A stretch of DNA of 44,056 nucleotides from an uncultured Oscillospiraceae bacterium (GTDB lineage: Bacteria > Bacillota > Clostridia > Oscillospirales > Oscillospiraceae), in NCBI GenBank assembly GCA_905235655.1, contig CAJOMA010000002.1, positions 1 to 44,056 of the forward strand. The letters run 5' to 3'. A program made the translations under genes and the position numbers. The notes beneath the pieces were generated by a model. The model was given only the letters and a program-made list of their open reading frames with translations, searched no databases and had not been told where the DNA came from. Shown here piece after piece: positions 1-44,056 of this stretch (the stretch's first letter is position 1; the number at the start of each line of letters is the position of its first letter).

Positions 1-430
1 CCGCGATCACCGCTCCGTCCCCGATGCTAACGCCGCCGATCAGCAGCGCGCCCGTTCCGATCCAAACGTCGTTTCCGATCTGCGCGGGCAGCGTCGCTTC
101 CTCAAACAGCTCCTGCGTGACGAAGCTCGTTCCGCACTGCTTTTTGGCGGAATAGAACGCCGGGTGGGTGGAAGCCCATGTTCTCGTTGGGTGCGTCCCG
201 CTCACCGTCACAACGCGGTTGGCAACGGAGCAGAACTTCCCGATTTGGGCGTTGATGCGGCATTCTTCGCCGATGTATGAATATTTGCCGAGCTGTCCGC
301 TGAACACACTGCCCGCGCCGATCCGGTTATAACCGCCGAACACGGCCGCCTTGGATACCTTCGCGCGTTTGTCGATTCGGACGGAAGGGTTTTTCAGACA
401 GATCAGTTTTCTTTTCAAAAAGTTGCGCAT
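1..430 (-). CDS. Partial hexapeptide-repeat (left-handed beta-helix) acyltransferase, C-terminus beyond the window edge
   Basis: Reverse strand from ATG at 430 reads MRNFLKRKLICLKNPSVRIDKRAKVSKAAVFGGYNRIGAGSVFSGQLGKYSYIGEECRINAQIGKFCSVANRVVTVSGTHPTR...IGNDVWIGTGALLIGGVSIGDGAVIA; hexapeptide repeats typical of CatB/WbbJ-like acyltransferases. Confidence 0.85.
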   Translation of the reverse strand, partial: MRNFLKRKLICLKNPSVRIDKRAKVSKAAVFGGYNRIGAGSVFSGQLGKYSYIGEECRINAQIGKFCSVANRVVTVSGTHPTRTWASTHPAFYSAKKQCGTSFVTQELFEEATLPAQIGNDVWIGTGALLIGGVSIGDGAVIA

Positions 431-444
431 AAGCGTATCTCCTA

Positions 445-1719
445 TCAACTGTACCTGCTGTAGGCTTTGATATACTTTGATTTCTTCTTTTCCGGTCCCG
501 CGCGCTCGACGGCAGTCAGCGTCTTCTCCGCTTCCATCGAGTTTACGCAGGCGGCGAGCAGCATGAAGAACACTGCGTTGTGTGCCAGGTAGCTGCCGCT
601 GAACATCAGCTTTATAACGCCGGAGGAAAAGGAAACCAGAATCAGCATCTGAAGGCTGGTGTTTTTTGTCCGGAATCCCTTAAACAGCAATATGCCAAGC
701 AGGGCAAGGATCGCCGTTCCCATCAGATAGCCCCATTGCGCGAATAATTCAATGATCAGGTTGTGCGCATAGTGGTTTTCGCCGAGCAGACGGTCGCCGT
801 AGAGTCCGCTGCCAAACAGCGAAAAGCTCTCGATGATCTTCTTCTGAATCTCTCCGCGGCTGGAATCGCTGAATAGGTCACCGTCAAGCATCAGATCAAT
901 CGTCCGGCTCGAAATGCCGAGCGAATCCACAGATTCCTTTAACGCCGTGACAATCGGCTGCCACAGCAGCATGATGATCAGACCTCCCAGAATAAAGAAG
1001 CACACGAGAAACGGTTTCTTCTTCGCAAAGGTTTTGCTGATCAGAGTATAAGCGATCATGCTGAACAGAACGCAGACCAGCGGACCTCTCGCGCCGGCGA
1101 AGAAGATCATGATCGCGCCGATGATCGCCGCGAGCAAAGACATCATGGTCCTTTTCTTTTCAAAGAAATACACCCACGAAAAGGAGGTAGCGAACACAAG
1201 ATTGTACGAGAAGCTCATATACTGCGGCTGGCTGTCTCTGAGGAACATCAGGATAAATGAACCGAGGGAGCAGAAAACCACGATCAGCGAAAAGTAGCGG
1301 CAGGTTTCAAGCAGCCGGTCGTAATCCGTGATATATCTCATAAAGACATACGCGGGAAGCGAATATGCAAACAGCAGGTACAGCGGATTGCTGGCAAAAT
1401 CGGTCCACTGGGTAAACATATAGTTTTTGTTGTTATGAATGAGCGAATAGGAAAGCGCGTAGGCGACCGCAAACACAAGCAGGACAACCAGTACGTCGGT
1501 TTTGATCCTGAAATGAAGCTGCTTCAGACTGGCCAGAATCATGACGGCGAGAACCGCATAGCAGCTCAGCGTATCAAACGTAAACCCCGTGCCGAAGATC
1601 GCTCTGCAGAGCTGATTGACGAAGTAGACGATCGGAGCAAAGCAGATCATGGTGCAGACCGTGATAATCAGGATCGTCTGATTTCGTTCTTTATGTCGTT
1701 TTATAATCAGCTCGACCAT
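445..1719 (-). CDS. Polytopic membrane protein, O-antigen polymerase/ligase (Wzy-like), copy 1
   Basis: 424 aa, many TM helices, AGARGPLV and NHYAHNLIIELFAQWG motifs typical of Wzy/O-antigen ligase families; paralogous to 1786-3042. Start codon uncertain. Confidence 0.8.
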   Translation of the reverse strand: MVELIIKRHKERNQTILIITVCTMICFAPIVYFVNQLCRAIFGTGFTFDTLSCYAVLAVMILASLKQLHFRIKTDVLVVLLVFAVAYALSYSLIHNNKNYMFTQWTDFASNPLYLLFAYSLPAYVFMRYITDYDRLLETCRYFSLIVVFCSLGSFILMFLRDSQPQYMSFSYNLVFATSFSWVYFFEKKRTMMSLLAAIIGAIMIFFAGARGPLVCVLFSMIAYTLISKTFAKKKPFLVCFFILGGLIIMLLWQPIVTALKESVDSLGISSRTIDLMLDGDLFSDSSRGEIQKKIIESFSLFGSGLYGDRLLGENHYAHNLIIELFAQWGYLMGTAILALLGILLFKGFRTKNTSLQMLILVSFSSGVIKLMFSGSYLAHNAVFFMLLAACVNSMEAEKTLTAVERAGPEKKKSKYIKAYSRYS

Positions 1720-1785
1720 CTCCTTTCGTCAGAATTGGTGTATACCGGCGCGCCCGCGTCGGCGCAAGCCTGTCCGTAACTCCTG

Positions 1786-3042
1786 TCAGCAGTATCTGCT
1801 GAAGGCTTTGATATACTTCGATTTCTTTTTTTGCGGCTCCGCACTTCCTGCGTCCGCCAGCGGCTGATCCGTTTCCAGCGAATTGACGCAAGCGGCAATC
1901 AGCGCAAAGAAAACGGCGTTATGCGCCAGATAGCTGCCGCTGAACATCAATTTGACAAAGCCGGAAGAAAAAAACACCAGAATCAGCATCCGCAGGCTGA
2001 AGTTCTTCGCCCGAAAGCCCTTGAAGAACAATACGCCAAGCGCGGCGAACAGCACCGAGCCGATCAGATAACCCCACTGCGCAAGCAGCTCAATAACCAG
2101 ATTGTGCGCATAGTGATCCCCCCCGAGGGCACGGTCGCCATACAGCCCGCTGCCGAGCAGGGAAAAGCCCTCGATGATCTTCTGTTGGATCTCTCCCCTG
2201 CTGGAATCACTGAAAATATCGCCCTCAAGCAGCAAGTCGATCGTGCGGCTTGAAATGCCGATCGATTCGGCAGAGCCCTTCAGCATCGTAAGCAGCGGCG
2301 TCCACAGCAGCAAAACGATCAGCCCCCCCGTCAAGAGGAAGAACACCAGAAGGATTTTCTTTGCGGCAGAGATCTTGCTGATCAGAAAATAGCCGATCAA
2401 GCTGCACAGAACGCAGACCAGCGGACCCCTCGCGCCGGCAAGGAAAATCATAATGCCGCCGGTGATCGCCGCAATCAGAGACAAAATCTTTTTCTTCTCG
2501 AAGAAACATATCGCTGAAAAGATGGTGGAAAACACGAGATTATAGGAGAAGCTCATATACTCCGGCTGCGTATCTCTGAGAAACATCAGAATAAACGAGC
2601 CGAGTGAGCAAAAAACGGCAGCCACCGAAAAAACCCGACAGATATCGAACATCAGGTCATAGTCCGTAACGTATCGCATGAAAATATACGCCGGCAGTGA
2701 AAAAACAAACAGCAGATATACAGGATTGTTCGAAAAATCCCCCCACTGCGTGAACATATAGAGTTTATTATTATCGGTGAACGAATAGGAAAGCGCATAG
2801 GCAATCGCAAAGCCGATCAGAAGCACCAGTACATCGATCTTGATTTGAAAGTGCATCTGCTTCAGGCTCGCCAGAATCATTCCCGCCAGAACCGCATAGC
2901 AGATCAGCGTATCGAGCGCGAAGCCGCTCCCGAAGATCAGGCGGCACAGTTGGTTGACAAAGTGGACGATCGGCGTAAAGCAGATCATGGTGCAAATGGT
3001 TATGATCAATACCTTCTGATTTCGCTCTTTATGCTGCATCAT
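1786..3042 (-). CDS. Polytopic membrane protein, O-antigen polymerase/ligase (Wzy-like), copy 2
   Basis: 418 aa, highly similar along its length to 445-1719; AGARGPLV, DHYAHNLVIELLAQWG; AAAGGAG SD upstream of ATGATG. Confidence 0.82.
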   Translation of the reverse strand: MMQHKERNQKVLIITICTMICFTPIVHFVNQLCRLIFGSGFALDTLICYAVLAGMILASLKQMHFQIKIDVLVLLIGFAIAYALSYSFTDNNKLYMFTQWGDFSNNPVYLLFVFSLPAYIFMRYVTDYDLMFDICRVFSVAAVFCSLGSFILMFLRDTQPEYMSFSYNLVFSTIFSAICFFEKKKILSLIAAITGGIMIFLAGARGPLVCVLCSLIGYFLISKISAAKKILLVFFLLTGGLIVLLLWTPLLTMLKGSAESIGISSRTIDLLLEGDIFSDSSRGEIQQKIIEGFSLLGSGLYGDRALGGDHYAHNLVIELLAQWGYLIGSVLFAALGVLFFKGFRAKNFSLRMLILVFFSSGFVKLMFSGSYLAHNAVFFALIAACVNSLETDQPLADAGSAEPQKKKSKYIKAFSRYC

Positions 3043-3069
3043 GCGCTCGATCGTCTCCTTTCCCGTAAA

Positions 3070-4269
3070 TTATCCGGCTTCGTTCCCGGAAAGCGCGTCG
3101 GTCAGTATGCGGCGAATGCTTTCTCCGCCGTGCCGCGCGTAGATTGTTTCTATCTCGGCGGCGGAAACGGTCTTGCCGCGATTTGCTTCTATAAACGCCG
3201 GCAGCTTCTTTTCCGCGTCCTCCGCATCCGAAACATGCAGCGCCGCCGGGTGCTTCGCAAGCAGCGCCCTGCTCTGCCCGCTGCCGAAGCTGATGATCGG
3301 GCGGCAGGCGGCGATATACTCAAACAGCTTGCTCGGCAGAAACTCCGGAATGCTGTTTTCCACGTTGAGCAGAAAATCCGCGCTCCGATAGATTTCCCTG
3401 ATTCTTTCGGGAGAAACCACCGAATGAAGCAGAATGCGGTCGTCCGATGCGGCGTATTTTTTCACCGTATCCTCACAGCCGGCGCTGTAAAGGTGCAGGC
3501 GTATATCGGGGTCTGCAAGCGCGTGAAACGCCGCAAGCATTGGTTCCGGACTTCGCAATCGCGGATAGAATCTTCCTGCATAGACGCAGTTGATCCGTTC
3601 GTTTGAAAACTCGCCGTTCCGAAGCGGCATATCCGGTACCTCCGGCAGCAGATACGGCAGTCTGCGGCAGTCGGGATTGCAGCCGCGGATATCCGCTCTT
3701 GCCTCATAAACCTCTTCGGAAAGCAGCAGAACGTCGGCATGGGCGCTCACCGCACACTCGTAAGCCGCAAGCCGAGCTTTGCTGTAAAACAGCGGGTGGA
3801 TGCGGCCGTCTGCGGCGTAGGGATCGACCGTGTACGCGCACCAGCGCACGTTCGGGTTTTCCTGCTTGAATTCCTTCGCGGCGCAGTGCGCGGCAAAGGG
3901 AGAGCAGACGGAAAACACCGCGTCCACAGCATGCTCGCGGTGCAGCCCTCTCAGCGCCGCAAGCGCCTGTTCACAGAACCACGCGAGATTGCCGAGCACG
4001 GCGGTCTTCATCTGCGCCGCGCCGATCGCGCGGACAACCGCGTGGGTCAGTGCGCTGCCCCGACGCTCTGTCTGCATTCGTTTGCCAAGCAGGGCATGTA
4101 CGCGGATTCCCTCGTCTTCAGCCTGCACTGGTGCGTCAGCGGAACTGATACAGACGACGTCAATATCATAGCTGTCACGCAGCAGAGAAAGATACCGCTT
4201 TGTACACAGTCCCGTCGGTGACGGCGTGGGATAATAGACGCCGCATAAAACGGCAAGGTGTTTCTTCAT
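3070..4269 (-). CDS. Glycosyltransferase (GT4-like)
   Basis: Protein MKKHLAVLCGVYYPTPSPTGLCTKRYL...NCVYAGRFYPRLRSPEPMLAAF...ENSIPEFLPSKLFEYIAACRPIISF; GT-B fold signatures. Start at 4269 has a well spaced SD (GGAAAAGGA). Confidence 0.78.
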   Translation of the reverse strand: MKKHLAVLCGVYYPTPSPTGLCTKRYLSLLRDSYDIDVVCISSADAPVQAEDEGIRVHALLGKRMQTERRGSALTHAVVRAIGAAQMKTAVLGNLAWFCEQALAALRGLHREHAVDAVFSVCSPFAAHCAAKEFKQENPNVRWCAYTVDPYAADGRIHPLFYSKARLAAYECAVSAHADVLLLSEEVYEARADIRGCNPDCRRLPYLLPEVPDMPLRNGEFSNERINCVYAGRFYPRLRSPEPMLAAFHALADPDIRLHLYSAGCEDTVKKYAASDDRILLHSVVSPERIREIYRSADFLLNVENSIPEFLPSKLFEYIAACRPIISFGSGQSRALLAKHPAALHVSDAEDAEKKLPAFIEANRGKTVSAAEIETIYARHGGESIRRILTDALSGNEAG

Positions 4270-4271
4270 TG

Positions 4272-5369
4272 CTAAAAGATCCTTTTCCAATGGCGGACAA
4301 TGCCGCGCAAGCCGCCGCTTCCGTAAACGCGCTTTCTCCAGCTTTTATCCGGCAGCAGCATAGCCTTCAGCCCGGCGGCGCAAGAGCGGTCATGGCAGTT
4401 GATTTCGATCCGCATGACGCGCGCTCTGGACGGCTCCGGCAGCAGCACGCCGTATTCCTCGTCAAACACCAGCTTCAAAAGCCGCTCGATCTCCGTCCCA
4501 CGCGGGACGGGCAGCGCCGTTCCTGTGATCCGGTTGGACAGATATGCGGCGGTATAAAGCCTGCGCTCCGTTTGATCCTTCTTTGCCTGCACGGCAATCC
4601 GCGCCCATTCTGCCTCCGTCAAGCCCTCAGCGGCGTTGACGATATCGCGGTACAGGCGGATCGCAGGCGCGCGGCAGAAGGAATGCAGCGAGATATGAAG
4701 CAGGCAGATATACAGCAGCGCTTCACGCGGCGGCAGCAGGATCGCCGTGTCGCGGTAGGCGCGAAGCTTCGTCCAATCGGTGAAGTCGTCTGTCCGAACG
4801 GCGCACGGCTGCGTCAGCCGGGACAACGGGAAGACCTCGAAGCCGAAGTCAAAGCCCTCCGGCAGGCGTTCGGCATGTTCAAAGGTCGCGGAAATAAACA
4901 GCGTACCTGCGAAGCGTTCCTCGCAGCGGTAGCCAAGCCCGGTCAACACCTGCTTGACAGCGGGATACTCCGCCGCGTCGACGTAGTTATCCACGTCGCC
5001 GGAGGCGAAGAGCGCAATATCGCTGTCCGCCGCAAGCATTGCGCCGAAGTTTTCGGAGACAAACAGCTTTTTGCAGCCGGCGTCGGTCAGCGCGGCGTAG
5101 ACGCGATCCAGCTCCGCGACGATCTGGCAATTGCGTTCGGCGTAGCGGTCATAAACCGGCTGCCATATTTGCGGATCAATCCCTAACCCAAGCATGAGCT
5201 TTGCCAGAAACGGCAGCATTTTCGCCTGCTTTGCCATCTCGAGCAGGGTCTTCCCGCCCAATTCCAGCGCAATGCGTGTCAGCTCCTGCTTCTCGTCCTG
5301 CGCAAGGTCTTCGCGAACGGAGGCGTTCGCCAGTGTGGAAAACCGTATGAATTTTCCGTCCGTCTTCAC
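4272..5369 (-). CDS. Nucleotidyltransferase-family protein (NTP_transf_5-like, uncharacterised)
   Basis: 365 aa with KLFVSENFGAMLAADSDIALFASGDVDNYVDAAEYPAVKQVL and DFGFEVFPLSRL, resembling the uncharacterised nucleotidyltransferase family found in surface-polysaccharide clusters; ATGA overlap with upstream gene. Confidence 0.65.
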   Translation of the reverse strand: MKTDGKFIRFSTLANASVREDLAQDEKQELTRIALELGGKTLLEMAKQAKMLPFLAKLMLGLGIDPQIWQPVYDRYAERNCQIVAELDRVYAALTDAGCKKLFVSENFGAMLAADSDIALFASGDVDNYVDAAEYPAVKQVLTGLGYRCEERFAGTLFISATFEHAERLPEGFDFGFEVFPLSRLTQPCAVRTDDFTDWTKLRAYRDTAILLPPREALLYICLLHISLHSFCRAPAIRLYRDIVNAAEGLTEAEWARIAVQAKKDQTERRLYTAAYLSNRITGTALPVPRGTEIERLLKLVFDEEYGVLLPEPSRARVMRIEINCHDRSCAAGLKAMLLPDKSWRKRVYGSGGLRGIVRHWKRIF

Positions 5370-6526
5370 GCGATCCCAACCTCCGTTACGGCGTTCTTCA
5401 AGTCAAGCAGATTATGATCGTAAATGTCTCCGCCCCAGTCGTTCGGCAGCTCCATCATGTCCTCAAGATGGAAGAGGATATTCTCCAGCATGACGGCATA
5501 TTTGACGATCGCCGGCGGCACTCTGTCAGACGGCGCTGTGCGGTCCGCGCGATAGGCGTCCTCCGCCTGCGAGCGCAGGAAGCGCCGCCATCCATAGGGT
5601 CTTCTGAGAGAATACGCCAAAACCGCGCTGTCGTACCAAACGCTGCGCTCCCCTGCCGTCTCCCAGTCGTAGAGAATCGTCTTGCCGTTCGGCTCTACCC
5701 AGATGTTTCCCGTCTGCAGATCGCCGTGGCTCATGGCGACGGGTATCTCGGCAGGAATCTTATCTTCAACGATTTTGAATATATCAAGCAATCGCAAGGT
5801 ATCGTCGGCTGTTTTGATGCGCTTTTTCTCCCTCGCAGCGGCGCAGAGCGTTATGATCCGCTCCCTCAGCGCGGCAAGGTAGGCGCGCGCGTCAACGCGG
5901 CGCACCGTATCGTCCGCAAGCGTCCGAACGGCGGCAAGCGCGTCCGAAACGCCCTTTTGGTACAGCGCTTCATCCGTGACGCGTGCCAGCGGATGACCTT
6001 GCAGGATCGGCTCGGTGAACCATTTTTCTCCCCACCGTTCGAGCGGCAGGAGGAAGTCATACCGGTGATTCAGGCGAAATTGCAGTTGATTCTTGAAGTA
6101 TTTGTCGGAAAAGCCGTCCTTGATTCTGCACCCGACCACACCGGTTTTGTAGTTAAAGAATCGGATGCTCCGGTTGTTCGGCGCAATGACCAGATCGCGC
6201 CCGGCGGTCTCCTGCGGCTCAAGGTGGAAGCGATAGGAGGAAAACAGCCGTCCCGTGTGCAGCATCACGAACACATAAGCCTTCACCGCAAGATTCTTCC
6301 ATTTGCCGCCGCGCACGTTCCATTCGCTGTAGAAAAACGCCTGCGCAGCCTTGGAAAGCTTCGGCGGATACAGCGCGGACAGCTTCGGCTTGATCACAAG
6401 ATTTGCGTCTTTCTTCTGCCGCGTTAGCTTTACGTCTGCATGCTCCGCTTCTTTATAGTAAGCCTCCACTGTGGAAGAAAGCAGTCCGAAAAAGTCTTCG
6501 CGGTCGAGCATGGAGGATAGATCCAT
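5366..6526 (-). CDS. APH/choline-kinase-like phosphotransferase
   Basis: 386 aa; MSHGDLQTGNIWVEPNGKTILYDWETAGE matches the HGDxxxxN...DWE catalytic motif of aminoglycoside phosphotransferase-fold kinases. Confidence 0.75.
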   Translation of the reverse strand: MDLSSMLDREDFFGLLSSTVEAYYKEAEHADVKLTRQKKDANLVIKPKLSALYPPKLSKAAQAFFYSEWNVRGGKWKNLAVKAYVFVMLHTGRLFSSYRFHLEPQETAGRDLVIAPNNRSIRFFNYKTGVVGCRIKDGFSDKYFKNQLQFRLNHRYDFLLPLERWGEKWFTEPILQGHPLARVTDEALYQKGVSDALAAVRTLADDTVRRVDARAYLAALRERIITLCAAAREKKRIKTADDTLRLLDIFKIVEDKIPAEIPVAMSHGDLQTGNIWVEPNGKTILYDWETAGERSVWYDSAVLAYSLRRPYGWRRFLRSQAEDAYRADRTAPSDRVPPAIVKYAVMLENILFHLEDMMELPNDWGGDIYDHNLLDLKNAVTEVGIA

Positions 6527-7185
6527 CAGGTATTGTCTCCTTTTTCCAGACCGAGCGCCAAAAGCACCTGTCTATGGAGCTCCTCGCGCGGGAGGAGTCC
6601 ATCCATGATATTCGTCCAGCAGCCGGACTCGGCATACGCGCGATAGGCTGCAATTTTTTTCTTTTTCCGTTCAATATCTTCGATTCCGGCGGCGTTCTTC
6701 TGCCGGTCTCGTTCGAGCGAGACTTCCGCCGGGACAAAGAACACGAAGGAGACCTTCGGCCTTGCGGCGAGCCTGCGCACAAGCTTCCACAAAACGGACT
6801 TTTCCAGATCGACGTGCGGAAAGTCGAATTGCAGCTCCACCGCCGTATCCCAGAGATAACGGTCACAGAAGACGTAGCGGTGCGTCAGATTCAGCAGGCG
6901 GTAGTGGAGCGACCAGTACCAGCACAAATCAAGCATGGAAACGCGATAGAGGAATTTCTCCTTTTTCGGGTTCGCAAAAAATGCCTCGCGGTATTCCTGC
7001 TTGCCGGCGTCGTCCAGTTTGCCGTCGCGGCGGACGAGCTTTTTTAAGAAAACGACGAGCGGCGTGCCGCGCGCTTTGCTCCACTTGGATACATAACACA
7101 GGTTATGCTCGTCACAGTACGTGCGCAGCAGGTCTAACTGCGTGCTCTTACCCGCGCTGTCGATGCCGCTGAACGATACGATCAT
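6526..7185 (-). CDS. Thymidylate-kinase-like P-loop nucleotide kinase
   Basis: 219 aa; MIVSFSGIDSAGKSTQLDLLRTYC Walker A; VFCDRYLWDTAVE DR-motif; typical TMPK-like. Confidence 0.75.
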   Translation of the reverse strand: MIVSFSGIDSAGKSTQLDLLRTYCDEHNLCYVSKWSKARGTPLVVFLKKLVRRDGKLDDAGKQEYREAFFANPKKEKFLYRVSMLDLCWYWSLHYRLLNLTHRYVFCDRYLWDTAVELQFDFPHVDLEKSVLWKLVRRLAARPKVSFVFFVPAEVSLERDRQKNAAGIEDIERKKKKIAAYRAYAESGCWTNIMDGLLPREELHRQVLLALGLEKGDNT

Positions 7186-7186
7186 A

Positions 7187-8137
7187 CTAATACTTCCTTA
7201 ACACACGATAGCCCAGCCGCTGGCAAACGGTCAGCACGGCGGCGGGCAGACGGAAGCGGAGCTTGCCGCTCCATGCCTGCGCACGGATGGCATTTCCGCC
7301 GCCGCAGGACTTGTACAGAGCCTTAAAGTCAGAGTATGGCAGCATACGCGCCGCACCGTGGAGCAGGGCAAAAACGGAACGCGGGCGAAGCTGCTTCGCT
7401 ATATCGGGGGCAAAAAGATCGGAGGTCTGCGCCAGCAGGCGGTCAAGTCCGTCAAGCGCCGTCATGATCTTCGGGATATCGGAGCCTGTCATAGTCGAAT
7501 TTTCGTGCAGGACGTACTGATACAGCGCAGCAGGATTGTGCAGCACCGGCTTGCGGTTATATGCAAGGCACTTCCAAATAAACTGCACGTCCTCGGAATA
7601 GCGGGTCGCCTCGTCGAACACGATCGCATTCTCTGTCAGAAAGCTTCTGCGCAGCAGAAGCGTCGGAAGCAGGAAGCGGATCTTGCGGTCAAAGAACGCC
7701 CGCTGCGCTTCCGCCGGCGATAAGGGGCTTATCGCCGATAAATCCGCAGGTTCAAAGCGATGGTTCGCAGCCTGGCAGACGCAAAAGCCCGTTGAGAGAA
7801 TGTCGCAGCGTTCGGCGCGTTCCATCATCTGTCCATAGACCGCAAGAAAGTCCGGGGATACGACGTCGTCGGAATCGACAAAGATCACCCACTCGCCTTC
7901 TGCCGCCTGCAAACCGGTATTGCGCGCCGCAGACACGCCACGGTTTTCGGTGCGGATTACCTGGCAGCGCACAGACGTCTGCCGCAGAATCGCTTCCGCC
8001 AGCTCTGAAGAGCGATCCGGCGAGCCGTCGTCGACGAGGATGATCTCAAAATCGCGGCAGGTCTGCGCGCAGAGAGAACGAACGCAGTCTTCAATATACG
8101 CTTCCGTCCGATAAACGGGTACGACAACAGAGATCAT
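7187..8137 (-). CDS. Glycosyltransferase family 2
   Basis: MISVVVPVYRTEAYIEDCVRSLCAQTCRDFEIILVDDGSPDRSSELAE...WVIFVDSDDVVSPDFL; canonical GT2 motifs. Confidence 0.93.
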   Translation of the reverse strand: MISVVVPVYRTEAYIEDCVRSLCAQTCRDFEIILVDDGSPDRSSELAEAILRQTSVRCQVIRTENRGVSAARNTGLQAAEGEWVIFVDSDDVVSPDFLAVYGQMMERAERCDILSTGFCVCQAANHRFEPADLSAISPLSPAEAQRAFFDRKIRFLLPTLLLRRSFLTENAIVFDEATRYSEDVQFIWKCLAYNRKPVLHNPAALYQYVLHENSTMTGSDIPKIMTALDGLDRLLAQTSDLFAPDIAKQLRPRSVFALLHGAARMLPYSDFKALYKSCGGGNAIRAQAWSGKLRFRLPAAVLTVCQRLGYRVLRKY

Positions 8138-9333
8138 TGCAAGACTCCCAGCACGGTATCGCAGCAGGCGGACGCGGTGTAACGCTCATCCAGATAACGG
8201 CGGGCGTTTTCGCCCATCTCTCCGCGATCCGCGCGCTGCATTTTCTCCACTGCGGCAAGCACGGAGGCGGGATCGGCGCTGCGGCAGGCAATGCCGAAGC
8301 CGTTTGCCTCCGCAATCGCGCCCATATCCGTCGCGTCGTCGGTGCAGACGAGCAGCGGCATGGAGTTTTCCATATAGGACAGCGCGCGCGACGGGTAATT
8401 CGGGATCGTAAAGCGCGGATCGAGGAAAACGACGCCAACATCGCAGCCCGCCGCCACCTCGTCATATTCCTGCTTCGGCATCAGCGGTTTGCGGACAATA
8501 TTGTCCGGATTCTCCTGCGCGAGGAAGTCGTCGATCAGCGGTGCGTCTGAGCCGCTGCCACAGATGAGAAAGAAGCAGTCCTTCTTCTCTTTCAGCAGCC
8601 GAAGGCAGTCGACCAGCGCAGGGATGCCCTGCGGTCTGCCGAGGTTTCCGCCGAGCAGATAGACGACGGTATCCTCCGGAAGCTCCAGCTTCTCATGCAG
8701 GGCTTTTCTGGCGGCGCTGCAGTCGATCCGCTCGCGCGGGATAATGCCGTTGGGGCAGAGCTCCGCTTTTTGCGAGGGTATCTCCGGATTGTGGGAAAGC
8801 AAATACTCCGCATTTGCAGGGCTCATGCAGCCGATCCGGTCCGAAACGCGGTAAAGCTTCTTTTCCTGTCTTCTGAAAAAGCGATAAATCAGGCTGCGCG
8901 CGGAGAACATGCCGAGGTCGACCGCGTTCTGCGGAAAAATATCCTTCAGCATCAGATAGGTCGGGCAGCGGAAGAGCTTTTTCAGCTTCCGCACCGGCTC
9001 GGCGAGCGTGATCGGCGGAGTGGAATAGAGGATCAGATCGAAGTTCTCGCTGCCGAGATACTTACGAACCGCGCGGTAATATCTGCCGCTCAGCGTAACG
9101 GTCGAAATCCCCTTTTCAATGAGCGAGACGCCGGCGGTGTTTCCCGTCTGCACGGTCAGAAGCGTGTAGGTCGGGAAGTCGGTGCGGACCGTCTTTTCCC
9201 CGGTGCTCTTCTGGCGCGGCGTAACGATAAAGGGACGGTGCCCCCGCGCAATCAGCTCGAGCATCAGGTCGGAATATATGTTGTGCATGTGAACGTCGGT
9301 AAAAACGTTCATCGTCAGAAAAAGAATATTCAT
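8134..9333 (-). CDS. Glycosyltransferase family 4 (WbuB-like)
   Basis: MNILFLTMNVFTDVHMHNIYSDLMLELIARGH...ELPEDTVVYLLGGNLGRPQGIPALVDCL...GFGIACRSADPASVLAAVEKM; ORF extends to 9351 with an alternative TTG start. Confidence 0.87.
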   Translation of the reverse strand: MNILFLTMNVFTDVHMHNIYSDLMLELIARGHRPFIVTPRQKSTGEKTVRTDFPTYTLLTVQTGNTAGVSLIEKGISTVTLSGRYYRAVRKYLGSENFDLILYSTPPITLAEPVRKLKKLFRCPTYLMLKDIFPQNAVDLGMFSARSLIYRFFRRQEKKLYRVSDRIGCMSPANAEYLLSHNPEIPSQKAELCPNGIIPRERIDCSAARKALHEKLELPEDTVVYLLGGNLGRPQGIPALVDCLRLLKEKKDCFFLICGSGSDAPLIDDFLAQENPDNIVRKPLMPKQEYDEVAAGCDVGVVFLDPRFTIPNYPSRALSYMENSMPLLVCTDDATDMGAIAEANGFGIACRSADPASVLAAVEKMQRADRGEMGENARRYLDERYTASACCDTVLGVLQ

Positions 9334-9356
9334 AGACAGCCCTGTTTTCAAAAGAT

Positions 9357-10337
9357 TTACGCTCTGTAGAGCGGGAAGAAATTCGGGTCTTCGGGAGGTC
9401 CGCCGTTCTGCTTGATCCGTTCCGCCGCCAGCCGGTCGTAGGCGTCGCGATCGAAAATCATCATCCCGACGTAGAACGGCACGGGGTCCGCGTTCGTGAA
9501 GCTGCGCTTATAGCGAAAAATGCCGTCGTCAACCCGATAGCCGCCGCCGAGGACGAAGCCGCGTTTGCCGGAGTCCACGCAGAGCTTGATCACTTCGTCC
9601 TTCAAAAAATCGTTTGGGCGCATGGCGTAGAAGTCCTTATCCGTGCCGCCCAGGAAGGAATAGACGTACTGCTCGGAGATCAGAACCAGCTCTGTGGAGA
9701 TGATCACGCCGTCCTTCCGTACATGGAAAAACAGATAATTATACGGGATATACGAGGCGATCTTTTCAAAAAAGCTCTTCGGAAAATAATAGTATTCTCT
9801 CGCCTCGTTGCGGTTCATGGTGTCGTAGTAGATGCGCATAAAATCGTCGAGGTGATCCATATTCTGCTCGACCACGATCTCCAGCCCGTATTCGCGGGCC
9901 CGTTTCACGTTTTTGCGCACCTTGTGCTCGTACTGCGTCCAAAGCGTTTCATACGGGCGGTCCGTCGGGACGATGATGTTGTCCTTGACGTATCGCGTCG
10001 TTCCGTAGTAGCGCTCCCGCACGTCCGTGTTGTCCGTCAGATGGAAGCGGACAAACTCGCAGACAATGCCGCGCCGGCGGCAGTAGTCCGCAAAGGCTTC
10101 GGTAAAGCACCGCATCAGCTTGTCCTTATCCGTGCTTTCCAGAATGATCGGTCCGCCGTAGCCGTAGGGCGTCGAGATATCGTAGAGCGTTCTGCCGTCG
10201 AGCTGCGTCGGAATCTCGCGGAGCAGGAAGGTATGCCGGATCTCGCCGTATTCATTTTTGAATGCAAAGACCTCGCTCGGCCCGTCCGTCTCTTCAAAGA
10301 CGCGGGCGTAGGCAGGGCTGAAACAAATATCAGACAT
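9357..10337 (-). CDS. FemAB/GNAT-like acyl- or aminoacyl-transferase
   Basis: 326 aa; EHKVRKNVKRAREYGLEIVVEQNMDHLDDFMRIYYDTMNRNEAREYYYF...LGGTDKDFYAMRPNDFLKDEVIKLCVDSGKRGFVLGGG typical of FemAB-related proteins. Confidence 0.75.
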   Translation of the reverse strand: MSDICFSPAYARVFEETDGPSEVFAFKNEYGEIRHTFLLREIPTQLDGRTLYDISTPYGYGGPIILESTDKDKLMRCFTEAFADYCRRRGIVCEFVRFHLTDNTDVRERYYGTTRYVKDNIIVPTDRPYETLWTQYEHKVRKNVKRAREYGLEIVVEQNMDHLDDFMRIYYDTMNRNEAREYYYFPKSFFEKIASYIPYNYLFFHVRKDGVIISTELVLISEQYVYSFLGGTDKDFYAMRPNDFLKDEVIKLCVDSGKRGFVLGGGYRVDDGIFRYKRSFTNADPVPFYVGMMIFDRDAYDRLAAERIKQNGGPPEDPNFFPLYRA

Positions 10338-11406
10338 GAAGCAAGAATCTCCCTATTTCGGCTGCAATCCTCTGCATATCCCCGGGGATATACCGCTGAT
10401 CGCAGACAGCAGATATTTCGGTATCGAAAAGCGGCGTGCGGCTGCCGCAGAAGGTATGGTCGCCTGTCCGCGGCCAGTGCCGCGGGAAGAATAAGCCTTG
10501 TTGCACCAAATGTGTGTGAAGTGCGTCGCGCAGCTCCGGCGACGTTACCAGCGGCACGAACAGAGGACAGTCGTCTGTCCGCACGGTCGGAAACAGGCAT
10601 CTCACCCGCTCCGAACGCAGGTCATTGACCGCCTGCGTCAGAAGCAGCGCATTTTCCCATCGCCTGCTGCGCATCAAATCGGCGTCGAGAACCGAAAGAA
10701 GCTTCCAAGACCGCTCGTCCGCCGCTTTTCCGCGGTAGTTCTGCTCCAGACAGGCCTCCGCCTCGGAAAACATCTGCAGGAAGGTCTGCTTGTCGACCGT
10801 TTCTCCGCGCATATAGGCGCGCTTCAAATCAAATGCGCGGTTGCGAAGGCCGGTGTAGTCGGGGCAGTCCTCCAGCGGCGGGCAGCGCATCGGCCCCTGC
10901 GTTTTCAGGCAGAAGCCCATGTTGATATCCGTCCACTTGCGGACGCTGCCGCAGATATAGTCCGCCGGGAAGGAAAACGCACGGTACGCCGGCTGCAGGA
11001 GCGAATGGGTCGCGTCAAAGACGACCGTCTTGCCGCATTCTTGCAGCTTCTGCGCGTAAGAACGAAGCGCGGGACTGCCGAAGCCGAAATACTCCGCAAG
11101 CAGGACGACGTCACAGTCCGTTTCCGCGGGCAGATCAAATTCGATCCCGTCCGCGCCGGCGTAAACTTCAAAAAACGCAACGGTAAAGCCGCGCGCAAGG
11201 AAGGGCTCGATCATCGTATGGCAGCAGTAGGACGGCAGCAGCGCCTTCCCCGCCGGCTTGGAGCGCAGGATATCCAAAAGCACGCAGTCCAGCGCCGTTC
11301 TGCCGCTCAGCACAAGGTGCACGCCGTCGAGCTCGGGCAGAATGCGCGCGCCGTTTCCGTTCGGCTGGCAGTCCGTCCAGAATTCGCTGCCGATTTCCCG
11401 TCTCAT
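10330..11406 (-). CDS. DegT/DnrJ-type PLP-dependent aminotransferase-like protein
   Basis: MRREIGSEFWTDCQ...GRTALDCVLLDILRSKPAGKALLPSYCCHTMIEPFLARGFTVAFFEVY...VFDATHSLL...YICGSVRKWTDINMGF (putative PLP Lys in SVRKW). The longer ORF start overlaps the neighbour and is not used. Confidence 0.68.
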   Translation of the reverse strand: MRREIGSEFWTDCQPNGNGARILPELDGVHLVLSGRTALDCVLLDILRSKPAGKALLPSYCCHTMIEPFLARGFTVAFFEVYAGADGIEFDLPAETDCDVVLLAEYFGFGSPALRSYAQKLQECGKTVVFDATHSLLQPAYRAFSFPADYICGSVRKWTDINMGFCLKTQGPMRCPPLEDCPDYTGLRNRAFDLKRAYMRGETVDKQTFLQMFSEAEACLEQNYRGKAADERSWKLLSVLDADLMRSRRWENALLLTQAVNDLRSERVRCLFPTVRTDDCPLFVPLVTSPELRDALHTHLVQQGLFFPRHWPRTGDHTFCGSRTPLFDTEISAVCDQRYIPGDMQRIAAEIGRFLLHV

Positions 11407-11930
11407 CTTTGATCCGACTTCAGGCGCGAATAGGCTTTCAGATCGACGTAGGCGCCGTTCTTGAAGACGCGCGAGCGCAGGACGCCGTCGAGCCGGTAGC
11501 CGCACTTTCGGAACAGGCTTTCCGAAGCGGTATTGTAGGAAACGATGTCCGCATACAGGCACTGCAGACGCATTTCGTCAAAGGCGTAAGCCGTCAGCGC
11601 GCACACGGCGTCGGTACCGTAGCCCTTCCCTCTCGCAGGCTCGTCCAGCTTGAGGTGAATCTGCGCCGTGCCGTTCTTCTGGTCGATGTCGCTCAGAATC
11701 ACCGTGCCCAGACCGGTCTCGGGCTGTTCCTTCAGCGCGATGATGCAGCGCAGCGTGTTCGGCGCGTTCTTCTGCTGCTCCGTCCAGCTCTCCTGCGCGT
11801 GACAGGAAACGGGAAACGAGCTTCCGCCGAGCATCCGCTCGGTATCGGGATCATTGATCAGCCGCAGCAGCAGCGCGTTGTCTGCCTTTTCAATGGCGCG
11901 AAGAAGCACGCGCTCTCCATAGATATTCAT
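11403..11930 (-). CDS. GNAT-family N-acetyltransferase (RimJ/RimL type)
   Basis: MNIYGERVLLRAIEKADNALLLRLINDPDTERMLGG...LDEPARGKGYGTDAVCALTAYAFDEMRLQCLYADIVSYNTASESLFRKCGYRLDGVLRSRVFKNGAYVD. Confidence 0.9.
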   Translation of the reverse strand: MNIYGERVLLRAIEKADNALLLRLINDPDTERMLGGSSFPVSCHAQESWTEQQKNAPNTLRCIIALKEQPETGLGTVILSDIDQKNGTAQIHLKLDEPARGKGYGTDAVCALTAYAFDEMRLQCLYADIVSYNTASESLFRKCGYRLDGVLRSRVFKNGAYVDLKAYSRLKSDQR

Positions 11931-12565
11931 ACGGATTCGTACTCCTTTTCCATTTGTTGTCTTCTGTATGTATCGAAGTCCGGCAGGCTGTCCACACCGC
12001 GAACGCCGATGCCCGATCTTCCGAGGGCAACGGCCACCGTCTGAAGCAGGATTCTCACGTCCTGCCTGAACGAGACGGACGAGACGTACTGCAGATCGTA
12101 GTCGAAGCGATCCTCCCACGTCGTCTCATTGCGGCCGTTGACCTGCGCCAAACCGGTCAGTCCGGGGCGCACGGAGTGGCGCAGACGCTCGCGCTCCGTG
12201 TAGTACGGCAGATACTGCACCGCCAAAGGCCGCGGGCCGACCAGCGCCATCTGACCAGCCAGAATATTCAGAAGCTCCGGCAGCTCGTCGGCGGAGGTCG
12301 CGCGCAGGAAACGGCCGTAGCGCGTCAGACGCTCGGCGTCCGGCAGGAGGTTCCCCTCCGCGTCGCGCGCATTTGTCATACTGCGGAATTTGATCATGCG
12401 GAAGATTTTCTCATTTCTGCCGGGACGCGGCTGCGTAAAGAAGGGATTTCCCCTAAACTTGACCGCGCCGGTCACGATCAGCGCCAAAAGCAGCGGCGAC
12501 AGCAAGATCAGCGCCGTCAGGGATATGAGAAAATCAAGGATTCGTTTGATGCATTTTGCATACAT
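11927..12565 (-). CDS. Undecaprenyl-phosphate sugar phosphotransferase (PglC-like initiating transferase)
   Basis: KRILDFLISLTALILLSPLLLALIV...RMIKFRSMTNARD...LPELLNILAGQMALVGPRPL...RHSVRPGLTGLAQVNGRN; bacterial sugar transferase domain. Confidence 0.93.
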   Translation of the reverse strand: MYAKCIKRILDFLISLTALILLSPLLLALIVTGAVKFRGNPFFTQPRPGRNEKIFRMIKFRSMTNARDAEGNLLPDAERLTRYGRFLRATSADELPELLNILAGQMALVGPRPLAVQYLPYYTERERLRHSVRPGLTGLAQVNGRNETTWEDRFDYDLQYVSSVSFRQDVRILLQTVAVALGRSGIGVRGVDSLPDFDTYRRQQMEKEYESV

Positions 12566-12579
12566 GTCGCATTATTCCT

Positions 12580-13698
12580 TCAAAACATAGCTTTGATGAT
12601 CGCAATGACCTCGTCCTGCTCCTCCGGCGTCATCTTGATGTCGCTGGGCAGGCACAGGCCGCGCGCGAAGACGTCCTCGCCGACATTCTCTCCGGGCAGG
12701 GTGATGTAATCGCAGTCCGCAAAGACCGGCTGCAGGTGCATCGGCTTCCAGATTGGGCGCGAGTCAATATTCTGCTCGTTCAGCCGCGCCATGATATCAA
12801 ACGGCTTGACCGTGCAGCCTCGGTCTAAGAGGATGCACGAAAGCCAGTAGTTCGGCTCGGAATCGGCTGTATACGGGTTCATCTGCAGCGGCAGACCGCA
12901 TAGCCCGTCGCGGTAGCGCTCAAAAATCTTCTTTTTCAGCGCGCGGTGCTCGTCGAGGTGGATTAGCTGCCCTCTGCCGATGCCGGCGACAATATTGCTC
13001 ATCCGGTAGTTATAGCCGATCTCGCTGTGCTGATAGTACGGCGCGGGGTCCTTCGACTGCGTCGCCCAGAAGCGCGCTTTTTTGACCGCAGCTTCGTCGT
13101 CGGAGACGAGCATGCCGCCGCCGGAGGTGGTGATGATCTTGTTGCCGTTGAAGCTCAGGGCGTTGTAGGTGCCGAAGGTGCCGGTCTGTCTGCCGCGGTA
13201 GACGGCGGACAGGGACTCCGCCGCGTCCTCGATCAGGATGGCGCCACGGCGGTCGCAGATCGCGCGAATCTCGTCCAGTTTTGCCGGCGTGCCGTAAAGG
13301 TTGACGGCGATGACGATCCGCGCCCCGGGATATTTCTCGAACGCCAGCTCCAGCGCGCGCGGGTCCAGATTCCACGTTTCATACTCCGCGTCAATAAAGA
13401 CCTGTTTTCCGCCCTCGTAGGAGACGGGGTTGACGGAGCCGGAGAAGGTCAGGTCAGAGCAGAGCACCGGCTCGCCAGCCTTCAGTCCGCAGAGCTTCAG
13501 CGCCAGATGGATTGCCGCCGTGCAGGACGACAGCGCCGCCGCGTGACCGCAGCCGATATAGTCACAGATTTCCTGCTCGAAGCAGTCCACGTTCTTGCCC
13601 AGAGGCGCGATCCAGTTGGTATCGAACGCCTCCTGAATGTATTGCATTTCCTCTCCGTGCATGGTCGGAGAAGAGAGCAAAATTCTCTTTTCACGCAT
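12580..13698 (-). CDS. DegT/DnrJ/EryC1/StrS aminotransferase (PglE-like)
   Basis: MREKRILLSSPTMHGEEMQYIQEAFDTNWIAPLGKNVDCFEQEI...LIEDAAESLSAVYRGRQTGTFGTYNALSFNGNKIITTSGGGMLV; canonical DegT family motifs including catalytic Lys in SFNGNK. Confidence 0.92.
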   Translation of the reverse strand: MREKRILLSSPTMHGEEMQYIQEAFDTNWIAPLGKNVDCFEQEICDYIGCGHAAALSSCTAAIHLALKLCGLKAGEPVLCSDLTFSGSVNPVSYEGGKQVFIDAEYETWNLDPRALELAFEKYPGARIVIAVNLYGTPAKLDEIRAICDRRGAILIEDAAESLSAVYRGRQTGTFGTYNALSFNGNKIITTSGGGMLVSDDEAAVKKARFWATQSKDPAPYYQHSEIGYNYRMSNIVAGIGRGQLIHLDEHRALKKKIFERYRDGLCGLPLQMNPYTADSEPNYWLSCILLDRGCTVKPFDIMARLNEQNIDSRPIWKPMHLQPVFADCDYITLPGENVGEDVFARGLCLPSDIKMTPEEQDEVIAIIKAMF

Positions 13699-13944
13699 AG
13701 AAAAATCCCCCGTGAATCCGGAATAATCTAAAAAATCACATAAAGCGACACATAATGACCCAATATACTATGTTAAAATATATCTTAGCACTTAGACCGT
13801 CATAAGTCAAGAAATATATCCTTCTACGTTGTGGCTGCGCTGCTGCGGAAGCACAAGATATAGCGCCTTTTTTGCTCTTTCCCGACAAGCCCGGTTATTT
13901 GGATAAAAAAGCGGAAAAAAGCTGTCAAAAAATGTGAAAATCAA

Positions 13945-13973
13945 TTGACAATTGCTGCTTTTGCCTATATATT
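13945..13973 (+). promoter_or_regulatory. Sigma70/A-type promoter of the potABCD-like operon
   Basis: TTGACA (13945-13950), 17-bp spacer, TATATT (13968-13973). Confidence 0.7.
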
Positions 13974-14036
13974 GCAATATAGAGTATCATGTGGGTTTCT
14001 GCATTTTACTACTTGAAAAGAAATGGGGGAGGATAC

Positions 14037-15150
<1,114 letters not shown>

Positions 15151-15161
<11 letters not shown>

Positions 15162-15966
15162 ATGGCTGTCCGGCCCTTATGTGCTGTGGATGGTGGTGTT
15201 CACCCTGATTCCGCTCGGCGTGGTGCTGTATTTTGCTCTCACCGACGCGGCGACGGGGACATTCACCCTCTCCAATCTAGCGAAAATCGCAGATTACTGG
15301 CCGATTTTCCTGCGGTCGATCTGGCTGAGCATTTTTGCGACGCTGATCTGCCTCGTGATCGGCTATCCGGTGGCGTATTTCATCGCCCACTGCAAACCGA
15401 CCACGCAGCGTCTTCTGCAGATGATGATCATGCTGCCGATGTGCATCAGCTTCCTGCTGCGCACGCTGGCGTGGGTCGCTCTGCTGGACGATACCGGCAT
15501 CATCAACAATTTCCTGACCTCCATCGGTCTGTCTCCCCTGCCCTTGATCCGCAACAACGGCGCGGTCATTCTCGGCATGGTGTATAACTACCTGCCTTAC
15601 ATGATCCTGCCCCTGTTTACGGTGCTGATGAAGATTGATCCGCGTCTGGTTGAGGCGGCGGAGGATCTCGGCTGCAACAGCCGTCAGGTCTTCGCCAGGG
15701 TCATCCTTCCCCTGTCCGTTCCCGGCATCGTCTCCGGTATTACGATGGTCTTCGTTCCCGCCGTGTCCACCTTCTACATTTCGCAGAAGCTCGGCTCTCC
15801 GGGCACCATCCTGATCGGCGACGTGATCGAATCACAGTTCAAGGCCGCCTATAACCCCAACTTCGGCGCCGCCCTGTCTCTCGTTCTGATGGTACTGATC
15901 TTCGTCTGTGTCGGAGTGATGAACCGCTTCACGAACGACGATGAAGAAAGCATGGTGACGTTATGA
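15151..15966 (+). CDS. potB: Spermidine/putrescine ABC transporter permease
   Basis: [30 protein letters not shown]...[32 protein letters not shown] motif; overlaps potA end (alternative GTG start at 15145). Confidence 0.92.
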
Positions 15967-16778
15967 GAAGAACCAATCGTATCTTTACCATTCTCGTCTT
16001 TATCTTCCTGTATATCCCGATGATCGTGCTGGCGGTCGCGTCGTTCAACAAGGGCAAGGATATCGCCGTCTTCCAGGGCTTCACCTTCCACCAGTATAAA
16101 GAGCTGTTCCGCGACGACGATCTGCTGCGGCTGCTCGGAAACTCTGTCATCATCGCCGTCATTTCCATGTCGGTTGCCACCGTGCTCGGCACGGTCGCCG
16201 CTGTCGGCGTCCATTCCATGCGCGGCAAGCTGCGCGCGGCGGTCATGGGGCTGACCAACATCCCGATGACCAATCCAGATATCGTCACCGGCGTCTCCCT
16301 CGCGCTGCTGTTCGCCTTTGTCGGCGTTCTGCTCCGGATCAACGCCGTGCTCGGCTTCTGGACGCTGCTGATCGCGCACATCACCTTCAGCCTGCCGTAC
16401 GTCATTCTGAACGTCATGCCGAAGCTCGCACAGATGGACCCCGATCTGAAGGAAGCCGCGCTCGACCTCGGCTGCACGCCCGTGCAGGCGTTCTTCAAGG
16501 TCGTGCTGCACGAGATCATGCCCGGCGTTATCTCCGGCGCGCTGATGGCGTTCACGATGTCGCTGGATGACTTTGTCATTTCCTACTTTGTCACCGGCTC
16601 CGGCTTCGTCACCCTGCCGGTTGAGATTTACAGCTACACCAAAAAGCCCATTCAGCCGAAGGTCTACGCGATGTTCACGCTGATCTTTGTTACGATCCTG
16701 CTGCTGATGATCGCGATGAATCTTCTGCAGGCGCGCGACAGCTCCAGAAAGCTCCGCAGGAAGGAGGCGCGCAGATGA
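15963..16778 (+). CDS. potC: Spermidine/putrescine ABC transporter permease
   Basis: [32 protein letters not shown]...EAALDLGCTPVQAFFKVVLHEIMPGVISG; ATGA-type overlap with potB. Confidence 0.92.
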   Translation: MRRTNRIFTILVFIFLYIPMIVLAVASFNKGKDIAVFQGFTFHQYKELFRDDDLLRLLGNSVIIAVISMSVATVLGTVAAVGVHSMRGKLRAAVMGLTNIPMTNPDIVTGVSLALLFAFVGVLLRINAVLGFWTLLIAHITFSLPYVILNVMPKLAQMDPDLKEAALDLGCTPVQAFFKVVLHEIMPGVISGALMAFTMSLDDFVISYFVTGSGFVTLPVEIYSYTKKPIQPKVYAMFTLIFVTILLLMIAMNLLQARDSSRKLRRKEARR

Positions 16779-17977
16779 AACGGCTGTTTTCTTTGCTTCT
16801 GATTGCGGTGCTGCTCGTCCACGCGCTGCCCTTTTCCGTATCTGCTGCGGAAGAGACCGTGACGATCAACGTCTACAACTGGGGGCAGTACATCTCGGAC
16901 GGCACGGACGACTGCATCGACGTGATCGACGAATTTGAAGCCGCCTATCCCAACATCAAGGTCAACTATATGACCTTTGACAGCAACGAAAGCATGTACA
17001 CCAAGCTCAAGGCGGGCGGCTCCACCTTCGATATCATCATCCCGTCGGACTATATGGTGCAGAAGCTGATCGAGGAGGACATGCTGGAGCAGCTCGACTT
17101 CTCCAACATTCCGAATTATCAATACATTGATGACAGCTTCAAAAACCTCGCGTTCGATCCCGGCAATCTCTATTCCGTGCCCTACACCTGGGGCTGCGTC
17201 GGCGTGATCTACAATACGAAGTACGTTGATCCGGCGGACGTCGGCAGTTGGGATTTGCTGTGGAATGAAAAGTACGCCGGTAAAATCCTCATGTTCGACA
17301 ATCCGCGCGACGCCTTTGCAATCGCGGAGTCCAAGCTCGGCTACAGCATCAACACGGAGGACTCCACCCTGCTGTCGCTGGCAGCCGGCGAGCTGCGCGA
17401 GCAGAAGCCGCTGGTGCAGGCGTACGTCATGGATCAGATTTTCGACAAGATGGAGCGCGGCGAGGCGTGGATCGCTCCCTACTATGCGGGCGACTTCCTG
17501 CTTATGGTAGAAGAGAATCCCGATCTCGACTTCTACTTCCCCGAGGAAGGCTTCAACCTCTTTGTCGACGCGATCTGCATTCCCAGGGGCGCAGAGCACA
17601 AGGAGGCTGCGGAGACCTTTATCAATTTCCTGATCTCCCCGGAGATCTGCGCGCAGAATCTGGAATATCTCGGCTACTCCGCGCCGAGCACCGCCGCCAA
17701 GGAGCTCATGGATCCGGACTTTGCGGCGAATCCGATCGCCTATCCGGACGGGGAAACGCTTTCAGGCGGCACCGCCTTCATGTCGCTTTCTCAGCGCGGC
17801 ACGCAGGAGATGGACAGCCTGTGGACGATGGTCAAGACCGCCGACACCGCTACAACGGTTTATCTGATTTTGACCGTCGCCGCGATCGCGCTGGTCATCT
17901 TCCTCTGGATTTTCTTCAAGGTGCGCAAGCGCAACCGTAAGGCGCGCCGCTGCGCCAAATGGAAAACTGCACAATAA
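16775..17977 (+). CDS. potD: Spermidine/putrescine-type substrate-binding protein with C-terminal TM anchor
   Basis: TINVYNWGQYISDGTDDCIDVIDEFEAAYPNIKVNYMTFDSNESMYTKLKAGGSTFDIIIPSDYM...; C-terminus TVYLILTVAAIALVIFLWIFFKVRKRNRKARR. Confidence 0.9.
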   Translation: MKRLFSLLLIAVLLVHALPFSVSAAEETVTINVYNWGQYISDGTDDCIDVIDEFEAAYPNIKVNYMTFDSNESMYTKLKAGGSTFDIIIPSDYMVQKLIEEDMLEQLDFSNIPNYQYIDDSFKNLAFDPGNLYSVPYTWGCVGVIYNTKYVDPADVGSWDLLWNEKYAGKILMFDNPRDAFAIAESKLGYSINTEDSTLLSLAAGELREQKPLVQAYVMDQIFDKMERGEAWIAPYYAGDFLLMVEENPDLDFYFPEEGFNLFVDAICIPRGAEHKEAAETFINFLISPEICAQNLEYLGYSAPSTAAKELMDPDFAANPIAYPDGETLSGGTAFMSLSQRGTQEMDSLWTMVKTADTATTVYLILTVAAIALVIFLWIFFKVRKRNRKARRCAKWKTAQ

Positions 17978-17981
17978 CGCA

Positions 17982-18016
17982 AAAACTGCCGTGGAGGATT
18001 CCTCCACGGCAGTTTT
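17982..18016 (+). terminator. Rho-independent terminator after potD
   Basis: AAAACTGCCGTGGAGG-ATT-CCTCCACGGCAGTTTT perfect 16-bp stem. Confidence 0.9.
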
Positions 18017-18021
18017 AATGT

Positions 18022-18237
18022 TATTGCAAAGCTCCGCAGGAGCCTCGGCAATCTGTGACTATCATGTATGGGAGCTGTGCCGTATTATGATGCGCCTTCC
18101 AAGTCTGTCATTCCCCGGCGTCTCGCGCCGAGGGAATCTGTCCGTCGCAGGTATGGTATGTTTTCCGTATCACGAAGAATTGTCCGACGTCTGTACGCAC
18201 GGATCGACCTCGCAATGACACACAAGTGAGTAATTCC
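18022..18237. repeat. Degenerate REP/BIME-like intergenic repeat cluster
   Basis: ATTGC..GCTCCgcaGGAGC..GGCAATCTG; GTCATTCCCCGGCGtctCGCGCCGAGGGAATCTGTC; and CCTCGCAATGACA (reverse complement TGTCATTGCGAGG), resembling the widespread GTCATTGCGAG...GGCAATCT repeat type. Confidence 0.55.
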
Positions 18238-18254
18238 GCATTCCTAATTCCGTT

Positions 18255-19130
18255 TCAGTATTCTACCGGCTCGCTGAGCGGCAGCTCCAGCAGCTCCGGA
18301 TTCTGCAGCAGGTGCTTGATCAGCCGCAGGGACTTGGCGTAGTAGAAGCCGTCCGCGATACGTTCGTCGATCGTCAGACCGATATCCACCGTCTCGCGCA
18401 TCTGCGCGTTGCCGTTCTCGTCGAAGCGCGGCGTCATCTTCTTCTCGCCGATCAGGCAGAACAGCGAGGTCGTGCCCCAGTTTGTCAGATGATGATAGCC
18501 GCACTTGAGCTTGATCGAGCCGACATTGGACAGCACGCAGGAGGAATAATACGGGTCGCCCTCGTTCAGAGACTTCGGCGCTTTGCCGCGTTTTTCCAGC
18601 TTCATGACAAGGCGCACGATCGCCTTCGACAGAAAACGCGGCAGCTTGTTGAAAAAGTCCATGTTGTCGGTGGCGGCGTCCGCTTTATCGCTCCGGCAGG
18701 AGGTCACCTGATCGCGGATAAAGTCGCGGATCGTGTCGATCGTATCCGTCGGTTTGGTATGGATGAACGCCAGCGCCTCTTCCGATTCGTCCTCAAAGGT
18801 TTTTTTGATCGTGAACGCCGCGGTGACCTCGTTGCGCTGATACATGTTGCTGTTCGCAATGAAGCGGTTCATCTTCGGGCGCAGGTAGAGCGTCTTGACC
18901 ATCGTGGTCAGAATCACATGGAACAGCTTGTACTTGAAATCGGGATTGTCTGCGTTCTTCTTTGCAAGATAGGCGTTGATATTCTCCAGATCGATGCGCT
19001 CGGACAGATAGGCCTCGTTGTCGCAGCGGTTCGGATAGATGATCGGCATGATGAAGTGCATGGAGTCAAGGTTGCGCAGGAGCTTGCCGTCTCTGCGGTC
19101 GCCGAAGCGACGTTTTTCTTTCTTTTCCAA
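18255..19130 (-). CDS. Stand-alone 2-oxoacid dehydrogenase E2 / CAT-fold acyltransferase-like protein, catalytic His apparently substituted
   Basis: DSMHFIMPIIYPNRCDNEAYLSERIDLENINAYLAKKNADNPDFKYKLFHVILTTMVKTL...SCVLSNVGSIKLKCGYHHLTNWGTTSLFCLIGEK...VDIGLTIDERIADGFYYAKSL; proposed TTG start at 19130 lies about 9 nt after an AGGAGG SD. Confidence 0.75.
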   Translation of the reverse strand: MEKKEKRRFGDRRDGKLLRNLDSMHFIMPIIYPNRCDNEAYLSERIDLENINAYLAKKNADNPDFKYKLFHVILTTMVKTLYLRPKMNRFIANSNMYQRNEVTAAFTIKKTFEDESEEALAFIHTKPTDTIDTIRDFIRDQVTSCRSDKADAATDNMDFFNKLPRFLSKAIVRLVMKLEKRGKAPKSLNEGDPYYSSCVLSNVGSIKLKCGYHHLTNWGTTSLFCLIGEKKMTPRFDENGNAQMRETVDIGLTIDERIADGFYYAKSLRLIKHLLQNPELLELPLSEPVEY

Positions 19131-19210
19131 GGTTCTCTCCCTCCTCATGCCGCTTATTATACACGTTTGAAAGACATTTGTCCACAAATATTTCCCAATT
19201 TCTTCCGTTC

Positions 19211-19239
19211 TTGTCAAAAAAGTCAATCTATGCTATAAT
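19211..19239 (+). promoter_or_regulatory. Sigma70/A-type promoter of the barnase/barstar operon
   Basis: TTGTCA (19211-19216), 17-bp spacer, TATAAT (19234-19239). Confidence 0.7.
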
Positions 19240-19269
19240 ACTGCCGTACTTTTCTCAAGGAGGGATCGC

Positions 19270-19794
19270 ATGAAAAAGCAATGGAGCGCCATTCTGATTG
19301 TTGCAGTTCTGATCCTCGCCGTTGTGCTCTTCCTCGGCGTTTTTCAGAGCGCGGAACCGGCGGCGCCGACAGAACCGCGAGCCACCGCGCAAACCGCGCC
19401 GCACGAAACGGAAACAACGCCGGAGAGCGAACCGGACGCAATCGACGAATTCGGCGCTTACTCGTCCATGGAGGACGTCGCGCTCTATATCCGCACCTAC
19501 GGCAGGCTGCCGCAGAATTTCATCACAAAGAATGAGGCGCGCGCACTCGGCTGGGACGGCGGCTCTCTGGAGCCCTACGCGCCCGGCAAGAGCATCGGCG
19601 GCGATGATTTCGGAAACTACGAAGAGCTGCTTCCCGAAGCGCCGGGACGAACCTATACGGAATGCGACATCGACACGCGCGGCGCAAGCTCCCGCGGCGC
19701 AAAGCGCATCGTCTTTTCCAACGACGGTCTGATCTACTACACGGACGATCATTATGAGAGCTTTACCCTGATTTACGGAGGCGACGAGCCATGA
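19270..19794 (+). CDS. Barnase-family ribonuclease with N-terminal signal/anchor and TE/P-rich stalk
   Basis: VALYIRTYGRLPQNFITKNEARALGWDGGSLEPYAPGKSIGGDDFGNYEELLPEAPGRTYTECDIDTRGASSRGAKRIVFSNDGLIYYTDDHYESFTLIY aligns by eye with Bacillus barnase; catalytic Glu, Arg, Arg, His positions all retained. Confidence 0.93.
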   Translation: MKKQWSAILIVAVLILAVVLFLGVFQSAEPAAPTEPRATAQTAPHETETTPESEPDAIDEFGAYSSMEDVALYIRTYGRLPQNFITKNEARALGWDGGSLEPYAPGKSIGGDDFGNYEELLPEAPGRTYTECDIDTRGASSRGAKRIVFSNDGLIYYTDDHYESFTLIYGGDEP

Positions 19795-20054
19795 TTGAGC
19801 TCCTGCTGAACGCCGATACCGCTGCCAGCCGTAGCGCGCTGCACGATCTGTTCGCGCAGACGCTTTCTCTGCCGCAATGGTACGGGAGGAATCTGGACGC
19901 CCTGCACGATTGCCTGACGGAGCGGAGCGAGGACCTGCGAATCACGGTAGCAGAAGCGTCCCTGACCGGCGCGCTGGGCGAGCGCTATGTGCGCCAGCTC
20001 CTGCGCCTGCTGCGCGACTGCGCGGAGGAAAACCCGCACGTCATATTGGGATAA
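19791..20054 (+). CDS. Barstar-family ribonuclease inhibitor
   Basis: LFAQTLSLPQWYGRNLDALHDCLTERSEDLRITVAEAS matches barstar LPEYYGENLDALWDCLTG; ATGA overlap with the barnase gene. Confidence 0.92.
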   Translation: MIELLLNADTAASRSALHDLFAQTLSLPQWYGRNLDALHDCLTERSEDLRITVAEASLTGALGERYVRQLLRLLRDCAEENPHVILG

Positions 20055-20087
20055 GAAAAAGACGGCTTCACAGCCGTCTTTTCTTAT
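20051..20087. terminator. Bidirectional intrinsic terminator after barstar
   Basis: ATAAGAAAAAGACGGCT-TCAC-AGCCGTCTTTTCTTAT. Confidence 0.88.
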
Positions 20088-20246
20088 GAATTGACGGCTT
20101 TGCCGTCATGATTTGCCGCTGCGCGGCATGAATTCTCGCTTCGCTCCGTGAATTGAATTGTGCCCTATGCCCCGCAGGGCAATTCATGCACGAAGTGCAA
20201 TTCATGACCGAAGGTCAATTCATGCGCAGTTTGGCGCAATTCATTC
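20086..20246. repeat. Array of mini-hairpins separated by ATGAATT/AATTCAT linkers
   Basis: TGACGGCTTTGCCGTCA, TGCCGCTGCGCGGCA, TGCCCCGCAGGGCA, TGCACGAAGTGCA, TGACCGAAGGTCA, TGCGCAGTTTGGCGCA, each flanked by ATTCA/TGAAT-type linkers. Confidence 0.8.
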
Positions 20247-20765
20247 TCAATACTGCATCAGCGGGGCGGAGCCGTCGTCCTCGGCGTTTTCCACCGCCTG
20301 CACCTCGACCTCGTAGCTGTAGCTGTCGCTGACCTTGACCTTGACCACGTCGCCGACCGCCGCGCCGAGCACCGCCTTGCCCAAAGGTGACTCCATGCTG
20401 ATAAAGCCGGCGTCCGGATCGACGCGCACGACAGAACATATCTGGATCGTCATAGTCTCGTCGTCCTCCGGCAGATACAGAGTCACCCGATCATAGAGCT
20501 TCACCTTTCCGAGCTGCGACGGATCGCTCTCCTGCTCATCGTCGATGATCACCGCGGTCTTGATCATGTTCTCCAGATAGCGCATGCGGCTGTCATTACG
20601 CCGCTGCGCCTGCTTGGCTGCCTTGTATTCGTAGTTTTCGCTCAGGTCGCCGAATTCGCGGGTGCGCTTGACCTCCTCGATGATCTTCGGCCGCTGATTG
20701 AGCCGGCGGTCTTCCAGCTCCGCCTCCATCAGCGCGATGTCCTTTTTGGTTAGTTTGTCATACAT
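20247..20765 (-). CDS. greA: GreA/GreB-family transcription elongation factor
   Basis: KKDIALMEAELEDRRLNQRPKIIEEVKRTREFGDLSENYEYKAAKQAQRRNDSRMRYLENMI coiled-coil with GDLSEN/YEYKAAK signature; C-terminal FKBP-like domain SPLGKAVLGAAVGD. Confidence 0.93.
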   Translation of the reverse strand: MYDKLTKKDIALMEAELEDRRLNQRPKIIEEVKRTREFGDLSENYEYKAAKQAQRRNDSRMRYLENMIKTAVIIDDEQESDPSQLGKVKLYDRVTLYLPEDDETMTIQICSVVRVDPDAGFISMESPLGKAVLGAAVGDVVKVKVSDSYSYEVEVQAVENAEDDGSAPLMQY

Positions 20766-20778
20766 AGAATAGCCTCTT

Positions 20779-21612
20779 TCATAGATCGGGACGGCACTGC
20801 TCGAAAATGGGCAGAGCGCCGTTCTTTTTTGATTGCGTCACTTCGCGCTCCGTGCGCAGCGTCCAACTGAATTCCTGCACGCCCCAGACACGCCTGCTGA
20901 TCACCGCGCCGAGGCAGGCTCTGTCTTGGTATTTGTAGGCGACGAAATGCGGCAGGGTCAGCGCGTTCATGCACAGGTGGGTCAGCAGGAACGCCACAGG
21001 CAGGCTTAAGCCGCTGCGCTCCCTGAGGAAATTCGCGGCAAGCTGCCCGCGGATGATCTCCGGACGGCGCTTTTTCAGCCACAGCAGCACGCGCGGATCG
21101 AACGATTCGATGCAGAACTGCAGCTTCGGGAAGCGGTCAAGCAGCGCGCAGACCTTCTGCGTCAAGTCCGCGTGATTTTTGCCGAAGGCTTTGATCTCAA
21201 TGACCAGCGGCGTTCTACCCTCGAAGATCGGCAGAACCTCCTCCAGATACGGGATTTTTTCGTCCGTGCCCTCTAAATGCAGGGCGTCCAGCTCCTGCGC
21301 CGTGCAGTCGCATATCTTTCGGTCAACGCCCGCCGTGCGAAGCAGGGATTCGTCGTGCATGACGACTAAGCGGCCGTCCCTGCTCAGATGCACGTCCAGC
21401 TCCGCACCGTAGCCGTATTCCGCCGCGAGGCGGAAGGCGCGCAGGGAGTTCTCCGGCAGACCGTGCTTAATGTCATGCAGTCCCCGATGGGCGTAGGAGT
21501 ATGCCGCCAGTCCGTAGAAGCCCTTCTTTTTCCTTCTGCCGATTGGCAGGAAGAGAAGCAGGAGCGCCAGAAGCAGCGCAAGGCAAAGCAGAATGATCAG
21601 CGCCGTTTTCAT
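20779..21612 (-). CDS. Glycerophosphodiester phosphodiesterase, membrane-anchored
   Basis: N-terminal TM then YSYAHRGLHDIKHGLPENSLRAFRLAAEYGYGAELDVHLSRDGRLVVMHDESLLRTAG; canonical GDPD motifs. Confidence 0.93.
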   Translation of the reverse strand: MKTALIILLCLALLLALLLLFLPIGRRKKKGFYGLAAYSYAHRGLHDIKHGLPENSLRAFRLAAEYGYGAELDVHLSRDGRLVVMHDESLLRTAGVDRKICDCTAQELDALHLEGTDEKIPYLEEVLPIFEGRTPLVIEIKAFGKNHADLTQKVCALLDRFPKLQFCIESFDPRVLLWLKKRRPEIIRGQLAANFLRERSGLSLPVAFLLTHLCMNALTLPHFVAYKYQDRACLGAVISRRVWGVQEFSWTLRTEREVTQSKKNGALPIFEQCRPDL

Positions 21613-21614
21613 CG

Positions 21615-23300
21615 TCAGTCCTCAACGTCCAGCGCTTCCAGACCGCGCTTCGCCTCCGGCCTGTTGTCGCCGTGCATGACGAAGAGCATCGTCACAAACG
21701 CCAGACCTGCAAAGACCGTCGCGTACGGGAAGAGCACGGTCAATCCGAGCTTATCCATCAGGAAGCCGGAGAAGATCGGCGTGATCGCCTGCGCCGCCAT
21801 GGAAGCGGCATAATAGATGCCGGTGTACTTGCCGACGTTGCTGCCGCGGCTCATTTCGACCACCATCGGGAAGGAATTGACGTTGATCGTCGCCCAGCCG
21901 ACGCCGGCGAGCACAAACATCGCGTTCATCAGCCAGCCCGGGCTGCTTTCCCGCAGGAAGCCTGCGGCCAGAAAAGCGGTCGTCAGCATCACGACGCCTG
22001 CGAGGATGGTCTTTTTGCGGCCGAACTTCGAGGAGATGATGCCGACCGGCAGATAGGAAACGATCGCCGCCGCCTGCGCAATGATCATCGTCAGATTGTA
22101 GTCCTTGCCGAGAATGCGCGTCGCGTAGACGGAGTATTTCGAGGTCACGGCGTTGTAGCCCATGAACCACAACACGATAGAAGCCAGCAGGAACAGCAGC
22201 GAACGGCGTTCCGCCTTGGAAAGCTTCCGGCTGCCGGAGCTGTCGTCGTCCTTGTCTTCCATGCCGAGGCGTTTGCTCTCACGCTGCATTTCTTCTGCGA
22301 ACTGCGGCTCGCGCACCTTCCAAAGGAAGGTTCCAAGCGCCAGCATCATGATCGCGGCAATCACCCCGAAGAACGGCAGATAGCCCATCATCGCGTTGCG
22401 GACCGAGCTTGTAGCGAACGCCATGCCCAGCCCCAGCACGACGACGCCGCCGAAGCTGCCCATCAGATTGATGATCGCGTTCGCCTTGGAGCGCAGCGGC
22501 TTGATCGTGACATCGGGCATCAGGGCGACCGCCGGACTGCGGAAGGTTGACATTGCGACCAGCGCGATCAAAAGCAGCACCACGAAGAGAATCAGCGGCG
22601 CAGGATTGCCCGCCGTGACCTCCCATGCGTAGGCGTCGCGTGCCGGCACGACGTAGTTCGTGTACTGCGGATTTGTCACAGGCTTGTTCAGCGAGCGCGT
22701 GACCGTTCCCCAGTCTGCCTCATCCGCCTGCAGCCGCGCAGTCAGCGTCTCCGGATAGACCGAAAGCGGCGCCTTGCTTTTGTCAGTGGTATAGAGCGTT
22801 TCTCCGTCCCAATAAAGCTGTGCGGTGATCTGCACAAACTCGTCCTCGGAGAATTTCTCGGTCAGCACAAAGCTCTTGTCGTTCTCGGGACGGCCGAGGG
22901 TATCGGGGTATTCGAGGGTCTTGCCGCCCTCCTGCTCATAGAGCATGTGGAGCGCGGCGGGATCATCGACCTGCGCCACAGCGTCGAGGTTCTTGCGCTG
23001 CATATTGTCGGTCATGGCGAGGGAGGTCAGCGCGACCGCCGCGATGATCGTACCGATCAGGATAAACGGCGTGCGTTTGCCGAGCTTGCTGTTGTGCCGG
23101 TCGGAGATCGCGCCGAACAGCGGCAGCATGAACAGCGCAAGGATGTTGTCGAGCGCCATCACCAGACCGGACAAGGTCTGCGACATGCCGAATTTATTGG
23201 TCAGAATCAGCGGGATCGTGTTGTCGTAAGCCTGCCAGAAGGCGCAGATCAGAAAGAAAGCAAATCCGACGTAAATCGTGCGTTTGTAATTCAGCTTCAT
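21615..23300 (-). CDS. MFS transporter with large extracytoplasmic insertion
   Basis: 561 aa; MKLNYKRTIYVGFAFFLICAFWQAYDNTIPLILTNKFGMSQTLSGLVMALDNILALFMLPLFGAISDRHNSKLGKRTPFILIGT; MFS motif A-like GAISDRHNSKLGKR. Confidence 0.88.
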   Translation of the reverse strand: MKLNYKRTIYVGFAFFLICAFWQAYDNTIPLILTNKFGMSQTLSGLVMALDNILALFMLPLFGAISDRHNSKLGKRTPFILIGTIIAAVALTSLAMTDNMQRKNLDAVAQVDDPAALHMLYEQEGGKTLEYPDTLGRPENDKSFVLTEKFSEDEFVQITAQLYWDGETLYTTDKSKAPLSVYPETLTARLQADEADWGTVTRSLNKPVTNPQYTNYVVPARDAYAWEVTAGNPAPLILFVVLLLIALVAMSTFRSPAVALMPDVTIKPLRSKANAIINLMGSFGGVVVLGLGMAFATSSVRNAMMGYLPFFGVIAAIMMLALGTFLWKVREPQFAEEMQRESKRLGMEDKDDDSSGSRKLSKAERRSLLFLLASIVLWFMGYNAVTSKYSVYATRILGKDYNLTMIIAQAAAIVSYLPVGIISSKFGRKKTILAGVVMLTTAFLAAGFLRESSPGWLMNAMFVLAGVGWATINVNSFPMVVEMSRGSNVGKYTGIYYAASMAAQAITPIFSGFLMDKLGLTVLFPYATVFAGLAFVTMLFVMHGDNRPEAKRGLEALDVED

Positions 23301-24112
23301 GATGTTCTCTCTCCCATTATGTCATTGAGCAGTGCGCGGATATTGTCGTAAATATGGGTCGGTTTTTCCTGACTGTTTTCAACGTCTTTTAACGTGCTTT
23401 CGCCGGACAGTAGCAGCGCGGCGTCGATCCCGGCGCGGACGCCGCAGGCGATATCCGTATAGATGCGGTCGCCGATCAGCAGGGTTTCTTCCTTGGAAAA
23501 GCCGTATTTTTCCATGGCGAGCAGCGCCATATCCGGCTCCGGCTTGCCGATGAAGACCGGTCTTCTGCCGGTCGCGCGGAAGAGCATTTCGCACACCGAG
23601 CCGCAGTCCGGCACATAGCCGTACCACGTAGGACACACCCAGTCCGGGTTGGCGGCGATAAAGTCCACGCCGCGGTTGAGAAGAATGCAGGCGTCCTCTA
23701 ACTTCTGAAAGGTCAGCTCCGTGTCGAAGCCGCAGATCAGCGCGGCGACCGCCTCGTCCCGATTTTGCGTCAAGCGGAAGCCCGCGTCGGCAAGCTGTTT
23801 TCGGAAGGACGTCGTACCGAAGGCATACAGGAGCTTTTCGCGCAAGCCGCTCGCATTCAGCCGGACGATCAGCGCGTCAACCGAGGTCAGATAGTCGTCC
23901 GCAGTCGTCTCGATCCCCAGCCGCCGCATTTTCTCAATGTAAGCCTCCACGGAACGGGAGGAATTATTCGTCAGAAACAGGTACTTTCCGCCGGTTTGCC
24001 GCACATGGGTCAGAAAATCGACCGTGCCGTCAAAGAGCTGCTCGTCCAGATAGATCGTACCGTCCATGTCCAGCAGAAACAGCCGTTTGCCGGTCAGAGG
24101 AGGATTGCGCAT
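23297..24112 (-). CDS. HAD-superfamily IIA hydrolase (NagD-like)
   Basis: FLLDMDGTIYLDEQLFDGTVDFLTHVRQTGGKYLFLTNNSSRS...IGKPEPDMALLAMEKYGFSKEETLLIGDRIYTDIACGVRAG. Confidence 0.93.
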   Translation of the reverse strand: MRNPPLTGKRLFLLDMDGTIYLDEQLFDGTVDFLTHVRQTGGKYLFLTNNSSRSVEAYIEKMRRLGIETTADDYLTSVDALIVRLNASGLREKLLYAFGTTSFRKQLADAGFRLTQNRDEAVAALICGFDTELTFQKLEDACILLNRGVDFIAANPDWVCPTWYGYVPDCGSVCEMLFRATGRRPVFIGKPEPDMALLAMEKYGFSKEETLLIGDRIYTDIACGVRAGIDAALLLSGESTLKDVENSQEKPTHIYDNIRALLNDIMGERTS

Positions 24113-24141
24113 ACAACCCCTCCCTTCGTTTGTCTACTGCC

Positions 24142-24170
24142 ATTATACTCTGCAAAGCCGCGCTTCGCAA
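24142..24170 (-). promoter_or_regulatory. Sigma70/A-type promoter of the HAD-MFS-GDPD-greA gene set
   Basis: On minus strand TTGCGA (24170-24165), 17-bp spacer, TATAAT (24147-24142). Confidence 0.65.
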
Positions 24171-24184
24171 GGGATAATTTGCAA

Positions 24185-24213
24185 GAAAAGACCTCCGAAA
24201 CCGGAGGTCTTTT
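24185..24213. terminator. Terminator hairpin, copy 1 of a duplicated pair
   Basis: GAAAAGACCTCCGAAACCGGAGGTCTTTT; near-identical to 24471-24498. Confidence 0.85.
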
Positions 24214-24470
24214 CGCAGCGTGTCGAAAAACCTTTTTCGGCACGCTGGCAGGCTGCCAAAAAGTTCGGAAGACAAGCAACTTGCACTCGTAGGCGTATAT
24301 AGATACGGTAGAGGGCAAGTTGCGCAGTAAGTCAAAATCCTTGCGAAGCAAGCGTTTTTAGCGTCTCGAAAGTTTGAACAACTCCGAATTTACATAAATA
24401 GATCAATCAGCGCAAAATACTCAAAATGTTTGTTTGATTTTGACAGTTACGGACTTTTTTGACAGTCTGA
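24214..24470. mobile_element. Candidate non-autonomous structured element bounded by duplicated terminators
   Basis: Starts with hairpin CAGCGTGTCGAAAAACCTTTTTCGGCACGCTG and ends with TTTTTTGACAGTCTGA; first 113 nt (24216-24328) recur at 43944-44056; same layout at 35365-35527. Confidence 0.6.
24216..24328. repeat. 113-bp dispersed repeat, copy A
   Basis: Differs by about 3 substitutions (by eye) from 43944-44056; contains IR AACTTGC...GCAAGTT. Confidence 0.9.
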
Positions 24471-24498
24471 GAAAAGACCTCCGAAAACCGGAGGTCTT
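24471..24498 (-). terminator. Terminator hairpin, copy 2, 3' of the ArsB/NhaD-like gene
   Basis: GAAAAGACCTCCGAAAACCGGAGGTCTT; minus-strand transcript ends with a U-rich tract (TCTTTTC). Confidence 0.85.
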
Positions 24499-24503
24499 AG
24501 CAA

Positions 24504-25793
24504 TCAAGCCCAGACGAACCAGATATACAGATAGCCGGTCAGGACTGCGACGAGGGTAAACGGCAGGCCGATACGGAAGAACTGCTTGTTCTGCACCTCG
24601 TAGCCGTTTTTGCGCAGGATGCCGATGGCGGCGATGTTCGCCGACGCGCCGATCGGCGTGATGTTGCCGCCCAGCGTCGCGCCTGTCAGCAGGCCGAAAT
24701 ACAGGACGTAGGGCGCGATGCCCATCGAAAGCGCAATGCTCTGCACCACGGGCAGCATTGTCGCAACATAGGGGATATTGTCGATGAACGCGGACAGCAG
24801 GACGGATATCCAGACAATGATCGTGTAGATCACGAACAGGTTACCGCCGCCGAGGGAAACCATCTTCTCCGCCAGCAGATCGAGCACGCCCGCCTTTTCC
24901 ACGCCCTTGATGATGATAAACAGCGACGCAAGCAGCAGCAGGGTGCGGTAGTCAATATCGCGGAAAGATGCCGCGACCTTGGAAAAGCCCTTGTTTCTTA
25001 TGAACGAATACAGCGCAGTCACGGCAAAAATTGCGAGGCAGATGATACCGTTGATTGTCTCCGGCATATTCGGCAGGAAGGAGGCGACGATCAGAAGGAC
25101 GATGTTCAGGGTCAGCAGGATGGACGGCACGACGTCCTCCACCTTGGAGGAAACGGAGATATCCACCTTCTGCCGCTGCTTGCGGAAGATGAACATAATC
25201 ACCGGCACCGTCGCCAGCGCACCGAGCTCCACCGCCCAGAAAATGCTCATTTTCCCGTGGAACACAAAGAAATCAAGGAAATTCATATCGGCATAGCCGC
25301 CGAGCATGATCGAGGTCGTGTCGCCCACCAGCGTCGCCGCGCCCTGCAGATTGGACGAGACGGAAATGCAGATCAGCATGTCCACCGGCGAAATCTTGAG
25401 CTGCTTTGCTACCGCCAGTCCGATCGGCGCGATCATCAGCACGGTCGCCACGTTGTCCATGAACGCGGAGATGAAGCCGGAGAACAGGGATAGCAGCACC
25501 ACAACCCACATGGTATTCGGCGCGGCGCGTAAAAGCTTCTCCGCCATGACGTCCGGCATTTTCGACTCGATGAAGAAATAGACCGTTCCCATTGTGCCGA
25601 ACAGCATCATCAGAACGTTCCAGTTGATCGCGCCACCCGCGTCCTTCAGCGCGGCAAGCACACCGCCGTCCGCGCTCACGCAGCCCCAGAGGAGGAAGAA
25701 CACCGCAGACGCCGCCGCCACCCAATGCCGCACCTTCGGCAGGGCGATCATCAAAACGTAGGTCACCGCAAAAGCGATCACAGGCACTAACAT
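24504..25793 (-). CDS. ArsB/NhaD/SLC13-type ion transporter superfamily permease
   Basis: MLVPVIAFAVTYVLMIALPKVRHWVAAASAVFFLLWG...DNVATVLMIAPIGLAVAKQLKISPVDMLICISVSSNLQGAATLVGDTTSIMLG...NITPIGASANIAAIGILRKNGYEV; SD AAGGAG before ATG 25793. Confidence 0.88.
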   Translation of the reverse strand: MLVPVIAFAVTYVLMIALPKVRHWVAAASAVFFLLWGCVSADGGVLAALKDAGGAINWNVLMMLFGTMGTVYFFIESKMPDVMAEKLLRAAPNTMWVVVLLSLFSGFISAFMDNVATVLMIAPIGLAVAKQLKISPVDMLICISVSSNLQGAATLVGDTTSIMLGGYADMNFLDFFVFHGKMSIFWAVELGALATVPVIMFIFRKQRQKVDISVSSKVEDVVPSILLTLNIVLLIVASFLPNMPETINGIICLAIFAVTALYSFIRNKGFSKVAASFRDIDYRTLLLLASLFIIIKGVEKAGVLDLLAEKMVSLGGGNLFVIYTIIVWISVLLSAFIDNIPYVATMLPVVQSIALSMGIAPYVLYFGLLTGATLGGNITPIGASANIAAIGILRKNGYEVQNKQFFRIGLPFTLVAVLTGYLYIWFVWA

Positions 25794-25807
25794 AGAATTT
25801 CTCCTTC

Positions 25808-25931
25808 TGCGCAAAAATAGAGAGACCTTCAGCACCGTGTGCTAAAAGTCTCGTTCCTGAAAAGCAGGCGCATGACCACCGGCTTGCGCCGGGCGATTGT
25901 TGACCATGCGAGATAACTACTCCCCTTTAGT
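25808..25931 (-). ncRNA. yybP-ykoY (Mn2+) riboswitch with expression-platform terminator
   Basis: Minus strand: AAAGGGGAGTAG...GGAACGAGAC TTTTAGCACACGGTGCTGAAGGTCTC TCTATTTTTG; GGGGAGUAG and ACGAGAC hallmarks plus GAGACUUUUAGCAC/GUGCUGAAGGUCUC stem and U-tract before the CDS. Confidence 0.82.
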
Positions 25932-25937
25932 TCCTTC

Positions 25938-25966
25938 ATTATATTGGAGTTTTCGGGGTTTGTCAA
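25938..25966 (-). promoter_or_regulatory. Consensus sigma70/A promoter driving the riboswitch leader
   Basis: Minus strand TTGACA (25966-25961), 17-bp spacer, TATAAT (25943-25938). Confidence 0.85.
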
Positions 25967-25973
25967 CCTAAAA

Positions 25974-26004
25974 ATTCCTGCCCCGCAACAGCAAGGGCAG
26001 GAAT
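25974..26004 (-). terminator. Intrinsic terminator after the aldo/keto reductase gene
   Basis: Minus strand ATTCCTGCCC...GGGCAGGAAT followed by TTTTT. Confidence 0.85.
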
Positions 26005-26008
26005 CGTC

Positions 26009-27187
26009 TTATCCGTTTTTCAGCGCCTTTGCCGCTTCTTCGCGCTCGCGGCAGATCGCCGTCCAGTCGGGCAGCGTCTTCATGATTTCGGCAAAATCCT
26101 GCATCGCGCCCGGGATGTCGATTTTCTGCGGGCAGATTTCCGCGCAGGCGCCGCAGCCGACGCACGCCGTGGGGCGCTGTTCCTCCGGCAGGCTGTCCAG
26201 CCGCATGCCGACGGTGAAGCTCGGCGCGAATTTCGCGTCGTTATAGGACGCGAGGAGCGTGGGGATATCCAGCCCCATCGGGCAGCCGTCGCAGCAGTAG
26301 CGGCAGCCGGTGCAGGGCACGCAGCGCGTCAAGCAGTCCGCGATGTCGGCAAGCGTCCTGCGTTCTACGTCGTTCAGCGGCTTTTCCTCGCTGAGCGTGC
26401 GGACGTTCTCCTGCATCTGCGCAAGACTCGACATGCCGCTCAGGATGACCTTGACCTGCGGAATCTCCGCGAGCCATCGGAAGCACCACGCAGCGGGGCT
26501 TTCGTCCGGGCGGAGTTTTTTCAGTGCGTCCTCCGCCGCCTGCGGAAGCGAAGCAAGCTTTCCGCCGCGCACCGGCTCCATGACCCAGATCGGAATATTA
26601 TGCTCCGTTAGAATATCGACTTTTGTTTTCGCGTCCTGCAGCGTCCAGTCCAGATAGTTGAGCTGAATCTGGCAGAATTCCATGAGCTCGCCGTAACGGT
26701 CGAGGAATTCGCACAGGCATTCGATGCCCGCGTGGCTGGAAAAGCCGAGATGACGGATTCGTCCGAGCCGTTTTTGCTCAGCGAAATAGTCGATGATGCC
26801 CCACTTCGGGTCGGTGTAGACCCCGTAAGACTTTTCGCAGACGTTGTGCAGCAGATAGAAATCAAAATAGTCCACGCCGCACTTTCGGAGCTGATCCTCA
26901 AAGGTCGCAGCGGGGTCATAGGACGCGCTGATCTGGTGACCGGGATACTTGTCGGCAAGATAGAAGCTCTCACGCGGATACGCGCGTAGCGCCTCGCCGA
27001 TGACGATCTCGGACTTTCCGCCATGATAGGGATAGGCGGTGTCGAAATAGTTGACGCCGTTTTCAATGGAGAAGCGCACCATTTCCGCGGTCTTTTCCTC
27101 GTCGATCTCGCCGTCCGTCTGCGGCAGGCGCATCGTGCCGAAGCCGAGCTTCGACAGCTTCAGGTCTTGGAACTCAGAGTACAGCAT
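26009..27187 (-). CDS. Aldo/keto reductase with C-terminal ferredoxin-like 4Fe-4S domain
   Basis: MLYSEFQDLKLSKLGFGTMRLPQTDGEIDEEKTAEMVRFSIENGVNYFDTAYPYHGG...CVPCTGCRYCCDGCPMGLDIP...CVGCGACAEICPQKIDIP. Confidence 0.95.
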   Translation of the reverse strand: MLYSEFQDLKLSKLGFGTMRLPQTDGEIDEEKTAEMVRFSIENGVNYFDTAYPYHGGKSEIVIGEALRAYPRESFYLADKYPGHQISASYDPAATFEDQLRKCGVDYFDFYLLHNVCEKSYGVYTDPKWGIIDYFAEQKRLGRIRHLGFSSHAGIECLCEFLDRYGELMEFCQIQLNYLDWTLQDAKTKVDILTEHNIPIWVMEPVRGGKLASLPQAAEDALKKLRPDESPAAWCFRWLAEIPQVKVILSGMSSLAQMQENVRTLSEEKPLNDVERRTLADIADCLTRCVPCTGCRYCCDGCPMGLDIPTLLASYNDAKFAPSFTVGMRLDSLPEEQRPTACVGCGACAEICPQKIDIPGAMQDFAEIMKTLPDWTAICREREEAAKALKNG

Positions 27188-28145
27188 GCGAATCTCCCCC
27201 TCCGTGATGATAAATTGTCTTATCCAGCGCGAAAATGCGCTGGCTGAACTTCCCCTCCGGCACGGACGCAAGCGCCTCGCGGTAAATCTCCATGCGGCTG
27301 TCAATCAGGTCGATCAGTGACAGCAGCTCGCTTTCGGCGCACTGCGGACGCACGACTGCGCCGAATTCCGGCTCGCCGTGATGGGAAAGGATCATGTGCT
27401 GCAGCAGGACGGACTTCTCCTCCGGGACGTGCAGCTGCTTCGCAATTTCAGCGATTTCCTGCGCGCCCATCGCCAGATGGCCGAGCAGCTTGCCCTTGGT
27501 CGAATACTCCGTGACCAGACCGAGCTCTGAGAAGGTAAACTCCTCCTCCTTGGCGAAATCGTGCAGGAGCGTACCTGCCAGAAGCAGGTCGCGATCGACC
27601 GCGTCGGCGTAGAGCTCGGCGAGATGATCGGCAATTTTCATCATATTCCCCGTGTGCATCAGAAGGCCCTTCAGGAAGCTGTGATGCACGCTTTTGGCTG
27701 CGGGAATGGAGCGGAACGCCTCCAAATGCCGCGCAAGCATTTCCGTGCAGATCGCGCGGTAGTCGTCGTCGCGCAGCGAGGCGACCATGGTCTCCACCGA
27801 GGAAAGCATTTCCTCCGCGTCCATCGGCGCGACCGGAATGATCGCGGAAAGCTCGTAGGGGTCCGTTTTCTGCGCCAGACGAATCCGCTCGACGGAGAGC
27901 TGCGATGCGCCGCGAAACGCCTGCACCGTTCCGCGAATCTTGACGACGCTCCCCTCATCCGCAGCGCCGATCGGGCCGGGATAGTTCCAGACCTTCGTTT
28001 CGATCGAGCCGCTGACGTCGGAAAGCACCGCGTTGAGATACTGGCTGCCGCTGGTCGAGGTCTTGGACGCCGCGGCCTTGAGCAGATAGAATCCCTCCAC
28101 CGCGTCGCCGGGCGTCATGTCCGAAATTCGCTTGTTATACTCCAT
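27174..28145 (-). CDS. yhaM: OB-fold + HD-domain 3'-5' exoribonuclease YhaM-like
   Basis: MEYNKRISDMTPGDAVEGFYLLKAAASKTSTSGSQYLNAVLSDVSGSIETKVWN (OB) + HHSFLKGLLMHTGNMMKIADHLAELY...AGTLLHDFAKEEEF (HD). Confidence 0.88.
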   Translation of the reverse strand: MEYNKRISDMTPGDAVEGFYLLKAAASKTSTSGSQYLNAVLSDVSGSIETKVWNYPGPIGAADEGSVVKIRGTVQAFRGASQLSVERIRLAQKTDPYELSAIIPVAPMDAEEMLSSVETMVASLRDDDYRAICTEMLARHLEAFRSIPAAKSVHHSFLKGLLMHTGNMMKIADHLAELYADAVDRDLLLAGTLLHDFAKEEEFTFSELGLVTEYSTKGKLLGHLAMGAQEIAEIAKQLHVPEEKSVLLQHMILSHHGEPEFGAVVRPQCAESELLSLIDLIDSRMEIYREALASVPEGKFSQRIFALDKTIYHHGGGDSHAVL

Positions 28146-28156
28146 ACCGTTGCCTC

Positions 28157-29146
28157 CTATCTGCCGCAGACCCAATAGTCCTGCGGCGAGTGCAGAAATC
28201 TCATTAGCTCTTCCCTGAACGCGGGATAGCAGGCGGACGTTCTTCCTCTGCCGAGGATCAGCGGATCAATGCGCCGCTTCTTCGCGGGGATCATGCGCCA
28301 GTCGCCCTCGTTTCCCGGCCGGTCGCCGGTCAGAATCTCCCGATAGGCGCAGAAGGCTTCCCATCTGCGCGAGAATTCCGCGTCAGCGCGCAGGCGCGCG
28401 AGCGCCTGCGGCTCCGTGCGGTACAGATCGCGCTCGCTCAGAACGCCTTTTCGAATGGCGTCGCCGAGCAGCTCCGAGAGCATTTGCATGGCGTAGCGAT
28501 CCTCGTCGGAGACGTAGACCTCGGCGCAGCGCAGCGCACCGCGCGCAAACGCCAGCGCCTTTTCCCCGCTGCGGAAGGTCAGCTCGGGCGCGCCGTCCTC
28601 ATTTTGCCCGACAGAGAGATCGTCATACAGCGCTTGCACCGTCTTTAGATCGGCAAAGCCGAACTGCACGAGGTTGCCGAGCGTGTATTCCAGACGGTCG
28701 GCGGAAAGCCGCGGCGCGTCGTTGTCCGCGACGGGATAGCGGTGATAATCGCACACGTCCTGCGTCGTCAGTCCAAGCGACCGCAGCAGGCTCTGAAGCT
28801 CCGGTGAGCCGTCGATCAGCTCCGTCGTTCCGTCCTCTGTCGATTCCTGCGTCATGTAATCGCCGCGCAGGAAGTCGACGACGTGGGAAAACGCGGGCGT
28901 AGCGACGTCGTGGAGCAGTCCCGCGAGTGCCTGCGCAGGCGAGGCGGTAAAGCGCCAGACGATCAGCCCGACGCCGAGGCTGTGATCAAAGCGGGAGTAT
29001 TTGGTGCAGCGGTCAAAGCGCGCAAACGCGGTGTATTCGCAGCCGCAGTTCATTCCGACCTCCCGAAGCCGCTGCATCGGCGGCGTATCCGCCGCTTTTT
29101 GCAAAAATGCCGGAATCTCCGGATGATATATCGTGTAAACTTCCAT
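28157..29146 (-). CDS. HD-domain phosphohydrolase
   Basis: FDRCTKYSRFDHSLGVGLIVWRFTASPAQALAGLLHDVATPAFSHVVDFLRGDYMTQESTE; HD-superfamily signature. Confidence 0.88.
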   Translation of the reverse strand: MEVYTIYHPEIPAFLQKAADTPPMQRLREVGMNCGCEYTAFARFDRCTKYSRFDHSLGVGLIVWRFTASPAQALAGLLHDVATPAFSHVVDFLRGDYMTQESTEDGTTELIDGSPELQSLLRSLGLTTQDVCDYHRYPVADNDAPRLSADRLEYTLGNLVQFGFADLKTVQALYDDLSVGQNEDGAPELTFRSGEKALAFARGALRCAEVYVSDEDRYAMQMLSELLGDAIRKGVLSERDLYRTEPQALARLRADAEFSRRWEAFCAYREILTGDRPGNEGDWRMIPAKKRRIDPLILGRGRTSACYPAFREELMRFLHSPQDYWVCGR

Positions 29147-29163
29147 TTTTCTCCGGTTTAAGC

Positions 29164-29194
29164 AAAGTGTCTGCCAAAAGCAGGCAGACACTTT
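29164..29194 (-). terminator. Intrinsic terminator hairpin
   Basis: AAAGTGTCTGCC...GGCAGACACTTT downstream (minus strand) of 29209-29871. Confidence 0.75.
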
Positions 29195-29208
29195 AGGCTG
29201 TCAATCTG

Positions 29209-29871
29209 TCAGCGGGTCACCGTGCCGGACGCCGTCACCTGCTCCAGCGGCGTATCGCTGTAGGTGCCGCGGAAATCCCACGCCACGTCGACGTTCGCCG
29301 AATCGCCGCTCATCTCCATCGTGCAGCTTGCAAGCAGATGGGTCGTCTTCCCGCCGGACCACGTCACATCCGCGCTGTCAAAGGACTTGGTAACGCCGTC
29401 CATCGTGATATGGACGCCGTCCATGCGCGAGCCGACGTTGATGCTGAAGGAGCTGATGGAAACGTCAAAGCGAACCATCTTCGTGCCGTCGGAGGACGCA
29501 TAGGTCGTCCAGTCGACGATCAGCTCCAGACCCGTGCCGGTGCTGGAGGTGAACTGGCCGGAATTCGTCTTCTCGCCGTCGATCGGCGCGGCTGTTTCCG
29601 TCGCTTCCTCCGTCGCTTCGGTCGGCTCGGTCGGCGCTTGGGTCGGCTCCGTCAATTCGGTCGCTTCGGTCGCCTCGGTCTGCTTTTCGTCGGTCTGCGT
29701 CGGCGCTTCCGTCCGCTCCGTCGGTTCGGTCGCTTCCGTGGGCTGTTCGGTTTGTACGGTACTGAGCTCGGTCGACTCCTTCGACGCCTTGTTCTCGCGA
29801 ATCATAAAGAATGCCAAAAGACCGACAAGAATTGCCAGCACAATCGCCAGCGCAATAATAATCTTATTCAT
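29209..29871 (-). CDS. Membrane-anchored extracytoplasmic protein with TE/P-rich stalk, unknown C-terminal domain
   Basis: MNKIIIALAIVLAILVGLLAFFMIRENK TM; long PTEATE(P) linker; beta-rich C-terminus. Confidence 0.7.
   Translation of the reverse strand: MNKIIIALAIVLAILVGLLAFFMIRENKASKESTELSTVQTEQPTEATEPTERTEAPTQTDEKQTEATEATELTEPTQAPTEPTEATEEATETAAPIDGEKTNSGQFTSSTGTGLELIVDWTTYASSDGTKMVRFDVSISSFSINVGSRMDGVHITMDGVTKSFDSADVTWSGGKTTHLLASCTMEMSGDSANVDVAWDFRGTYSDTPLEQVTASGTVTR
29590..29760. repeat. Low-complexity coding repeat (TE/P/A linker)
   Basis: Repeated (t/c)c-gtcgcttcggtcg-type units on plus strand encoding TEATEPTE on minus. Confidence 0.8.
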
Positions 29872-30060
29872 GGTACCTCCTTGCGTATTTCTCAATTGCG
29901 TTTATTATACAACGAAATCCTGTGAATTTCCACCACATTTTACATTTTTCTTTCAAAGACCGCGCTTAGCAGATTTTTTCGACGAAAAACGGAAAATCAT
30001 CTCGCAAAACAGCGAAAAAAGCGTTATAATAATACAAAACGAGCGCGGAGGCAATCGTCT

Positions 30061-31500
30061 ATGGGAAAATTTGAAAAGAAAAAGCGCAGGCGCCTGCTCT
30101 GGATCATTCCGCTTGCCTTGATCGCCGCCGCAGCGGTCTTTTGCTTTGTAATCAACCGCTGGCGCGTCACGGTTTCGCTGAACGGCAGAGAGGAAGTAAC
30201 GGTCGAATGCGGCACGCAGTACATCGACGAAGGCGCGGTCGCCTGCTTTGGCGGAACGATCTTCCCCGCCGAGCTCAAGGCGCTTGACGTTGCGGCGGAA
30301 AACCGCGTCGACGCGGCGACGCCCGGCGATTATTCCATCGTCTACACCGCGGACTACCTGATGTTCCGCGGCAGCGCGGAGCGCACCGTGCACGTCGTCG
30401 ATACGACGCTGCCGGAGCTGACGCTGCTGGGCGAGCTTGTCTGCTATGATCTGCCCGAGCTTCCGTTTACCGAACCGGGCTACACCGCGCGGGACAACGT
30501 CGACGGCGATATCACCGGCAAAGTCGTCTGTGAGGAGATTGACGGAGCGCTGGTCTACACCGTCTCCGATTCCTCCGGCAACACCGCGCAGGCGACGCGG
30601 GGGCTTCTCCGAACGGACACGGTCGCGCCGGAGATCACACTGAAGGGCGGCAATGAGATTGACCTGAACGCAGGCATTCCCTATGAGGAGCCCGGCTTTT
30701 CCTGCCTTGACGACAGCGCGGGCGATATCACCGACCGCGTCACCGTCAGCGGCGAGGTCGACTGCTACCACAAAGGAGCCTACGAGCTCACCTATACCGC
30801 AGAGGATGATTACCACAACATAACCACCGTCACGCGCACCGTCAACTTCGTGCCCGTGCCTCAGCCGGACAAGGTCGATCCCGGCGACAAGGTCATCTAT
30901 CTGACCTTTGACGACGGACCGGGGCCGTACACCGAACAGCTTCTGGACGTTCTGGACGCGTACAACGTCAAGGCGACCTTCTTCGTCGTGGACACCGCCT
31001 ATTCCGATCTGATCGCGGAGGAATTCGCCCGCGGCCACAGCATCGGCATCCATACCGCGACGCACAACTACGATCTGATCTATTCCAGCGAGGAAGCCTA
31101 CTTTGCAGACCTCCAGCACATGCAGAATCTGATCGTCAGCCTGACCGGACAGCGCACCACGCTGGTACGCTTCCCCGGCGGCAGCTCCAACACCGTCAGC
31201 AAGTTCAACCCCGGTATTATGACCACCCTCGCGGCCGATCTGACGGACATGGGCTACCAGTATTTTGACTGGAACGTCAGCAGCGGCGACGCCGGCGAAA
31301 CGACCGAGACCCAGCGGGTCTTCGAGAACGTGATCAGCGGCGTGCAGTGGCAGAACATTTCCATCGTCCTGCAGCACGATATCAAGGGCTTCAGCGTGGC
31401 GGCGGTCGAGCAGATCATCATATGGGGACTGAACAACGGCTATACCTTCCTCCCCCTCGATTCCACCAGCCCAACCTCGCACCACCGAATCGCGAACTGA
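30061..31500 (+). CDS. Polysaccharide deacetylase with N-terminal Ig-like (DUF5011-like) domains
   Basis: KVIYLTFDDGPGPYTEQLLDVLDAYNVKATFFVVDTAYSDLIAEEFARGHSIGIHTATHNY...LVRFPGGSSN; TFDDGP and HTxTH motifs. Confidence 0.93.
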   Translation: MGKFEKKKRRRLLWIIPLALIAAAAVFCFVINRWRVTVSLNGREEVTVECGTQYIDEGAVACFGGTIFPAELKALDVAAENRVDAATPGDYSIVYTADYLMFRGSAERTVHVVDTTLPELTLLGELVCYDLPELPFTEPGYTARDNVDGDITGKVVCEEIDGALVYTVSDSSGNTAQATRGLLRTDTVAPEITLKGGNEIDLNAGIPYEEPGFSCLDDSAGDITDRVTVSGEVDCYHKGAYELTYTAEDDYHNITTVTRTVNFVPVPQPDKVDPGDKVIYLTFDDGPGPYTEQLLDVLDAYNVKATFFVVDTAYSDLIAEEFARGHSIGIHTATHNYDLIYSSEEAYFADLQHMQNLIVSLTGQRTTLVRFPGGSSNTVSKFNPGIMTTLAADLTDMGYQYFDWNVSSGDAGETTETQRVFENVISGVQWQNISIVLQHDIKGFSVAAVEQIIIWGLNNGYTFLPLDSTSPTSHHRIAN

Positions 31501-31538
31501 TATAATTAAAGTTTTAATTGAATTTTAGTTTCATAAAT

Positions 31539-31588
31539 AACAAGCTGAAACGCGGCGAAAAGCTTCCAACGTTTCAGCTTGTTTTTTT
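31539..31588. terminator. Intrinsic terminator between convergent genes
   Basis: AACAAGCTGAAACG...CGTTTCAGCTTGTTTTTTT. Confidence 0.88.
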
Positions 31589-31590
31589 CT

Positions 31591-31947
31591 TTACTTTTGG
31601 GGCACGTTTTTCGTTGCGATCAGGGCGACGCCGGTGCCGGCGACGTCCGGCAGGACGATATCCCCGATCTCAACGGGCGCTTCGACGCAAACCGCCTTGA
31701 TCTGCTCCATGCAGGCGGCGATCTTGTCTTTGGGAATATCGGTCTGCGTGCGGACGGAAAGGCGATTGACCGTGCCGCCGCGGATCGCCACGGTAGAGGT
31801 CACCGTGCGCTTCGGGCAAAGGACTTCATTCCTGGCGTAAGTTTCGCCGCGCGGGCAGGTGTTGCCCTCCACGCGGAGCGTTCCGTCCTCTTCAAACACG
31901 CGCAGGCTGCACCCGAGCGGGCAGCCGATACAGGTCAGTTCTCTCAT
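31591..31947 (-). CDS. DUF1667-type cysteine-rich protein associated with FAD oxidoreductases
   Basis: MRELTCIGCPLGCSLRVFEEDGTLRVEGNTCPRGETYARNEVLCPKRTVTSTVAIRGG; CxxCxxxC. Confidence 0.9.
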   Translation of the reverse strand: MRELTCIGCPLGCSLRVFEEDGTLRVEGNTCPRGETYARNEVLCPKRTVTSTVAIRGGTVNRLSVRTQTDIPKDKIAACMEQIKAVCVEAPVEIGDIVLPDVAGTGVALIATKNVPQK

Positions 31948-31948
31948 C

Positions 31949-33202
31949 TCACTCCACCTCCGTGCATACGCGGATCGACTGAAGCGGCTGCTTTAATTCG
32001 CTCTTTTTCAAAATGACCTGCTCCATCTCTCCGGGGGCGAGCACCCGTTTTTTGATCCTGCGGATGCGTTCTCCGTTGCAGTATACGCAGATGTAGCGGT
32101 CGCGGTAGACGTCCGCCACGCGGAAGCGCACCGTCACGGTATCCGCCATGTTGTCCGGGTCGAGCTTCTGCGGGACGGTATAGCGCACGCCGCTGTCCGC
32201 AGTGATATCCACCGTCCTGCCCGCACAAGGCTGTGACAGAACGTATGCCGCCGCGTTTTTGCCCGCGAGCGCCGCTTCCTCGGAGACATAGTCCACGAGG
32301 TCGTGCACATGCAGGACGTTGCCGCAGGCGAAGACGCCCTCGCAGCCGGTCTGCAGGCGGTCGTCGACCTCCGGTCCGTTCGTCACGCGGTTCATCGTCA
32401 CGTCGAGCGCGCGCGTCAGCTCGTTTTCCGGCAGCAGACCGACCGAAAGCAGCAGCGTGTCGCAGGCGTAGTACTCCTCCGTGCCCGCAATCGGGCGGCG
32501 GTTTTCGTCGACCTGCGCGAGCGTCACGCCCGTCAGACGTTCTTTGCCGTGAATTTCCACGACCGTGTGGCTCAGCTTCAGCGGAATGCCGAAGTCGTCC
32601 AGACACTGCACGATATTGCGCTTCAAGCCGCCGGAATAGGGCATCAGCTCCGCGACGACCTTGACCTTCGCGCCCTCGAGCGTCATGCGGCGCGCCATGA
32701 TCAGTCCGATGTCGCCCGAGCCGAGGATGACGACCTCTTTGCCGACCTGAAAGCCCTCGATGTTCATCAGACGCTGCGCCGTGCCCGCAGAGAAAATGCC
32801 TGCCGGACGGCTGCCGGGGATATTCAGTGCGCCGCGCGGACGCTCCCTGCAGCCCATCGCCAGGATCAGCGCCTTCGCCTGCACCCGCACGAGACCGTCC
32901 TCGCGGCTGACGTAGGTGACGAGCTTCTCTCTCGAGATCGAGATCACCGTTGCGCCGAGGCGGTAGGGGATATTCTCCTCGCGCACCTGCGCGATAAACC
33001 GCGCGGCGTATTCCGGTCCGGTCAGCTCCTCCTTGAATGTGTGCAGACCGAAGCCGTTATGAATGCACTGGTTCAGAATACCGCCGAGCAGATGGTCGCG
33101 CTCTAAAATCAGAACATCCTGCACGCCGGCGCGTCTTGCGCTCAGCGCCGCGGCAAGCCCCGCAGGTCCGCCGCCGATGACGATTAAATCATAAACTCTC
33201 AT
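31949..33202 (-). CDS. NAD(P)/FAD-dependent oxidoreductase
   Basis: MRVYDLIVIGGGPAGLAAALSARRAGVQDVLILERDHLLGGILNQCIHNGFG; second Rossmann VVILGSGDIGLIMARRM. Confidence 0.92.
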   Translation of the reverse strand: MRVYDLIVIGGGPAGLAAALSARRAGVQDVLILERDHLLGGILNQCIHNGFGLHTFKEELTGPEYAARFIAQVREENIPYRLGATVISISREKLVTYVSREDGLVRVQAKALILAMGCRERPRGALNIPGSRPAGIFSAGTAQRLMNIEGFQVGKEVVILGSGDIGLIMARRMTLEGAKVKVVAELMPYSGGLKRNIVQCLDDFGIPLKLSHTVVEIHGKERLTGVTLAQVDENRRPIAGTEEYYACDTLLLSVGLLPENELTRALDVTMNRVTNGPEVDDRLQTGCEGVFACGNVLHVHDLVDYVSEEAALAGKNAAAYVLSQPCAGRTVDITADSGVRYTVPQKLDPDNMADTVTVRFRVADVYRDRYICVYCNGERIRRIKKRVLAPGEMEQVILKKSELKQPLQSIRVCTEVE

Positions 33203-34644
33203 TTGCGTCCCTCCATCGTGCCGGTCAGCAGCTCCGAGCCGGGAACGTTTTTACAGATTTCCTCCATCGGGCGGTGCAGCTCCCGCGACAGGATTTCCAT
33301 GAGACGCGGCGTGCAGAAGCCCGCCTGACAGCGTCCCATGCCCGCACGGACGCGCCGCTTGATTCCGTCCAGCGAAACCGCTCCGACGGGTCTGCGGATC
33401 GCCTCGACGATCTCGCCCTCACTGATCTGCTCGCAGCGGCAGACGATGCTGCCGTAGAGCGGATTCTCCGCGATCAGCGCCTTGCGCTCCTGCGCTGGCA
33501 GCTCTGCAAGGCGCGGGATTGCTTTGCGCGTCGGCACAAAGTCGGGGTTTTCTTCCGCGCCGAGCCTGTCTGCGATCCTCTCGGCGAGATAGCTGCCGAT
33601 CGCGGGCGCGGAGGTCAGACCGGGCGATTCGATGCCCGCCGCCTCGAAGAAGTTTTCCGCGTCCGGCGTTTCTCCGATGATAAAGTCGCCGCCCTCCTCA
33701 TGCGCGCGCAGACCGGAGAACGAGGTGATTACGCTCCGCAGCGGCAGCTCACGGACGCTCTTCTGCGCAGTTTTTGTCAGATATGCAAGCTCTGCGGCGG
33801 TCGTCGGCGTCTGCTCCTTGTCCTCCACATCGGTCGCCGTCGGGCCGATCAGCAGATTGCCGTGCGCCGTCGGCGTGACCAGAACGCCCTTGCCGAGCGA
33901 GCTCGGAAGCTGGAAAACCGTATGCGAGACGTAGCCGCCCACTTCCTTGTCCAGCAGGCAGTAATCGCCCTTTCTGGGCGTAATGTGCATTGGAATCGCG
34001 CTGACCATGCGGTGAATTTTGTCCGCATGTACGCCCGCCGCGTTGACGACGCAGGTCGCTTTGATCTGCGCAAGATTTGTGGTGATGAGATAGCCGTCCG
34101 TCTCGCGCGAAATGCCGGTCACGGTCTCGTTTCTGCGAAACTCCACGCCGTTTTGGCAGGCGTTTTCCGCCAGCGCGATCGTCAGCTCGAACGGGCAGAT
34201 AATGCCGCCTGTCGGCGCATAGAGCGCGGCGACCGCGTTCTCGCTCAGATTCGGCTCCTTCCTCCGCGCTTCGTCGCCGGTCAGAATCGCCAGCCCCTCC
34301 ACGCCGTTTGCCACGCCGCGCACATACAGCTCCTGCAGCGCGGGAAGCCCGTCCTCCGACAGGCACAGCACCAGCGAGCCGTTGCGCCGGAAGCGAATAT
34401 CCAGCTCTTCGGCAAGCTGCGGCATCATGCGGCTGCCCAGAAGATTCATCTTTGCCTTCATCGTACCCGGCTTCGCGTCAAAGCCGGCGTGGACAATACC
34501 GCTGTTCGCCTTTGACGTGCCGGAGCAGACGTCCTCTCCCTTTTCAATCAGGCAAATCCGCAGCCTTCGGCGCAACAGCTCTCGTGCGACCGCGCAGCCG
34601 ATCACGCCGCCGCCGATGACGGCGACGTCATAGTCGTTACGCAT
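33199..34644 (-). CDS. GlpA-like FAD-dependent (glycerol-3-phosphate dehydrogenase family) oxidoreductase with C-terminal BFD-like [2Fe-2S] domain
   Basis: MRNDYDVAVIGGGVIGCAVARELLRRRLRICLIEKGEDVCSGTSKANSGIVHAGFDAKPGTMKAKMNLLG...SIVCRCEQISEGEIVEAIRRP...RVRAGMGRCQAGFCTPRLMEIL. Confidence 0.92.
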   Translation of the reverse strand: MRNDYDVAVIGGGVIGCAVARELLRRRLRICLIEKGEDVCSGTSKANSGIVHAGFDAKPGTMKAKMNLLGSRMMPQLAEELDIRFRRNGSLVLCLSEDGLPALQELYVRGVANGVEGLAILTGDEARRKEPNLSENAVAALYAPTGGIICPFELTIALAENACQNGVEFRRNETVTGISRETDGYLITTNLAQIKATCVVNAAGVHADKIHRMVSAIPMHITPRKGDYCLLDKEVGGYVSHTVFQLPSSLGKGVLVTPTAHGNLLIGPTATDVEDKEQTPTTAAELAYLTKTAQKSVRELPLRSVITSFSGLRAHEEGGDFIIGETPDAENFFEAAGIESPGLTSAPAIGSYLAERIADRLGAEENPDFVPTRKAIPRLAELPAQERKALIAENPLYGSIVCRCEQISEGEIVEAIRRPVGAVSLDGIKRRVRAGMGRCQAGFCTPRLMEILSRELHRPMEEICKNVPGSELLTGTMEGRK

Positions 34645-34679
34645 TTACCTGCCTCCTTCCTTCCCTTTTATATAGTATT

Positions 34680-34707
34680 ATTATACTACATTTGTCCGTT
34701 TTCGCAA
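34680..34707 (-). promoter_or_regulatory. Putative promoter of the FAD oxidoreductase operon
   Basis: Minus strand TTGCGA, 16-bp spacer, TATAAT. Confidence 0.55.
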
Positions 34708-34786
34708 GAACAGTTTTTTGTAAAGAGATGGCATAAAGGAAAGATTTGTTGTATAATGGCGACAGAAACCGAAAGGAGCCGAAACG

Positions 34787-35344
34787 ATGCATCGCTGCGC
34801 TTGGGTCAATCTGAAAAATCCGCTGTATATCCGCTATCACGATGAGGAATGGGGCGTTCCCCTGCACGACGATCCGGCGTTATACGAGCTTTTGATTCTG
34901 GAGTCCTTTCAAGCGGGGCTCTCATGGGAATGCGTTCTGAATAAGCGCGAGGCGTTTCGTCTCGCGTTCGACGGCTTCGATATTCATAAGGTGATCGCTT
35001 ACGATGAGGCAAAAATCGACGCGCTGATGCAGAATCCCGCGATCATCCGCAACCGCAGAAAGATCGCCGCCGCCGTGAGCAACAGCAGAGTATTTTTGGA
35101 AATTCAGAAGGAATTCGGCTCCTTTGACCGGTATTTGCAGTCCTTTACCGGCGGGAAGATCATCTGCGAGGAATACACCCTCCGCACGACCTCCCCGCTG
35201 TCCGACCGCATTTCGGAGGATATGAAGCGGCGCGGCATGCGCTTTGTCGGCTCCACGATCATCTATTCCTATCTGCAGTCCGCCGGCGTGATCGACGCGC
35301 ATGGACAAGAATGCGACAAGCACCATAAGCAACAGGGAGACTGA
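34787..35344 (+). CDS. tag: DNA-3-methyladenine glycosylase I
   Basis: MHRCAWVNLKNPLYIRYHDEEWGVPLHDDPALYELLILESFQAGLSWECVLNKREAFRLAFDGFD; canonical Tag N-terminus. Confidence 0.95.
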   Translation: MHRCAWVNLKNPLYIRYHDEEWGVPLHDDPALYELLILESFQAGLSWECVLNKREAFRLAFDGFDIHKVIAYDEAKIDALMQNPAIIRNRRKIAAAVSNSRVFLEIQKEFGSFDRYLQSFTGGKIICEEYTLRTTSPLSDRISEDMKRRGMRFVGSTIIYSYLQSAGVIDAHGQECDKHHKQQGD

Positions 35345-35364
35345 TTCTCAGCCTCCCTGTTGCT
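35328..35364. terminator. Terminator-like hairpin copy 1 (37 bp), contains the tag stop codon
   Basis: AGCAACAGGGAGACTGATTCTCAGCCTCCCTGTTGCT; no clear T-tract. Confidence 0.65.
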
Positions 35365-35527
35365 GAGCGTGTCAAAAATGTCTTTTTGACACGCTCATGC
35401 GGATTTTCAAACTTAAAATCAGTTTGAAAATCCTGTTTTATTGAACGTGAAAGACAACCCTGACGGTTTTCTTTCACACTTTCTTTCCCTCCGAATTACC
35501 CGCTTGCTGCGTTCTTTGACAGTCTGA
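35365..35527. mobile_element. Candidate non-autonomous structured element, locus B
   Basis: Begins GAGCGTGTCAAAAATGTCTTTTTGACACGCTC hairpin, ends TTTGACAGTCTGA, flanked by 37-bp direct repeats of a hairpin. Confidence 0.6.
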
Positions 35528-35564
35528 AGCAACAGGGAGGCTGATTCTCAGCCTCCCTGTTGCT
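35528..35564. terminator. Terminator-like hairpin copy 2 (37 bp), 3' of the sulfatase gene
   Basis: AGCAACAGGGAGGCTGATTCTCAGCCTCCCTGTTGCT; one mismatch to copy 1. Confidence 0.65.
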
Positions 35565-35577
35565 ATATCATCTATTG

Positions 35578-37638
35578 CTATTGCTCTTCCCTGCCGGGCA
35601 GATGGCTCAAAACGGCTCCGTAGTAGTCGCATTCCAGCACGACGTCGGAGAAGGTGATCTTATTGCGGACGATCGCGGCGATCTGATCCCGGTAGTCCTC
35701 TCCCAGCTCATAGCCCTCGGCGGGAATAAACTGACCGGTCGCGCCGTTATAGGTCGCATACTCCGTCTTCCAGCTATAGTCGTTCCAGAGCACCAGCGGC
35801 ATCTGATCGGAGAAGACGTCTCTGCCGACAAACATGCGCGAATCGTACTCCACGCCGAAGAGGTTGGAAAGCGTCGGCAGAATATCGAGGCTGAAGGTCG
35901 GCGCGTCCACCTGCAGGTTCATTCCCTCCAGACAGCCGCTCCAGATGATCAGCGCCGTACTGTCGCGGTCGAAGCAGGTTCTGACCGGATGCCCGTACAG
36001 CTCGTCCAGATAGTTCTCGCCGCTCGACCATGCGTAGCTCGGCTCCAGACCGTAGGGATAGTGGTCGGGGCTGATCACAATGACCGTATCGTCCGCAATC
36101 CCCGCGTCCTCCAGCATTTGGAGCAGGCTCGTCATCGCGTTTTCCAGCTCGATGTTGGCGGCGTGGTAGCATTTAACGTGCTCCGACCAGTCCTCGTTTT
36201 CCACGACGTGATAGTTTTTCCGCGACATGGCGTTGCTGCCGTAGTTATAGGCGCAATGCCCGCTGATGCTCATGTAATACACGCTGAACGGCTGATGGTC
36301 GATAAACTGCGGCGCCGTGTATTCGATCATTTCCTGATCGCTCTCCGGCCATGTGGACTGCACGCCCTGCTCCAGTCCGTTGCCCACGGCGTAGAAATTG
36401 TCATAGCCGATCATGCAGTGCGTCCGGTGCCGTTCATAATAGGTATATTCGCCGTTGTGGTAGGAGACGGAGAAATAGCCCTGCGCACGTAACTGGTTGC
36501 CGATGGTCAGATCGTTGTGGTTATAGATCATGTTTTTGATGCTTGCAACGCTGTTGGTCGGCACGATGCCGTAAAGGTTGGAGAACTCCCCCGTCGAGGT
36601 GCTTCCGCCCCACGCCGGCTGATAATAGTCCGTGAAATAAATGCCCTCGTGCGCCATGCGGTAGAGCGTCGGCGTGCGCACCGGGTCGATGACCTCCTTG
36701 GTAAAGGCTTCCGCAGTGATCAGGATCAGGTTTTTCCCCGCAAACATGCCGGTGTACGGGTTTTCCGAGGCGGGCGTCTGCGAACGGTGCGCCGAGGCGA
36801 TCCGGTCGTTCCATTCCTCGTCCGCCAGCGCGGCATAGTCGATATCAAACTCATGCAGACCGTAGACAACGGTTTCCTCCGTCGGCTCTGTCGCTTCTTC
36901 GGTCGGCGCGTCCGACCGCTCAGTCGGCTCCGTTGCGGGCGTCGTCTTCTTTGTCGGCGCTGTCGGCGCCTCGGAGGGCACAAAATCCGTGTTGGTGTTG
37001 CCGCCGCGGAAAATATCCAGCGTCAGCGCTTCGGAAAGACCGAAGGAACGAACCGCGCCGTCAAAGGTGTATTCCTCGTCATACTTTTTGGTGTCCGGAG
37101 AGACCGTGCGGATGAACAGCATACCGCCGAAGAAGCTGACGATCAGAAGCGAAGCGAGCACAACGCGCGTGATCCAGCTCCCCGTCCTGCCCCATTTGCC
37201 GAGGTGCCCCAGAAAACCGTAGAGCACAATCGGCAGCAGAACGACAATAATGCGCCAGAAGCCGTGCAGGATCAGCGTGACCAGCGTGTCGCCGAAGCCG
37301 CCCGCCACGTCTCCGGCGTTGCCGAAAATGTCCGACAGAATCATGAAGGTCTTGAAGGAATCCTGAATAAAGAATTCCAGCAGCGTGAAGAACGCGAAAA
37401 TCCCGGAGAAGACCAGCGCCAGAATCCGGCTGAGCCTTGCGGAGCTGCCGATCGTGGTCAGCAGCGCAAAAACAATGCCGAAGAACAGCGCGCACACCAA
37501 TACGGTGACGAGCCGGGAAAACACCAGCTCCCGCGGCGTCCAGATATGCAGGATGAATTCATCGAATACCACCGCACAGAGCATGAACAGCCATGCGGGG
37601 ATATTGATTTTCTCCATCCATGCGCTCAGTTTCTTCAT
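35578..37638 (-). CDS. LTA-synthase-family membrane sulfatase
   Basis: N-terminal TM helices; NLILITAEAFTKEVIDPVRTPTLYRMAHEGIYFTDYYQPAWGGSTSTGEFSNLYGIVPT...VIVISPDHYPYGLE; TEPTE-rich linker. Confidence 0.9.
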   Translation of the reverse strand: MKKLSAWMEKINIPAWLFMLCAVVFDEFILHIWTPRELVFSRLVTVLVCALFFGIVFALLTTIGSSARLSRILALVFSGIFAFFTLLEFFIQDSFKTFMILSDIFGNAGDVAGGFGDTLVTLILHGFWRIIVVLLPIVLYGFLGHLGKWGRTGSWITRVVLASLLIVSFFGGMLFIRTVSPDTKKYDEEYTFDGAVRSFGLSEALTLDIFRGGNTNTDFVPSEAPTAPTKKTTPATEPTERSDAPTEEATEPTEETVVYGLHEFDIDYAALADEEWNDRIASAHRSQTPASENPYTGMFAGKNLILITAEAFTKEVIDPVRTPTLYRMAHEGIYFTDYYQPAWGGSTSTGEFSNLYGIVPTNSVASIKNMIYNHNDLTIGNQLRAQGYFSVSYHNGEYTYYERHRTHCMIGYDNFYAVGNGLEQGVQSTWPESDQEMIEYTAPQFIDHQPFSVYYMSISGHCAYNYGSNAMSRKNYHVVENEDWSEHVKCYHAANIELENAMTSLLQMLEDAGIADDTVIVISPDHYPYGLEPSYAWSSGENYLDELYGHPVRTCFDRDSTALIIWSGCLEGMNLQVDAPTFSLDILPTLSNLFGVEYDSRMFVGRDVFSDQMPLVLWNDYSWKTEYATYNGATGQFIPAEGYELGEDYRDQIAAIVRNKITFSDVVLECDYYGAVLSHLPGREEQ

Positions 37639-37946
37639 AACGGATCCCCCGTTTCCTCAAAGATAGCGCTATATATTATAGAGCATGATCCACCGCAGGG
37701 CAAGACAAAACTCGACGATTTTCGCACATTTTTCGGAAAAAAGGCGGCAAAGCTCCGGCGCATTGTGCGCCTGCTGCCGCAATTTGATTCTTTTCACCGC
37801 CTGCAGAAGCCCGCGCGCGTTCTCGTCGCAGGGGTTTCGTTTTCATATTTTTAAGCGAAACGGCTCCGCGTAACCGGCGGAAGGTAATGTTACGTTGTAT
37901 ATGAGCGGTTTCCTGCGAAAAAACGCAGTTTTCCGCCATTATCCTC

Positions 37947-37976
37947 TTGCGTAACAGGGTTAAAATACTATATAAT
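37947..37976 (+). promoter_or_regulatory. Putative promoter of the formyltransferase-to-STAS operon
   Basis: TTGCGT, 18-bp spacer, TATAAT (37971-37976). Confidence 0.5.
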
Positions 37977-38076
37977 ATAGAATCATAGAATTAGGCAACC
38001 GTCCGCAGACCGGCGCATACCGTTCTTTTGAGCGGACACACCGAGGCGCATGCCGCAATCGGAAAGGACAGACGGA

Positions 38077-38859
38077 ATGAAAGTTGCTTATGCGGGTATC
38101 GACCTGCTTGCGCCCGCGCTGGAGACGCTGATCGCGCAGGGCTGCGAGATCATGCAGGTTTTCACCTGCAAAACCGATAACATTACGGAGTTCAATTTCA
38201 GGGTCAGAGCCCTTGCCGCGCGCCATGGCATTCCCTGCACGGACGAGCGCATTCGGCGCGCCGATCTGGAGCGGCTGCGCGCGGAGGGCTGCGAGCTGTT
38301 TCTCTGCGGCGGCTACTATCATCTGATCCCCATTGTCGGCGGTCTTCCCATGGTAAACATCCATCCGGCGTATCTGCCGGAGGGTCGCGGCGCATGGCCG
38401 ATGCCCGTCGCCATAGCGCGCGGTCTGAAGCAAAGCGGCGTGACCCTGCACAAGATGGACGCCGCCTTCGACACGGGCGACATCCTTCTTCAGCGCGCCT
38501 TTCCCCTTCTGCCGGATGAAAATCTGCAGACCTTTATGGAAAAGCTGCGCGGTTTCCTGCCGGAGCTGGTCACAGAGCTGATTTCGGATTTGCCCGGCGT
38601 CATGGCGCGCGCCGTGCCACAAGGCGCGGGGAGCTACTGGGCATGCCCCACGGAAAAGGACTGGACGGTCACGAGTGAAATGACGGCGGCGCAAGCCGAC
38701 CTGATCCTGCGCGCATTCTACGGCTATGAATGCGTTTATCTGCACGGAAATGAAAAATATGAAATGATTCGGGGCTGCGTCACAGACAGAAAGACGCCTT
38801 ATCCGGTAAAAGACGGATACCTTCGCGCCGAAAAGATCAGAAAGCTGACGGATGCATGA
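38077..38859 (+). CDS. Formyltransferase-family protein (methionyl-tRNA formyltransferase-like fold)
   Basis: MKVAYAGIDLLAPALETLIAQGCEIMQVFT...LFLCGGYYHLIPIVGGLPMVNIHPAYLPEGRGAWPMPVAIARG...DAAFDTGDILLQ; NIHP...LPxGRG and DTGDI motifs. Confidence 0.87.
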   Translation: MKVAYAGIDLLAPALETLIAQGCEIMQVFTCKTDNITEFNFRVRALAARHGIPCTDERIRRADLERLRAEGCELFLCGGYYHLIPIVGGLPMVNIHPAYLPEGRGAWPMPVAIARGLKQSGVTLHKMDAAFDTGDILLQRAFPLLPDENLQTFMEKLRGFLPELVTELISDLPGVMARAVPQGAGSYWACPTEKDWTVTSEMTAAQADLILRAFYGYECVYLHGNEKYEMIRGCVTDRKTPYPVKDGYLRAEKIRKLTDA

Positions 38860-39728
38860 GAGAAAAAACAAGCCTGATCACTGCTGACTGCCGTGAAAAA
38901 ATGGAACATCTGCGCAACATGAGCGGGAACGTTCTGTCCTCCCACGCCTTCGTATCGGTCTATCTCTGGCGGAAAGAAATGGGACTTTTCCTGATGATGC
39001 AGGAGGACTTTTACTCCGTCAAGTGCTTGTGGAAGGGCGAAAACGCATGGTTTTTCCCCTGCGGTACGGACAGCGGAAAAGAGCGCTTCATTTCCCGCCA
39101 TCTGGCAGAGCCGGATTTCAAGCTCTGCTATCTGACGGACAGAGACGTCGTCTTTCTGGGCGAGCATTATCCGGAGAAATTCCGCTGTCTGCGGGATGAC
39201 GCCTCCGACGAGTATATCTATGACCGCGAGGCGCATATCGCGCTTTCGGGCGGTGATTATGCCAACGTCCGCACGCAGCTCCATCGCGCGCAGAGGTCTT
39301 ACGCACTGCGCGCCGAGCCGCTGTCCGCAGAGAACCGTGACGCCGCGTTGGACGTCATTCTCGACTGGGCGAGCAAGCCGCACCCGCTTGCCCGCGGTCT
39401 CAGCGACGACGAGGTTGACGAGGAAGCGATCCAGAAGGCGGAGCTCCTGAAGCTCAGCGGCGTTCTCGTCTATGCCGACGGGGTCGCGCAGGCGGTCTGC
39501 GCAGGCTTCCCGCTCACAGAGGACACCTTCGACGTCTGCGTCGCCAAGTGCCGGCAAAATCTGCCCGGGCTGTCATATTACGCAAAGCACGCGCTGTTCC
39601 GGTCTCTGGAGCCGCGCTTCCGCTACGTCAATCTGGAGGAGGACCTCGGCATCCCCGGTCTGCGGCAGATGAAGCAGATTCTCTCACCCGTGCGAATGAA
39701 CGAATTGTGGGAGGCGGTGCTGCTGTGA
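38856..39728 (+). CDS. DUF2156 / phosphatidylglycerol-lysyltransferase-like (GNAT-fold) protein
   Basis: HAFVSVYLWRKEMGLFLMMQEDFYSVK...FPCGTDSGKERFI...YIYDREAHIALSGGDYANVRTQLHRAQR...YVNLEEDLGIPGLRQMKQILSPVRM. Confidence 0.83.
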   Translation: MREKTSLITADCREKMEHLRNMSGNVLSSHAFVSVYLWRKEMGLFLMMQEDFYSVKCLWKGENAWFFPCGTDSGKERFISRHLAEPDFKLCYLTDRDVVFLGEHYPEKFRCLRDDASDEYIYDREAHIALSGGDYANVRTQLHRAQRSYALRAEPLSAENRDAALDVILDWASKPHPLARGLSDDEVDEEAIQKAELLKLSGVLVYADGVAQAVCAGFPLTEDTFDVCVAKCRQNLPGLSYYAKHALFRSLEPRFRYVNLEEDLGIPGLRQMKQILSPVRMNELWEAVLL

Positions 39729-41458
39729 ACAAGTTCCGTGATCGCTTTACCGCCAAGATGTACCGCCGCCTGTATCTCCCCTCCCTGCTGACTGCCATCG
39801 GGCTTGCCTTCGCCGACATGGCCGACGCGCTTGTAGTCGGCAGGAACATGGGCGCGACGGGTCTTGCCTCGATCAGTCTGGCGCTGCCGGTCTATATGGT
39901 CATCAATCTCTTTATGCACAGCTTGGGCGCAGGCGGCTCCGTGCGCTACTCCAAGCTGCTCGGCGAGGGCAAATTAGAGCTGGCGCAGAAGTGCTATACC
40001 GTTATCCTCCGCACCGCGCTTGCCGTCAGCGTTCTGTTGGCGGTGCTCGGAAACGTCTTCCTCGAGCCTCTGCTGCGCGTTCTCGGCGCGATCAAGGAGG
40101 AAAATCCCGCGCTGTATCAGGCAAGCCGCGCGTATCTGCAAATCATCGTCAGCGGCATTCCCCTGTTCTTCTTCGCGTACATACTGAACTATTTTCTCCG
40201 CAATGACGACAACCAACGTCTTGCAAGCGTTGCCTTCATCATCGGCAACTGCGTGGATGTCGCGCTGAATTTCGTCTTTGTTCTGATTCTGGACTGGGGC
40301 GTCGCGGGCGCCGCATGGTCGACGCTGATCGGCTACTGCGTGACCATCTGTCTGTATCTTCCCGGTCTGCTGTCCAAAAAGCATTCTCTCAAGCTGCGCA
40401 GAGCGAGGTCCGCTCCGAAGGAAGCGCTGTCGTGCTTTGCCTCCGGCTTCTCCGTCTCGTCTCAGTATCTGCTGCAGATGATCTTCCTGATTATTGTGAA
40501 CAACGTCCTGCTGCGGATGATGCGCAACGAAAACGGCGTGGCGGTATTTGACATGCTGCAGAACATGTCGTTCCTTGTATTATACCAATATGACGCCTCT
40601 GCAAAGGCCGCCCAGCCTCTGATCAGCACCTACTGCGGCGAGCAAAACAAGACCGGTCAGCAAAATGCGATGCGCCTTGCGCTGATCACAGGCACGATTT
40701 CCGGCGGTTTCATTGTCTCGCTGATCTGCATTTTCCCCGTATTCGTCTGCCGCCTGTTCGGTCTGAAGGAGGCGGGGATCATCGAGCTGGCAAAGCCTGC
40801 GATTTGGATCTTCTGCCTGAGTCTTCCCGCTGCCGGCATCAGCACGATTCTGGAAAGCGGCTATCAGGCGAGCGATCGTGAAAGGGCGGGCTTCACCGTG
40901 GCGCTGCTGCGCGGCGGTTTGATCCTTCTGCCAATGACGCTGCTGTTCTCCGTGATCGGAAACCCGAGGATATTCTGGTGGCTGTTCCCTGCCACGGAAT
41001 ACCTCTCGCTCATTCTTGCCCTGCTGATCGCGCCGCGCTTCCGGACGAAGCACCTGCCGGAGGAGCGCGTCCTCGCGCGGACAATCATGAACAAAAACGA
41101 GGACATTGGCGCGCTGACGCAGGAGGCGGCAGCCTTCTGTGAAAAATGGGAGGCCTCCGCAAAGCAAACCTTTTATGTGAGCATAACCATTGAAGAAATC
41201 TGCCTTGCCATTATGCAGAACGCCTTTGATCAGTCCGCCGACGGCTACATCCAGATGACGCTGGTCGCCATGCCGGACGGTGTGTTCGAGCTGCATATCC
41301 GCGATAACGCGACCGCGTTTGACCCGTTCTCTCTGGCCGAAAAGAGCGGCGAAGCGTTCAACATCGACGCTGCCGGCATGATAGTAATCAAGAACAAAGC
41401 GAAGGACTTTTTCTATCGCCGCTACCAAGGCTTTAACGCTCTGGTAGTCAGAGTCTGA
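39725..41458 (+). CDS. MATE-family transporter fused to a C-terminal HATPase/anti-sigma-kinase-like domain
   Basis: GTG start at 39725 overlapping upstream TGA; polytopic MATE region FADMADALVVGRNMGATGLASISLALPVYMVINLFMHSLGAGGSVRYSKLLGEG; C-terminal SITIEEICLAIMQNA...HIRDNATAFDPF...AAGMIVIKNKAKDFFYRRYQGFNALVV resembles HATPase N/G1/G2 boxes. Confidence 0.85.
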   Translation: MNKFRDRFTAKMYRRLYLPSLLTAIGLAFADMADALVVGRNMGATGLASISLALPVYMVINLFMHSLGAGGSVRYSKLLGEGKLELAQKCYTVILRTALAVSVLLAVLGNVFLEPLLRVLGAIKEENPALYQASRAYLQIIVSGIPLFFFAYILNYFLRNDDNQRLASVAFIIGNCVDVALNFVFVLILDWGVAGAAWSTLIGYCVTICLYLPGLLSKKHSLKLRRARSAPKEALSCFASGFSVSSQYLLQMIFLIIVNNVLLRMMRNENGVAVFDMLQNMSFLVLYQYDASAKAAQPLISTYCGEQNKTGQQNAMRLALITGTISGGFIVSLICIFPVFVCRLFGLKEAGIIELAKPAIWIFCLSLPAAGISTILESGYQASDRERAGFTVALLRGGLILLPMTLLFSVIGNPRIFWWLFPATEYLSLILALLIAPRFRTKHLPEERVLARTIMNKNEDIGALTQEAAAFCEKWEASAKQTFYVSITIEEICLAIMQNAFDQSADGYIQMTLVAMPDGVFELHIRDNATAFDPFSLAEKSGEAFNIDAAGMIVIKNKAKDFFYRRYQGFNALVVRV

Positions 41459-41474
41459 TGCAGGAGGAAAGTGG

Positions 41475-43565
41475 ATGAAGAATAACAAAAAAACGAGCCG
41501 TATCTCCATAAAGGTGCTCAGTATGATTCTGACGGTTGCGCTTCTGCTGTCCGGCGCGGCAGTGGCGTTCAGCTACATTTTCTACGGCAGAACGATGGAT
41601 AACCACTACCGGGAGCTGACGAGCAACATCGCAAAGAGCGCAGCAGACATGCTCAATCCGCAGGATGTCGATCACCTGACAAACGCCGTCATGCAAATCT
41701 ACCGCAGCCAAGTCGCCGCCGGAAACGGCCCCGACAGTGAGACGTTCGATGAGGCGGCCTACTATGCCGCATTCGCCGAAGTCAAAAACATGCAGGCGTA
41801 CCGGGATTGCTTGACCGTTCTGCAAAAGCTGGAGGATGACAATCAGGCAGACTGCCTCTATATCTGCTACATGGATCTGGAGACGGACAAGGCGGTGTAC
41901 ATCATCGACGCCGCGCACGAGGACGCCTGCGCGCCCGGCACCTGCGACGATTTTCTGCCGGAAAACCGCGCGCTGGCGGAAAAGGGAGACTACACCTTCC
42001 CCGCCTACATTACCAATTACGAAGAATACGGCTGGCTTTGCTCCGCCGCCTACGGCATCCGAAATGCCCACGGCAAATACATCGCCAACGCTTATGTTGA
42101 CTTCTCCATGACGCAGATCATGAACGAGCGGCACAGCTTCCTGAAATCGCTGATCCTTTTCCTGCTGCTGATCGCTGCGCTTTTGGCGACGCTCAACATC
42201 CTGTTCGTCCGAAAGACCATCGTGAAGCCGATCAATCAGCTTTCCAGCGCGGCGAGAAAATACGTCTCCGACCGCGACACCTCCGGTCCGTCGGAGATAT
42301 CGAAGCTGAACATCCACACGAGAGACGAAATTCAGACGCTGTCCGAGGACATCAAGCAGATGGAGGAAGACATCAACGTCTACATCGACAATCTTGCGCT
42401 CGTCAGCAGGGAGAAGGAACGCATCAGCGCTGAGCTGAACGTCGCCAAGCAGATTCAGGCGAGCGTCCTGCCCAGTACCTTCCCCGCCTTCCCCGAGCGC
42501 GAGGAATTCGACATCTATGCTATCATGAATCCGGCAAAGGAGGTCGGCGGCGACTTCTACGACTTCTTCTTTGTCGACGACGAGCACTTTGCCATTGTGA
42601 TGGCGGACGTTTCCGGCAAGGGCGTTCCCGCCGCGCTGTTTATGATGGCGGCAAAGAACCTGCTCAAGAGCAGCGCGCTGACGATGACCTCCCCGAAGGA
42701 CATTCTGGAGCGCGTGAACAAGCAGCTTTGCGAAAACAACGAGGCGGAGATGTTTGTCACCGTGTGGATCGGCATTCTGGATCTTTCCACGGGCAAAATG
42801 CTCGCAGCAAACGCAGGTCACGAATACCCGGCGATCCGCCGCAAGGACGGCATGTGGGAGCTGTACAAGGATAAGCACGGCTTTGTACTTGCGGGAATGG
42901 AAGCCGCAAGGTACAAAGAATACGAGCTGACGCTCCGGCCGGGCGATAAGCTCTTCCTCTATACGGACGGCGTAACGGAAGCGACCAACGCCTCCAATAC
43001 GCTCTACGGAACGGATCGGATGCTTGCCGCGCTGAATGCAGAGGCAGCCTCTGCGCCGAAAAATACGCTCCTTTCCCTGCGGCAGGATATCGACCGCTTC
43101 GTAAAGGAAGCGCCGCAGTTTGACGATATTACCATGCTCTGCTTTGAGCTCAAGGGCAGCGGCGCTACGGAAAAGACCTTGCGCGCAGAGACGAGCCAGA
43201 TCACGCCGGAGGAGGTGCACCGGTTCGTCGAGGAGCTCCTGACGCAGCACAACACGGCGCGCTCCTGCGCGACAAGGCTCTATATCGCGGTGGATGAGAT
43301 CGTCACAAACATTCTGCAATACAGCGGCGCGACAACGCTGGACGTCACCTGCAGCGTCGGCGCAGAAAAGATCACGATCGCATTTTCAGACGACGGCGTC
43401 CCCTATAATCCGCTGGAGAACGAGGATCCCGACGTGACTCTTCCCGCAGAGCAGCGCTCGATCGGCGGACTCGGCATCTTTATGGTAAAGAATACAATGG
43501 ACGCCGTGGACTATGCATACCGCGGCGGCAGAAACACTCTGACCGTTACGAAATATACGATATAA
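41475..43565 (+). CDS. SpoIIE/PP2C-family phosphatase: TM sensor-HAMP-PP2C plus C-terminal HATPase domain
   Basis: Two TMs flanking an extracytoplasmic domain; NVAKQIQASVLPSTFPAFPEREEFDIYAIMNPAKEVGGDFYDFFFVDDEHFAIVMADVSGKGVPAALFM; C-terminal DEIVTNILQYS...DDGVPYNPLE...GGLGIFMVKNTMD. Confidence 0.95.
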   Translation: MKNNKKTSRISIKVLSMILTVALLLSGAAVAFSYIFYGRTMDNHYRELTSNIAKSAADMLNPQDVDHLTNAVMQIYRSQVAAGNGPDSETFDEAAYYAAFAEVKNMQAYRDCLTVLQKLEDDNQADCLYICYMDLETDKAVYIIDAAHEDACAPGTCDDFLPENRALAEKGDYTFPAYITNYEEYGWLCSAAYGIRNAHGKYIANAYVDFSMTQIMNERHSFLKSLILFLLLIAALLATLNILFVRKTIVKPINQLSSAARKYVSDRDTSGPSEISKLNIHTRDEIQTLSEDIKQMEEDINVYIDNLALVSREKERISAELNVAKQIQASVLPSTFPAFPEREEFDIYAIMNPAKEVGGDFYDFFFVDDEHFAIVMADVSGKGVPAALFMMAAKNLLKSSALTMTSPKDILERVNKQLCENNEAEMFVTVWIGILDLSTGKMLAANAGHEYPAIRRKDGMWELYKDKHGFVLAGMEAARYKEYELTLRPGDKLFLYTDGVTEATNASNTLYGTDRMLAALNAEAASAPKNTLLSLRQDIDRFVKEAPQFDDITMLCFELKGSGATEKTLRAETSQITPEEVHRFVEELLTQHNTARSCATRLYIAVDEIVTNILQYSGATTLDVTCSVGAEKITIAFSDDGVPYNPLENEDPDVTLPAEQRSIGGLGIFMVKNTMDAVDYAYRGGRNTLTVTKYTI

Positions 43566-43592
43566 TTTTGAATAAAAAAGGAGAAGGTTCAA

Positions 43593-43892
43593 ATGGTTAT
43601 CACGAAAAATACAGAAGGCGAAAAGCTGACATTGCATGTTCAGGGACGTCTGGACACCACCACCGCGCCGCAGTTGGAAGCAGAGCTGAAATCCAGTCTC
43701 ACCGGCGTCAGCGAGCTCGTGCTTGACTTCGCGGAGCTGGAGTATATCTCCTCCGCCGGTCTTCGCGTCCTGCTCTCCACACAGAAGATCATGAGCCGTC
43801 AGGGCAGCATGATCGTTCGCCATGTGAACGAGGATATCATGGACGTGTTCGAGCTGACAGGCTTCGCAGACATCCTGACGATCGAAAAATAA
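43593..43892 (+). CDS. STAS-domain anti-sigma factor antagonist
   Basis: LTLHVQGRLDTTTAPQLEAELKSSLTGVSELVLDFAELEYISSAGLRVLLSTQKIM; canonical SpoIIAA/RsbV-like protein with YISSAGLRVLL phosphoacceptor motif. Confidence 0.95.
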   Translation: MVITKNTEGEKLTLHVQGRLDTTTAPQLEAELKSSLTGVSELVLDFAELEYISSAGLRVLLSTQKIMSRQGSMIVRHVNEDIMDVFELTGFADILTIEK

Positions 43893-43911
43893 TTCAGCTT
43901 CATAAGCCGGA

Positions 43912-43943
43912 AAAAGGCAGACACTTGATCGTGTCTGCCTTTT
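43912..43943 (+). terminator. Intrinsic terminator after the STAS gene
   Basis: AAAAGGCAGACAC-TTGATC-GTGTCTGCCTTTT. Confidence 0.9.
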
Positions 43944-44056
43944 CAGCGTGTCGAAAGACCTTTTTCGACACGCTGGCAGGCTGCCAAAAAGTTCGGAAGA
44001 CAAGCAACTTGCACTCGTCGGCGTATATAGATACGGTAGAGGGCAAGTTGCGCAGT
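43944..44056. repeat. 113-bp dispersed repeat, copy C (truncated by the window end)
   Basis: CAGCGTGTCGAAAGACCTTTTTCGACACGCTGGCAGGCTGCC...GGGCAAGTTGCGCAGT, near-identical to 24216-24328. Confidence 0.92.

Follow-up and report, generated by a model that had tools for sequence, protein, structure and literature searches.

Partner switching is textbook sigma-factor control, and few other outputs are known. The locus analyzed here raises the question of what such a switch controls when its HATPase, PP2C and STAS components are encoded next to a transporter. It lies in a window of 44,056 nucleotides, which is an entire contig of the 1.6 Mb, 95% complete assembly of an uncultured Oscillospiraceae bacterium, and it comprises five genes (Table 1). 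A first-pass annotation, made from the sequence alone, proposed that the switch may gate the transporter rather than transcription. We regard as rather probable a partner switch whose output is the transporter and which acts through a degenerate HATPase domain.

The five ORFs were verified on the plus strand, and their starts, overlaps and domains agreed with those previously annotated. The DUF2156 gene overlaps the stop codon of the formyltransferase (FMT) gene (ATGA, 38856) and the start of the MATE gene (GTGA, 39725), whilst Shine-Dalgarno sequences lie upstream of the PP2C gene (AGGAGGAAAG, start at 41475) and the STAS gene (AAGGAGAAGG, start at 43593). FMT may alternatively start at an in-frame ATG, at 38050. 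Pfam and NCBIfam searches upheld the domain calls of the five proteins, with Pfam matches to Formyl_trans_N (4e-17), LPG_synthase_C (DUF2156; 1.5e-20), MatE (8.5e-33) plus HATPase_c_2 (3.9e-7, above the gathering cut-off), SpoIIE (1e-49) plus HATPase_c_2 (5.8e-18), and STAS (8e-15); a HAMP match in the PP2C protein fell under its cut-off. Concerning the 3' end of the operon, the hairpin that had been called an intrinsic terminator is visible (GGCAGACAC-TTGATC-GTGTCTGCC-TTTT), but its tail consists of four T only and a terminator consensus scan did not flag it, so that this function is plausible rather than firm. The contig ends at 44056, and the sequence past the operon is unreadable here.

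Table 1. Features of the five-gene operon in the window
Feature	Position	Strand	Description
Formyltransferase (FMT)	38077..38859	+	260 aa; Formyl_trans_N; catalytic N-H-D triad (VNIHP, DTGDI)
DUF2156 / LPG_synthase_C protein	38856..39728	+	290 aa; tandem-GNAT fold of aminoacyl-tRNA-dependent transferases
MATE transporter with C-terminal degenerate HATPase	39725..41458	+	577 aa
GHKL/HATPase_c_2 domain at MATE C-terminus	41063..41455	+	residues 447-577; predicted cytosolic
N-box of MATE-borne HATPase, EEICLAIMQNAF	41192..41227	+	Glu-Glu retained; Ala in place of Mg-binding Asn
Membrane sensor-linker-PP2C (SpoIIE)-HATPase_c_2	41475..43565	+	696 aa; N-box DEIVTN, SDDG, GGLG
STAS protein	43593..43892	+	99 aa; candidate phospho-acceptor Ser54 (YISSAGL)
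Terminator-like hairpin 3' of STAS	43916..43943	+	9-bp GC-rich stem plus A/T pairs, 6-nt loop, TTTT

The annotation had made its proposal depend on the conservation of this neighbourhood. A first genome scan with the single MATE-HATPase protein as query gave no match, and a family alignment was required. When 60 relatives were searched with the full protein, two strong homologues emerged (40-50% identity), one of them with a broken frame, and a profile of the fused HATPase, run on 394 genomes of the order to which the window genome belongs, found about 50 MATE-HATPase fusions. The same five genes occur together in one genome (G036) in the order STAS, FMT, DUF2156, MATE-HATPase, PP2C-HATPase; at the locus of another (G054) a GNAT gene is present and FMT is absent. 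A second profile scan, of 84,980 species genomes, revealed 131 relatives of the window's own MATE-HATPase subfamily (class A) in Lachnospiraceae, Oscillospiraceae, Butyrivibrio, Oscillibacter, Flavonifractor and others, from which the best 80 were kept. Among the loci of these best 80 of 131, PP2C was found in 77, DUF2156 in 58 and FMT in 54; a canonical HATPase kinase accompanies 49 of them and a STAS gene 43. These counts are lower bounds because several contigs are short (the fetched DNA showed no STAS in 37 loci and no kinase in 31). Clustering of all neighbours in the same 80 loci yielded no other gene of similar frequency.

For the MATE-HATPase fusions of the order, plain MATE proteins found with the same query (n = 30) served as the comparison set. 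Any of STAS, PP2C or HATPase lay within 4 kb of 38/54 fused MATEs versus 1/30 plain MATEs (Fisher 5e-10, a test that is indicative because the loci are related and not independent), and the sole plain MATE with a switch gene nearby adjoins STAS and a sigma gene. In a midpoint-rooted tree the 135 fused MATEs formed one clade against the 30 plain MATEs, with a support of 0.84. The neighbourhood is thus kept across genera and families, as the annotation required. That the genes are unrelated and met by chance in the window MAG would agree with the presence of the gene set in few near relatives of the same genus, yet it is extremely improbable in view of this breadth, of the gene fusions and of the motif conservation, and it is refuted by the contrast between fused and plain MATEs together with the class A neighbour counts. 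We are close to certain that the conserved module is real and goes beyond a chance cluster.

The transporter itself shows the MatE domains, the 12 transmembrane helices and the fold of the MATE family. Its AlphaFold2 model (pLDDT 92.5) combines a MATE part of 12 helices with a C-terminal GHKL fold whose lid is poorly ordered, and its structure matches are PfMATE, DinF and others. With these members of the MOP superfamily it shares the fold, the Pfam domain and the structural matches, whereas the C-terminal HATPase and the associated switch genes set it apart. Among the matches listed, the full-length Foldseek search gave MATE/MOP proteins only, so the HATPase domain is assigned from Pfam, from profile comparison and from the topology of the model. 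The direct fusion of an HATPase-like domain to a MATE-type transporter, which the annotation had pointed out, is confirmed by Pfam, with MatE and HATPase_c_2 in one protein. Profile comparison relates this domain by homology to the kinases that its loci encode (hhalign, 97.6% probability, E 4e-12), and its best PDB matches, although weak (E about 0.01), are SpoIIAB and RsbW.

The MATE-borne domain has lost the N-box Asn that an active serine kinase needs for Mg-ATP. This Asn is missing in 80/80 class A members (the best 80 of 131), mostly replaced by Ala or Val, and Ala mostly takes the place of the G1 Gly; the Glu-Glu pair is retained, as is the G1 Asp in 82/83 MATE-borne HATPases. Three Asn-bearing sequences in the motif set proved to be second MATE-HATPases of another class. 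The canonical kinases of the same loci have the N-box Asn in 54/54 scorable cases and the G1 Asp and Gly in 57/57, and their G2 motif is also kept. Judging from these motifs, the class A domain is very unlikely to act as a kinase, and a role as the anti-sigma kinase, which the annotation had left open, was rejected for this class on the same motifs. The domain is nevertheless under purifying selection, without decay, and is conserved as well as the transporter: mean identity within class A is 46% for the HATPase and 40% for the MATE part, and omega lies at about 0.03-0.36 in the pairs printed for the domain. A degenerate and constrained HATPase is the pattern that a receptor derived from a kinase should present. 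The loss of Asn is not universal among MATE-HATPase classes. In class B, represented in the window genome by a gene on contig C4, the N-box Asn is retained and many of the intact proteins stand alone; such fusions may still bind ATP.

The other switch proteins carry the expected motifs. The window PP2C protein has the metal-site motifs GGDFYD, MADVSGKG, YTDG and DDIT, which are conserved in the family, and the N, G1 and G2 boxes of a kinase at its end (DEIVTN, SDDG and GGLG); it is predicted to join a phosphatase of phosphorylated STAS to a canonical STAS kinase. A phosphorylatable Ser occupies the Ser54 position in 44/45 STAS proteins of the family. Kinase, phosphatase and STAS thus have the sequence marks of a putative STAS partner-switching module. 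The PP2C and kinase form one fused membrane protein in the window and the kinase is separate in many relatives. Relatives without a local STAS encode STAS proteins elsewhere in the genome and most have canonical kinases elsewhere; no stand-alone canonical kinase was seen in one Butyrivibrio genome (G817), a MAG that may be incomplete.

Phospho-Ser STAS, canonical HATPase serine kinase and PP2C phosphatase are shared with RsbU/V/W and SpoIIE/SpoIIAA/SpoIIAB, whose RsbW and SpoIIAB are homologous to the MATE-borne domain. In the window locus, however, phosphatase and kinase share one membrane polypeptide, a further HATPase, degenerate, forms the tail of a transporter, and the cognate sigma factor that is the output of the RsbUVW and SpoIIA switches, and is usually encoded next to them, is missing from the operon. 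A PP2C, an HATPase kinase and a STAS protein with a non-sigma output are likewise found in SiaABCD of Pseudomonas aeruginosa, and SiaA is the nearest NCBIfam model of the window PP2C protein, under its cut-off; the output there is an enzyme, the diguanylate cyclase SiaD, whereas no such gene is among the five of the window. In Bordetella the BtrU/V/W proteins (STAS, kinase and phosphatase) control type III secretion partly after transcription (PMC8256260), but no fusion of an HATPase to the export machine is described there and the transporter is unrelated.

Most STAS switches known so far act on sigma factors (PMC8256260), and in some genomes the STAS and kinase genes lie away from MATE. Both facts would suit an ordinary transcriptional switch in which STAS, PP2C and HATPase have as their target a sigma factor or another regulator whose gene lies elsewhere, the MATE gene being merely co-transcribed and its HATPase tail having another role. 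We looked for sigma factors at three levels. None is encoded among the five genes, in agreement with the annotation for the window; none recurs as a class A neighbour, a sigma-like gene being present in the fetched DNA of only 2 of the best 80 of 131 loci; and in the window genome only SigF, SigG, SigK and ECF types were found. The conserved neighbouring sigma factor that the annotation had named as evidence against its proposal was not seen. A hidden SigB-type sigma factor as target of the switch was also searched for in this genome and not found, an absence that is likely rather than proven since the assembly is 95% complete. SigF has its own SpoIIAA/AB, the set being split over contigs C61 and C28; the genome also has a STAS-PP2C pair on C15. 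Together with the constrained, transporter-fused homologue of the switch kinases, these observations make a transcriptional output unlikely.

For a switch that acts on the transporter, the following sequence of events can be proposed. The membrane sensor of the PP2C protein would perceive an external signal, and the PP2C and the canonical HATPase kinase would set the phosphorylation of STAS at Ser54. One form of STAS, most likely the unphosphorylated one, would then dock on the degenerate HATPase at the MATE C-terminus, which, without the Mg-binding Asn, should not phosphorylate STAS and would serve as the receptor by which the exporter is opened or closed. Of the original proposal, the action of the switch on the transporter has gained support from the grouping of the fusions in one clade and from the kinase Asn being lost throughout class A; the gating step we infer. 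PP2C is a more constant partner than STAS (77/80 versus 43/80 loci), so that STAS perhaps acts from another part of the genome, or is not itself the direct effector. This difference, with the retained G1 Asp, would fit a MATE-borne HATPase that acts alone or with PP2C directly, as a nucleotide or energy sensor or a PP2C scaffold, STAS not touching the transporter. Such a role appears quite unlikely, because a domain that lacks the Mg-binding Asn in every class A member, and the G1 Gly in most, speaks against ATP use, and canonical STAS kinases are present in many of the same loci.

The two enzymes of the operon bear on what a transporter so controlled would export. The N, H and D residues of the N10-formyl-THF formyltransferase triad are conserved in 49/49 FMT family members. 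The DUF2156 protein (AlphaFold2 model, pLDDT 96) adopts the tandem-GNAT fold of LPG synthase and FemX, with matches to 2hqy, L-PGS 4v36, MprF, FemX and the aminoacyl-tRNA-dependent peptide synthase Sbb17. In MprF / L-PGS a synthase and a flippase-like transporter adjoin as they do here, but the window has separate proteins, with a MATE in place of the MprF flippase domain and FMT or GNAT in addition, and the likeness is one of fold. FMT and DUF2156 are fused into single proteins in five class A loci (L188, L189, L195, L221 and L229), which argues for action in succession. Of the best 80 of 131 class A loci, 54 have FMT, 14 have a GNAT (Acetyltransf_9) and none has both (6e-9, uncorrected for descent), and GNAT has replaced FMT in two or more distinct regions of the tree. 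FMT would formylate an amine, the acetyltransferase taking its place in relatives, and formyl and acetyl may be interchangeable caps. DUF2156, co-transcribed with the transporter gene, probably makes the cargo together with FMT or, in relatives, with the acetyltransferase. The fusions strengthen the earlier suggestion that these enzymes may make the substrate.

We tentatively extend this reading to a widespread signalling class of gut Clostridia, in which degenerate HATPases (pseudo-kinases related to RsbW and SpoIIAB) on MATE exporters would be direct outputs of STAS switches and would gate the export of an aminoacyl compound, N-formylated or N-acetylated, that is made by the pair of DUF2156 with FMT or GNAT; this is possible, though less than even in our estimate. 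In the open-licence literature we found no description of a link between MATE and STAS/PP2C, of DUF2156 with a formyltransferase or of NHLM with STAS. If true, a switch wired to an exporter via a disabled kinase would show a kinase fold turning into an effector and would allow a MATE transporter to be gated post-translationally. The module also suggests that common gut bacteria make a conserved, still uncharacterised product.

NHLM export genes near class A loci indicate that the cargo could be a peptide. They were found in the fetched flanks of 12 of the best 80 of 131 loci, in seven within about 350 bp of the operon or switch genes and in some no more than 100 bp away on the same strand, against 0/27 plain-MATE loci; this is in a setting where the NHLM ABC gene scores above cut-off in only 11/197 genomes of the order, and STAS or PP2C likewise occurs near some NHLM clusters that have no MATE. 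The operon could then be an accessory of RiPP (NHLM-type) systems, its switch and MATE regulating or finishing export of a ribosomal peptide decorated by FMT and DUF2156 rather than of a lipid or small aminoacyl conjugate. We consider this rather unlikely, as most class A loci have no NHLM genes nearby; the window operon is without HlyD/ABC genes of this type, and those of its genome sit on another contig (C1) with switch genes out of reach. A peptide cargo of this kind is compatible with a partner switch whose output is the transporter.

Class A operons, those in which the MATE-HATPase belongs to the window protein's own subfamily and has lost the N-box Asn, were repeatedly found adjoining NHLM RiPP export cassettes, both in the loci so listed in the table and in L206, L208 and L212. 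At L208 15706-19728, at least seven small ORFs lie in series and show a leader-type sequence with GG(C) at its end; they are likely precursors. STAS genes together with HATPase or PP2C genes were also located inside or close to NHLM clusters at L212:1-1686, L274 and L278, some of which have no MATE gene; RiPP export may thus be more generally under partner-switch control. By eye, L212 782-1378 looks like a further degenerate HATPase, for which a Pfam search gave no match.

Class B MATE-HATPases, which keep the Asn, are adjoined in four loci by a triple fusion of STAS, APH (an aminoglycoside-phosphotransferase-like kinase) and HATPase. A STAS-APH version occurs in class A loci L181, L182, L186, L197, L198 and L200.

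Coordinates (local to each locus) of NHLM cassettes and triple fusions
Feature	Locus	Position
NHLM RiPP export cassette	L179	3122-8060
NHLM RiPP export cassette	L182	14108-18985
NHLM RiPP export cassette	L218	12981-17881
NHLM RiPP export cassette	L222	2129-7081
NHLM RiPP export cassette	L255	2-3661
STAS-APH-HATPase triple fusion	L054	6590-8137
STAS-APH-HATPase triple fusion	L044	9809-11404
STAS-APH-HATPase triple fusion	L155	8952-10541
STAS-APH-HATPase triple fusion	L157	6730-8316

The window's genome (G000) encodes a second MATE-HATPase on contig C4 (L041:9695-11449), of class B with the N-box Asn intact and without adjoining switch genes, and an isolated STAS-PP2C pair on contig C15 (L085:2955-5422). 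In G036, a relative with all five genes, the MATE-HATPase (L040:8617-10298) is split: its reading frame changes and a stop lies inside it. The gene may be broken or wrongly assembled. Immediately upstream of the window operon, the minus strand (35578-37638) encodes a 686-aa membrane protein with a sulfatase domain and an LTA-synthase-like architecture.
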